Positions 1 to 43,224 of a stretch of DNA of 43,224 nucleotides are shown in pieces. Source of the stretch: Bdellovibrionales bacterium (GTDB taxonomy: Bacteria; Bdellovibrionota; Bdellovibrionia; Bdellovibrionales; UBA1609). The notes beneath the pieces were generated by a model. That model did no database searches, was not told the DNA's origin, and was given only the letters and a program-made list of their open reading frames with translations. Both the position numbers and the translations under genes were made by a program. Location: contig JAPPLY010000088.1 in the NCBI GenBank assembly GCA_028819305.1, forward strand, positions 1 to 43,224, read 5' to 3'. Numbering within the stretch: position 1 is the first letter of the stretch; each line of letters begins with the position of its first letter.

Positions 1-1
1 A

Positions 2-157
2 GAAAAAGGACGCTGGGAGGGAGAAAGAAAAGGACGACAAGAAGGACGACAAGAAGTTATTTTAAATATGCTGAAAGAAAAAATGAATATTTCGGTTATA
101 TCTAAAGTAACAGGCGTGCCAGCAAAAGAGATTAAAAAGCTAAAAAATGGGGCTTAA
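2..157 (+). CDS. C-terminal tail of an Rpn/PD-(D/E)XK nuclease-transposase-like protein (partial)
   Basis: An open frame enters from the left edge and ends at TAA 155-157, coding about 51 residues. The translation has a Glu/Arg/Gly-rich stretch (EGERKGRQEGRQE) followed by NMLKEKMNISVISKVTGVP and then AKEIKKLKNGA. This ending is typical of the Rpn family of recombination-promoting nucleases / putative transposases, whose C-terminus carries an EGREEG-type coiled segment and a short helix-turn-helix-like 'ISxVTGxxxEEIKKL' motif. The nuclease domain lies outside the window, so activity cannot be judged. The ORF track missed it because it is truncated and short. The family call is from memory of the tail pattern. 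Confidence 0.7.
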   Translation, partial: EKGRWEGERKGRQEGRQEVILNMLKEKMNISVISKVTGVPAKEIKKLKNGA

Positions 158-220
158 CGATTTATTCCTAACCAAAAAAACTCCTAATTGGAAATGAAAG
201 AGCATTGTAAAAAAAAACTT

Positions 221-292
221 TAACTTGCATCATATTTACAGGAAGCTAAAACTAAACTTAAAATTAAAATCATTATGGATAGCTTGTACATA
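221..292. repeat. Dispersed repeat family C, copy 1
   Basis: Starts TAACTTGCATCATA and continues with ACAGGAAGCTAAAA, then an AT-rich stretch and GATAGCTTGTACATA. The same three blocks in the same order occur at 33851-33955, separated there by a longer insert. The GGAAGCTA and TAGCTT blocks face each other as inverted repeats. The function is unknown. Confidence 0.6.
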
Positions 293-501
293 AATAAGCT
301 CCTTTTTCTTTCTAAGATTAAGCCTTTAAAATAACAAAATCAACTAATTAGTCAGTACTGAAAAAGTATTCTTAATGTCATTCCCGTGAAAACGGGAATC
401 CAGACAAGATAAACAGGGCTAGATGCTCATGCTTTCGCGGGCATGACAGTATAAGAAAGCATGAGACAGTACAAGGTAGGGCTATAGCCCCGTTTTCAAG
501 G

Positions 502-598
502 GGCTGAGAGCCTCTTAGAGGGCTTTCAGTTTATAGCCAACGTCCACACTCAGGTAGCACTGTCGTGGCTGAGAGCCTCTTAGAAGGCTTTCAGTTTA
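502..598. repeat. Two direct copies of a 32-bp hairpin element
   Basis: The 32-bp copies at 502-533 and 567-598 begin GGCTGAGAGCCTCTTAGA, end GGCTTTCAGTTTA and differ at one base. Each contains the inverted pair AGCC/GGCT around CTCTTAGAG. They are 65 bp apart, start to start. No gene is nearby on either side. Confidence 0.7.
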
Positions 599-975
599 GC
601 CTCTTATTTGCAACCATTTTAAATAAAAGAAGTTTTTTCTTGCAAATATTATCCCTTTAAAATAACAAAAATATAAATAAAATCTAATCGTTAGAACTTT
701 TTCAGCACCGACGATATAGAATAAAAAAGAAGCAGAAAAAATTATTGGAAATTTTAAATAGAGTCAGTATATATTGATCTTGTTTGCATTTTATGGTGTC
801 TGGAAGCTTCTTCCCCATAGAGTAACGAAGGGCGAAGGGCGAAAATAGGTTCCCGTGAAACTTGTGCTCGTAAAAGCGGGAAACGAGGGATTCCCGGTCT
901 GTTCAGTCATATATTGATGAAAATAAAGAGGCTCATAACGAAAAAGCATACTCTCCCCTTTTTTTAAGGAAAAAC

Positions 976-2709
976 ATGAAAATCGCTCTAGCTCAGATCA
1001 ACTCTTTTACCGGGAATATTCTATTTAATGAAAGAAAAATTCAAAACTATATAAAAAAAGCAAAACAGAATAAAGCCTGTCTTATTATCTTTCCCGAAAT
1101 GGTTTTAAACGGTTATTCTCCTTTGGACTTACTAAAGCGAAAGTTTTTTTTACACCAAATTGACCAATCTCTTAAAAAAATTCATAAAACCATGCCAGAA
1201 GATATAGCTGTTTTACTGAGTGCGGCCGGACCGGGTGTGCCTCCTAAGATCTCTGCTTTCTTGTTGGAAAAAAATAAAAAAATAAAAATTTTCTCAAAGA
1301 AAATCCTGGCCAACTACGATGTTTTTGAGGAAGAAAGATATTTTAAAAAAGGACCTGTACAGGATAACTTTTTTATCCTAAAACCCGGAGGAGAAAAAAA
1401 GAAACGACCAGAAAACCTTGTCCCCGTGAAAGCGAAAAACCACCAGACAGATATAATACAGATCCTCCTTTGTGAAGAAACCTGGCATAAACCCCATTTA
1501 CAAGCTCCCCAAAAACCATCTCTTATTATTAGCCTCAATGCTTCCCCTTTCCATTTACAAAAAGATCAAAAGCGAAAGCAAGTGGCCAGAATGTGGATCA
1601 AGAAATACTCCTGCCCTTTTCTTTATATTAACTCCGTAGGAGGACAAGAAGAGCTTATTTTTGATGGAGGAAGTTTTATTTTAGATTCTTCTGGAAAACA
1701 AATTCACCAAAGTCCTTTTTTCCAGGAAGATCTATCCTTCTTCTCTTTTCCTACAAAAAAAAAGCCCCTTCCCCCTCCCTCCAAACAAAAATCGCGTTTT
1801 TCAAAACAAGAGCAAATCACAAAAGCTCTCACTTTTGGATTAAAAGAGTTTATTCAAAAAAATAATTTTCAGCAAGTGCACTTAGGTCTCAGTGGCGGAG
1901 TTGACTCGGCTCTTACAGCGGCTTTAGCCTGTGAAGCCTTAGGAGAAAAAAAGGTGCGGCTTTTTTTTCTGCCCGGTCTGTTCACCTCTTCTCTTTCTAA
2001 ACAATGTGCTCGGCAAATGGCTCATAAATTAAAATGTTCTTTAAATACCCAGTCCATTGAAGAGGTTTATCTGCTTCTTTTAAAAAAGTTTTATATACCA
2101 GTTCCGTCTGAGTTTTCCCGTCGTCTCTTTTCTTCTTCTCAGGAAAGAGAGTCTCAGAAGCCTTCCCTTTTTTCTACACAGATTCCGGATAAAAAAGGCT
2201 TTTTAGATGTGACAAAACAAAATATCCAAGCCCGTCTAAGAAATATATGGCTCATGGCCTATGCTAATAATCATCCTGAAAGCCTCCTTCTTGGTACAGC
2301 CAACAAAAGTGAGCTAGCTTTAGGTTACGGTACTTTGTATGGTGATCTTGCGGGAGGGCTTTTACCTATTGGAGATCTATTTAAAACCGAGGTCTATCAG
2401 CTTGCCCGTTACTTAAAAGTTCCCTCTTCTATTATTACAAGAGAAGCCAGTGCCGAACTCACAGACAATCAAAAAGATACAGACGATCTGCCTCCTTATA
2501 AAAAATTGGATCCAGTTTTACGAAAGCTCATAGAACAGGAAAAAGACCCTGAAAATCCATTTGAAAAACAAATATTACAGTGGATTATAAAAACCGAATT
2601 TAAAAGAAGACAATCTCCTCCCCTTTTAAAAATCAAAGCCCGCTCTTTTGATAGAGGGTGGAGACTTCCCCTTTCTATAAAATATCCGATCTATACCGAA
2701 AAGGTATAG
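976..2709 (+). CDS. nadE: Glutamine-dependent NAD+ synthetase
   Basis: Makes NAD+ from deamido-NAD+, ATP and glutamine in the cytosol. Residues 1-260 are a nitrilase-type glutaminase domain with the expected Glu-Lys-Cys triad: E41 in FPEMVLNGY, K109 before ILANYDVF, and C166 in LLCEETW. Residues 275-577 are the synthetase domain with the PP-loop LSGGVDSA at 305-312 and LLGTANKSE further on. The start has AAGGAAAA just upstream. Two parts look like family A repeat DNA: residues about 137-160, just before the catalytic Cys, and the last codons YTEKV plus the TAG stop. The length (577) fits the family (about 540-580). Its 3' end faces the dnaQ-like gene across a structured repeat. Confidence 0.93.
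   Translation: MKIALAQINSFTGNILFNERKIQNYIKKAKQNKACLIIFPEMVLNGYSPLDLLKRKFFLHQIDQSLKKIHKTMPEDIAVLLSAAGPGVPPKISAFLLEKNKKIKIFSKKILANYDVFEEERYFKKGPVQDNFFILKPGGEKKKRPENLVPVKAKNHQTDIIQILLCEETWHKPHLQAPQKPSLIISLNASPFHLQKDQKRKQVARMWIKKYSCPFLYINSVGGQEELIFDGGSFILDSSGKQIHQSPFFQEDLSFFSFPTKKKPLPPPSKQKSRFSKQEQITKALTFGLKEFIQKNNFQQVHLGLSGGVDSALTAALACEALGEKKVRLFFLPGLFTSSLSKQCARQMAHKLKCSLNTQSIEEVYLLLLKKFYIPVPSEFSRRLFSSSQERESQKPSLFSTQIPDKKGFLDVTKQNIQARLRNIWLMAYANNHPESLLLGTANKSELALGYGTLYGDLAGGLLPIGDLFKTEVYQLARYLKVPSSIITREASAELTDNQKDTDDLPPYKKLDPVLRKLIEQEKDPENPFEKQILQWIIKTEFKRRQSPPLLKIKARSFDRGWRLPLSIKYPIYTEKV
1386..1457 (+). repeat. Family A repeat fragment inside nadE
   Basis: The stretch shares GAAACGACCAGAAAACC with 13811-13830 and ends CCAGACAGATATAA, matching the CGGACGGATATAAC ends at 13908 and 40445. 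It codes a Lys-rich, low-complexity insert (GGEKKKRPENLVPVKAKN) just before the LLCEETW glutaminase motif, where other NadE proteins have a short loop. The reading frame is kept. Confidence 0.65.
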
Positions 2710-2717
2710 AAAATCCC
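2692..2717 (+). repeat. Family A repeat end forming the nadE stop codon
   Basis: TATACCGAAAAGGTATAGAA matches the palindromic head of family A. The TAG of GGTATAG is the nadE stop codon, so the last five residues are repeat-encoded. Confidence 0.65.
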
Positions 2718-2768
2718 AAGGACAAGCCCGGGGGACTCTGCCTGACGGCTACTAGAATAAATATCCCC

Positions 2769-2881
2769 TTCAGGAGAGAATAAGAGTTAAAAGGCTCAAA
2801 CATGCGTTTTGCCACAGAGCGGCTTGCAGCCGCTACTTGTGTCAAAACCGAACTCGCTTTTGCCTCTTATTCTCTCCTGAA
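2769..2881. repeat. Branched structured element, copy 1 (113 bp)
   Basis: The outer arms 2769-2786 and 2864-2881 are an 18-bp perfect inverted repeat. Inside are a second short stem (AAAAG/CTTTT), a small hairpin GGCTCAAACATGCGTTTTGCC-like, and a hairpin AGCGGCT-TGC-AGCCGCT (2818-2834). The core blocks TTAAAAGGCTCAAACATGCG and CCGAACTCGCTTTT are shared with 18973-19090, while the stems differ in paired fashion. It lies between the convergent nadE and dnaQ-like genes, so a bidirectional terminator is possible, but there is no clear U-run. It could also be a palindromic mobile element or an RNA. Confidence 0.75.
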
Positions 2882-2984
2882 TGAAAACCCTCTATTTAAG
2901 ATAATAAGAATCAAAAAGTTCTATGAATAAAAAATCATCAGAAATAGAGAGTTTTACGAGTTCCTTCCCCAACTCTCCTTTTTC

Positions 2985-3593
2985 TTATTCAAATAAAGAG
3001 AGTTGGTGCGCTTTTAAAGGAGGAAAGCGAAGTTCTTTTTTACCTGTAATTTGATTTAATTTACTAAAGTCAAAGGGTCCATTTTCTACTGATTTTATTC
3101 TACTTAAGATAACATTAAACACCTCACCACAAGACCAGGCGTCCTGTTCCGCTCTATGAAAATGAGATACAGGAATTTTTAAATATTCCACTATGGTGGA
3201 GAGTTTATAATTACTCAGTCCTGGAAAAATTTTCTTAGAAAGAAGATAAGTATCAAAAAGCGGCCCCCTAGGGCCTGTAAAGTAACATTTTTCCAAAGCC
3301 ACACAAAGAAATTGAAAATCAAAGATAGCGTTATGAGCTACAAGAACATGCTCCGCACAAAAATTAGAAAAATCTTTTAATACATCTGCAATGTCCGGTT
3401 GGTCTTTTAACATCTCATCCGTAATTCCATTTACACGAGAAGCCTCCTCCGGCATAGTCACACCCGGATTAATTAAAGTAGAAAAACGGTCTTCTATTTT
3501 TCCGTTTACAAATCGAACAGCAGCTAATTCCACAATACGATCCGTATAAGACAAAGTGCCAGTGGTTTCCACATCTAAAGCTACAAAATCCAT
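2985..3593 (-). CDS. DnaQ-like 3'-5' exonuclease (DNA polymerase III epsilon family)
   Basis: A DEDDh exonuclease that removes nucleotides from DNA 3' ends, either proofreading or free-standing. The motifs are in order: ALDVETTG (catalytic Asp/Glu) at the N-terminus, HNAIFDFQFL in the middle, and HRAEQDAWSC with the His and Asp of Exo III. No polymerase or GIY-YIG domain is attached; at about 200 residues it is the size of a stand-alone exonuclease. The ORF can start at 3617, but the internal ATG at 3593 has GAAGGGG just upstream and begins directly at MDFVALDVETTG. The longer start sits beside a family A fragment (3624-3655). A clear inverted repeat (CCAACTCTC/GAGAGTTGG, 2970-3006) overlaps the stop. 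Whether this is the replicative epsilon subunit is not decided. Confidence 0.85.
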   Translation of the reverse strand: MDFVALDVETTGTLSYTDRIVELAAVRFVNGKIEDRFSTLINPGVTMPEEASRVNGITDEMLKDQPDIADVLKDFSNFCAEHVLVAHNAIFDFQFLCVALEKCYFTGPRGPLFDTYLLSKKIFPGLSNYKLSTIVEYLKIPVSHFHRAEQDAWSCGEVFNVILSRIKSVENGPFDFSKLNQITGKKELRFPPLKAHQLSLFE

Positions 3594-3623
3594 AATCCCC
3601 TTCTTAAAGAATCTCAAAAGTTT

Positions 3624-3655
3624 TTATACCGTACTAATATAGAAAAAAGAAGGAT
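3624..3655. repeat. Family A repeat head
   Basis: TTATACCGTACTAATATAGAA matches the family A 5' block with three or four changes. It lies between the dnaQ-like gene and the rodZ-like gene. Confidence 0.45.
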
Positions 3656-3709
3656 CTTTACTTTAAGAAAATAAAAGTCAAATCTGTCTCTATACCAAGC
3701 CAGTCCATT

Positions 3710-4573
3710 TTAAATCATATTTTCATCTGGAGAAAATAGTTTTTCTTTTTTTCCACCTGTGCCAAAAAGTCCCAGGTTTTTTCCATTATAAAAAATATAA
3801 ATGAGATCGGAGTCTTTTGTTTGTATAAAAATACTCTCTTTCCCTTTAAGAACCTCGAACTGATCTTCCTTTAAAGACACCTTTTTTGTTGATTGTCCAT
3901 CTACTTGATAAGATACGGTCACTTCACCTATGGCTTTAACAATAAGCTCTACAGAAGAAGGAGGAGGGGAGGGGGAAGGACGAGCCAGAACTGATGGTTG
4001 GCTTTTTTCTATTTTTTCTTCTCTTTTTTGCTCGGCATCGCTATTATCCAAAGCCTCTTTTTCCTCTTCCGTATCCGAGGCATTCATATCTGGTTTTTTA
4101 TCTTCCTTTGGAGTTAAAAGCTCTTGATCTGGATCAACCAATGTCCCGCTCATAGATTCTTTTTTATAAGACTTAATCATATTAGTAAAAACTAAAATAC
4201 TCCCTAAAATAAATAAAATAGAGATAGCTAAAATGACGGGTGTTAAGCGCAGATCTTTTTCTACAAGACGCTCTGCCGGGGAGAAAGTGCCAGGAAGACC
4301 AGATAAAGAAGGATTTTCCCCCGAAGGGGCTAAAATTGCTAATGTTTTTTCTATTTCCTTTTCACTTATTCCCAGGGCCTTTGCATAAGCTATAATAAAG
4401 CCCCTTAAGTAAGTATAAATCGGGAGATGATCCACTTGCGCGCTTTCAATAGCCTGCAAAGTCAGCACATTAATTTTCGTCCTCTCCGATATTTTTTTAA
4501 GAGAAAGCCCCTGGTCCTCTCTCTTTTCTTTTAACATTTGCCCTAAATTCAACAGGTTTTGACTGGAATACAT
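3710..4573 (-). CDS. RodZ-like HTH / single-pass membrane protein
   Basis: Residues 10-75 form a Xre-type helix-turn-helix (LGQMLKEKREDQGLSLKKISERTK is the recognition region) as in the HTH_25 domain of RodZ. A membrane segment follows at about 114-134 (VILAISILFILGSILVF), then an acidic Lys/Glu-rich linker with a Pro-Ser run, and a C-terminal beta-rich domain (about 207-280) of the DUF4115 kind (VSYQVDGQSTKKVSL). RodZ links MreB to the inner membrane in cell-shape control; I infer the same here. An AGGAAG ribosome site precedes the ATG. The 287-residue length is usual. It follows the TPR lipoprotein gene with an 18-bp gap, so the two are probably co-transcribed. Confidence 0.82.
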   Translation of the reverse strand: MYSSQNLLNLGQMLKEKREDQGLSLKKISERTKINVLTLQAIESAQVDHLPIYTYLRGFIIAYAKALGISEKEIEKTLAILAPSGENPSLSGLPGTFSPAERLVEKDLRLTPVILAISILFILGSILVFTNMIKSYKKESMSGTLVDPDQELLTPKEDKKPDMNASDTEEEKEALDNSDAEQKREEKIEKSQPSVLARPSPSPPPSSVELIVKAIGEVTVSYQVDGQSTKKVSLKEDQFEVLKGKESIFIQTKDSDLIYIFYNGKNLGLFGTGGKKEKLFSPDENMI

Positions 4574-4591
4574 TGAATCTTCCTGAAATTT

Positions 4592-5410
4592 TTATATGTT
4601 TTTTAACTTCTTTTCCATTTTTGAAGAAGGGGGCAAGGCCAAGTCCCATAACTTTTGATATTTTTTAGCCTCCTCCCTATAAACACTATCTTTGGCCTTA
4701 TTTAAAAAAGTTTTTAAATTAAGTAAAGCTTTTGGCCGCTGATTTGTTTTATCATAAGCTAAAGCGGCAAAAAAATAAGAGTCGAAAGAAGGGGAAGAAC
4801 AGGAAGGAAGCTTGCTTTCACACCACTTTTTAGAAGGCTCTAAAATGGCCGTCGCCTTGGGAAATTGACCTAGAAAATATAAGCTTTTAGCATGATATAA
4901 AGCAACATGACAGTCCTCTTTTTTGACAGCCCTCGCCACCTGGAAATGTTTTTCTGCTTCAAAGTACTTTTTTCTTTTATAAAAAGCCAGGCCGAGATGG
5001 GTATGTATATTCTCCGGGTATCTATAGGTGAGATCTTCTTTAGCTTTTTCCAGCTCTGTCACCCCTTTTTGCCATTTATTTACCTCAATTAAACTCCGCC
5101 CTAAATGTATCCGAGCTGAGGTAAAGTTGGGATTAAGTCGCAAAGCTTTTTTTAAATATTGAATCGCTTTTTCATACTTTTTAAACTGAAAATAAAGAAG
5201 TGCTATGGAATGATAAAAAAGAGGCTCATCTGATTTTAATTCAATAGCTTTTCGCAACTCTGTTAAAGCCGACGGGTACTGACATTTTTTCATTAAAGAA
5301 AGGGCGAGTTGATGGTGAAGCTCCGCCTTTTTTACCTGTTTTTCCGTGGAAACACAGGAAGTAAGAAACACACAAAGAAGGAATAAAAAATATTTATTCA
5401 CCATTTCCAT
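4592..5410 (-). CDS. TPR-repeat lipoprotein (PilF/PilW/Tgl-like)
   Basis: The N-terminus has a lipoprotein signal with lipobox LTSC (Cys about 19). Five to six TPR units follow (for example YPSALTELRKAIELKSDEPLF, YEKAIQYLKKALRLNPNF, YFEAEKHFQVARAV). This layout matches PilF/PilW/Tgl outer-membrane pilotins that help secretin assembly in type IV pili, but TPR lipoproteins are diverse and no pilus secretin is seen here. The gene overlaps the end of ndk by 13 bp, implying translational coupling. The start may be the ATG at 5410 or the one at 5404; both keep the signal peptide. Confidence 0.78.
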   Translation of the reverse strand: MEMVNKYFLFLLCVFLTSCVSTEKQVKKAELHHQLALSLMKKCQYPSALTELRKAIELKSDEPLFYHSIALLYFQFKKYEKAIQYLKKALRLNPNFTSARIHLGRSLIEVNKWQKGVTELEKAKEDLTYRYPENIHTHLGLAFYKRKKYFEAEKHFQVARAVKKEDCHVALYHAKSLYFLGQFPKATAILEPSKKWCESKLPSCSSPSFDSYFFAALAYDKTNQRPKALLNLKTFLNKAKDSVYREEAKKYQKLWDLALPPSSKMEKKLKNI

Positions 5411-5814
5411 TCCGTTTTATTAAAAAAAAGAGCTAATTCCCGATCCGCGTTTGGCAAAGAATCACTACCGTGGATGGAGTTTCTTTCTATGCTTTCTCCA
5501 TAAAGAGCACGAATAGTGCCAGGGCGCGCTTGAGCTGGATCTGTATGACCCATAATTTTCCGTACTTTTTCCACCGCTTTCTCCCCTTTTAAAGCCATTA
5601 CAAAAACCGGCCCTGACAACATAAAATTAATAAGGGACTTAAAAAAAGGTTTAGATTTATGATCCTGATAAAAAGTTTCACAAAGAGAGGGAGTTATACG
5701 GGTTAATCTCCCCGCTTGCAGTTTTAATCCCTCTGATTCCAATTTCTGAATAATAGCTCCCACCAAATTCCGAGCCGTGGCATCTGGTTTTATCATAGAA
5801 AAAGTTGTATCCAT
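5398..5814 (-). CDS. ndk: Nucleoside diphosphate kinase
   Basis: Transfers the gamma phosphate of ATP to nucleoside diphosphates through a phospho-histidine. The active-site motif NSIHGSDS places the catalytic His at residue 115. The N-terminal FSMIKPDA and the GPVFVMALKG and HTDPAQARPGTIRALYG segments are all in place. The length (138) is normal. AAGGTGATTTAA precedes the ATG. It lies just downstream of sucD on the same strand and overlaps the TPR lipoprotein gene. The 85-residue ORF in another frame over this gene is a shadow. Confidence 0.95.
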   Translation of the reverse strand: MDTTFSMIKPDATARNLVGAIIQKLESEGLKLQAGRLTRITPSLCETFYQDHKSKPFFKSLINFMLSGPVFVMALKGEKAVEKVRKIMGHTDPAQARPGTIRALYGESIERNSIHGSDSLPNADRELALFFNKTEWKW

Positions 5815-5838
5815 TTAAATCACCTTTTTTTGTCTCTT

Positions 5839-5890
5839 TTATAACCCTTCGGGTATGATTTCTTCCGAAACTTTCAAACGGGTATATCTT
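5839..5890. repeat. Possible family A fragment between sucD and ndk
   Basis: TTATAACCCTTCGGGTATGATT followed by CGGGTATATCTT resembles the family A palindromic head and tail but is diverged. It lies in the 178-bp gap before ndk. Confidence 0.3.
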
Positions 5891-5992
5891 AATAAGAAAA
5901 ACTATATATCTTGCTTTTCCATCTGGAATGTTCAAACAGGATTGATATACAAAAAAAGGAAGAGGAACTCAAGCAAGGGTTTTAGAAGCTTT

Positions 5993-6871
5993 TTAATTTA
6001 TTTTTGATAAACTGTTTTTAAGTGTAGCCCCAATTTCTGCCGGGGACTTAGCAATAGAAACCCCGGCCGATTCAAGTGCCTGAAGTTTTCCTACAGCAGT
6101 GCCTTTTCCCCCGCTGATAATAGCTCCCGCATGTCCCATGCGCTTTCCCGCGGGAGCGGAACAACCAGCTATAAAAGCGGTTACCGGTTTTTTAAATTCT
6201 CTTTTTATGTACTCAGCGGCACGCTCTTCCGCCTCGCCCCCTATTTCCCCAATAATGACGACGGCGGAAGTTTCTTCATCCTGATTAAAAAGCTCCAGCA
6301 AATCCACAAAATCTGTTCCAGGGATGGGATCCCCACCTATTCCTACACAAGTACTTTGTCCTAAAGCCAAAGAGCTTAATTGCCATACAGCTTCATAAGT
6401 TAATGTGCCTGACCTGGACAAGACACCTATAGGCCCCTTTTTATGAATATAGGCTGGCATAATTCCCACTTTACACTGTCCGGGAGTAATAAGGCCTGGA
6501 CAGTTCGGGCCAATTAAGCGTGTTTTCTTTCCTTTCATAAATTGCTTTACTCGCAGCATATCATAAACAGGTATCCCTTCGGTAATGCAAACCACTAAAT
6601 CCAATTCCGCAGAAACAGCTTCTATAATAGCCCCCATAGCGAAAGCCGGTGGAACATAAATGACAGAGGCAGTAGCCCCTGTTTTTTCTTTCGCCTCCAG
6701 GACTGTATCAAAAACGGGCAAATCTAAATGACGGGTTCCCCCTTTTCCAGGCGTCACCCCTCCCTTTAAGAAAGAACCGTACTCTAAAGCTTTTTCAGAG
6801 TGAAAAGTGCCTTGTTTTCCCGTAAACCCCTGGCAAATCAATTTCGTATGTTTATCAATTAAAATGCTCAT
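5993..6871 (-). CDS. sucD: Succinyl-CoA synthetase alpha subunit
   Basis: Partners SucC to interconvert succinyl-CoA and succinate with nucleotide phosphorylation in the TCA cycle. The CoA-binding Rossmann part is at the N-terminus ([18 protein letters not shown]), with [11 protein letters not shown] near 121-131. The phospho-His motif [10 protein letters not shown] has H247. The length (292) is standard. AAAGGAAAA precedes the start. It lies downstream of sucC after a 93-bp gap that holds a hairpin. Confidence 0.96.
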
Positions 6872-6902
6872 TTTTCCTTTTACTCACTTAAGTAAGGTCA
6901 TC

Positions 6903-6935
6903 GTCCTGAAAAAAAATTCAATACCGATTCAGGAC
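6903..6935. repeat. Hairpin in the sucC-sucD gap
   Basis: GTCCTGAA (6903-6910) and TTCAGGAC (6928-6935) form an 8-bp stem around an A-run and ATACCGATT, which resembles part of the family A head. It could affect sucC/sucD transcript processing, or be a decayed repeat. Confidence 0.4.
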
Positions 6936-6964
6936 TTCCCTTCTAACGATTTTTTATAAATATT

Positions 6965-8128
6965 TTAAGCATATACCAGAGAAACGACTTTTTCCGCCGC
7001 TTCTTCCAAATTATCTGCAAAGTTCAAATCCAAGCCAGAGTTATTTAATATTTGACGAGCTTGATCTGCATGGGTGCCTTCTAATCTCACCACCACCGGG
7101 ATGGAAATATGGAGTAGCTTTATAGCCTTAACCAAGCCTTCAGCTATTAAATCACATTTTACAATACCACCAAAAATATTAACTAAAATTCCCTTCACAT
7201 CTGGATCTTCTTTTAAAATTTGGAAAGCCACATCTATTTTTTTACTATCCACTCCTCCTCCTACATCTAAAAAGTTAGCCGGCTGTCCTTTCTTTAGTTT
7301 CACTATATCCATGGTGGCCATTGCCAAACCAGCTCCATTTACTAAACAACCTATATGACCAGACAACTTAACAAAAGACAGGCCGTAAGCTTGCGCTTTT
7401 TGCTCCTCTACCGGTAATTCCTTTAAATCCATAAGCGATTTCATTTCCTCCTGCCTAAATAAAGCATTATCATCTATGCTCATCTTGGCGTCCAGAGCCA
7501 CAAGTTCTCCCTGGGCGGTTTGAGCTAAAGGATTTATTTCGATTAAAGTACTTTCTTTTTCCAATAGCAGCTGATACAGGGAGCTTAAGAAAAAGTTTAA
7601 CTTTTGAAAAAAAGAAAGAGGGAGCTTAAAGTTTTTTAAAACGGCCATCACATGAAAGGGCAAAAGCCCACAAAGAGGGTCTAATGTTATTTTTAAAATT
7701 TTTTCCGGGGTTTTTTCGGCCACCTCTTCTATAGATACCCCTCCTTCCACACTGGCTATTAAACTTACTTTCTGAGAACTTCTATCCAGAAGCAGAGCTA
7801 AATAAAACTCCTTTTCAATGATACAAGCCGCCTCCACTAAAACCTGGCGAATGATTTTTCCTTCTTTTCCCGTCTGAGCTGTAATGAGTTTTTGACCTAA
7901 GATCTGAGCCGTTACCTTCTGCACTTCTTCCGGTGTACTGGCTTTCTTTATACCTCCCGCTAATCCCCTTCCCCCCGCATGAACTTGCGCCTTAATGACC
8001 CAGGAGTGCGCCTTTATGGATTTGGCGGCATGAAAAGCCTGCTCCGCGGAATCCACCACTTGAGAATCCAGCGTCTTTATATTAGACTGCTTAAACAAAG
8101 CTTTAGCTTGATATTCATGAATTTCCAT
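6965..8128 (-). CDS. sucC: Succinyl-CoA synthetase beta subunit
   Basis: The ATP-grasp subunit that binds nucleotide and succinate. It opens with the family signature MEIHEYQAKALFK. AQVHAGGRGLAGGIK is the Gly-rich nucleotide loop, LIEINPLAQT is the metal/nucleotide site, and FLDVGGGVD and LVNIFGGIVKCD are the ligase-domain motifs. The length (387) is standard. The order mdh-sucC-sucD on one strand suggests a TCA operon; the mdh-sucC gap is 56 bp. The start is fixed by the conserved N-terminus although the ribosome site is weak. Confidence 0.96.
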   Translation of the reverse strand: MEIHEYQAKALFKQSNIKTLDSQVVDSAEQAFHAAKSIKAHSWVIKAQVHAGGRGLAGGIKKASTPEEVQKVTAQILGQKLITAQTGKEGKIIRQVLVEAACIIEKEFYLALLLDRSSQKVSLIASVEGGVSIEEVAEKTPEKILKITLDPLCGLLPFHVMAVLKNFKLPLSFFQKLNFFLSSLYQLLLEKESTLIEINPLAQTAQGELVALDAKMSIDDNALFRQEEMKSLMDLKELPVEEQKAQAYGLSFVKLSGHIGCLVNGAGLAMATMDIVKLKKGQPANFLDVGGGVDSKKIDVAFQILKEDPDVKGILVNIFGGIVKCDLIAEGLVKAIKLLHISIPVVVRLEGTHADQARQILNNSGLDLNFADNLEEAAEKVVSLVYA

Positions 8129-8184
8129 AGCTTTTTTCTATCTCTCATATACTAGACACTTATAACAACACTTGTCCCGAATTA

Positions 8185-9123
8185 TTAATCAAAGAGGGTC
8201 TTAATTTGTCGCACTTGTTTTTCCACAGCTAAAACGGAGTTTTGAAATTGGTTTTTTTCCTCCGCACTCATCGAAAATTCCATGATCTTTTCCACACCCT
8301 TTGCCCCCAAAAGGCAAAGCACCCCCATAAATAAATCTTTTACTCCATACTCCCCTTTTAACAGAGTTGAACAAGGGAGGACTCTTTTTTGATCTTTTAA
8401 GATGGCTTCCGCCATCTCCACCACACTCCAAGCCGGTGCGTAATAAGCAGAAGAAGTTTTAAGTAGAGAAACTATTTCCGCTCCTCCTTTTTTGGCCCTT
8501 TCCACTAAAGAATCAATATTCTCTTCAGACAAAAGCTCGGGAAGGGGAATTCCTCCTACATGACAAAGACGGGGTAAGAGCACCATTGTATCTCCATGCC
8601 CTCCTAACACAAAAGCCTGCACATCCTGAACACTTACATTTAGTTCCTGGGCCACAAAAGTTTTAAACCGAGCGCTGTCTAAAACTCCAGCCATACCTAT
8701 GACACGATCAGAAGGAAAAGCCAAAGTCTTCCAAGCCACATAAGTCATAACATCTAAAGGATTAGTAACTACAATCACACAAGATTTAGGAGCTTGTTTC
8801 TTTATTTGTTCACAAACCTGAATAACTATTTTCGCATTTATATTTTGTAGCTCATCCCTGCTCATCCCTGGTCGGCGTGCCTGACCGGCTGTAATAACAA
8901 CGATATCGGAATCTTGAATATTTTTATAATTCCCTGTGCCATTTACCTGAATATTAGAGGCTGTTAAAGCACAGGACTGTAGTAGATCTAAAGCTCGTCC
9001 TTGCACCATATCTTCTTCAAGATCTAACAGAACAATATCCCCTAGATCCTTATTTAATAGTCCTTGCGCGCAAGTAGATCCGACAAAACCTCCCCCTATA
9101 ATGGAAATTTTTGAACGCCCCAT
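8185..9123 (-). CDS. mdh: Malate dehydrogenase (LDH-like type)
   Basis: Oxidises malate to oxaloacetate with NAD+. The N-terminus has the Rossmann motif ISIIGGGFVGSTCA. The substrate loop GQARRPGMSRDEL (R83/R84/R89) marks malate rather than lactate specificity, and VLGGHGDTMV supplies the catalytic His (H176). VTNPLDVMTYVAWK follows the family. The length (312) is usual for the MDH type 3 group. GAGGAGTG precedes the ATG. It heads the mdh-sucC-sucD group; a family A repeat lies directly upstream. Confidence 0.95.
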   Translation of the reverse strand: MGRSKISIIGGGFVGSTCAQGLLNKDLGDIVLLDLEEDMVQGRALDLLQSCALTASNIQVNGTGNYKNIQDSDIVVITAGQARRPGMSRDELQNINAKIVIQVCEQIKKQAPKSCVIVVTNPLDVMTYVAWKTLAFPSDRVIGMAGVLDSARFKTFVAQELNVSVQDVQAFVLGGHGDTMVLLPRLCHVGGIPLPELLSEENIDSLVERAKKGGAEIVSLLKTSSAYYAPAWSVVEMAEAILKDQKRVLPCSTLLKGEYGVKDLFMGVLCLLGAKGVEKIMEFSMSAEEKNQFQNSVLAVEKQVRQIKTLFD

Positions 9124-9177
9124 CTTATAACACTCCTCAAATCAAGGATTATCTAAACAAATGAATTATTTAGATTC

Positions 9178-9260
9178 TTATACCGAATCGGTATAGAATC
9201 CCCGTTTCCACAGAGACATGTTTACGAACCCCAAAATCCGCTTACAGAAACCACAAAATT
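9178..9260. repeat. Family A repeat upstream of mdh
   Basis: TTATACCGAATCGGTATAGA contains the 17-base palindrome TATACCGA-A-TCGGTATA. It is followed after about 40 bp by CCGCTTACAGAAACCACAAAA, the second family A module. This is one of the cleanest copies. Confidence 0.8.
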
Positions 9261-9308
9261 TAAACAAGATTAAGTATAACATAAAAAAGATTTTGTAACG
9301 CTTTGTAT

Positions 9309-9351
9309 AAAAAAACAGATCTCCCGAGGAGTTAGACTCTTCGGGAGATCT
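9309..9351 (-). terminator. Rho-independent terminator of the histone-like gene
   Basis: On the minus strand a stem of about 15 bp (GATCTCCCGAAGAG / CTCCTCGGGAGATC, one G-T pair, loop of 5) is followed by GTTTTTTT. It lies 27 bp past the stop of the Lys-rich protein. Confidence 0.85.
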
Positions 9352-9377
9352 TAAAAACAAATTTCTAATCAGCCGTA

Positions 9378-9590
9378 TTATCTTTTTTTTCTAGCTACTT
9401 TCTTTTTTGCTTTCTTTTTTACCTTCTTCTTAGCTACTTTCTTTTTTGCTTTCTTTTTTACCTTCTTCTTAGCTACTTTCTTTTTTGCTTTCTTTTTTAC
9501 CTTCTTCTTAGCTACTTTCTTCTTTGCTTTCTTTTTTACCTTCTTCTTAGCTACTTTCTTCTTTGCTTTCTTTTTTCTTTTTTCAGCCAT
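9378..9590 (-). CDS. Histone H1-like lysine-rich repeat protein
   Basis: A 70-residue protein made of MAEKR plus five tandem 13-residue units (KKKAKKKVAKKKV), the last ending VARKKR. The composition is almost only Lys, Ala and Val, as in bacterial histone-H1-like DNA-binding proteins (Hc1/AlgP/BpH1 type tails). I infer nucleoid binding through the positive charge. The DNA repeat unit is 39 bp (9381-9575), nearly identical between copies, so copy number could change by slippage. A strong GAGGAGGAACA ribosome site and a good terminator suggest an expressed single gene. There is no folded domain. Confidence 0.8.
   Translation of the reverse strand: MAEKRKKKAKKKVAKKKVKKKAKKKVAKKKVKKKAKKKVAKKKVKKKAKKKVAKKKVKKKAKKKVARKKR
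9381..9575 (-). repeat. Five tandem 39-bp coding repeats
   Basis: Five head-to-tail 39-bp units inside the histone-like gene, each coding KKKAKKKVAKKKV with few silent differences. The in-frame length means copy-number change would not break the protein. Confidence 0.9.
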
Positions 9591-9689
9591 TGTTCCTCCT
9601 CATGTTGAGTGCTGATGTTCATGATGAAAAAAATTCATCCCTATCTTTAAAGAGTGTCACTCCACTTTTTTCTCCAGTCAAATAAAAAA

Positions 9690-10478
9690 ATGACACTCAT
9701 TTTGCATGTCACAATTTTTATCATGCTTAATTGGAAATCTTTACTCTTATTTTGCCACATTCTGATTTGTCTTAAATTTTTAAGAACTTTTTTTCATAAT
9801 AGCTGGTTTCTTAATTTTTTATCTCCAATGGTCTGGAAAATCTGGTTCTTTTGCAACTTTTTACTGGTTTTTCTTATATCTCAAATACCCATCTCTTTTT
9901 TATTTTTTAAGATTCTTCTTTTATATACCCCCTTAATTTTTTCTTTTTTTCTGCAATCCACTCTGATTTTTATCTGGCAACAACAATGTTATATACAATT
10001 TGAGTTCTTCCTCAATACTCTAATTGCTCAAATTAAAATCGGCATCGGATTTCGACCGGCTTTTAAAATAGCGGCCTATACTCTACCTCAAAGGCATTTT
10101 CAAAATTATTTCATAGAGATATTAGATGCTATGACTTTCTCAAACACACATAGAACACTCTTTCTTTCTCCTTCTCTACAACAAATGATAGAAGAATTAA
10201 AAAGAGCTGACTCCTCCTCACAATGCCTAGATCACTTAAAGAACCTGCGTCATCATATTCACACTCGATCTATTTTCCGAAAAAAAGTGCAATCTGCTTT
10301 GTTACAGATCCACATTCAGTCTTTTGTTTTACTTATCCTCTATTCCGGCTTATTTATATTCATTTTTAATAAAACCGGCTTGAAATATATAAAAGTTCTT
10401 CTCCTTTCTTTATTTTTATTCGGTACGGGTTTGATGATTTTATCTCAACTGGGAAAAAAAATTAAATGGACTATCTAG
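9690..10478 (+). CDS. TadB-like type II secretion F domain membrane protein
   Basis: A Phe/Leu-rich membrane protein with hydrophobic segments near the N-terminus and two at the C-terminus. Between them is a cytoplasmic stretch: FEFFLNTLIAQIKIGIGFRPAFKIAAYTLP resembles the TadB 'L..L...LRAG.SL.QAL..AA' pattern, and LKNLRHHIHTRSIFRKKVQSAL precedes the C-terminal segments as in TadB. These are inner-membrane platform proteins for Tad pili. The ORF can begin at GTG 9654; I chose the ATG at 9690, but no ribosome site decides it. It overlaps the next gene by 13 bp. No tadA ATPase or pilin is in the window. Confidence 0.62.
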   Translation: MTLILHVTIFIMLNWKSLLLFCHILICLKFLRTFFHNSWFLNFLSPMVWKIWFFCNFLLVFLISQIPISFLFFKILLLYTPLIFSFFLQSTLIFIWQQQCYIQFEFFLNTLIAQIKIGIGFRPAFKIAAYTLPQRHFQNYFIEILDAMTFSNTHRTLFLSPSLQQMIEELKRADSSSQCLDHLKNLRHHIHTRSIFRKKVQSALLQIHIQSFVLLILYSGLFIFIFNKTGLKYIKVLLLSLFLFGTGLMILSQLGKKIKWTI

Positions 10479-10900
10479 CCCCTCCTTTGAACGCTGTGCT
10501 TCAAATTCAGCTAAAAATTAAAAGTGGTCTTTCTGTTCGATCGGCTATCCAATCTTATGTGAAGGATTTTCCTGATTGCTCCTTCGCCACACAAATAAAT
10601 CTTTGGCTGTTCTATCTGGAAACAGGAAAATCAGAAAGGTTCATGGCTTTCACAAAAAAAAGTTATAGAAAAATCTTAATTGATATTCTCCACCGGGGTC
10701 TCAAAGGGGAGCCTATACTTTGTATACTACAAGAGTTTGAAACAGAGTTAAAAAGAGTTGCCTTACAGGATTTAGAGCAACAGATTCAAAAATTGCCTTT
10801 TTTTTCTTTGATTCCGATTTTTTTATTTCAAGTGCCTGCCTTTTTTCTCCTTTTATTAGCTCCTTTATTAAGGGAGTTACAGGAACATCTTTACTTTTAG
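10466..10900 (+). CDS. TadC-like short type II secretion F domain protein
   Basis: 144 residues. The N-terminal half (VLQIQLKIKSGLSVRSAIQSYV) resembles the start of a T2SF domain. The C-terminal half has LEQQIQKLPFFSLIPIFLFQVPAFFLLLLAPLL, matching the TadC ending 'A..LPVKLLIPLLLFIFPAFFL'. At half the usual TadC length it may be a minimal form. It overlaps the TadB-like gene by 13 bp, as TadB/TadC pairs often do, so the two are likely coupled in translation and form one membrane platform. The function is inferred from pattern and pairing. Confidence 0.6.
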   Translation: MDYLAPPLNAVLQIQLKIKSGLSVRSAIQSYVKDFPDCSFATQINLWLFYLETGKSERFMAFTKKSYRKILIDILHRGLKGEPILCILQEFETELKRVALQDLEQQIQKLPFFSLIPIFLFQVPAFFLLLLAPLLRELQEHLYF

Positions 10901-10943
10901 AATGGCCCGAATTTTGCAATAATTTTCCGTATAGGAGATTTTT

Positions 10944-11387
10944 TTGACCCACCCAAAAAGATGGATATGGCTTGTCTATTTTGTTTTTACTCCGTTCACC
11001 TCCTCCCATGAACAATGGATGAGGGTGAATGATTTAAAAGAGTTTGAGGGGATTATAAAAAAACAAGAAAGACAAAAAGAACTCAAAACACTGTGTGTTT
11101 TACAGTTAGAAAAGAAGATCATCCCCCACTTCTGTTATGAGTGGCTGAAATATAAAAAACCGGAGCGGAGAGCCTCTTTCTTGCCCTATTTGAATGAAAA
11201 GTGCCAAGAATTTTCTACATCTTTAAAAAACTCTCAAAAAATAAAAGAAATATTACAAAAAAAACACCACTTAAACTCTTTTTGCTATAAAGCCGTACAT
11301 AAGCAAAAAAAAAGAATAGAATACCAATTAAGAGATCAAAAACCCTCCCATATACTTCGATGGTATTTTACAGAGGAAGAGTTTTGA
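10944..11387 (+). CDS. Small exported protein of unknown function
   Basis: I do not recognise this 147-residue protein. It starts at TTG with AGGAGA six bases upstream. The N-terminus has a positive start and a hydrophobic stretch (WIWLVYFVFTPFTSSH), so it is probably a secreted or periplasmic protein. The rest is Lys-rich, helical and holds four Cys residues (TLCVLQ, HFCYEW, EKCQEF, SFCYKA), which could form disulfides. It lies between the TadC-like gene and the kinase, all on the plus strand, so a role with the pilus-like apparatus is possible. Confidence 0.6.
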   Translation: MTHPKRWIWLVYFVFTPFTSSHEQWMRVNDLKEFEGIIKKQERQKELKTLCVLQLEKKIIPHFCYEWLKYKKPERRASFLPYLNEKCQEFSTSLKNSQKIKEILQKKHHLNSFCYKAVHKQKKRIEYQLRDQKPSHILRWYFTEEEF

Positions 11388-11417
11388 CTTTCTTGTTATT
11401 TTATTTAAAAACAAGTC

Positions 11418-12764
11418 ATGCTTTATCACTTTGCCTCTTCTGTTCACACTTATGAAGTACAAGAGATTTTAGGAGAAAGTCATACGAGCTTGGTTTACCT
11501 GGCTCAACGTCTTGATAAAGATCTGAAAATCAGACAAGCCTTAATTATTAAACAGTTTAAACAAAAACAAAGCCCTCTCCTAACTTTACAGCTGGAATCC
11601 TTACTAAGAGCTAGACATAGTCCTCATTTAGTAAAGGCGCTTTTTTTTGAAAAATTTAGATCCTATCCAGCTTTAATTTTAGAATACATCTGTAGTGTTA
11701 ATCTAAAACAATTAATGACACAAACAAAACTCAGCCAAAATGAAATAAGAGGGCTTTGCGCCCAGGTTTTAACTGGTTTAGAAGAGTTAAAAAAAAATGA
11801 CCTAGCTCATGGAGATTTAAGCCCTTCTAATATTTTAATAGACACGAAAGGACAAGTGTATCTTACAGACTATGGCCTGGCTAATTACCAAAACGGCGCC
11901 TGTTATGGCACAAAACCCTTTATCGCTCCTGAGATTTACAAAGGGAGGCGAGGGTGTTTTCAATCTGACCTTTTTTCTTTAGGTGTTTTAGAAAAAGTTT
12001 TAAAAGGGCGTTTTACGGAAGAGGAACTGGCTTCTATGGAAAGTAAGCATTTTATCTGTAAAGAAGACCCCCTTCTCGATCCTCACCCTCAAAAAAGAAA
12101 TATACCGCACCGGTATGGAAATGGTGAACTCCGCGCTCTGCCCCTCCCTCAGAAGAAGCTTACAGAAACCACAAAGAGCAAACCAGATCAGAATAACAAA
12201 GCTTTTTCCCCTCTTTCTTACAGTAGCTGTGCTTCCTTAGGTAATAAAGTGCAGCAGATCTTATTTATAAAAAACCATTTCAGCCAGAAAGCTCTTCCTC
12301 CTTCTTCTTTTATACCGCACCGGAGAAATTACACCCTTCAGAACTTTTTTTCTCAGGGAAGAAAAAAAGAGAGGACCAACGGAAAACGGAGGCCCCCCTT
12401 TCGCGAGCAGCTCGGGAATCAAGTGAATAGGTATTTTTTTTCCCGCATAAAAAAATATGCTCTCCCTTGTTATCACCCATTTCTTATAGGAGTTTTATTT
12501 TTTCTTTTTTTATTCACAACTAACCCTTTTATCTCCTATGGAAAATACATCCCCCCTAAAGAACCGGCTAAAGTGCTTATCCGCACTCAGAAATGGGTGT
12601 ACATACAGCTGGCCGGGTTTGAAGGTTATACCCCGATCACTTTCTTTCTTAAAAAAGAGGGCACTTATCAGTTAAAATGGAAAAAACAAAATAAAAATGG
12701 ATTAAAGTATATTTATTTAAAACCGGGACAAGAAGTTTTTTTAACAGATCAGGACTTTCTATAA
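11418..12764 (+). CDS. Ser/Thr protein kinase with membrane segment and PEGA-like tail
   Basis: Residues about 8-225 form a Hanks-type kinase: YEVQEILGESHTSLVYLA (Gly-loop), IIKQF (ATP Lys), HGDLSPSNIL near 130 (HGD in place of HRD, catalytic Asp kept), TDYG near 149 (for DFG), GTKPFIAPEI, and SDLFSLGVL. A long basic linker follows, then a membrane segment near 353-372 (FLIGVLFFLFLFTTNPF) and an outside domain with PEGA-like pattern (VLIRTQKWVYIQLAGFEGYTPITF). The linker holds two family A insertions (residues about 228-258 and 298-335). The catalytic residues look intact, so it is probably active. It follows the Tad-like genes and may control them. Confidence 0.82.
   Translation: MLYHFASSVHTYEVQEILGESHTSLVYLAQRLDKDLKIRQALIIKQFKQKQSPLLTLQLESLLRARHSPHLVKALFFEKFRSYPALILEYICSVNLKQLMTQTKLSQNEIRGLCAQVLTGLEELKKNDLAHGDLSPSNILIDTKGQVYLTDYGLANYQNGACYGTKPFIAPEIYKGRRGCFQSDLFSLGVLEKVLKGRFTEEELASMESKHFICKEDPLLDPHPQKRNIPHRYGNGELRALPLPQKKLTETTKSKPDQNNKAFSPLSYSSCASLGNKVQQILFIKNHFSQKALPPSSFIPHRRNYTLQNFFSQGRKKERTNGKRRPPFREQLGNQVNRYFFSRIKKYALPCYHPFLIGVLFFLFLFTTNPFISYGKYIPPKEPAKVLIRTQKWVYIQLAGFEGYTPITFFLKKEGTYQLKWKKQNKNGLKYIYLKPGQEVFLTDQDFL
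12101..12190 (+). repeat. Family A repeat inside the kinase linker, insertion 1
   Basis: TATACCGCACCGGTATGGAA is followed by AGAAGAAGCTTACAGAAACC (12151-12170). The same 20 bases lie between atpG and atpD (35919-35938). Here they are coding (KKLTETT), read as CAG AAG AAG CTT. The frame is kept right after the end of the kinase fold. Confidence 0.8.
12310..12425 (+). repeat. Family A repeat inside the kinase linker, insertion 2
   Basis: TTATACCGCACCGGAGAA then CCCTTCAGAACTTTTTTTC, resembling CCCCTTCAGAGCTTTTTTCC at 18757. AAAAAGAGAGGACCAACGGA then matches the AAAGAGACGACCAGA block elsewhere. It codes a basic low-complexity linker. Confidence 0.65.
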
Positions 12765-12808
12765 AAGAGCTTGATCTTGCCACACAGGATGCCTAAGGAA
12801 AAATAGAC

Positions 12809-13642
12809 ATGAACCAAATAAAAGCCTTCCTCTTTGGATTGATTCAGGGATTTTCTGAATTTTTACCCATTTCTAGTTCTGGACATCTCGTTTTACTTCG
12901 CACTTTTTTCGACATAAAAGACTTTAATTTATTATTTATTTTAGTTTTACACCTGGGAACACTCACCGCTATTCTCAGCTATTATAGAAAGGAACTGCTA
13001 AATATCTTACAACATTTTTTTTTAAAGCCTTTTTCTTTTTCAGGACCAGGAAGAGTGGTTCTTCTTATTATGTGGGCCACTTTACCGGGTATAACAGGGG
13101 CCTTCTTACTCAGCTCTTTAGTAAAAAAAAGCTTACTTCATCCAACTTGGACAGGTTGGGGTTTTATTCTGACAGCCACCTGTCTTTTTTTTACAAGTAA
13201 GAAACTTATTAAAAAAAAGCCCCATCAAAACTCTTTCTCTTTATTCAACTCTATTGAAAATTGGAATCAATTTTCTTTCTCTACGGCCTTTTTAGTGGGT
13301 TTAGCTCAGACCTTTGCCTTTTTTCCTGGTATGAGCCGCTCTGGCTGGACTATCGCCGTGGCTTTATTTCTAGGATGTTCTCAACACCAAGCGGCCTGTT
13401 TTAGTTTCTTATTAGCTATCCCGGCCATTTTAGGTGGAACTTTATTTGAGTTTTTTAACACCCCTTTACCGGATCGTTTTTCTTTTTTTAATTTATCCAT
13501 CGCTTTTCTCAGCGCCTGGTTTTTTGGATACATAGCCCTTAAATGGCTTATACATTCTTTACAAAAAGCTCTCTTTCCTTTTTTCTCCTTTTACCTGTGG
13601 CCTTTAGGAGTTTTTATCATCTGCAAACATTTTTTCTTTTAA
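12809..13642 (+). CDS. uppP: Undecaprenyl-diphosphate phosphatase (BacA/UppP)
   Basis: Recycles the lipid carrier undecaprenyl diphosphate to the monophosphate for peptidoglycan and other envelope polymers. A membrane protein with about eight hydrophobic segments. Both family motifs are present: the N-terminal GLIQGFSEFLPISSSGHL with its catalytic Glu and Ser, and the central GMSRSGWTI. The length (277) is normal. AAGGAAAAATAGAC precedes the ATG. It stands 44 bp after the kinase gene on the same strand. Confidence 0.95.
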   Translation: MNQIKAFLFGLIQGFSEFLPISSSGHLVLLRTFFDIKDFNLLFILVLHLGTLTAILSYYRKELLNILQHFFLKPFSFSGPGRVVLLIMWATLPGITGAFLLSSLVKKSLLHPTWTGWGFILTATCLFFTSKKLIKKKPHQNSFSLFNSIENWNQFSFSTAFLVGLAQTFAFFPGMSRSGWTIAVALFLGCSQHQAACFSFLLAIPAILGGTLFEFFNTPLPDRFSFFNLSIAFLSAWFFGYIALKWLIHSLQKALFPFFSFYLWPLGVFIICKHFFF

Positions 13643-13742
13643 AAAAACAAATAAATTGATTTTAGATAATATAAAGAAATAGGCTAGACCAAAAAAGAAA
13701 AACCGATTAAAATTCTTTTTTACGTTTTTAAAGCAAAATATA

Positions 13743-13908
13743 AGGAACGGGTATAGAAAAAAGAAGGTTCATAGCCCCTTTCTCTCCCTCTTTCCTGGGG
13801 GAACAGAAGAAACGACCAGAAAACCCAGTTCACACGAAAACAGGGACCCGCCCTCCTAAAAACGGGAACCTATTTGCAGAGGCGGAGACCGAATCGGACG
13901 GATATAAC
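13743..13908. repeat. Family A repeat ending at the start codon of the PLP enzyme
   Basis: Begins GGAACGGGTATAGAA, contains GAAACGACCAGAAAACCCAG, a CACACGAAAAC and an AAAACGGGAACC segment, and ends CGGACGGATATAAC immediately before ATG 13909. The same tail occurs at 40430-40445. It fills most of the gap after uppP, so the gene's leader and any ribosome site are repeat-derived. Confidence 0.75.
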
Positions 13909-15087
13909 ATGAAAATAAATAAGTTAAAGAGCAAAGCCTTTTCCACTAAAGCTATTCATGCCGGACAAGAGCCTGATCCAAGCACAGGGGCGGTCATGAC
14001 TCCTATTACTCTTTCCTCCACTTATGCTCAAAAAGCTCCAGGAAAGCACAAAGGTTACGAATATTCCCGGGTTTCCAATCCCACCCGTAAAGCTTTGGAA
14101 CATTGCATAAGCGCCCTAGAAGAAGGATCTTTCTCGTTTGCTTGCGCTTCCGGCGTAGCTGCCAGTTCTTTAATTTTTGAAATTCTAAAACCAGGAGATT
14201 TATTAGTAGCCGAAGAGGATTTATATGGAGGAAGTTTAAGGATATTGACAAAAATTTTAAAACCCCGAGGTATTTCTATTCATTTAATGGATTTATCAAA
14301 GGAAGATAATATTTTTAAAATTCCTAAAAAAGCAAAAATGATTTGGCTAGAAAGCCCCACAAACCCTTTAATGAAATTAATTGATATAAAGAAAGTAAGT
14401 GCCGTAGCAAAGAAAAACAAAAGCTTACTTGTTGTAGATAACACCTTTATGAGTCCTTTTTTTCAAAAGCCTCTCCTTTTAGGGGCGGATATTGTATTAC
14501 ATTCTGCTACTAAATATTTAAGTGGGCATTCCGATATTGTGGCTGGTGTGATTACGACCCATTGTCCTGATCTGGCAGAGTCCCTTGCTTTTTGGAGTAA
14601 ATCTCTGGGTCCTGTCTTATCTCCATTTGATTCTTATCTTTTATTAAGAAGCCTTAAAACATTAGCTATTCGCATGAAAGCACATGAGCAAAATGCTTTG
14701 GAGTTAGCTCTTTTTTTAGAGAAACAAAAAAGAGTCAAAAAAGTTTTATATCCTGGTTTGAAATCTCACCCACAACATCAATTAGCTTTAAAACAGATGT
14801 CCGGTTTCGGAGGTATGATAAGCTTTTACTTGAAAGGGGGGAAAAAAGAGGTATTTGAGTGCCTAAGTCGCTTTCAAATATTTACTCTAGCAGAAAGTCT
14901 AGGTGGAGTGGAATCTTTAGTGGAACACCCGGCCAGTATGACCCATGCAGCTTCCCCTCATCCGCCATCCGAATCCCTCATCCGTATCAGCACAGGGATT
15001 GAAGATGTAAAGGATTTAAAGTCGGACTTTTTACAAGCTCTTAAATCAAAAAAACCTTTTAAAAGGCAAGAAAACAAGGCTCGGTAG
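13909..15087 (+). CDS. Cys/Met-metabolism PLP enzyme (cystathionine gamma-synthase/lyase family)
   Basis: Fold-type I PLP enzyme of the MetB/MetC/MegL family, cleaving or joining C-S bonds in cysteine/methionine metabolism. STKAIHAGQ at the N-terminus, YEYSRVSNPTR (phosphate site), ACASGVAASS, EDLYGG, WLESPTNPL, VVDNTFMSPFFQKPL and the PLP lysine K202 in SATKYLSGHSD are all present. ESLVEHPASMTHA near the C-terminus is also standard. The exact substrate cannot be fixed from sequence. The length (392) is usual. The last codons and stop (GGC TCG GTA G...) lie inside tRNA-Phe, an overlap of 10 bp. Confidence 0.9.
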   Translation: MKINKLKSKAFSTKAIHAGQEPDPSTGAVMTPITLSSTYAQKAPGKHKGYEYSRVSNPTRKALEHCISALEEGSFSFACASGVAASSLIFEILKPGDLLVAEEDLYGGSLRILTKILKPRGISIHLMDLSKEDNIFKIPKKAKMIWLESPTNPLMKLIDIKKVSAVAKKNKSLLVVDNTFMSPFFQKPLLLGADIVLHSATKYLSGHSDIVAGVITTHCPDLAESLAFWSKSLGPVLSPFDSYLLLRSLKTLAIRMKAHEQNALELALFLEKQKRVKKVLYPGLKSHPQHQLALKQMSGFGGMISFYLKGGKKEVFECLSRFQIFTLAESLGGVESLVEHPASMTHAASPHPPSESLIRISTGIEDVKDLKSDFLQALKSKKPFKRQENKAR

Positions 15088-15150
15088 CTCAGTCGGTAGA
15101 GCAGGAGACTGAAAATCTCTGTGTCGGCGGTTCAATTCCGTCCCGAGCCA
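15078..15150 (+). tRNA. tRNA-Phe (GAA)
   Basis: The acceptor arms GGCTCGG and CCGAGCC pair perfectly with discriminator A. The D arm is GCTCAGTCGGTAGAGC, and the anticodon stem GGAGA/TCTCT holds loop CTGAAAA, so the anticodon is GAA at 15111-15113. The T arm contains GGTTCAATTCC. No CCA is encoded. The 5' end overlaps the last codons of the upstream PLP enzyme gene. Confidence 0.97.
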
Positions 15151-15173
15151 CATTTTTTACTCGGTCCTGAAAA

Positions 15174-15199
15174 AAAGGGGGTCTTAAGAGACTCCCTTT
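15174..15199 (+). terminator. Hairpin after tRNA-Phe, probable terminator
   Basis: AAAGGGGGTCT (15174-15184) and AGACTCCCTTT (15189-15199) form an 11-bp stem with one G-T pair and a 4-base loop. The T-run after it is poor, so termination strength is uncertain. It may also protect or define the tRNA precursor 3' end. Confidence 0.55.
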
Positions 15200-15394
15200 C
15201 CATTGGAGAAGAAAAGAGCTGAATAGAGACCCAAAACCGAACAAATACAATAAAAATATATAAAGTGTCTAAAGTTTAAACAGATAAATTACGATAATAT
15301 ACAAGTTAAGAAAATTAAATGTGATTTTTTATCCCCCAAAAAATTCATTCTTCCAAAAATGAAGTCTGAAAAAGAGATAAAAAAGGAGATTATT

Positions 15395-16984
15395 ATGATT
15401 AATTGGAATGATTTACAAAATCTGCACATTATAAGACAAACAAAAAATATTATTCATCGCTGGTGGAAAGTAGATCTATTAATTATAGATGAAAAAAACC
15501 TTTTAAACTATTCTGCCCATAAAGAAAAACTCCTGTTTCAAAACCCTTTGACAAAAGCTCTTTTTCAAAAAGAAGCTTTACAAGACTCCTTTTTTAAAAC
15601 CCTTCTTTTTATTCACAAGCAAAACTCACAAAATACAGGTCCCTTTCTGGAAAAATGGCCTGAAACAGGCTTAAATTTGTTTATCTCCCCCATTCAAAGC
15701 TGCTCTCATACGACCGGTTTTGTTGTAGCTATTGGATTTTTAATGGAAGCGGACTCTGAACTACTGTCCCAAAAAGTAAAAGATGTAAAAGAGCTTTGGC
15801 CTAAGATGGGTTTTTCCCAGGAATGGTCTATACAACATGAATCCTTTATTCCTCACATCCCCCCTCAGGACAAAAATCATTTTATAGATCTTATGCAACT
15901 AGCAGCTAAAGAAATTGCCGATATTCAAAATGAATTTATAGAAAAGAAACAAACCATAAATGAATTACCAAAATCCCATAATCCTTCCTACGGACACATG
16001 GTAGGCAAATCCCCCGTTATGCAAAAATTATATAATTTACTGGATAAGATAAAACACTCTCACAACATTATTCTAATTCAAGGGGAAAATGGAACGGGAA
16101 AAGAATTAATTGCCAAATCCATTCACTTTAATTCTCCTAGAAAAAATCAAGCCTTTATCATTCAAAACTGCTCCGCTCTAAACGACAATCTTTTAGAGTC
16201 AGAATTATTCGGCCATGTAAAAGGTTCTTTTACGGGAGCTTACAAAGACAAAAAAGGGCTATTTGAACTGGCAGATATGGGCACTTTTTTCTTAGATGAA
16301 GTGGGAGACACATCCCCCTCTATGCAAGTCAAACTTTTAAGAGTCATTCAAGAAGGCACCTTTTTTCCAGTGGGAGGCATAGAAACTAAAAAAGTGGATG
16401 TCCGTATTATTGCCGCGACCAATAAAAATCTTAAAAAGATGGTAGCCGAAGGCACTTTTCGTGAAGACTTATATTATCGTTTAAATGTTATCAATATACA
16501 AGTACCACCTTTAAGAGAGAGAGAGGAAGATATTACCTTCTTAGCCGAGTTTTTTATCAACCAATTCAGCCAACAAGTAAAAGTTTTCACTAAAAAAGCT
16601 TTAGAAAAATTAACTAAGTACCATTGGCCTGGAAATGTGAGAGAACTACAAAACGAAGCAGAAAGACTAGCGGTCTTCACCGGTAATGATGTCTATATTA
16701 AAGAAGAATCTTTATCCGATAAAATCAGAAATAAAGATAGTGATTCTCAAGTTATTTCTTTATTAAACACAAGTCATAACGGAAAAGTTATGAAGAAGGC
16801 TATTGCTCAACTGGAGCGTCAAATGATTGCCCAATGTTTAAAACAAGAGGGTTGGAACAAAACTAAAGTAGCTAAAAAGCTGGGTATCTCCCGGGCGGCT
16901 TTAGTTTCCAAAGTAAAGGATTACAAACTGGAAAAAAGAGCTTTAAAAAACCCCCTTCTTTTAAGAAAAAAAACCGGCGTATAA
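15395..16984 (+). CDS. Sigma-54-dependent transcriptional activator
   Basis: The N-terminal 180 residues are a sensor-like region without a receiver Asp pattern, perhaps GAF-like. The AAA+ domain follows: Walker A GENGTGKE near 230, the sigma-54 contact loop GSFTGA near 277, Walker B FFLDEVGD, then RIIAATNKNL and FREDLYYRLNV. The C-terminus has a Fis-type helix-turn-helix (KTKVAKKLGISRAALVSKVK). It opens promoters that use RpoN. The ORF track starts at 15359, but ATG 15395 has AAGGAG six bases upstream, so I use that start (529 residues). It is convergent with the AI-2E permease gene. Targets are not visible. Confidence 0.9.
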   Translation: MINWNDLQNLHIIRQTKNIIHRWWKVDLLIIDEKNLLNYSAHKEKLLFQNPLTKALFQKEALQDSFFKTLLFIHKQNSQNTGPFLEKWPETGLNLFISPIQSCSHTTGFVVAIGFLMEADSELLSQKVKDVKELWPKMGFSQEWSIQHESFIPHIPPQDKNHFIDLMQLAAKEIADIQNEFIEKKQTINELPKSHNPSYGHMVGKSPVMQKLYNLLDKIKHSHNIILIQGENGTGKELIAKSIHFNSPRKNQAFIIQNCSALNDNLLESELFGHVKGSFTGAYKDKKGLFELADMGTFFLDEVGDTSPSMQVKLLRVIQEGTFFPVGGIETKKVDVRIIAATNKNLKKMVAEGTFREDLYYRLNVINIQVPPLREREEDITFLAEFFINQFSQQVKVFTKKALEKLTKYHWPGNVRELQNEAERLAVFTGNDVYIKEESLSDKIRNKDSDSQVISLLNTSHNGKVMKKAIAQLERQMIAQCLKQEGWNKTKVAKKLGISRAALVSKVKDYKLEKRALKNPLLLRKKTGV

Positions 16985-17029
16985 TAGACATTCTCCGTTG
17001 GGTATAACAAAGATCTGTTTTATCAAGAG

Positions 17030-18097
17030 TTATAAAGTTCGGTTTTTAAACTGAGTAATATGTTCATATACAGCTAAGCTGGTTACTTTAAGAGCATTAG
17101 CTACAGGGATACTGATAATCATACCCAAGATTCCCATAAACTGACCCCCTAAAATAATCAATAAAACGACAGTGACGGGATGAAGGTTCACAATTCTGGC
17201 TACTAAAATAGGAACTAAAATACCCGCATCAATAAATTGAGCTATCAAATACACCCCTATTACTAAAGACAGATCCCATGCTTGATAACCATTTAATAAA
17301 GCAATAATCACAGCCGGCACACCACCAATAATAGGACCTATATAAGGAATCAAATTAGTAATAGCGGCAAATCCCCCTAATAAAAAAGCAAACGGAAAAG
17401 AGATAAGAGTTAAACCTAAAAAAGTAACCAGTCCCACAATAAAAGCTTCTAAAAACCGGGCACGTATAAATTGTCCTAACTGTTGATTAATTTGATATTG
17501 AAGATTTAAGACCATTTCAAAAACACTATTGGGCACCAACATCATAAAACGTTTAGATATTTTTTGACTATCCTTTAACATAAAGAAAGCTAAAAAAGGG
17601 GCTAATAACATGACACTCAAGGCTTGTAACAGAATAGAAGGCAGGTCTTTTAAAATCACCTGACTAAAATACAGTATCTGGTCTTTACTTTTGTTCTGTA
17701 AATGTACCTCTATTCCCAACCAGCTTTTTATTTTTAACTCCGCTGCTTCAATAAGGTTTAACAAACCTTCTGAGTAACGCGGCCACTCCGCTTGAAGATT
17801 ATTCACTTGCTGAGAAATTAAAGGAAAAGTCCATATTCCTAATAATCCAATTAAACTTATCCCTGTTAAGAATATAAAAATTAAAGCCATATTATAACTT
17901 AAACCCGCTCTTTCCAAAGGGGCTATGAGGGGACGAGCTAAATAGCTAATGACAAAAGCTAAAAGAAAAGAAATAAACAAATTATTTATTAAAAACAGGA
18001 CACTGCCAAGAACCGTCAAGAGACCCACAAAAACCAGAAGTTTTATAATATTGATTCGCTTTAGTCTTATTTTTTGTTCTGAAGTTAAGGACAACAT
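17030..18097 (-). CDS. AI-2E family transporter (PerM-like permease)
   Basis: 355-residue polytopic membrane protein. It has two N-terminal hydrophobic segments with the family pattern LAFVISYLARPLIAPLERAG, a central amphipathic region, and C-terminal helices with ITNLIPYIGPIIGGVPAVIIALL and VTVVLLIILGGQFMGILGMIISIPVA, both hallmark stretches. The family includes exporters of unknown or varied substrates (PerM, TqsA, Na+/H+ antiporters), so the substrate is not assigned. It lies 67 bp downstream of the cyclic-nucleotide-binding gene on the same strand. Confidence 0.88.
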   Translation of the reverse strand: MLSLTSEQKIRLKRINIIKLLVFVGLLTVLGSVLFLINNLFISFLLAFVISYLARPLIAPLERAGLSYNMALIFIFLTGISLIGLLGIWTFPLISQQVNNLQAEWPRYSEGLLNLIEAAELKIKSWLGIEVHLQNKSKDQILYFSQVILKDLPSILLQALSVMLLAPFLAFFMLKDSQKISKRFMMLVPNSVFEMVLNLQYQINQQLGQFIRARFLEAFIVGLVTFLGLTLISFPFAFLLGGFAAITNLIPYIGPIIGGVPAVIIALLNGYQAWDLSLVIGVYLIAQFIDAGILVPILVARIVNLHPVTVVLLIILGGQFMGILGMIISIPVANALKVTSLAVYEHITQFKNRTL

Positions 18098-18164
18098 ATT
18101 ATTTTTCTATATATATATAAAAGCTTTAAATTTTTAACTTAAACTAATAAAAACACCTTTTACT

Positions 18165-18671
18165 TTAATGATTCCTTGTTTGCTTAAATTGAGAAAGTTT
18201 TTCTCCCGCTTTTTGGAGGCGCTCTCCTAAAATTTCCGTCAGTTTCATTAAAATACGTATACCGGTAGAAGGATTCTTTTCAATGAGATTTAACAAGTCG
18301 GGGCGGAAAAAACCTAACAGTTTAGATTCTTCCGTAGCTTGAGCAGAAACATGATGATACCCCTCTTCCCTAGCCAGACATAGCTCACCAAAAAAATCCC
18401 CTGCCTTTAATTGAGAAATAACTGTTGATTCCCCACCTTGAGAGGCTCCATGTAAAATACCTACTTTACCACTAATAATAATATACATTCCCAGCCCTTT
18501 TCCCTCTTGAAAAATAAATTCCCCTGGAATAAAAGAACGGCGATGGACCATATGACTCAATATTCTTAATTCCTTTTTACTTAAGTCCTCAAATAAAGGG
18601 TTTTCCTTTAGAATCATTTCCACACTTTTTTCTTCTGTTTTAAAAAAGTTCTTCCACAAAAAATCAATCAT
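18165..18671 (-). CDS. Cyclic nucleotide-binding domain protein
   Basis: 168 residues with one cNMP-binding (CAP_ED) domain at about 25-145: LFEDLSKKELRILSHMVHRRSFIPGEFIFQEG, then GMYIIISGKVGIL, and a phosphate-binding cassette region GDFFGELCLAREEGYHHVSA. The usual FGE(L/M)..L...R..A form is partly changed (no Arg at the expected site), so ligand binding is uncertain. There is no C-terminal DNA-binding domain, so it is not a CRP-type regulator. It precedes the AI-2E permease gene and may act with it. Confidence 0.8.
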   Translation of the reverse strand: MIDFLWKNFFKTEEKSVEMILKENPLFEDLSKKELRILSHMVHRRSFIPGEFIFQEGKGLGMYIIISGKVGILHGASQGGESTVISQLKAGDFFGELCLAREEGYHHVSAQATEESKLLGFFRPDLLNLIEKNPSTGIRILMKLTEILGERLQKAGEKLSQFKQTRNH

Positions 18672-18728
18672 TATTGTTTTTCCTTTTTTAGGCTCGCAAA
18701 GAGCAGTAAAAGAGGGCTTTTTTACCCC

Positions 18729-18814
18729 TTATACCACACCGATATGGAAAAAAGTCCCCTTCAGAGCTTTTTTCCCTTTGGAAGACCAATAAAGAGACGA
18801 CCAGATAGGTATAA
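18729..18814. repeat. Family A repeat with intact terminal inverted repeats
   Basis: Begins TTATACCACACCGATATGGAA and ends CCAGATAGGTATAA. TTATACC and GGTATAA are a perfect 7-bp inverted pair bounding 86 bp. The interior has CCCCTTCAGAGCTTTTTTCC and AAAGAGACGACCAGA, shared with other copies. Confidence 0.75.
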
Positions 18815-18972
18815 AGTATTTCCTTTTTGCTGTTTTTATAAGCCTAGGATAACAAACACACTTATTTCAATATTTTTTTTATATTTTTAGGAATAGGGTC
18901 TTTAAAAAAACTGTTTTAATTTTATTTTCAGTTTACCAATCGAAACCTTTTGGATGTAAAGAACAATAACTC

Positions 18973-19090
18973 TCTTTTAGAAGAGAATAGAAGTTAAAAG
19001 GCTCAAACATGCGGTTTGCCACAGAGCAACCTTTGGTTGCTCTGTGCTCAAATCCGAACTCGCTTTTACCCCCTATTCTCTTCTAAAAGA
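18973..19090. repeat. Branched structured element, copy 2 (118 bp)
   Basis: The outer arms 18973-18990 and 19073-19090 pair perfectly over 18 bp. The inner hairpin CACAGAGCAACC-TTT-GGTTGCTCTGTG (19020-19046) has a 12-bp stem. The core blocks match copy 1 (2769-2881), but the paired positions differ: GGCT/AGCC in copy 1 is AACC/GGTT here, and the outer arms also change on both sides. Paired changes argue for selection on the fold. Confidence 0.75.
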
Positions 19091-19125
19091 AGTCCCTTTC
19101 TTATAAGATCATATATTTTTACTAA

Positions 19126-19212
19126 GTTTACCAATCAAAACCCTCTGGCTTTAGAGGACAATAGCTTTCTTTTAGTGTTCTAAAGTTTACCAATTAAAAC
19201 CCTTTGGCTTTA
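19126..19212. repeat. Family B repeats at the 3' end of the BatE-like gene
   Basis: Two tandem units start AGTTTACCAATYAAAACCC and end in GGCTTTA. The segment from TTTAGTGTTCTAAAG to CCTTTGGCTTTAA (19172-19212) recurs at 36938-36980 with one mismatch. The second unit supplies the stop codon and last residues (KAKGF) of the BatE-like protein. Confidence 0.75.
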
Positions 19213-19880
19213 AGAGGCAAAATAAAAGAGGTCTTTACCCAACCAGTTTTGGTTGGAGAAATTTGAACCTGGCTCCAGGTCTTTAATGGAGAGTTTTTTT
19301 CTCGCACTTTGACCAGAGTTCCCGCTTTCTGTTCAAACAAAACCGGAGCTTTAGAGTCCGGAGCGCTAAACACCTTGCAGGTTTTTATTAAGCTTCCATA
19401 ATTTTCAAACCGATGATAAAAATAGTAGGCGCTAAAAACATGTGCTATCACCCACAAAGATATTCCCAATGGAAACATCGCCCCGCTCTTTTTTTTAAAA
19501 AGAAGAAAAAGGAGTATAATCCAACTTAAAGCCATAAAAGCTAATAGCATATCTTCTGGTATCCACAGCCAAAAATATTTTTTATCTTCAACAGAATTTA
19601 AGGCCGCTCTTGTTTGTAAACTATAAGGATTTTTAAACAAAATCTGTCGCCAATAGGCTCGAGCCGGATCGGGGGCTTGCTTCTGACGATAAAAAGATAA
19701 AGCTAGGTTAAATCGCCCTGATTCGGATTCTGGATTTATCTCTAAAAACTCAGAAAACAAACGAGAAGCCTCCTCCGTTTGTCCTTCTTGTAAAGAAAGA
19801 AGAGCTTTAGAGAAAAGCTTATCTTGCGCTAAAGTCGAACTTATAAACAAAAAAAGCAATAAAGGCCAAAATTTTTTCAT
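19194..19880 (-). CDS. BatE-like TPR / SH3-domain membrane protein
   Basis: A signal peptide (MKKFWPLLLFLFISSTLA) is followed by two TPR-like units (QTEEASRLFSEFLEINPESESGRFNLALSFYRQ), two membrane segments near 107-150 (LLAFMALSWIILLFLLF; FPLGISLWVIAHVFSAYYF) and a C-terminal SH3-like domain (VFSAPDSKAPVLFEQKAGTLVKV ... GWVKTSFILPL). This layout resembles BatE of aerotolerance operons, but no batA/B/C/D genes are adjacent, so I call it BatE-like only. The last five residues, KAKGF, and the stop lie in a family B repeat and are the same as the end of AtpA. Confidence 0.7.
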   Translation of the reverse strand: MKKFWPLLLFLFISSTLAQDKLFSKALLSLQEGQTEEASRLFSEFLEINPESESGRFNLALSFYRQKQAPDPARAYWRQILFKNPYSLQTRAALNSVEDKKYFWLWIPEDMLLAFMALSWIILLFLLFKKKSGAMFPLGISLWVIAHVFSAYYFYHRFENYGSLIKTCKVFSAPDSKAPVLFEQKAGTLVKVREKNSPLKTWSQVQISPTKTGWVKTSFILPLKAKGF

Positions 19881-19934
19881 CCCCTTTTTATTTATCCGTA
19901 TTTACCTATAAACCATCAAGCTTTTTTCCATGAT

Positions 19935-19960
19935 TTATACCAGATAGGTTAGGAATCCTT
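19935..19960. repeat. Family A repeat head
   Basis: TTATACCAGATAGGTTAGGAATCC matches the family A 5' block and is near the RC of the 29268 end. It lies just past the stop of the small membrane protein gene. Confidence 0.55.
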
Positions 19961-19968
19961 TGCTCCTC

Positions 19969-20112
19969 CTATCCTTTTTCCATATAAAGTAAAAAAGGGT
20001 TTGAAAAACCTAAAAACTTTACAGGATCAACTGTTCTGGGAAAAAACCAGATAACGAAGCCCAAAAAAAGAGCACAAGCGACAATTAATATATCTTTTTT
20101 ATTCATTTCCAT
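19969..20112 (-). CDS. Small single-pass membrane protein, 47 residues (below ORF-track cutoff)
   Basis: A minus-strand frame reads MEMNKKDILIVACALFLG then FVIWFFPRTVDPVKFLGF and SNPFLLYMEKG. A basic N-terminus, one hydrophobic helix (ILIVACALFLGFVIWFF) and a short polar tail are typical of a small inner-membrane protein. The start could be 20112 or ATG 20106 (45 residues). It lies between the transaldolase and BatE-like genes on their strand, filling what would otherwise be an empty 264-bp gap. I do not recognise a family. Confidence 0.6.
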   Translation of the reverse strand: MEMNKKDILIVACALFLGFVIWFFPRTVDPVKFLGFSNPFLLYMEKG

Positions 20113-20144
20113 GCGAAAATAGGGATCGTCCAAATGAATATATT

Positions 20145-20783
20145 TTATAAACGTCCAGCCGACTTAAGAAATTGAGTTAAACCTTTATCTGTAAGAGGAT
20201 GTTGAATCATTTGCGAAAATAAAGCGGGAGGAATGGTGACCATATCCGCTCCTAACTCCGCTGCGGCCAAGAGATGGGATACATGCCGAACACTAGCCAC
20301 TAATACTTTTGTATCCACTTGATAATGAGAAAAAATATGTATCACTTGAGATACTATCTCCATTCCATCTATTCCTATATCATCCAACCTTCCCACAAAT
20401 ATAGATACAAAAGTAGCCCCTGCTCGAGCCGCCGCCAAAGCTTGAAGGGCAGAAAAACACAGAGTCAGATTGGTAGGAATATTTTCTTTACTTAAAATCC
20501 GGGTGGTTATAAGTCCCTGTTGAGTTAAAGGTAACTTCACTACCACCTGAGAATGCAGTCCCGCCAACTCCCGAGCTTCTTTAAGCATTTCTTCCGAAGA
20601 AGTGGAAAGAACTTCCGCACTCACAGGACCTTTCACCACCTCAGATATGGAACGAATAAGATGGTGATGTTCCTGCTCCACTTGAGCTACCAGAGTAGGG
20701 TTAGTGGTCACTCCATCTAAAGGAAACCACTGATTTATTTCTTTTATTTGATGAATATCCGCTGTATCTATAAAAAATTTCAT
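20145..20783 (-). CDS. Transaldolase (TalC / fructose-6-phosphate aldolase-like)
   Basis: 212-residue single-domain class I aldolase of the small transaldolase group. MKFFIDTADIHQIKEI and GVTTNPTLVA open it. The Schiff-base lysine is K83 in VVVKLPLT, and TNLTLCFSALQALAAARAGATFVSIFVGRLDDIG and VLVASVRH are the later barrel motifs. It moves three-carbon units in the pentose phosphate pathway; transaldolase versus fructose-6-phosphate aldolase activity cannot be told here. It lies 26 bp downstream of dapB on the same strand. Confidence 0.92.
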   Translation of the reverse strand: MKFFIDTADIHQIKEINQWFPLDGVTTNPTLVAQVEQEHHHLIRSISEVVKGPVSAEVLSTSSEEMLKEARELAGLHSQVVVKLPLTQQGLITTRILSKENIPTNLTLCFSALQALAAARAGATFVSIFVGRLDDIGIDGMEIVSQVIHIFSHYQVDTKVLVASVRHVSHLLAAAELGADMVTIPPALFSQMIQHPLTDKGLTQFLKSAGRL

Positions 20784-20809
20784 ACCTTAAGCTTTCTCTT
20801 TTTTCCTTA

Positions 20810-21505
20810 TCATGCTCTATACATATCTTCAAAGGAATAAAGCCCTGGAGACTTTTTTATCAACCATTTTAGAGCTTTTAAAGCTCCTTCTGCAAAAAGC
20901 TGACGGCTTAGGGCTTTATGTTCTAAAAGCACTTGTTCTTGAGGCCCTTTAAAAATAAGCCGGTGAGTACCAAACTCTCTCCCTTTACGAAAACTGATAA
21001 CTTTCAATTTTTTTCTAGCCACAGCCGGAAATTGTTTTTCCAGCTTTAAAGCGGTCCCGCTCGGCTTATCTTTTTTATCCTTATGATGAATGTCTTCTAA
21101 CAAAAGATCATAATTCGGCACAGATAAAGTCCTGATCCACTGCTTTATTTGCCAAATGCCCCAACTCATATTTTCCTCATAAAAAACAGGTATTTTTTTT
21201 CCTGCTTTTTTGAGATTGTTTTTTTGTTTATTACTTAAAGCGGTCGTGCCGCTAACCAAAGGACGGTTATTAAAAAGGCACCACTTCAAAGCTAAATCAA
21301 ATAAAACCGGAGAAGAAAAATCAACGACGCCCTGTACTTTTTTTTTATTCCATTGTTCAAACCCGGAAAGAGGAGGCGCCTCCTCTACCAAGGAAAACCC
21401 GGAATTTTTTTTATACACTAGCTCTTTTACAGCTTTTCCCATACGGCCAGTAGCCCCACTTAATCCTATACTTATTTTTTTATTTCCCTGGAATTTTTTT
21501 TTCAT
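20810..21505 (-). CDS. dapB: 4-hydroxy-tetrahydrodipicolinate reductase
   Basis: Second step of the DAP/lysine branch, reducing the DapA product with NAD(P)H. The N-terminal nucleotide site is IGLSGATGRMGKAV. VSGTTALS and YEENMSWGI follow, and the signature EDIHHKDKKDKPSGTAL holds the catalytic His and Lys. At 231 residues it is shorter than the common 240-270, with a compressed nucleotide domain (few residues between GRMGKAV and the FSSP/SGTT motifs), yet all key motifs remain. It lies 128 bp downstream of dapA on the same strand. Confidence 0.93.
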   Translation of the reverse strand: MKKKFQGNKKISIGLSGATGRMGKAVKELVYKKNSGFSLVEEAPPLSGFEQWNKKKVQGVVDFSSPVLFDLALKWCLFNNRPLVSGTTALSNKQKNNLKKAGKKIPVFYEENMSWGIWQIKQWIRTLSVPNYDLLLEDIHHKDKKDKPSGTALKLEKQFPAVARKKLKVISFRKGREFGTHRLIFKGPQEQVLLEHKALSRQLFAEGALKALKWLIKKSPGLYSFEDMYRA

Positions 21506-21633
21506 TCCCTTATTCTTTCCCTATTACAACTGTTTTGTTCCCTATATGTTTTTTTTTCTTAAAGCCTTTCATAATAGAAATTTATGCTACACTGATCCAG
21601 AAAAATGGTAAGTTTCATAAACCCTTTTTTCCG

Positions 21634-22551
21634 TTATTCTGATAAAAGTCCTACGCTTCGCAATTCCTTTTTCAGTTTTTTTGTTTCCTGTTCACTTAAA
21701 ACAACCAAAGGGCTTCTTAACTCCGCAGAATGAAACAAACCCATTAAATGCAAAGCCATTTTAATGCCAATAGGGTTACTTTCACAATAAATTCTCCTTA
21801 AAAGAAGCTTATATTTATCTTTATACTCTTTTAAAGCCTGCTCCTTTTTTTCTCCCTGCTTTATCATTTGAAAAAGTCGTTTCATCTCTTTTCCTAAAAT
21901 ATGACTAACAACAGAGACCACACCCTGAGCACCCAAGGCACAAAGGTCAAAGCAGGTGTCATCATCTCCACTGAGCAGTATAAAGTCCTTTCGGGTCTTT
22001 TCAATAATATTTTTTCCTAGTTCTCTATTCCCGGAAGCTTCCTTAATACCTTTAATATTAGGATGCAAACTCAATTCCACAATACTTTCCAAGGACAGCT
22101 CCACTCCCGTACGAGCAGGCACATTATATAAAAATAAAGGCAGTTCACTTTTATCCGCCAAAGTTTGAAAATGCCAAACAAGACCTCTTTGAGGGGGCTT
22201 ATTATAGTAAGGAACAACAGCTAAAACAGCATCCGCTTTCCATTCTTTTGCTTTTTTTATATTTTCCAAAGTTTTTTTTGTAGAGTTACCTCCTACTCCT
22301 AAAATCAAAAAAGCTTTTTGAGCTACCTTTCTTGTCCATTCAAAAAGTTGTTCCACTTCCTCTGGCAAAAGACAAGGACTTTCCGCTGTAGTGCCATTTA
22401 CAACAAAACCATCTATGCCTTGACTCACTTGAAAATGAAGGAGTTTTTTAAACGAAACAAAATCCAACTCTCCTTGAACAAAAGGAGTCGCTAAGGCGGT
22501 GATAATTCCTTGAATATCTTTTCTTTTTCCTTTTTCTTGAGTTCCATCCAT
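21634..22551 (-). CDS. dapA: 4-hydroxy-tetrahydrodipicolinate synthase
   Basis: Condenses pyruvate with aspartate semialdehyde in the lysine/DAP pathway needed for peptidoglycan. IITALATPFVQGELD starts the barrel, VVNGTTAESPCL is the substrate site, YNVPARTG holds the catalytic Tyr (142 from this start) and GIKEAS the Schiff-base Lys (170). The ORF track begins at a TTG (22596); I chose ATG 22551 because GGGAAGGGAA lies about 8 bases upstream and the length (305) then fits. With dapB and the transaldolase downstream it likely forms one transcript. Confidence 0.94.
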   Translation of the reverse strand: MDGTQEKGKRKDIQGIITALATPFVQGELDFVSFKKLLHFQVSQGIDGFVVNGTTAESPCLLPEEVEQLFEWTRKVAQKAFLILGVGGNSTKKTLENIKKAKEWKADAVLAVVPYYNKPPQRGLVWHFQTLADKSELPLFLYNVPARTGVELSLESIVELSLHPNIKGIKEASGNRELGKNIIEKTRKDFILLSGDDDTCFDLCALGAQGVVSVVSHILGKEMKRLFQMIKQGEKKEQALKEYKDKYKLLLRRIYCESNPIGIKMALHLMGLFHSAELRSPLVVLSEQETKKLKKELRSVGLLSE

Positions 22552-22649
22552 TATTAATTCCCTTCCCTCTTCTTTATCCTTATCATTTACAATCAAACTT
22601 AAGAGAAAAAAACAGATTACATAAGCCTTATGTGAAAAAAATTAAACAG

Positions 22650-22677
22650 GGTCGGTATATTATACCCATCGGGCCTT
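22650..22677. repeat. Possible family A fragment upstream of dapA
   Basis: GGTCGGTATATTATACCCATCGGGCC carries a family A-like head and an inverted GGTAT/ATACC pair. It is short and diverged. Confidence 0.35.
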
Positions 22678-22725
22678 ATTTTTCGTCATTTTCAAACCCG
22701 ATCAGTTTACTTAAAACTTCTAAAC

Positions 22726-23424
22726 TCAAGAATCTAAACCTAATACTTTACACTCATTGATATCTTTATCTGTATGCCCATCGAATAGAAATTTTATAGT
22801 AGATCGCTGAGAAGCAAAGTCCGACCATAGCTGAACACGATATTTATGAGTACCCTCTTTTTCATTGTATATGGAAGGGGAAATTTTACAGTTATTATCC
22901 TTATTATCATCCGTATTATCACAGATAGTTATAAGTAGGTCTCTCGTCGTAATTTTAAGAAAAGCCCATTGAGATCTTTTTATTCGTACACAATCAGGGC
23001 CTGTTGTCCAAGGTTGTAACTGAACGGAGTCTCTTCCTGAAGAGATTTGGAGTGTACTATCTTGCATATAACTATAAATAATATACTGAGCTTTTTCTTT
23101 ACAGCGACCCTGGACTAACCCAAAACCTTCTCTCTTTTTTTCCGGGGTTTCACATTCCGCTTGGCTTATCTCTGTAGCTTCTTCTGGTGTGCCTGGTGGT
23201 TTTTCCTCTCCCCCTCTATTATGACATTGATATGTTAAAGAGTTCCACATTCCTCCTTTAGCTTCACATTCTTCCGATGTTCGTACCAGCCCTTTTTCCT
23301 CACACCTTTTTTCTATTTCCTTCCACTCCCAATGCCCCTCTTTAGCCTCACACCTTTCTTTACTACCTTTCCCCCCACAACCTAGGAAAAACAAGGTAAA
23401 AATTATTATTGTCATTTTTTTCAT
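22726..23424 (-). CDS. Cys-rich lipoprotein of unknown function
   Basis: The signal peptide ends in the lipobox LGCGG (Cys 16), so it should be lipidated. The next 100 residues carry two clear copies of a C-E-A-K-x-G-x-W ... C motif (CEAKEGHWEWKEIEKRC; CEAKGGMWNSLTYQC) and a looser third (CETPEKKREGFGLVQGRC), suggesting small disulfide-bonded modules. The C-terminal half has four more Cys (DCVRIKR, ITICDNT, NNCKIS, NECKVL) and a beta-rich look. I do not know a function; a surface or periplasmic binding role is a guess. It stands alone between dapA and ftsK with gaps on both sides. Confidence 0.7.
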   Translation of the reverse strand: MKKMTIIIFTLFFLGCGGKGSKERCEAKEGHWEWKEIEKRCEEKGLVRTSEECEAKGGMWNSLTYQCHNRGGEEKPPGTPEEATEISQAECETPEKKREGFGLVQGRCKEKAQYIIYSYMQDSTLQISSGRDSVQLQPWTTGPDCVRIKRSQWAFLKITTRDLLITICDNTDDNKDNNCKISPSIYNEKEGTHKYRVQLWSDFASQRSTIKFLFDGHTDKDINECKVLGLDS

Positions 23425-23709
23425 AATTCATAAATTCTTTAAAGAAGTTCTTTTTTAACTCTATTTAATTGTTATCTAAATAGAAGGCTAAAGACAAAAA
23501 AATTATGTAAAAACTAAAATTGAAATGGAAAAGACAGACTATTGTACTGATTACAAAAATGGATTAGTACTGTATATTTCAAAGCTTTGTCTTTAAAAAA
23601 AGGATCTCGTTTTATACATTAAAAATGGATGATGGTCTTTTGAACATGGGTCATAAGAGGTATTACAGGTCCATCATGGAAAGAAGGAATGAATCAAAAA
23701 AGAAAGAGC
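23425..23709. other. 285-bp AT-rich gap, no feature recognised
   Basis: Between ftsK (3' end) and the lipoprotein gene start. I see no tRNA, no strong hairpin and no family A or B repeat. It probably holds the lipoprotein promoter. Confidence 0.5.
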
Positions 23710-26028
23710 TTACTTATGAATCAAAACTTCCCGGGGTTTGCTACCTCTGGCTGGCCCCACTATTCCTTCCTCTTCCAATCGGTCAATAAGCCGGGCAGCA
23801 CGAGGATAACCTAAACTATATTTCCTTTGTAAATGAGAGGCACTGACTTCCTTTAACTCAGAAACATAACTAAAAACCTCTTCATATTTGTTATCATCTT
23901 GTTCTAAAGAGATTTCTTCGTTGTTTCTATGCAAGGCATTTTCATCACCCAAATTTTTTATAAGACAAAAGTCGGTTTTAGCCTGCTTTGTCCAAAACTG
24001 CACAACAGATAAAACCTCTGTTTCTTTCACAAATGCACCATGGTATCTTTCTGGACGAGCTTGACCGGGACCAAGGTACAACATATCGCCTTGAGATAAT
24101 AATCTTTCCGCTCCCCCCTCATCTAGTATAATGCGGGAATCTATTCTGGAAGAAACTTTAAAACTCATCCGCCCTGGGATATTTGTTTTTATCAAACCTG
24201 TCACTACATCTTTTCTAGGGCTTTGCATAGATAAAATCAAATGTATCCCACAAGCTCGCGCCATCTGAGCTAAGCGTACAACTAAGGTTTCAATACGATT
24301 ACGATCAGGAGAGCTCATTAAATCTCCAAACTCTTCTAGGACAACACAAATATAGGGTTGCGGAGAAAAATAATATAGCTCTTCTGAATTTTCACCCAAA
24401 GACTCTGTAAAATCTCTGTGGATTTGCTTCTCCTCCTCCTTAAGTTTTTTTGTTTTCTCATTAAAACTCACTAGATCACGAACATGAAATCGAGCTAAAG
24501 AACGATACCTTTTATACATTTCACTTAAGCACCATTGCAAAGCCACCACGGCTTCTTTTGATTCACGAACAGGAGGTGTTAATAAATGAGGAAGACCGGC
24601 AAACACACTTAAATCCACTTGTTTGGGATCTACTAAAAGCAAACGCAAGCTTTCTGGAGTGTGACGAAATAACAAACTTAATAGAAAAGAAACAATAAAC
24701 ACAGATTTTCCTGAACCAGTAGAACCAGCGACCATTAAGTGGGGTAGTTTTTCTAAATCCTTAATAGCGGGACGACCATCCACATGACGACCTAAAACCA
24801 AGGGTAAAGGCTGTTCACTTTGCCAAAATAAGGGCTCCTTTATCATGTTTTTCAAATACACCATTTGTCTTTTGGTATGAGCAGTTTCAATGCCTACGAC
24901 ATCTCTTCCAGGAATAGGAGCAATAATTCTGATAGACCTACTTTTAAGAGCAATCATCAGATCATCTTCCATTTGTGTAATACGAGCTACTTTTACATGA
25001 TCTTCCGGTTTAAATTCAAAAACAGTAATAACCGGGCCAGATCGAATATTGGTAATTTCTCCAGAGATGGAAAATTGTTCTAATTTTCGTTTTAACCGCT
25101 CGGCATCCCCTTTGCTTTCCTGAAGACTCATTTGTAAAGTCGGAGGAAGCGGAGAGGCTTTTAGTAAATCCGCCGGAGGAAGTTTCCATTGTATAGATTC
25201 TTGTCCTGCCTTTTCTTCTAAGTCGTTTTCCATCTCTTTTTCCTCTTCTTTAAAAAAGTAATCTTTTTTTACAGCAATATTAGAGAAAAAAGGCGTTTCC
25301 TTATTAGAGTTTTTTGACAAAGGGACACGAGAAAAAAGAGAAGAAGCGAGCTTGTGTTCCCTTTTTTTTTCTCTTTTACGAAAAGAAAACAGGGAGAGTA
25401 GAAAAGCGAGACAAATTTTTTGCACTTGAACCAAGGTCCGTCCTCCTTTTGAATATAAGATCACAGCAAAGCGAGATCCGCCCTTTTGCAGAGCAAACAC
25501 CATCTGTATAAACCCACTAGAGATAGAGCTTTTTGTAATTAAAACAAATAAAATTAAAGCCAAAGACCAAAAAACAAGAAACAAACCAGCAAAGTGCAAG
25601 TAAGGTAAAGTATTTTGTATTACCATTTTTCCTAAAATACCTCCTGGATAAATATGACCTTGAAAGAAACTTCTCTCCGGCTGATGTAACTCCAGTAAAG
25701 AAGAACTGACAAGCACACTTAAAGCCAATATACCTGCATTGTGTACTCCCTTGTTCACAAACAACTTATTTTGAAAAGCCAACATAGATTGTCTCAAAAC
25801 CAACAACACAAAAACCCAGGCTCCCAAACCAAAAAGCTGGTAGAGAATATCAGCTAGAAAAGATCCCAAATAACCGCATTTATTCCGTACTTGAGTAAAA
25901 GTACCAATAGAATTAAACGAAGGGTCTAGAGGATAATAACTTGCTAGAGTTAAACTAAAAAAAAGAGCTACAGCTAACCAAAGTAAGCCAATTACATCTG
26001 CCCTATATCCATAAAGTGTTGATTTCAT
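23710..26028 (-). CDS. ftsK: FtsK/SpoIIIE DNA translocase
   Basis: Pumps chromosome ends through the division septum. About 170 N-terminal residues carry four to five membrane segments. A charged linker follows (with EEEKEMENDLEEKAGQ), then the alpha/beta motor: FSISGEITNIRSGPVITVFEFKP, Walker A GSTGSGKS at about 434-441, LLVDPKQVDLSVF, and Walker B ICVVLEEFGDLM (family usual form has Asp where the first Glu is). The C-terminal gamma winged helix (SASHLQRKYSLGYPRAARLIDRLEEEGIVG) reads KOPS-type sites. At 772 residues it is a normal short-linker FtsK. An insert of about 25 charged residues follows RDLVSFNEKTKKL in the motor. Confidence 0.95.
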   Translation of the reverse strand: MKSTLYGYRADVIGLLWLAVALFFSLTLASYYPLDPSFNSIGTFTQVRNKCGYLGSFLADILYQLFGLGAWVFVLLVLRQSMLAFQNKLFVNKGVHNAGILALSVLVSSSLLELHQPERSFFQGHIYPGGILGKMVIQNTLPYLHFAGLFLVFWSLALILFVLITKSSISSGFIQMVFALQKGGSRFAVILYSKGGRTLVQVQKICLAFLLSLFSFRKREKKREHKLASSLFSRVPLSKNSNKETPFFSNIAVKKDYFFKEEEKEMENDLEEKAGQESIQWKLPPADLLKASPLPPTLQMSLQESKGDAERLKRKLEQFSISGEITNIRSGPVITVFEFKPEDHVKVARITQMEDDLMIALKSRSIRIIAPIPGRDVVGIETAHTKRQMVYLKNMIKEPLFWQSEQPLPLVLGRHVDGRPAIKDLEKLPHLMVAGSTGSGKSVFIVSFLLSLLFRHTPESLRLLLVDPKQVDLSVFAGLPHLLTPPVRESKEAVVALQWCLSEMYKRYRSLARFHVRDLVSFNEKTKKLKEEEKQIHRDFTESLGENSEELYYFSPQPYICVVLEEFGDLMSSPDRNRIETLVVRLAQMARACGIHLILSMQSPRKDVVTGLIKTNIPGRMSFKVSSRIDSRIILDEGGAERLLSQGDMLYLGPGQARPERYHGAFVKETEVLSVVQFWTKQAKTDFCLIKNLGDENALHRNNEEISLEQDDNKYEEVFSYVSELKEVSASHLQRKYSLGYPRAARLIDRLEEEGIVGPARGSKPREVLIHK

Positions 26029-26135
26029 TATATAGATAGTGTAAAAAAAGAGTGCTCATAACAAAAGTCCAAATTTTTACCTAAAAAGGCAAAGCTTTCT
26101 TTATTTTAAACTTTCTAGGACTTGCTCTCTCAACT

Positions 26136-26237
26136 ATTAAGCTATAATAGCCCATAAAACCCTATCAAAAATTTAGATGACATAGAGAGCACAAACAGGA
26201 ATTAAGCTATAATAGCCCATAAAACCCTATCAAAAAT
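26136..26237. repeat. 37-bp direct repeat pair with 28-bp spacer (CRISPR-like or promoter duplication)
   Basis: Two identical 37-bp copies (26136-26172 and 26201-26237) begin ATTAAGCTATAATAGCCC and end CCCTATCAAAAAT, separated by 28 unique bases. Repeat and spacer lengths fall within those of a minimal type II-like CRISPR array, but there are only two units and no cas gene in the window. Each copy contains TATAAT, so a duplicated promoter for dnaB is an equal reading. Confidence 0.6.
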
Positions 26238-26278
26238 AGAATATTTCGTAAAAATCAGGCTTCTTCTTTCCTAAAAAA

Positions 26279-26295
26279 GACGGAACCGGTATGAA
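26279..26295. repeat. Family A fragment upstream of dnaB
   Basis: GACGGAACCGGTATGAAA matches the centre of the family A head (ACCGGTATGGAA type). It is short. Confidence 0.4.
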
Positions 26296-26348
26296 AAAGT
26301 TTTTTTAACTTGCCAATTTTCATTTTTTATTTAAAAGTCCATTATGCG

Positions 26349-27764
26349 ATGCCCCTTTCTAAAGATAAAACATGGAAAAATAAACCAAAAAAAAGTTTTT
26401 CTGATTTAGAAGAAACTCTTCTGCCTTCCTCTCTCGAAGGGGAAAGATTTATTCTAGGCGCTTTATTAATAGGACAACAACGTATATGGGATGAAGTTAT
26501 GGAAACTCTCCACCCGGAGGATTTCCACAAGCCCGCGCATAAAGACATTTTTTCCTGTATGGAAAAGCTCTACAAATCAGGACAAACAGCAGATATTTTA
26601 TGTATCAGTGAAGCTCTAAAAAAAGAAAATAAACTGGAGGGGGTGGGTGGTTCGCTTTATTTAGCAGAGTTAGTAGAAGAAAGCGCCTCCCCTGTGAGTG
26701 CGGAAGAATGCGCTCATATTATCCGAGAAAAATCTCTTTTAAGAAAAATTATACAAATCTGCTCTGATTTTCGCCAAAGAGCTTTAAGTCACGATTTCAC
26801 TAAGTTAGATGCTTTTATTGACTCTTTAGAGAAGGAGCTCTTTCAATTTACAGAAAATCTAAGCCCACACCAGCTTTTACCAGTTACAAGCATGGTCAAA
26901 TCCAGTTTAGAACGTTTAGAAGAACTCCATCGTAAAAAGCTCAGTGTCACAGGAATATCCACTTCATTTACGGAACTAGATCACCTTACTTCCGGTTTTC
27001 AGCCTGGAGAGTTCAGTATTATAGCGGCCCGTCCTTCTATGGGAAAAACCGCTTTTAGTTTAAATATGGCCTTATCCTCCAGCTTAGATGGTAAAAAAGT
27101 GGCTTTCTTTTCATTGGAAATGGCAAAAGAACAAATTTTAATGAGGCTTCTTTCTCTGGCTGGAAAAGTGCCTCTTTCTCATCTCAGAAATGGGCAAATA
27201 GCTTCTCAAGATTGGGATAAGCTTGTTTTGGCTGCCTCTCAGTTAAGTGAAACATCTTTTTTTATAGATGACTCTTCCTTTCTATCTCCTTTTGAAATCC
27301 GCTCACGTGCCCGACGACTTAAATCCCAAACAGGTTTAGACTTAATAATTGTGGATTACCTTCAGCTCATGGGTTTGAAAGAAAATATGGAAAGCCGGGA
27401 AAGAGAGGTCTCTGAAATATCCAGACTTTTAAAATCCATTGCAAAAGAATTGCGTGTTCCCGTAGTCGCTTTATCTCAGCTCAATCGAGGAGTAGAGGGA
27501 AGAACCAATCGTCGGCCTCTTTTGTCCGATTTAAGAGAATCGGGATCTATCGAACAAGATGCGGATGTCATTATGATGCTTTATCGGGAAGATTATTACA
27601 AGGACAACAGTGATAAAAGAGGACAGGCGGAAGTAATATTAAATAAACAAAGAAATGGCCCCACAGGTACTGTTACCTTAAAGTGGAATCCTCAATTCGG
27701 TCTTTTTGAAAACTATGTTCCTTTATTAGAGGAAATAGCTCCTCCTCCTCCTCCTCCTTTTTAA
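26349..27764 (+). CDS. dnaB: Replicative DNA helicase DnaB
   Basis: Hexameric 5'-3' helicase of the replication fork. The N-terminal domain (SLEGERFILGALLIGQQRIWDEV) and linker precede a RecA-type motor with Walker A ARPSMGKTAF (about 226-233), FFSLEMAKEQILMRLLS, Walker B LIIVDYLQLM, and SQLNRGVEGRTNRRPLLSDLRESGSIEQDADV. The ORF can start at TTG 26310, but ATG 26349 gives a normal N-terminus; neither has a good ribosome site. The C-terminus ends in a run of six Pro coded by CCT/CTC trinucleotides. The stop is only 5 bp from the end of the convergent rplI gene. Confidence 0.95.
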   Translation: MPLSKDKTWKNKPKKSFSDLEETLLPSSLEGERFILGALLIGQQRIWDEVMETLHPEDFHKPAHKDIFSCMEKLYKSGQTADILCISEALKKENKLEGVGGSLYLAELVEESASPVSAEECAHIIREKSLLRKIIQICSDFRQRALSHDFTKLDAFIDSLEKELFQFTENLSPHQLLPVTSMVKSSLERLEELHRKKLSVTGISTSFTELDHLTSGFQPGEFSIIAARPSMGKTAFSLNMALSSSLDGKKVAFFSLEMAKEQILMRLLSLAGKVPLSHLRNGQIASQDWDKLVLAASQLSETSFFIDDSSFLSPFEIRSRARRLKSQTGLDLIIVDYLQLMGLKENMESREREVSEISRLLKSIAKELRVPVVALSQLNRGVEGRTNRRPLLSDLRESGSIEQDADVIMMLYREDYYKDNSDKRGQAEVILNKQRNGPTGTVTLKWNPQFGLFENYVPLLEEIAPPPPPPF

Positions 27765-27769
27765 GGAAT

Positions 27770-28297
27770 CTATTTCTTGACCTGTTCGGTATCAACTTCT
27801 TTTTCTTTCGTATGAGAAGGGCTTTTTTTTGACTTCGCATTCTCTTTTTTTGAAGCAGGAGAGGAAACATGCACATGTATCTCTGTCTTCATCTCCAAAC
27901 CAAAATCTAAAAGAATTTTATGTTCTCCTATCTCTTTTAAAGGAGGTTCCAATTTTATCACTTTTTTATCCACTTCGTAGCCTTGAAGACGTAGTTCTTT
28001 TGAAATTTCAAAGGCAGTTAAGGAACCAAAAAGTTTACCGGAAGCATCCGCCTCTTTTACAAAGGAAAGTTTTAGATCCTTTAATTTTTCCACTAAGGCT
28101 TGTCTTAGAACTAAAGCTTTCTTCTGTTTAACCTCAATAAGTTTTTGCCGATGTCGAACGGCGGCAGCGGAACCTTCCGTAAAAGGAATAGCCCATTTTT
28201 TAGGAAATAATAGATGACGGGCATAGCCTTTCTTGACAGATATAATATCCCCAGCCTGACCCAGATTTTTAACATCTTTTTGTAAAATAACACGCAT
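27770..28297 (-). CDS. rplI: 50S ribosomal protein L9
   Basis: The N-terminal L9 signature is clear: VILQKDVKNLGQAGDIISVKKGYARHLLFPKKWA. A long helix and the C-terminal rRNA-binding domain follow (KLFGSLTAFEISKELRLQGYEVDKKVIKLEPPLKEIGEHKILLDFG). At 175 residues it is about 27 longer than usual; the extra tail is Lys/Ser-rich (ASKKENAKSKKSPSHTKEKE) and ends VDTEQVKK, coded by DNA resembling the family A head. It starts two bases after the rpsF stop, so the two are coupled. rpsR, normally between them, is missing. Confidence 0.95.
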   Translation of the reverse strand: MRVILQKDVKNLGQAGDIISVKKGYARHLLFPKKWAIPFTEGSAAAVRHRQKLIEVKQKKALVLRQALVEKLKDLKLSFVKEADASGKLFGSLTAFEISKELRLQGYEVDKKVIKLEPPLKEIGEHKILLDFGLEMKTEIHVHVSSPASKKENAKSKKSPSHTKEKEVDTEQVKK

Positions 28298-28299
28298 CT

Positions 28300-28710
28300 T
28301 TACATCACTTTCTTAGAAAGAAAACTTTTTCGCTTTTGAATACGAACTTGTCTTTCTTTTTCTTTTTTTATAGCTTCTTCCACCAAAGAGCGAAAATCAT
28401 CTAAATGCTCTGCCGGTGATTTTTGAGAAGATAATTTTTCAAAATGATAATATAGCAACTTTTCATCCATTCTGATGATCCGCACTAACTCTTCCACCAC
28501 CCCTGATTCACCAGCAAAAGAAAAGTGAAAATAAAGTCCTTGAGACCAGTTTTTCCGATTTTTATTGGCCAGTTTACGCACCCCCCATGTATCTATATGA
28601 TAAACACGGCCTTTAAACTGCTGAATTATCTCTCTTATTTTTTGAAGAGTTTTTTTTTGTTCTTCTTTAGATAAAGAAGGATCCATAACTAAAACAGATT
28701 CATAATTCAT
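28300..28710 (-). CDS. rpsF: 30S ribosomal protein S6
   Basis: MNYESVLVMDPSLSKEEQKKTLQKI and YHIDTWGVRKLANKNRKNWSQGLYFHFSFAG match S6, with the conserved WG.R.LAY-like segment and the RIIRMDEKLLYYHFEKL C-terminal strand. The length (136) is within range; the tail is Lys/Arg-rich. S6 normally binds S18 on the 30S platform, yet the S18 gene (rpsR) does not follow. The adjacent upstream gap is 575 bp of repeats. Confidence 0.94.
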   Translation of the reverse strand: MNYESVLVMDPSLSKEEQKKTLQKIREIIQQFKGRVYHIDTWGVRKLANKNRKNWSQGLYFHFSFAGESGVVEELVRIIRMDEKLLYYHFEKLSSQKSPAEHLDDFRSLVEEAIKKEKERQVRIQKRKSFLSKKVM

Positions 28711-28745
28711 AAATACACCTCTTTTTTTCTTTCACCAGTTCCTTA

Positions 28746-28890
28746 TTATACTGATCTTGTCTAGTCCCCGCTTCCACGAGAACCAGCTCCGCGGGGACAG
28801 GTTTTGTCATTTCTGTAAGTTTCTTCTAAAGGGTAAACAGAGTTCGGAAAGCACACATTCTTACCCATTTGATACAAAACCAGATCGTAA
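28746..28890. repeat. Family A repeat (with inverted internal module)
   Basis: TTATACTGATCTTGTCTAG begins it; an 8-bp GC-rich stem GTCCCCGC/GCGGGGAC follows; TTTCTGTAAGTTTCTTCT is the reverse complement of the family A module; it fades out near CCAGATCGTAACAGG. Confidence 0.6.
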
Positions 28891-29102
28891 CAGGAAATAA
28901 AACGAAACCACTAAAATACAAGCTCATTTATTAAGTTATAAAAGCTTTTTTAACACAAGGGGTTGAGTTCAGCAAGCTTAATAGCCATAAACGAATTGAG
29001 TTCTCCTTTTTTTTCTGAAGAGTATGTTTTTTCCTCAGAGAAAGAAGCTTAAAAAAATAAGCAGCATTTTCAAATCAAACTTATATATGTTAAATTTACA
29101 AA

Positions 29103-29268
29103 TTATACCCAATACGGCTGATTCTCGCTCCCCGCTTTCGGCGGGGACAAGCTTTGCGAGGGTAGGTCCCCATTTCTGCTAAAACAGGGTTTTTTGGGTG
29201 GATTTTTGTTTTTTTCCAAAGAAAAAAGCTCTAAAAGGGACCCTCTTTTCCTGACCGGTTTGGTATAA
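29103..29268. repeat. Family A repeat with terminal inverted repeats (166 bp)
   Basis: TTATACCCAATACGG at one end and CCGGTTTGGTATAA at the other pair imperfectly. Inside is a nested hairpin: TCCCCGC/GCGGGGA (29129-29147) within CTCGC/GCGAG (29124-29160). It ends 17 bp before the FHA gene start. Confidence 0.7.
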
Positions 29269-29285
29269 GATAGGCGGCAATAACA

Positions 29286-29957
29286 ATGAAAATTGGCTTT
29301 TTAAATGGCCCGCTTAGAGGACAGGAGTTTCCTGTTAAAGAGGGTCTTGTCCTCAGCCGAAGTGGGAAGGAAGAGGGGGAGGTCGCTATTGAAGACCCTA
29401 AAGCCTCTAATCCCCACGCTAAAATCGTTAAGAAAAAAGGCCGATTTTACCTACAAGACAGCGAGTCCAAAAACGGAACTTTTTTTAATGATGAAATAAA
29501 CGATTATTTTATCCTGGAACCAGGGGTGCGGTTTCAAATTGGACAAACCTTATTTCAGGTAAAACCCCCCCCCCCCCCCAAAAAATTCTGGCCGGAAATA
29601 GTCACCGAAGAATTAAAAAAACTTTCTCTAAAAGATCAAGCTATAAAGCTTAAACCCATTATTCCCGCTCTCATTCTCACATTCAAATCCGGTGTGCAAA
29701 AAGGAGATCAATGGCATATCCACTATGGTCCCCGAGAAGCCGGCTCCACCAGCTTAGATTTACCCATCCTGGAACCTCAGGCTCCAGATATATGTTTCTT
29801 ACTAAAACCCACCAAAGAATTTGTAATATTCAAAACTCCCTACCCGGAAAAAGTTCTCCTCAATAAAAAGCATATATCAAAGAAAAAGCTAAAAGATGGA
29901 GATGTTATTTCCTTTATCAACACCTCTATTGAAATCAAATATGATAAAAACCCATAG
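29286..29957 (+). CDS. Protein with two FHA domains
   Basis: The first FHA domain (about 1-93) has the standard pattern: GLVLSRSG, ASNPHAKIVKKKGRFYLQDSESKNGTF (the S-x-x-H and N-G blocks for phospho-Thr binding) and QIGQTLFQV. The second (about 125-220) is degenerate: QKGDQWHIHYGPREAG ... VLLNKKHISKKKLKDGDVISF, without a clear S-x-x-H, so it may not bind phosphate. Between them is KPPPPPKKF, coded by 15 Cs in a row (29565-29579). FHA proteins read Thr phosphorylation, so the Hanks kinase in this window is a possible partner. The stop lies in a family B repeat. Confidence 0.85.
   Translation: MKIGFLNGPLRGQEFPVKEGLVLSRSGKEEGEVAIEDPKASNPHAKIVKKKGRFYLQDSESKNGTFFNDEINDYFILEPGVRFQIGQTLFQVKPPPPPKKFWPEIVTEELKKLSLKDQAIKLKPIIPALILTFKSGVQKGDQWHIHYGPREAGSTSLDLPILEPQAPDICFLLKPTKEFVIFKTPYPEKVLLNKKHISKKKLKDGDVISFINTSIEIKYDKNP
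29565..29579 (+). repeat. 15-base poly-C tract inside the FHA gene
   Basis: Fifteen Cs code five Pro between the two FHA domains. Homopolymers of this length slip during replication; a one-base change would remove the second FHA domain. A sequencing length error is also possible. Confidence 0.85.
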
Positions 29958-30130
29958 GGTTTTATTTGGTAAACTGAGGTAAACTCTATGACAAATTTAT
30001 CTCTTTTTAAAACGAATGAAGAAAGATATTACTTTATATAAAAATATTAAAGCCAAAGGGTTTTAATTGGCAAACCTCGGTAAACTCTATAGCTCCATTT
30101 ATCTTACATATTAAAGCCAAAAGGATATAT
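29945..30130. repeat. Family B repeats between the FHA gene and mfd
   Basis: Three imperfect units in reverse orientation: AGGGTTTTATTTGGTAAACT (29954-), TTAAAGCCAAAGGGTTTTAA (from 30047), and TATTAAAGCCAAAAGGATA (to 30130). GGTAAACTCTAT follows the first two. The first unit forms the FHA stop codon and the last ends just before the mfd ATG. Confidence 0.7.
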
Positions 30131-30139
30131 AATAAATCT

Positions 30140-33100
30140 ATGCTAAATTTAGAAATTGTAATTAAACAGTTGAAGTCTGGACAAAACCATAAGATATCCC
30201 TTCCCCCTCATTCTTTCTTAGTGGCTTATCTCCTATTTCGCTCCCATCGGGAGGGGCCCCATATTCTCGTGTCTTCTCAAAAAAAAGTATTTGAACAAAT
30301 AAAAAATATTTTGCTTTTTTTAGAACCTGAGCAGAAAATATTTTCCCTTATAGATATTCCTTTTCCGTGGCAAGAAAGTTTATCTTTTTCCTCTTTAACG
30401 GAAATTCGAAAACTTCAATTAATAGCCCTGGCTCAAAAGGCTTCTCCTTCCGATATTTTTATGATCCATCCCCAAGTTTTAAGACAAAGAGTCGTTTGCC
30501 CCGATTTATTCAGAAAAAAATGTCTTCAATTAAAACCGGGGCAATCCCTCCCCTGGCCTTTTGTCTCCACATTAAAAGAGCTGGGCTACCAAAGCCGAGA
30601 TTATGTAGAACAAATAGGGGAGTTTTCCATGAGAGGGGCTGTGTTGGATATATTTAGTCCTTTTTCCAACCACCCACTACGGTTGGAATTGATGGGGGAG
30701 GAAATAATTCAAATAAAAACTTTCGATATAAGCACACAAAAAAGCCTAAGAGAAATAAAAGAAGCTTTCCTATCTCCTATCAGAGAAGGAGCTGTATATA
30801 ACAAAAAAGAAACTTATCAGAAAATAAAAAAAATGATAAATGCAAGAACGAAAGAAAAAAAACCTTTTCCCTCTTTTAAAGAATGGAATCTTTTTTTAAA
30901 CTCCCCAAATTTTAAAACCGAAGGGTTTAGTTTATATAACGACTTAAAGCCCTGGCGAGCTTCTCTTATTCATCAGTCTCCTTTTTCCATCTTAGATTAT
31001 TTTTTCTCTCCTTTAATATGGAACCTAGAAGCCGCTCATAGCCTGATAAAAACATTAGATTTATGGGAAGAGGAAATAAAAAAATGGTCTGAACAAAATC
31101 CCCTCTATCCCACTTTTTCCGACATCTGTGTTTCTAATAAACAAAACAAATTAAAAAGAGAAATCACTTTTGATCCTTTTTTTATACCGAAACAACATAG
31201 AAAACAGACCCCTTCACACCTCTCTTCCCTAGAAAGAAAAGAAGAGACAACAAGCCCTCCTGGTCCTTGCTCTCATGAATTACAAAAGGAGAAAACAAAC
31301 TACTCTAACTTAATGAATACAAATCTCACCTATCTTACTTCTCCTTCTTTTTTAAAAAACTTTTTTCATCATTCTGACTGGCCTCAAAAAATAAAAGAAC
31401 AAAAAAAGAAAGGCTTTTTCATTTTTATTTGTGTAGAAAAAGAAAAAATAAGAAGAGAGTTAAAAACCGATTTAGAATCCGTTGGTATAAAAGGAAAAGA
31501 GGAAAAGTCCTGGTTTGATATGCAGGAAAGTCAGCAAAAAAACTATCTTACAGTGCATCTTATAAAAAGTTTCCAGTGTGAGCCTTTTATATGGCCCCAG
31601 GAAAACATTTTTCTTTTAAATACACAGAAGTTTAGATCACAGAGACGAGAAATAAAAGACAGTTCTTCTTCTGCCCTTTTCATGAATAAAAAAACTCCTC
31701 AACAAAAAAAGACAACCGCAAAAAAGTATAAACAAGCCCTCCATTTCTCTCAACTTAAACCAGGGGATTTAGCGATACACCGCCAACATGGCCTGGGTCT
31801 ATTTAAAAAACTAGACCTTCTTGATTTTGGAACCGGCTACAACGAATTTTTAATTTTAGAATATAGAAATGGAGATCTACTCTATGTTCCTGTTTACACC
31901 CTCCACCAGGTGCAAAAATACTCAAGTCCCTTATCTCCAACCATAAAAAACCAACTCCTGGATAAACTAGGAGACACAAGATGGCTCAACACAAAGGAAA
32001 AAGTGAAAAAAAAGATGAAGGACATGGCTATGGAGCTTATCAACTTATATAGTGTAAGATCCTCTTTAAAAAGAAAAGTTTTTCCTTCTACAAGTAAGAA
32101 TTTTGACCAGTTTGAAACAGAGTTTCCTTTTACAGAAACTCTGGATCAGAAAAAAGCAATTGAAGATATAATAAAAGATATCAGTCAAAAACAACAACCC
32201 GCCGACCGTCTCATCTGTGGAGACACTGGATTTGGAAAAACAGAAGTAGCCATGAGAGCCGCTTTTAAAGTTATGGAAGAAGGTTTTCAAGTGGGCCTTA
32301 TGGCCCCTACTACTATTTTAAGCTTTCAACATTTCGAAAGATTTAAAGAAAGATTTAAAAATTGGCCTTTCCTCATTCGTTTGCTCAATCGCTTCACTCC
32401 TCCTCCTGAAAGAAAAAACATCCTTAAAGAAACGAAAGAGGGAAAAGTAGATATTCTTATTGGCACTCACCGTATTTTGAGTCAAGACCTCCAATTTAAA
32501 AAACTAGGTCTTCTCATCATTGATGAAGAGCATTTATTCGGAGTAAAAAGCAAAGAGAAATTAAAAAATTGGTACTCTCATGTAGATACCATAAGTCTTT
32601 CCGCCACACCGATTCCCCGAAGCCTTAGTATGAGCTTAAGCGGGATACGGGATATGAGTGTGATTCTCACCCCTCCTTTAAACAGAAAACCTGTACACAC
32701 TTTCATCAGCCCTTTTAAAGAAAGTTTAATTAAAACAGCCATCTTAAAAGAATTAGACAGAAAAGGTCAGGTGATTTTCATTCATAACCGTATTGCTGAT
32801 ATTCACATAATGGAAGACAAAATAAAAAAGCTTCTCCCTACTATACGAATACGCACAGCTCACGGAAAAAAGAAAGACTTACAACAAAAAACAGTTTTAG
32901 ATTTTTTTTACCAAAAGTTTGATCTTCTCCTTTGCACCACTATTGTAGAATCAGGAATGGATTTTCCCAAAGCCAACACTTTATTTATTAACCAAGCCGA
33001 AAAATTTGGTTTGTCTCAATTACATCAACTCCGAGGAAGAATTGGCCGGTCAGACCGATCCTCTTATTGTTATCTTTTGATAGATCCCAGAAAAAACATC

Positions 33101-33853
33101 CCTCAACCCGCTATGGAAAGATTAAAAATCATCCAGGAAAACAATCAGCCCGGAGCAGGCATTGCTGTGGCCCAGTATGATTTAGAAATGCGCGGAGCTG
33201 GGGAATTAATGGGAGCGGAGCAATCCGGATTTTTACAAAATATAGGTTATGAGATGTATTTTGAGTTTTTACAGGAAATGATTTCTTCCTTAAAAACAGG
33301 AAAACCCAAGTCTATACCAGAACCGGATCTGAAATTTAAACAACCGGCCTTCCTCCCTAAAAATTATATCCCTCATGAAAAAACCCGACTCCTTTTTTAT
33401 AAAAAACTGGCTACCGCCAACTCAGAAGAAGAAATAGAACAAGTAAAAGCAGAATTAGAGGATTTTGCAGGGACTTTACCTGAAGAAACAAAAAATTTGA
33501 TTTTACTCTCTCACTTTCGGCTATTAGCAAAAAAAGCCCATATTAGAGAGCTTTCCCATAAACCCCCTTTTCTTTATATGAGCCTGGCAGACTCAACCCC
33601 TTTATCCCCTTCTCAAGTTTTACAATGGATCGAAGAGGGATTATGTGAATGGCAAAACAAAAACACTCTTAAGTTTGCCCTATACCAAACCAGTATAGAA
33701 ATAAAAGACTCCGAACTCCGTTCAAGCCCTAGAAGAAGCTTACAAAAATCCGACCAAAAAGGGGCCCTTTCCCATCCCTGTTCCTCTTCTCCTCAAAACG
33801 AGGATCTTTTACATATATGGAAGCTTTTAAAAAATCTTTTCTATAAAATTTAA
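30140..33853 (+). CDS. mfd: Transcription-repair coupling factor
   Basis: Removes stalled RNA polymerase and recruits UvrABC. The UvrB-like N-terminus has GEFSMRGAVLDIFSP; the RNA-polymerase-binding domain is PGDLAIHRQHGLGLFKKL ... NGDLLYVPVYTL (near 540-590); the motor has Walker A GDTGFGKTE (near 693), DEEH (near 794), SATPIPRSL, TTIVESGMDFPKA (near 933) and QLRGRIGRSDR; a TRCF C-terminal domain follows. At 1237 residues it is about 80 above usual. Two stretches (about 351-378 and 1181-1210) are family A repeat DNA kept in frame. The start sits at the end of a family B repeat with no clear ribosome site. Confidence 0.95.
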   Translation: MLNLEIVIKQLKSGQNHKISLPPHSFLVAYLLFRSHREGPHILVSSQKKVFEQIKNILLFLEPEQKIFSLIDIPFPWQESLSFSSLTEIRKLQLIALAQKASPSDIFMIHPQVLRQRVVCPDLFRKKCLQLKPGQSLPWPFVSTLKELGYQSRDYVEQIGEFSMRGAVLDIFSPFSNHPLRLELMGEEIIQIKTFDISTQKSLREIKEAFLSPIREGAVYNKKETYQKIKKMINARTKEKKPFPSFKEWNLFLNSPNFKTEGFSLYNDLKPWRASLIHQSPFSILDYFFSPLIWNLEAAHSLIKTLDLWEEEIKKWSEQNPLYPTFSDICVSNKQNKLKREITFDPFFIPKQHRKQTPSHLSSLERKEETTSPPGPCSHELQKEKTNYSNLMNTNLTYLTSPSFLKNFFHHSDWPQKIKEQKKKGFFIFICVEKEKIRRELKTDLESVGIKGKEEKSWFDMQESQQKNYLTVHLIKSFQCEPFIWPQENIFLLNTQKFRSQRREIKDSSSSALFMNKKTPQQKKTTAKKYKQALHFSQLKPGDLAIHRQHGLGLFKKLDLLDFGTGYNEFLILEYRNGDLLYVPVYTLHQVQKYSSPLSPTIKNQLLDKLGDTRWLNTKEKVKKKMKDMAMELINLYSVRSSLKRKVFPSTSKNFDQFETEFPFTETLDQKKAIEDIIKDISQKQQPADRLICGDTGFGKTEVAMRAAFKVMEEGFQVGLMAPTTILSFQHFERFKERFKNWPFLIRLLNRFTPPPERKNILKETKEGKVDILIGTHRILSQDLQFKKLGLLIIDEEHLFGVKSKEKLKNWYSHVDTISLSATPIPRSLSMSLSGIRDMSVILTPPLNRKPVHTFISPFKESLIKTAILKELDRKGQVIFIHNRIADIHIMEDKIKKLLPTIRIRTAHGKKKDLQQKTVLDFFYQKFDLLLCTTIVESGMDFPKANTLFINQAEKFGLSQLHQLRGRIGRSDRSSYCYLLIDPRKNIPQPAMERLKIIQENNQPGAGIAVAQYDLEMRGAGELMGAEQSGFLQNIGYEMYFEFLQEMISSLKTGKPKSIPEPDLKFKQPAFLPKNYIPHEKTRLLFYKKLATANSEEEIEQVKAELEDFAGTLPEETKNLILLSHFRLLAKKAHIRELSHKPPFLYMSLADSTPLSPSQVLQWIEEGLCEWQNKNTLKFALYQTSIEIKDSELRSSPRRSLQKSDQKGALSHPCSSSPQNEDLLHIWKLLKNLFYKI
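31192..31275 (+). repeat. Family A repeat inside mfd, insertion 1
   Basis: TTATACCGAAACAACATAGAA resembles the family A head; CCCCTTCACACCTCTCTTCCC and AAAGAAAAGAAGAGACAACA resemble the interior blocks. It codes FIPKQHRKQTPSHLSSLERK, a polar linker between the UvrB-like and RNA-polymerase-binding parts. Confidence 0.65.
33681..33770 (+). repeat. Family A repeat inside mfd, insertion 2 (near the C-terminus)
   Basis: TATACCAAACCAGTATAGAA, then AGAAGAAGCTTACAAAAATCC (33731-33751), the same module as in the kinase but read as CCT AGA AGA AGC (PRRSLQKSD), one base shifted from the kinase frame. It lies past the TRCF C-terminal domain core. Confidence 0.75.
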
Positions 33854-33955
33854 CTTGCATCATAACACTATCCTCAAAAATAAAACCACCTTTTTTTCGT
33901 CCTCCTTTGAACAGGAAGCTAAAATTACAATCAATATAGATAGCTTTTACATAGC
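33851..33955. repeat. Dispersed repeat family C, copy 2
   Basis: TAACTTGCATCATA begins with the mfd stop codon TAA itself; ACAGGAAGCTAAAA (33911-33924) and TATAGATAGCTTTTACATA (33936-33954) follow, in the same order as at 221-292. It fills the gap between convergent mfd and atpC. Confidence 0.6.
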
Positions 33956-33974
33956 AACACCCATCTTTTATTTT

Positions 33975-34357
33975 TTAATCCAATAATTTTAAAAAAGTTC
34001 TTTGCTCCTCTTCTTTTTTCCTGAGTTTTCTTATTTCTTCAGGGGAAAGATGAATATTTTCTAACTGTTTCAAAATATCCTTTAAAGTTTCCGTGGTTTT
34101 ATGCTTGTCTAGTTCTTTTTTTGTTTCAACCGACTCTGCTAATACCACCACTTTATCTGCTTGTACTTCGCAGTAACCCCAGCTGACCGCCATTTGCTTA
34201 AAAGTTTTTTCTTTAGGCAAACGATATTTTAACACCCCTGTACCTAAAGTGGAAACCAAGGGAGCATGACCGGGTAAAATGCCTATTTCCCCTTTAGCCC
34301 CTGGAACCAAAAGCTCCTGTACGGTTACAGAGTCCAAAACTTTTTTTTCTGGTGTAA

Positions 34358-34373
<16 letters not shown>
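33975..34373 (-). CDS. atpC: ATP synthase epsilon subunit
   Basis: Central-stalk subunit that links gamma to the c-ring and can inhibit hydrolysis. MKLTIVTPEKKVLDSVTVQELLVPGAKGEIGILPGHAPLV is the N-terminal beta-sandwich signature, and KVVVLAESVE closes it. The C-terminal helical part is Lys/Glu-rich. The length (132) is usual. It is the last gene of the atp operon, 69 bp after atpD. The gap contains a decayed duplicate of its own start region (34421-34449). Confidence 0.95.
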
Positions 34374-35849
<1,476 letters not shown>

Positions 35850-35880
35850 TCAAAACCAAAAGGCTTTTTATTTTTTCTCT

Positions 35881-35943
35881 CGAACTGGTCAGGAATCCCC
35901 GAATTCTGTTAACTTCCCAGAAGAAGCTTACAGAAACCATAAA
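35881..35943. repeat. Family A repeat between atpG and atpD
   Basis: CGAACTGGTCAGGAATCCCC matches the head region (ACCGGTCAGGAA type near 29250, inverted), and AGAAGAAGCTTACAGAAACC (35919-35938) is identical to 12151-12170 in the kinase gene. Confidence 0.75.
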
Positions 35944-35961
35944 ACCTGCTCTCTATAATAT

Positions 35962-36831
35962 TTACCCCTTCATAGCCTCCGCTCCGCTACTTACTTCTAT
36001 CAACTCTGTTGTAATAGCACTTTGTCTCATCTTATTAAAAGTTAAGGTCAAGCGAGAAACAATATCCTGTGCGTTTCGAGTGGCATTGTCCATAGAAGAC
36101 ATACGCGCCCCATACTCCGCAGCCACACTCTCACACATACAACGATACACCTGTACAGTAAAGTGCTTCTCTATTAAATCTTCCAACAGCTCTTCCGGGG
36201 GAGTTTCAAAAATCATATCCCTGGAAAATTGATTTTGATGAACGAGAGGAGCTTCAGATATATCTATAGGCAAAAAGGTCTCTTTTATCACTTTTTGGGA
36301 AATAACGGATTGAAAGCTATTATAAATAAAATAAATTCCATCATATTTTCCATCGCTAAAGTTGTTCATCAACTGATGAGCTACCTTGCCGGCCAAAGGA
36401 TAAGAGATTTCTCTATCTAATTGAAACATCTCACCCACAGAGGGGATTCCTCTGAACCGGAAATAATTTTTAGCTTTTTTTCCTATAAAGAAAAAACCCA
36501 AATCCTTTTCCTTTTGAGAGTGATAAAAATTCTCAGCAAAACGGCAAATATTATTATTAAACCCCCCACAAAGTCCCCGATCTGAAGTGAGAACCACTAA
36601 CAAAATTTTTTTCATCTTTTCTTTTTTTTCTAAAAGGGGGTGTCTGATATTACAAGAAAGGGCCACATCCGCCATAACAGATAAGATGTTTTCAGCATAG
36701 GGGCGTAAGTTTAAAATACGCATCTGAGCTTTCTTCAAACGAGCGGCAGCCACCATTTTCATAGCTTGAGTAATCTGCTCTGTGTTTTTTACACTAGATA
36801 TGCGACTGCGAATTTTTTTTAAACCAGCCAT
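35962..36831 (-). CDS. atpG: ATP synthase gamma subunit
   Basis: Rotor shaft of F1. [36 protein letters not shown] is the N-terminal helix signature, [17 protein letters not shown] the central one, and [47 protein letters not shown]-type C-terminal helix is complete (here [15 protein letters not shown]). The length (289) is usual. It is separated from atpA by 129 bp containing family B repeats. Confidence 0.97.
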   Translation of the reverse strand: [289 protein letters not shown]

Positions 36832-36920
36832 GTATTTATCTTTCTTATACTGATCGTAATTAGGGTTTTCCTGTTGCTCTTCCTTTTATTCAAAAGTGGA
36901 ACCTCTTAAAAAGTTCGGAA

Positions 36921-36985
36921 AATTAAAAGCCTTTGGCTTTAGTGTTCTAAAGTTTACCAATTAAAAGCCTTTGGCTTTAAAAATA
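36921..36985. repeat. Family B repeats at the 3' end of atpA
   Basis: AATTAAAAGCCTTTGGCTTTA occurs twice 38 bp apart (36921- and 36959-), joined by GTGTTCTAAAGTTTACC. The second unit codes the last residues and stop of AtpA (KAKGF). AAAGCC-TTT-GGCTTT forms a small hairpin with A/T flanks that could act as a weak terminator inside the operon. Confidence 0.75.
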
Positions 36986-38478
36986 GCTTTAAAATCCCCA
37001 AGATTTTTTTTCATTTTAGCTTCCAATTCTTCCGTAATTTTTTTTTCTTTTCTTATTTCTGCCAATAAATCTGAGCACCGTGTTTTTAAAAAATCTTTTA
37101 ATTGTTTTTCATAAAGAGGCACTTTTTTCTCCTCAATAGAATCCAGATAACCTTTCGTGGCAGAATAAATAAAGATAACTTGCATTTCTATATCTAAAGG
37201 CTCTCCTTGATTTTGTTTTAAAATTTCCACTAACCGGCGACCTCTTTCCAATTGAGCTTGAGAAGTTTTATCCAGATCAGAGGCAAAAGCCGCAAAAGCT
37301 TCTAAAGCACGAAATTGGGCTAATTCCAGTTTTAAACTCCCCGCTATTTGTTTAATAGCTTTTATTTGCGCGGCCCCTCCGACACGAGAAACCGATTTTC
37401 CCACATGAATAGCCGGACGAATTCCTTTATGAAAAAGATCCGTTTCTAAAAAAATCTGTCCGTCCGTAATGGAAATAACATTCGTAGGTATATAGGCAGA
37501 AATATCTCCAGCTTGGGTTTCAATAATAGGAAGAGCTGTTAAAGAACCCCCTCCCTCCTTTTCATCCATCTTAGCCGCTCTCTCCAATAAACGGGAATGA
37601 ATATAAAAAACATCCCCTGGAAAAGCCTCCCTTCCAGGAGGACGACGCAGCAGCAAAGATAATTGACGGTAAGCTTGAGCTTGTTTGGTAAGATCATCAT
37701 AAATTATTAAAGCGTGCTCCCCTTTATCCCTAAAATACTCCGCCATAGTGACACCGGCATAGGGAGCTAAAAATTGTAAAGGCGCGGGATCCGAGGCTGT
37801 CGCGGAGACGACAGTTGTATATTCCATCGCCCCCGCCATTTTAAGTTTTTCTACGACCCCCGCCAAAGTGGATCTTTTTTGACCAATAGCTACATAGAAA
37901 CATTTTACCTCTTTTCCTTTTTGATTAAGGATAGTATCTATAGCAATAGTTGTTTTTCCTGTTTGCCGATCACCGATAATAAGTTCCCTTTGTCCCCTTC
38001 CAATAGGAATAAGAGCATCAATAGCCTTAATTCCTGTTTGAAGAGGTTCAAACACGGGCCGGCGATTGATAATCCCCGGGGCTTTTCTCTCCACTTCCAA
38101 AAAATCATCTGATTTTATAGGCCCCAAACCATCTAAGGGCCTACCTAAGGCATCCACCACCCTTCCTAATAAAGAGGGCCCTACCGGCACTTGAACAATT
38201 TTTCTTGTTCTTTTCACCTCCATGCCTTCTGAAATCGCTTCATCATCACCTAAGATAACCACCCCTAAGCTCTCTTTTTCCAAATTAAAGACCATTCCAA
38301 ATAGGTCTTCTGAAAAGGCCACCAACTCTCCAGCCATAGCCTGTTCCAAACCATATATTTGACATACCCCATCTCCCACAGACAGCACTTGCCCCACTTC
38401 TTGCATAGAAAGCCTTTTCTGATAATTTTGAATTTGATCCTTTAGGATCCGGCTAATTTCACTAGCTTGTATAGTCAT
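36961..38478 (-). CDS. atpA: ATP synthase alpha subunit
   Basis: Regulatory/structural F1 subunit. Walker [52 protein letters not shown] and the arginine-finger segment [15 protein letters not shown] are intact; the N-terminus has [19 protein letters not shown]. The length (505) is standard. It overlaps atpH by 17 bp. The last five residues (KAKGF) and stop are inside a family B repeat and are the same as those of the BatE-like protein at 19194-19880, which shares no other similarity. Confidence 0.97.
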
Positions 38479-39022
38479 GAAAATTTCTCCTTATTTGGTT
38501 TTTCATCTGTGTTAAATGAAATAACAAAGTATCATCAAAAATAAAACCCTGGGCACGAACTCTTAGACCCCCTATGATTTTTTGAGAAGCTTTTTTCTCT
38601 GTCAGAAAAATTTTTTTACCAAAAAAACCCTCTAATGTTTTTTCTAAGGATTTTTGTAAATCCGGGGACAAAGGCTCGACAGACTCCACCTCTGCTAAAA
38701 GGACCCCTTTCATCTGATTTTCTATATCTGTTAAACAAGCCAGTATAGCATTTAACTCTTTCCATCTTTTTTTATCCAGCAAAAAAAGCAGAAAAGAGCA
38801 AATCAACTTGTCAAAGGTAAATTTTTCAAAAATTTTTTTTAAGCCCTCCTTTTTCTCTTTAACGGGTATAACAGGAGAAATAAAAAAAGCTTTTATCTCA
38901 GAAAGATCTAACACCTTTTTTAATTCTTTTAACTCTTTTAAAAAGGAAAAAAAATCTTCCTCTTGTTCTTTTTTAAAATTCTCTTTCAAAGCCCTGGCAT
39001 AATTATAAGCAACGAGACTCAT
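38462..39022 (-). CDS. atpH: ATP synthase delta subunit
   Basis: Peripheral-stalk subunit atop F1. From ATG 39022 it reads [16 protein letters not shown], the usual delta start (YA.AL), with the C-terminal [26 protein letters not shown] block typical of OSCP/delta. This gives 186 residues, the family's size. AAGGAA precedes it. The ORF track begins at 39142, adding 40 residues (MSFLVLSFFSHRTRSSQG...) that come from a family A repeat and are not part of the protein. It overlaps atpA by 17 bp. Confidence 0.93.
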
Positions 39023-39042
39023 CTCTGATTCCTTTTTCTGAG

Positions 39043-39130
39043 TTACACCGAATCGGTATAGAATTTGTATTCCTTCAAAACTTCTTTTTCCTTGAGAGCT
39101 TCGGGTCCTGTGGGAGAAAAAAGAAAGGAC
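39043..39130. repeat. Family A repeat between atpF and atpH
   Basis: TTACACCGAATCGGTATAGAA contains the palindrome ACCGA-A-TCGGT; AAAAAGAAAGGACCAAAAAGC resembles the AAAGAGACGACC block. It is open in the frame of atpH and so extends the ORF upstream of the true start. Confidence 0.7.
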
Positions 39131-39147
39131 CAAAAAGCTCAAATCAA

Positions 39148-39681
39148 CTAGGCATATTGAAATTTATTTAACCGATCCAGCCTTTTTTGTTCTGGTTCCT
39201 TTACTTCTTTCAGTCGCTCCTCGGTTTGAGTCATAATTTGCTCTAAAATCCGATTTTTTAAATGCCTTAATTCTTTTAGCCGTTGACGTTTTAACTCTTG
39301 GAGAGTTTTTATTTTCAGGTTTTCCTGCCATTGTTGTTCCTGTTTTTTTAATTCTTCTTCCAGGTTAAGTAAAGCTTTGTCCACCTCCCGCCCGATATTT
39401 TGCTCTTGCGTCTGTAAAGCTTTCCATTCTTTTTCCAAAGAAAGATAAAGGGACTGACTTTGTTTTTCCATTTCCTGAGCTTTCTTTTGATACTCTAAAA
39501 AGTCCTGTTTTTTTTTCTGTAAGAAAGGGGGTAGCTTTTTTCGCATTAAGTATATCAGCACCAAAGTAAAAAGGGTAAAATTCAAGGCTTGAAAAAACAC
39601 AAAGGAAACGGGAACCCCTTCTGTGCTTGCCGCTTCCGCTAAACCCGGCCATAAAAGAAAAGCAATTATAAAAATCAACAC
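39148..39681 (-). CDS. atpF: ATP synthase b subunit
   Basis: Stator stalk. The N-terminus has a signal-like hydrophobic stretch (IIAFLLWPGLAEAA), then a membrane helix (VFFQALNFTLFTLVLIYLM) and RKKLPPFLQKKKQDF, followed by a long Glu/Lys/Gln-rich coiled coil. A leading signal-like segment before the membrane helix is, from memory, seen in deltaproteobacterial b subunits. The length (177) fits. It lies 10 bp after the b'-type gene. Confidence 0.9.
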   Translation of the reverse strand: MLIFIIAFLLWPGLAEAASTEGVPVSFVFFQALNFTLFTLVLIYLMRKKLPPFLQKKKQDFLEYQKKAQEMEKQSQSLYLSLEKEWKALQTQEQNIGREVDKALLNLEEELKKQEQQWQENLKIKTLQELKRQRLKELRHLKNRILEQIMTQTEERLKEVKEPEQKRLDRLNKFQYA

Positions 39682-39691
39682 TTATAATACC

Positions 39692-40135
39692 TCAAGACAC
39701 TAAACGATGGACGGCTGCTGTGACCAGCTGGTTTGTTTCCTTTTTTAAACTTCTCCGGGCTTCTTCTACTTCTTCTTTTAGTTTCCCTCTCTCTTTTTCA
39801 TACCCCTTTTGGATTTTTTCTTGAACTTCTCTCTTTTTCTTAAAAAAATCTTCTTTCAATCGGACACTCCCTTCATTGTAAAGACGATTAAACCCCTCAT
39901 TAATATCACGCACTTTTTGTTCATACTGTTCTTGTAAGATTTTCCTTTTTTCCTCCCATTTTTCCACTTGTTTCATGCGCTCCTTTGTTTCTTTATCCCT
40001 TAAGTTTTGTAGCTGAACATAGGGATAAAACAACAGACGAGAAAAAACAGGATAACAGATAAGAAACACTGTAAACTGTATAAAAAAGGTATAATCTATA
40101 GCCAAAGCCTGTGCTAAAGAGGAAAACATGTTCAC
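39692..40135 (-). CDS. ATP synthase b'-type subunit
   Basis: 147 residues: an N-terminal membrane helix (IDYTFFIQFTVFLICYPVFSRLLFYPYVQL) then a charged coiled coil (RDKETKERMKQVEKWEEKRKI...). This is the b/b' layout; together with atpF it should form a b-b' heterodimer stator. The start may be ATG 40135 or ATG 40129. It is the first atp gene after bactofilin, with a 342-bp gap full of family A sequence. No atpB or atpE is here; in related lineages they lie elsewhere. Confidence 0.85.
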   Translation of the reverse strand: MNMFSSLAQALAIDYTFFIQFTVFLICYPVFSRLLFYPYVQLQNLRDKETKERMKQVEKWEEKRKILQEQYEQKVRDINEGFNRLYNEGSVRLKEDFFKKKREVQEKIQKGYEKERGKLKEEVEEARRSLKKETNQLVTAAVHRLVS

Positions 40136-40477
40136 CCACCCATTTATATTTTTAAACTGAACCCAATTAGTCTAGTTCAACTCATTGGTGTTTTATAATT
40201 CGGACACACATAGAAATTTTTTTACTACGTTATGACCGAACCAGTGTATAGGAAGTTACGCCTTTCAAAGTCTCTCTTCCCGGGAGAAGAAAAAAGAGAC
40301 AAAAAAAACCTGTCTCCGCAGAAGCGGGAAGCTATTATCTGATTTGCTTCCCAACCATAATGAGCACCCCATTTCTTTCAGCCTGTCCTCCCGGAAGTCT
40401 GACCTCGTAGAAACGGGGCTGGAGAGCAAGCCGGACGGATATAACTATAAAAACATGGTTTTTTACACGAGACAAGT
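40136..40477. repeat. 342-bp gap between bactofilin and the atp operon, mostly one family A copy
   Basis: From 40230 to 40445 is a long family A copy: TTATGACCGAACCAGTGTATAGGAA head, CTCTCTTCCCGGGAGAAGAAAA and GAGACAAAAAAAACCTGTC interior, and CCGGACGGATATAAC tail. The plus-strand ORF 40344-40577 runs through it and is not a gene. The remainder upstream of the b'-type gene is AT-rich and could hold the operon promoter. Confidence 0.65.
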
Positions 40478-40852
40478 TTATTTACTCGACTCTGCCCCCT
40501 CTTTTTTCAGAATCTTTTTTTTCATTGTCTTAACAGAAGCCCCTTCAAATAAAGCCCCTTGTTCAACATACAACTGAGCTGTATCCAAGACCCCATAAAA
40601 TTCTGAACCACTTAGCAGTTTAATTCCTTGTTGGGCCTTTACTTCTCCTTTCATCCTACCTTTAAGAATAAGTTTTCCAATAAAAATTTTAGCTTCCACT
40701 TGAGCTTCCGGTTCGATAATCAAAACACCTTCGCTTACAATTTCCCCTTTAAAACGGCCACAGAGACGAGCTATCCCCTCAAAACTCAAACGTCCTTCAA
40801 AAGAAGCTCCTCTGGTTAAAATAACATTAGTGCTTAAATGTTCCATATCCAT
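40478..40852 (-). CDS. Bactofilin
   Basis: 124-residue cytoskeletal protein of the bactofilin (DUF583) family. TNVILTRGASFEGRLSFEGIARLCGRFKGEIVSEGVLIIEPEAQVEAKIFIGKLILKGRMKGEV shows the hydrophobic/glycine periodicity of a right-handed beta-helix that polymerises without nucleotide. The C-terminus is short and Lys-rich. Bactofilins set cell shape or anchor ParAB and division proteins; here it lies 26 bp downstream of parB, in the parAB-bactofilin order known from deltaproteobacteria. Confidence 0.9.
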   Translation of the reverse strand: MDMEHLSTNVILTRGASFEGRLSFEGIARLCGRFKGEIVSEGVLIIEPEAQVEAKIFIGKLILKGRMKGEVKAQQGIKLLSGSEFYGVLDTAQLYVEQGALFEGASVKTMKKKILKKEGAESSK

Positions 40853-40878
40853 ACCCCTCGGGTATTATTTTTCCATAA

Positions 40879-41781
40879 TTAAGAACGACGAAGCAAAGTA
40901 TCTATTATATAACGAAGCTGTTCATCAGAAAAAAAACGCAGACACAGATCTCCCCCCTTTTTTTTAAACTGAAGAGAGGGAGTCACCCCATGAAGATCTT
41001 GAATCTTCCTTATGGCTTGAGTTTGCCAAGGGGGGAGGGATTCTTGAGCTTTTTTCCTCCTTTTATTCGGTTTTTTCTGAGATAAAAGTTTTTGAGCTTC
41101 TCTCACACCCGTTTTATGTTTTACAAAATAAGAGGCCCACTTTACTTGAGAAGAAGATTCTTTTAGTTGCAAAAGAATTTTAGCTAAAGCCAAAGAAAGC
41201 TGCCCTTTTAAAATAAGATTTCTTATTTCCAGAGGTAATTTTAAAATACGAAGCTGATTGGCCAGAGTGGCACGAGGAAGGCCCAATTGCTCTGCCAATT
41301 TTTCCTGGGTAAAATTATGTTCCTCCATGAGTTTTTTATAGGCTTGGGCCAGTTCAATAGGGTTTAAGTTTTCTCTTTGCAGGTTTTCCACCAAAGAAAG
41401 AAAAGGATTGTCCTCTTGTCCTTCCAAAATACGTACGGGAATTTCATGTAGTCCCGCCTGAGCCGAGGCTCTCCATCTTCTCTCTCCTGCTATAATTTCA
41501 TATTTTGAACCCCTTTTTTTTACAATAACAGGCTGAATTAAGCCATTTTTTCTTATAGAGTCGGCTAATTCTTTTAAAAATTCCTTATCAAAAACACGAC
41601 GAGGTTGATGAGGATTAGGCTGTATTTGCTCAATACCTAAAACACATATAGATGAAGTTTTCTGTACGCCCTTCGTTTCTAACTCCTCTTTGGAGGAGGG
41701 AAAAAAAAAGTTATCCAAACCGCGCCCCAAAACCCGACGACGGGAAGCAGAAGTAAAAGGAGGGGAATTTTTAGAAGACAT
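40879..41781 (-). CDS. parB: Chromosome partitioning protein ParB
   Basis: CTP-dependent clamp that loads on parS and spreads. RRVLGRGLDNFF opens it; IQPNPHQPRRVFDKEFLKELADSIRKNGLIQPVIV and EIIAGERRWRASAQAGL (GERRxR CTPase motif) form the N-terminal domain; QEKLAEQLGLPRATLANQLRILKLP is the parS-reading helix-turn-helix. The C-terminus (ELRYIIDTLL-type) is the dimer domain. The length (300) is normal. It overlaps parA by 11 bp. Confidence 0.95.
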   Translation of the reverse strand: MSSKNSPPFTSASRRRVLGRGLDNFFFPSSKEELETKGVQKTSSICVLGIEQIQPNPHQPRRVFDKEFLKELADSIRKNGLIQPVIVKKRGSKYEIIAGERRWRASAQAGLHEIPVRILEGQEDNPFLSLVENLQRENLNPIELAQAYKKLMEEHNFTQEKLAEQLGLPRATLANQLRILKLPLEIRNLILKGQLSLALAKILLQLKESSSQVKWASYFVKHKTGVREAQKLLSQKKPNKRRKKAQESLPPWQTQAIRKIQDLHGVTPSLQFKKKGGDLCLRFFSDEQLRYIIDTLLRRS

Positions 41782-42580
41782 GCGCAGATGGCCTTTCAGA
41801 AGATAAGGAAAAGGCCTTTTCTTGGCCGGAGATCTGTTGTTGTAACTCTCCGGCCAACTGTTCGTAGGCCATAGCCCCTAGACAATGAGGCTCATACTGA
41901 AAAATTGTTTTTCCAAAACTCGGGGCTTCACTGAGTCGCACATTACGGGGAATAATAGTGCGAAAAACTTGTTTTCCAAAATGTCGCCGCACTTCCTGTT
42001 CCACTCGATAACTTAAGGAGTTACGAGCCTCAAATAAAGTCAGTAAAATACCTTGCAATTTTAAGGAAGGATTCCACCGTTTTTTTACCTCTTTAGCTGT
42101 TCCCAACAAACGACTAAGCCCCTCCAAGGCATAATATTCACATTGCAAAGGAACAATAAAAACATGAGAAGCCGTGAGCGCGTTTAAGGTCAGAAATCCC
42201 AAAGAGGGAGGAGTATCAATTATTATAAACTCATAATCATTTTTTACCTCTCCTAACTTGTTCTTTAAAAAAAACTCTCTATTTTCTTCATTGACTAAGT
42301 CTATTTCCGCTCCTGCTAAATGAGAACTGGCAGGAGCTATATCCAAGTCATTAATAGAGCTTGAACAAATAACTTTTTTCAAAGGACACTGGTTCATCAA
42401 GGCCATATAAATATCTTTTTGAGAACAAATCCCTAAACCACTAGAAGCACTTCTTTGTGGATCTAAATCCACTAATAAAACTTTTTTTCCTTTTAAAGCT
42501 AAAGCAGAAGAAAGATTAAGAGCTGTCGTTGTTTTACCCACCCCCCCTTTTTGATTAGTTACACTGATTATCCAAGCCAC
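41771..42580 (-). CDS. parA: Chromosome partitioning ATPase ParA (Soj)
   Basis: Deviant Walker ATPase that moves ParB-parS complexes. KGGVGKTTTALNLSSALA (10-27) is the deviant Walker A, VLLVDLDPQRSASSGLG the A' motif, FIIIDTPPSLGFLTLNAL Walker B, with HVFIVPLQCEYYALEGL later. The 269-residue size lacks an N-terminal HTH, so this is the chromosomal (type I small) class. It heads the minus-strand parA-parB-bactofilin-atp block. A parS-like palindrome lies 231 bp upstream. Confidence 0.95.
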   Translation of the reverse strand: MAWIISVTNQKGGVGKTTTALNLSSALALKGKKVLLVDLDPQRSASSGLGICSQKDIYMALMNQCPLKKVICSSSINDLDIAPASSHLAGAEIDLVNEENREFFLKNKLGEVKNDYEFIIIDTPPSLGFLTLNALTASHVFIVPLQCEYYALEGLSRLLGTAKEVKKRWNPSLKLQGILLTLFEARNSLSYRVEQEVRRHFGKQVFRTIIPRNVRLSEAPSFGKTIFQYEPHCLGAMAYEQLAGELQQQISGQEKAFSLSSERPSAHVF

Positions 42581-42805
42581 AAAATACCTCTTCTCTTGTT
42601 TGATTAGTCATTCTCTTATAAAACTATCCAACTTGTCCAGACCAAAAGCAAGGTTTGACTAGGCATGACTATCCACCTTGAATAAGCAAAAGCAAATGTA
42701 AAGACCTTATAACTTTAGTCCAAACCACCTGCATCATTTGATATTATTAGCTCATTAAAAAGCCTTTTCTTCATCTTTAACTCCCCTCTCCCGGCTTATT
42801 TTTAT

Positions 42806-42831
42806 AAAAATGTTCTACGTAGAACATTTTT
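42806..42831. promoter_or_regulatory. parS-like centromere site
   Basis: A 26-bp perfect palindrome with core TGTTCTACGTAGAACA (42811-42826), flanked by A5 and T5. The general bacterial parS consensus is TGTTnCACGTGAAACA; this core keeps TGTT, ACGT and AACA and changes the two inner bases on both sides in a matched way. Its place upstream of parA supports the call. A terminator is the alternative, but the stem is AT-rich. Confidence 0.6.
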
Positions 42832-43038
42832 TATTACGAGAATATATTTCGGAGGGAGTGGGGCTTGTATAGATAGCTAGATCCATACACTTCCCCCTTT
42901 CGCGGGAGGACAGGCACCCTTAAAGAAGCTTCCATTTAGCAGCTTTATGGCAAAACACATTCCTGAATCTTTGACCCTACTTTCTTTTGAAGAGCAAGAG
43001 TAAGAAAAAAGCGGGCATAGATTTTGCATAGATAGTTT

Positions 43039-43060
43039 TTATACCAATCGCATTTAAAAA
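43039..43060. repeat. Possible family A fragment before the last gene
   Basis: TTATACCAATCGCATTTAAAA matches the first ten or so bases of the family A head only. Confidence 0.3.
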
Positions 43061-43089
43061 CTATGGTACTCTATAGAAAGGAGAAGGAT

Positions 43090-43224
43090 ATGAATAAATC
43101 CACAATATCGCCAGCAGATGAGATTTGGATTCTTATAAAAGAGACTCAAAAGAATTTAAAGCAGTTTTCGGCTGAGGCAGAAAAGCGACAGGCTGAGGCA
43201 GAAAAGCGACAGGCTGAGGCAGAA
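43090..43224 (+). CDS. Coiled-coil protein with 7-residue tandem repeats (partial; DUF3782-like)
   Basis: Starts at ATG 43090 after AAAGGAG and runs off the window with 45 residues. MNKSTISPADEIWILIKET is followed by KNLKQFSAEAEKRQ and further AEAEKRQ units. The opening and heptad repeats resemble proteins in which a variable coiled coil leads to a DUF3782/PD-(D/E)XK-like domain, but that domain would be outside the window. It is transcribed away from parA. Confidence 0.65.
   Translation, partial: MNKSTISPADEIWILIKETQKNLKQFSAEAEKRQAEAEKRQAEAE
43171..43224 (+). repeat. 21-bp tandem repeats at the window end
   Basis: GCTGAGGCAGAAAAGCGACA plus G repeats at 43171-43191 and 43192-43212 with no mismatch, then a third partial unit to the window edge. 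Each codes AEAEKRQ. Identical units mean recent expansion. Confidence 0.9.

Follow-up and report, generated by a model that had tools for sequence, protein, structure and literature searches.

The analysed window is one entire contig of 43,224 nucleotides from a genome of 1.98 Mb (88 contigs, 93% complete) and contains nadE, which encodes a two-domain glutamine-dependent NAD+ synthetase (Table 1). A search of the genome gave one match, i.e., nadE is a single-copy gene. By tblastn, most of the flanking 43 kb was syntenic with contig C46 of a congener (G001), in the form of two blocks, and the gene order parA-parB-bactofilin-atpF'-atpF-atpH is one that we take to fit Bdellovibrionia; no 16S rRNA gene was detected in this genome. 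Alignments with homologs showed that the glutaminase triad (Glu41, Lys108 and Cys166) and the synthetase P-loop SGGVDS (residues 306–311), which matches SGGxDS, are conserved in NadE. The enzyme has therefore kept its motifs despite being interrupted, as the preliminary description of this DNA had claimed.

We identified three pieces of one repeat family, designated family A, in nadE. Copy 1 encodes PGGEKKKRPENLVPVKAKNHQTDI with a net gain of ~21 amino acids and sits in the beta-hairpin turn ahead of the catalytic Cys166. This insert had been assigned to the interior and tail of family A, and a second model, built from sequence only, agreed, covering positions 44–119 of the family at 1381–1455 (E = 2.9e-9). 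Copy 2 encodes IPVPSEFSRRLFSSSQERESQKPSLFSTQIPD with a net gain of ~29 amino acids. At the 3' end of the gene, the family A head at 2692–2712 makes the product end in ...YTEKV-stop, which bears out the earlier proposal that the last codons and the TAG were derived from the repeat. It had further been suggested that an essential enzyme was invaded twice. The invasion stands, but the number does not: the antisense copy at 2094–2191 was overlooked, and nadE was thus invaded three times. In a NadE alignment with 28 relatives, including two congeners whose NadE is ~64–70% identical to the one described here, inserts 1 and 2 were missing from all 28, and the C-terminus was unlike that of any of them. 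The same loop and C-terminus in close relatives without the family had been named as grounds to refute the description; relatives without the family proved to be also without the loops and without this C-terminus.

An AlphaFold model of NadE based on 8 sequences was of moderate quality (mean pLDDT 70, pTM 0.73), and its closest PDB matches were glutamine-dependent NAD synthetases. Insert 1 appeared as a low-confidence loop (pLDDT <50 at residues 138–157) with strands 132–135 and 159–165 on either side, immediately preceding Cys166, and insert 2 fell within a stretch (residues 372–413) that mostly had pLDDT <50. The inserts are presumably translated and, judging from this model, form additional, probably disordered loops; NadE carrying them most likely still works.

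Table 1. nadE and family A copies in the window.
Feature	Position	Strand	Evidence
nadE, glutamine-dependent NAD+ synthetase, 577 aa, CN_hydrolase and NAD_synthase domains	976..2709	+	Pfam; PDB sequence match 4f4h/5kha
Copy 1 in nadE, 5'-truncated (model positions 44–119), ends with TATA at 1455	1384..1455	+	nhmmer; gap in 28/28 relatives
Codon for catalytic Cys166, retained	1471..1473	+	invariant alignment column
Copy 2 in nadE, nearly full-length, antisense to the gene, synthetase domain	2094..2191	-	nhmmer; gap in relatives
Family A head TATACCGAAAAGGTATAGAAA (2/21 mismatches), giving final nadE codons and TAG (2707–2709)	2692..2712	+	head pattern match
Intergenic copy, exact head	9179..9270	+	head pattern
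In-frame copy in Ser/Thr kinase gene (11418–12764)	12101..12195	+	nhmmer, both models; missing from G001
Second copy in the same kinase gene (11418–12764)	12311..12434	+	nhmmer; missing from G001
Intergenic copy, full-length	13739..13906	+	nhmmer
Intergenic copy	18730..18805	+	nhmmer
Intergenic copy	28747..28874	-	nhmmer, both models
Intergenic copy	29161..29267	-	nhmmer, both models
In-frame copy within mfd (30140–33853)	31183..31277	+	nhmmer; missing from G001
Head and body, part of Mfd C-terminal tail (33681–33853)	33681..33748	+	head pattern; near end of G001 alignment
Copy antisense over 5' extension of atpH ORF	39044..39138	+	nhmmer
Intergenic copy	40234..40343	+	nhmmer, both models

The family was modeled by iterated nhmmer (threshold E<1e-3) on the window and further genome stretches, 441 kb in total or ~20% of the genome, with all nadE copies excluded from training. 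This model detected 84 copies at E<1e-3 in the 441 kb, which extrapolates to ~380 in the genome, i.e., probably a few hundred; a genome-wide search listed at least 123. The 120-nt consensus is TATACCGAACCGGTATAGAAATTGCACCCTTCAGAACCTCTTTCTTTCCCTTGGGAGAAAAAAAGAAACGACCGGAAAACCTTGTCCTCGCGGAAGCGGGGATCAAACCAGATGGGTATA, and complete copies span 115–179 bp. The terminal inverted repeats, TATACC...GGTATA, are imperfect past ~6 bp, although one copy pairs 12 terminal bp. TA forms the first two bases in all 56 left-complete copies, TATA terminates most right-complete ones, and the flanks show the preference T|TATACC...GGTATA|A. These consensus flanks suggest a TA target-site duplication, the congeners being too diverged to provide an empty site at base level. 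A subtype of family A (L076:1036–1150, L070:12412–12816 and L079:7014–7129) shares the common head and tail but has another left half, TATACCGATCGTATTTGAAAATTCC...GGATTTAAAGGCTTGG, i.e., there are mosaic subfamilies.

Several controls ruled out chance or base composition as the source of the family. With the same model, no match at E<1e-3 was found in 351 kb of G001 or in Markov-shuffled sequence, where none fell below E = 0.007. The head pattern with one mismatch allowed occurred 40 times in the own genome and was absent from 143 other genomes of the class, and the reversed head pattern gave no occurrences. Allowing up to two mismatches, the head was found at 16 sites in the 441 kb, at none in shuffled sequence and at none in the 351 kb of G001. 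A 164-nt copy had no match in 39 relatives, and the exact head did not turn up in viral contigs that were scanned for it. In addition, nadE DNA at 1387–1461 had 40 BLAST matches in its own genome at E≤1 (itself counted), 18 of them below 1e-3, indicating that the repeat family is real. The median best pairwise identity among copies was 76% (97% for one local pair); given this divergence, the main burst looks old, yet more recent than the split from congeners G001 and G002. Folding gave z-scores of -1.8 for the consensus and -3.2 for the best copy, which is weak support for an element-wide hairpin, and RNA structure as the driver of the family was rejected because no covariation was seen.

Family A copies were depleted in ORFs: 42 of the 84 (50%) lay in ORFs, whereas ORFs make up ~82% of the sequence (P = 4e-11). 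Insertions into genes thus appear to be selected against, though many persist. Approximately 26 copies were ORF-internal, at least 90 nt from each ORF edge. Hosts recognized by Pfam included PurH, AroB (two copies), DapF, a MurI-like racemase, Mfd, a Ser/Thr kinase (two), 2-oxoacid dehydrogenase E2, a TPP enzyme, TamB and others. In-frame copies whose site is empty in one or more congeners were found in NadE (two), the kinase (two), Mfd, MurI, PurH, AroB and DapF. For example, the alignment blocks of PurH and AroB from G002 abut exactly, so that the proteins of our organism have ~31 and ~30 extra residues, respectively. The copy overlapping the atpH ORF lies upstream of the conserved atpH start (Met at approximately residue 41). 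As with the end of nadE, the C-terminal tail of Mfd was partly derived from family A. A glucose/sorbosone dehydrogenase-like ORF (L071:8414–10036) overlapped three copies, two of which mutually overlap in opposite orientation near the N-terminus.

The consensus was stop-free in four of the six frames, two on each strand (P = 0.0026 against dinucleotide shuffles). In intergenic copies, on which no coding constraint acts, 99 frames were open compared to 60±5.5 expected, a significance that is optimistic because the copies share ancestry and are not independent samples. The open frames may have been selected because their translation does no harm, or they may be a fortuitous property that permitted spread. 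A further reading is that selection has made the element translatable from either strand, that its harmlessness when translated lets it spread in a gene-dense genome, and that it has reshaped loops in a large fraction of the core enzymes of this species; we put this forward tentatively, as it is more doubtful than probable.

Several other explanations of the nadE inserts were considered. Ordinary lineage-specific loop expansion, in which the likeness to the repeat would be due to purine-rich and Lys-rich composition, has in its favor that the insert is indeed A/G-rich and Lys-rich and that NadE loop length varies among families. However, the model trained without nadE copies recovered copy 1 at 1370–1455 (E = 7e-11) and copy 2 at 2185–2109 (E = 1.4e-8), far from the shuffled background. 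Moreover, the segment GEKKKRPENLV of copy 1 is identical to the sense frame of the consensus, and the protein sequence of copy 2 fits one reverse consensus frame with both element ends present, which makes loop expansion very improbable. Removal of the element, either from the RNA or from the protein (as with inteins, introns or bypassing), leaving the mature enzyme without it, would account for insertions tolerated near active sites. Yet Rfam gave no intron or other RNA match except one tRNA, the copies are found in either orientation, in several frames and often truncated, a variety beyond what a removal system could handle, and the frame is kept although removal would not need it; we regard this possibility as extremely remote.

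Exaptation, i.e., selection retaining the inserts because they alter NadE, for example its glutaminase-synthetase coupling or oligomer contacts, is unlikely as well. The persistence of three insertions in one single-copy essential gene, and the location of insert 1 within a few residues of the catalytic Cys, would fit it, but family A also occurs in many unrelated genes and its depletion in ORFs points to tolerated damage rather than benefit; the inserts are also predicted at low confidence, like disordered loops. With high confidence, we conclude that the best explanation is a non-autonomous MITE-like element that multiplied after the split from the congeners and is tolerated in frame inside proteins.

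According to this MITE-like explanation, a ~120-bp element bounded by TA-flanked terminal inverted repeats would have been amplified after the species split from its sequenced congeners, inserting at TA-rich sites on either strand. The TA ends and inverted repeats indicate a transposase acting in trans, by which family A would presumably have transposed. With no stop in four of the six consensus frames, many insertions into genes leave the reading frame open, and copies that add a net multiple of three nucleotides and fall in surface loops would be retained even in essential genes. In nadE, copy 1 may have entered the hairpin turn that precedes the glutaminase Cys and lost its 5' part later, or may have been inserted truncated; copy 2 would have entered a synthetase-domain loop in antisense orientation; and the head of a third copy would have taken over the natural gene end. 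A search of three transposase families for the source yielded no parent with matching ends: PF13358 and PF01797 were not found in the 93%-complete genome, and the sole DDE_Tnp_1 fragment found was without family A ends.

Family A resembles the Rickettsia palindromic elements (RPE), described by Ogata et al. (2000, 2002). According to two reviews (PMC2229807, PMC10969869), these are elements of ~100–150 bp with inverted-repeat ends and open frames that encode no transposase and occur both between genes and in frame within conserved genes. Unlike RPE, family A is TA-ended, apparently has more copies (~380 by extrapolation), is used in both orientations, has three pieces within one enzyme and resides in a host apparently outside Rickettsiales. 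Guanylate kinase with an RPE insertion remained active, with an altered affinity for its substrate (Abergel et al. 2006, cited in PMC2229807), which sets a precedent for NadE. Wolbachia palindromic elements (WPE) are likewise protein-coding palindromic repeats in a bacterium (Ogata et al. 2005, cited in PMC3733652), but in a different host group.

Similarity also extends to the ERIC/RU-1, RU-2 and Correia/NEMIS MITEs, which are ~107–168 bp long, with 5'-TA-3' termini in ERIC and Correia, and in some cases have open frames joined in frame with another ORF (PMC2229807, PMC2759123). Bacterial MITEs are primarily intergenic (reviewed in PMC2229807), whereas ORFs contain half of the family A copies, with several core enzymes among the targets. 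The RUP element of Streptococcus pneumoniae is 107 bp long, has TA termini and is proposed to be mobilized in trans by IS630, but it is located between genes, with all six frames interrupted by stops (PMC2229807); our search of this genome recovered no IS630-type DDE_3 domain (PF13358). Family A behaves like RPE and other ORF-bearing MITEs, as selfish DNA tolerated inside proteins. It is apparently a new family of a known kind, set apart from RPE and WPE by their descriptions rather than by comparison of sequences.

The best-documented cases of in-frame mobile elements in conserved proteins are those of Rickettsia and Wolbachia. The family described here is species-specific and belongs to an apparently unrelated lineage; it probably numbers hundreds of copies, and its sites are empty in congeners that are syntenic. 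NadE, PurH, AroB, DapF, MurI and Mfd thereby provide natural before/after pairs for testing how proteins tolerate insertions of 20–40 residues, and the same pairs bear on whether selfish DNA evolves translatability.

Additional repeats were observed in the window. Another MITE-like family with ~18-bp inverted ends (CAGGAGAGAATAAGAG...CTCTTATTCTCTCCTG) was present directly 3' of nadE (2764–2896) and at 18971–19102, as well as in a sampled stretch elsewhere in the genome (L027, ~1501). A third repeat family, with the unit GTTTACCAATTAAAACCCTTTGGCTTTAA in both orientations, was clustered near gene ends (18917–19213, 30044–30129 and 36921–36980). The palindromic motif TCATTCCCGTGAAAACGGGAATCCAG was found at 371–450, and a similar hairpin, CCCCGCGAAAGCGGGG, lies within the tail of family A, which suggests that repeats are nested. 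Finally, 39-bp tandem repeats at 9380–9591 encode a Lys/Ala-rich, histone H1-like repeat protein.

Follow-up and report, generated by a model that had tools for sequence, protein, structure and literature searches.

The question raised by this locus is how the gene of a membrane-anchored Ser/Thr protein kinase came to hold, in its own reading frame, two segments related to a repeat that is also found between genes. The gene lies in a stretch of 43,224 nt (hereafter the window), which corresponds to contig C22 of a draft bacterial genome. The evidence presented below makes it very probable that both segments are copies of a high-copy, non-autonomous, TA-inserting MITE, which has two open forward frames and survives inside genes as translated inserts. 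As the atpD gene was closest to assorted MAGs with 72-76% identity, including Bacteriovoracaceae and Bdellovibrionales, with others at similar identity, we infer that the source is a small-genome member of this broad Bacteriovoracaceae/Bdellovibrionales group.

The initial annotation had described two insertions of a repeat family (family A) in the kinase gene, and both were confirmed with models built with the kinase masked, giving leave-one-out E-values of 2.3e-17 and 6.3e-7. Both copies are in frame and free of stops within the ORF, which also encodes a C-terminal membrane segment (Table 1). The peptide derived from copy 1 is about IPHRYGNGELRALPLPQKKLTETTKSKPDQN and that from copy 2 is FIPHRRNYTLQNFFSQGRKKERTNGKRRPPFREQLGNQVNRY, with TATACCGCACCGG common to the two copies without mismatches. 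In copy 1, a TA is present at 12101-12102 and at 12194-12195, read as a target duplication, and the net insertion is probably of 93 nt, equivalent to 31 codons. The empty site modelled in this way reads AGA AAT AAC AAA (R N N K), compared to R R K K and R K K R in the same-genus genomes G001 and G002, respectively; because the site is poorly conserved, 31 or 32 codons are both possible in the alignment.

Table 1. Kinase host gene and copies of the element located in the window.
Feature	Coordinates	Strand	Evidence
Host gene, membrane-anchored Ser/Thr protein kinase, 448 aa	11418..12764	+	PF00069 E 7.4e-23, PF07714 E 1.5e-18; orthologues G001, G002
Element copy 1 in kinase, type 1 short form	12101..12196	+	leave-one-out nhmmer E 2.3e-17; covariance-model match 74.2 bits
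Element copy 2 in kinase, type 2, net ~41 codons	about 12311..12433	+	leave-one-out nhmmer E 6.3e-7 and 3.2e-6
Element copy	770..907	-	nhmmer E 1.3e-10
Partial copy, in frame in NAD synthetase gene (976-2709; PF02540, PF00795)	1370..1436	+	nhmmer E 2.3e-7
Weak antisense copy, same NAD synthetase ORF (976-2709)	2096..2191	-	nhmmer E 5.2e-5
Element copy	9178..9279	+	nhmmer E 3.3e-7
Element copy, type 2	13739..13847	+	nhmmer E 5e-10
Partial element copy	18730..18804	+	nhmmer E 7.6e-7
Element copy	28746..28874	-	nhmmer E 7.5e-21
Element copy	29165..29267	-	nhmmer E 8.3e-11
Copy near 3' end of mfd ORF (30140-33853), after TRCF domain	33681..33793	+	nhmmer E 1.3e-8; Pfam
Partial copy, intergenic between atpD and atpG	35881..35953	+	nhmmer E 4.8e-9; flanking genes by Pfam
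Copy, antisense, N-terminal end of atpH ORF (38462-39142), ahead of OSCP domain (PF00213 from residue 44)	39044..39141	+	nhmmer E 5.2e-9
Element copy, type 2	40235..40332	+	nhmmer E 3.6e-11

When kinase orthologues from related genomes were aligned, as had been proposed, the two inserts were absent from 8/8 of them (the same-genus G001 and G002, G003, and five more distant ones), and the flanks aligned on both sides. Subtraction of the inserts leaves 376 residues (448 - 31 - 41), compared to 372, counted from Met, in the closest orthologue, that of G001. The same linker was not present in orthologues without family copies, as the genomes of G001 and G002, in which cross-genome searches detected no copy of the family, lack both inserts. 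The initial annotation had located both insertions in the linker between the end of the kinase fold and the membrane segment. This location is correct for copy 2, the only one of the two in the juxtamembrane linker. Copy 1, in contrast, is probably within the kinase C-lobe and not after the kinase fold, judging from the sequence, because it comes directly after LLDPHPQKR, which in our reading resembles kinase subdomain XI (DPxxR), and because the Pfam kinase match in the uninterrupted G001 orthologue continues to residue 259, beyond the insertion point at ~228 (in the present kinase, it reaches residues 191 to 219).

A module of 20 bases shared with a non-coding copy between atpG and atpD had also been claimed, and the identity turned out to be one base longer: positions 12150-12170, in the kinase, and 35918-35938, in an intergenic region flanked, according to Pfam, by atpD (34443-35831) and atpG (35962-36831), have the 21-mer CAGAAGAAGCTTACAGAAACC in common. 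Allowing up to 3 mismatches, this pattern had 3 matches in the window compared to 0 in 100 shuffles. The linker is poorly conserved among kinase orthologues, as would be expected if it were merely a fast-evolving, low-complexity region whose likeness to other repeats is incidental. This explanation is virtually untenable in view of the leave-one-out E-values, of the exact match to a distant intergenic copy and of the presence of the same sequence in dozens of unrelated genes; the existence of a genome-wide family already refutes it.

The extent of this family was followed through the whole genome (1.98 Mb in 88 contigs, 93% complete, 0.1% contaminated). Searches with a pattern for the core yielded 33 matches vs 0 in the control, and those with a pattern for the 3' end 113 vs 3. 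A sequence-only covariance model detected at least 141 copies, a lower bound as 150 of 1877 candidates were scored. With two profile models, 187 separate copies were found in 534 kb and 0 in the reversed sequence; the 534 kb comprise stretches around matches plus the window, so this sample is enriched and its copy density is not that of the genome. If the density in the window (14 copies in 43 kb) is extrapolated, the genome would have several hundred copies, and 150-200 of its proteins might be modified. The same two profile models did not find the family in the loci of relatives that were tested. The number of contigs could point to the repeats being artefacts of assembly or binning, but the copies differ in sequence, occupy many genes, are located in the interior of contigs and preserve reading frames, and the contamination estimate is low, so that an artefact is hardly credible.

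The short form of the element (~93 bp net) has the sequence TTATACCGAACCGGTATGGAATTTGCG..CTCCGAACTCCGTTCACCCTT..GAAGAAGCTTACAGAAACCACAAAA..TCAAACAAGATCAGTATAA, to which GC-hairpin units (tgtcctcgcgaaagcgggga) are added in longer forms. The ends are TTATACYGA...ATCAGTATAA, and terminal inverted repeats are present but imperfect (TTATACCGAACCGG / TTATACTGATCTTG). Sizes range from ~97 to 200 bp, commonly ~97-140 bp, which is too short for a transposase gene, and hence the element is non-autonomous. No consensus RNA fold or conserved hairpin was found among 25 copies, and in a search of the window against Rfam at the gathering threshold the element was unmatched, a tRNA being the only match. The lengths cluster at 97, 118 and 139, that is, in steps of 21 nt or 7 codons (for example, 12101-12196 in the window, L206:11439-11556 and L248:8810-8948), which suggests that a hairpin unit has been gained or lost, incidentally without a change of frame.

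Copies were scored as being inside a gene when the ORF around them had a minimum of 150 aa and extended for 25 codons or more on either side. By this measure, 64/187 copies were inside ORFs, spread over 56 of them, a share of one-third that holds for the sampled stretches, chosen around matches. Most of these 64 copies were on the gene strand (57, vs 7 antisense; p 8e-11). The host genes, identified by Pfam or solved structures, include those for GlmU, crotonase, GcvT, HflX, 2-oxoacid dehydrogenase E2, AroB (two copies), TilS, HhH-GPD glycosylase, biotin ligase, LipB, RimM, LD-carboxypeptidase, HisS (near the start), PolyA polymerase, YicC and a GGDEF protein. The two copies in the AroB-like dehydroquinate synthase ORF (L209:4931-6217, minus strand) are separate and both in frame, as in the kinase.

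Three of these hosts were compared with solved structures. In GlmU, the element is 97 nt long and the net insert with respect to PDB 5vmk, G001 and G003 was of 31 codons or 93 nt; G001 retains the TTA codon of the insertion site. There is a single copy of GlmU in this genome; therefore, the gene bearing the insert is presumably the functional one. In the crotonase, homology ends at position 46 of the query (43 of the homologue) and restarts at 88 (47 of the homologue), giving a net insert of 38 codons or 114 nt, where the element measures 118 nt. As the net insert equals the element length minus four (L-4) in both cases, duplication of TA fits the two of them. For GcvT, the net insert of ~47 codons against an element of 139 nt fits L-4 less exactly, a looser fit that is expected in a variable loop. 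In all three comparisons, the insert falls between matched segments.

In an initial test, the length was a multiple of three in 50/51 copies in ORFs, compared to 31/80 outside them. As this test was partly circular, the ORFs being chosen as intact, it was replaced by an excision test, in which L-4 bases were removed in silico from 130 full-length copies and the joined flanks were required to form an ORF extending over 60 or more codons on either side. Of the 40 spanning sites obtained, the excised length was a multiple of three in 40/40 and the element was open in 39/40; with 100 codons required on each side, the result was 28/28. Copies outside long ORFs were distributed over the three length residue classes (31, 29 and 20), and lengths other than 3n were confined to them.

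This frame rule bears on whether the inserts reach the protein. As conserved single-copy enzymes are among the hosts, GlmU for instance, and 31 additional amino acids could be costly for them, the segments might be spliced from the mRNA as mini-introns, or bypassed by the ribosome, and so be absent from the protein. Neither process needs a 3n length or an open frame, yet both were found at nearly all of the excised sites, and the short form is without conserved RNA structure. We thus consider removal of the inserts from the message or its reading to be improbable.

The forward strand of the element is stop-free in two frames, encoding LYRTGQEFANSELRSPLGKSLQKPQN..SNKISI and IPNRYGNCELRTPFTLGKKLTETTK..KQDQYN. 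Inside ORFs these two consensus-open frames are used by 24 and 23 copies, and the third frame by 7. Outside long ORFs, 36% and 33% of the copies are open in these two frames, compared to 8-11% in dinucleotide shuffles. Therefore, two-frame openness is a property of the element, and not only of selection after insertion. The recurrence of two peptide sequences across ~56 unrelated ORFs could also mean that they have been positively selected as modules with a common role, such as a localisation or protein-binding tag, instead of being tolerated selfish DNA. However, the two frames yield different peptides, which are used almost equally, most copies are outside long ORFs, and the position of the inserts between matched segments in the three structural comparisons is that predicted by tolerance. 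Selection for a common function appears, accordingly, an unlikely explanation.

If the kinase inserts are copies of a MITE, as we favour, the element would insert at TA and duplicate this dinucleotide, as its net length of L-4 points to, and would be without a coding function of its own. Having two forward frames free of stops, a copy that entered a gene with a suitable orientation and frame would be translated, adding ~31-46 residues at a tolerant site with a near-neutral effect, and so would persist, while copies with the wrong frame, orientation or length would be purged by selection. In the kinase, one copy would occupy a loop of the C-lobe and the other the juxtamembrane linker, and production of the enzyme presumably continues.

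Duplication of TA also fits the rule of multiples of three found after excision of L-4. Flank statistics for a target duplication gave weak signals, and as the TA belongs to the ends of the element, they are unable to show duplication. With respect to the source of mobility, DDE_3, sought as the transposase of an autonomous IS630/Tc1-type IS, and Y1_Tnp, sought as a REP/RAYT transposase, had 0 matches in the genome. A partial DDE_Tnp_1 was discarded as mobiliser, being without element ends and with no element copy nearby, and carriage of the element by phages was also discarded after no exact 21-mer was found in viral contigs.

An initial cross-genome search outside the source genome gave marginal matches only (E ~1e-3). 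A wider search detected a genuine related family in two genomes of genus g14 (G030 and G061, loci L262-L285), another genus of the same taxonomic family. This g14 MITE (TTATACTGATCCTGTTTGAATTTT..CATTCCCGC..GCGGGAATG..AAAATTCAAACAGGATCAGTATAA) is a near-perfect palindrome in which the ends are TTATACTGATCCTGTTTGAA and the core is CCCGCTTTCGCGGG. Of its copies, about 31, 1 is in a long ORF. Both families have in common the right end TTCAAACA(A/G)GATCAGTATAA, and the GC-hairpin core of the g14 MITE matches the longer forms of the present family. The g14 MITE has long terminal inverted repeats, and the present family has a different left arm (TTATACCGAACCGGTATAGAA..CTTACAGAAACC). The g14 family is likely an element of ancestral type. 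We tentatively suggest, with rather more doubt than conviction, that a palindromic intergenic MITE, classical in the sister genus, gained here a new left arm open in two frames and then colonised proteins en masse. If true, this would represent an independent origin of protein-inserting selfish DNA similar to the Rickettsia palindromic elements (RPEs) outside the Rickettsiales.

RPEs, as outlined in a 2024 review on MITEs (PMC10969869, citing Ogata 2000, 2002), are of ~100-150 bp, have many copies and are open, often in frame in unrelated housekeeping genes. Like them, the present family is short, numerous and recurrently found in frame in unrelated protein-coding genes. Unlike them, it has a short form without a conserved hairpin, although the sister-genus g14 family is palindromic, it uses two forward frames, and its lineage, judging from gene content, would not belong to the Rickettsiales. 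The 56 host ORFs in about a quarter of the genome exceed the 44 RPEs in total of R. conorii (PMC10969869), and model R1 had no match in the loci of the Rickettsia genome G082. Because the short form is not palindromic, the family was filed as an RPE analogue and MITE derivative and not as an RPE.

With bacterial MITEs such as ERIC, RUP, Correia and the Coxiella QMITEs, the family shares its small size, non-autonomous character, TTATAC/GTATAA ends and likely TA target, and it has a related palindromic family in a sister genus. MITEs are normally located between genes (PMC10969869), whereas about one-third of the copies sampled here are inside long ORFs. Intragenic, ORF-bearing small mobile sequences have been reported in enterobacteria and Coxiella, as outlined in PMC2759123 and PMC5896051. 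Our literature search yielded no paper in which Bdellovibrio and miniature inverted-repeat elements are mentioned together.

Descriptions of selfish DNA that often enters proteins in frame come mainly from Rickettsia, and the occurrence of this phenomenon elsewhere was left open in the 2024 review (PMC10969869). Selfish DNA appears, on sequence grounds, to be part of many working proteins in the present genome, which would constitute a second, larger and apparently independent case. As this system combines clean frame rules, same-genus relatives free of the family and a sister element of likely ancestral type, a stepwise study of the passage from intergenic MITE to translated segments is possible. 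For annotators, odd inserts of 31 to 46 residues in conserved enzymes of this group would be mobile DNA, not domains.

Some additional observations were made in the window. The AtpH (delta) ORF (38462-39142, minus strand) has a TTG start, and its first ~40 residues come from the antisense copy at 39044-39141; the true start codon may be located further inside the ORF. Another repeat family (..GTTTACCAATTAAAACCCTTTGGCTTTAA.. with AAAAGGCTCAAACATGCGTTTTGCCACAGAGC, and inverted repeats of 25-28 bp) is present at 2764-2896, 18917-19213, 29948-30090 and 36921-36980, and also in loci L020 and L147. A stretch resembling it (GTCGCTTTGTGGCAAAAAGCC) was detected in locus L263 of G061, so this second family may be shared between genera. 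Finally, positions 9346-9591 contain a tandem 39-bp repeat, the minus strand of which would encode a lysine/alanine-rich, histone H1-like tail.
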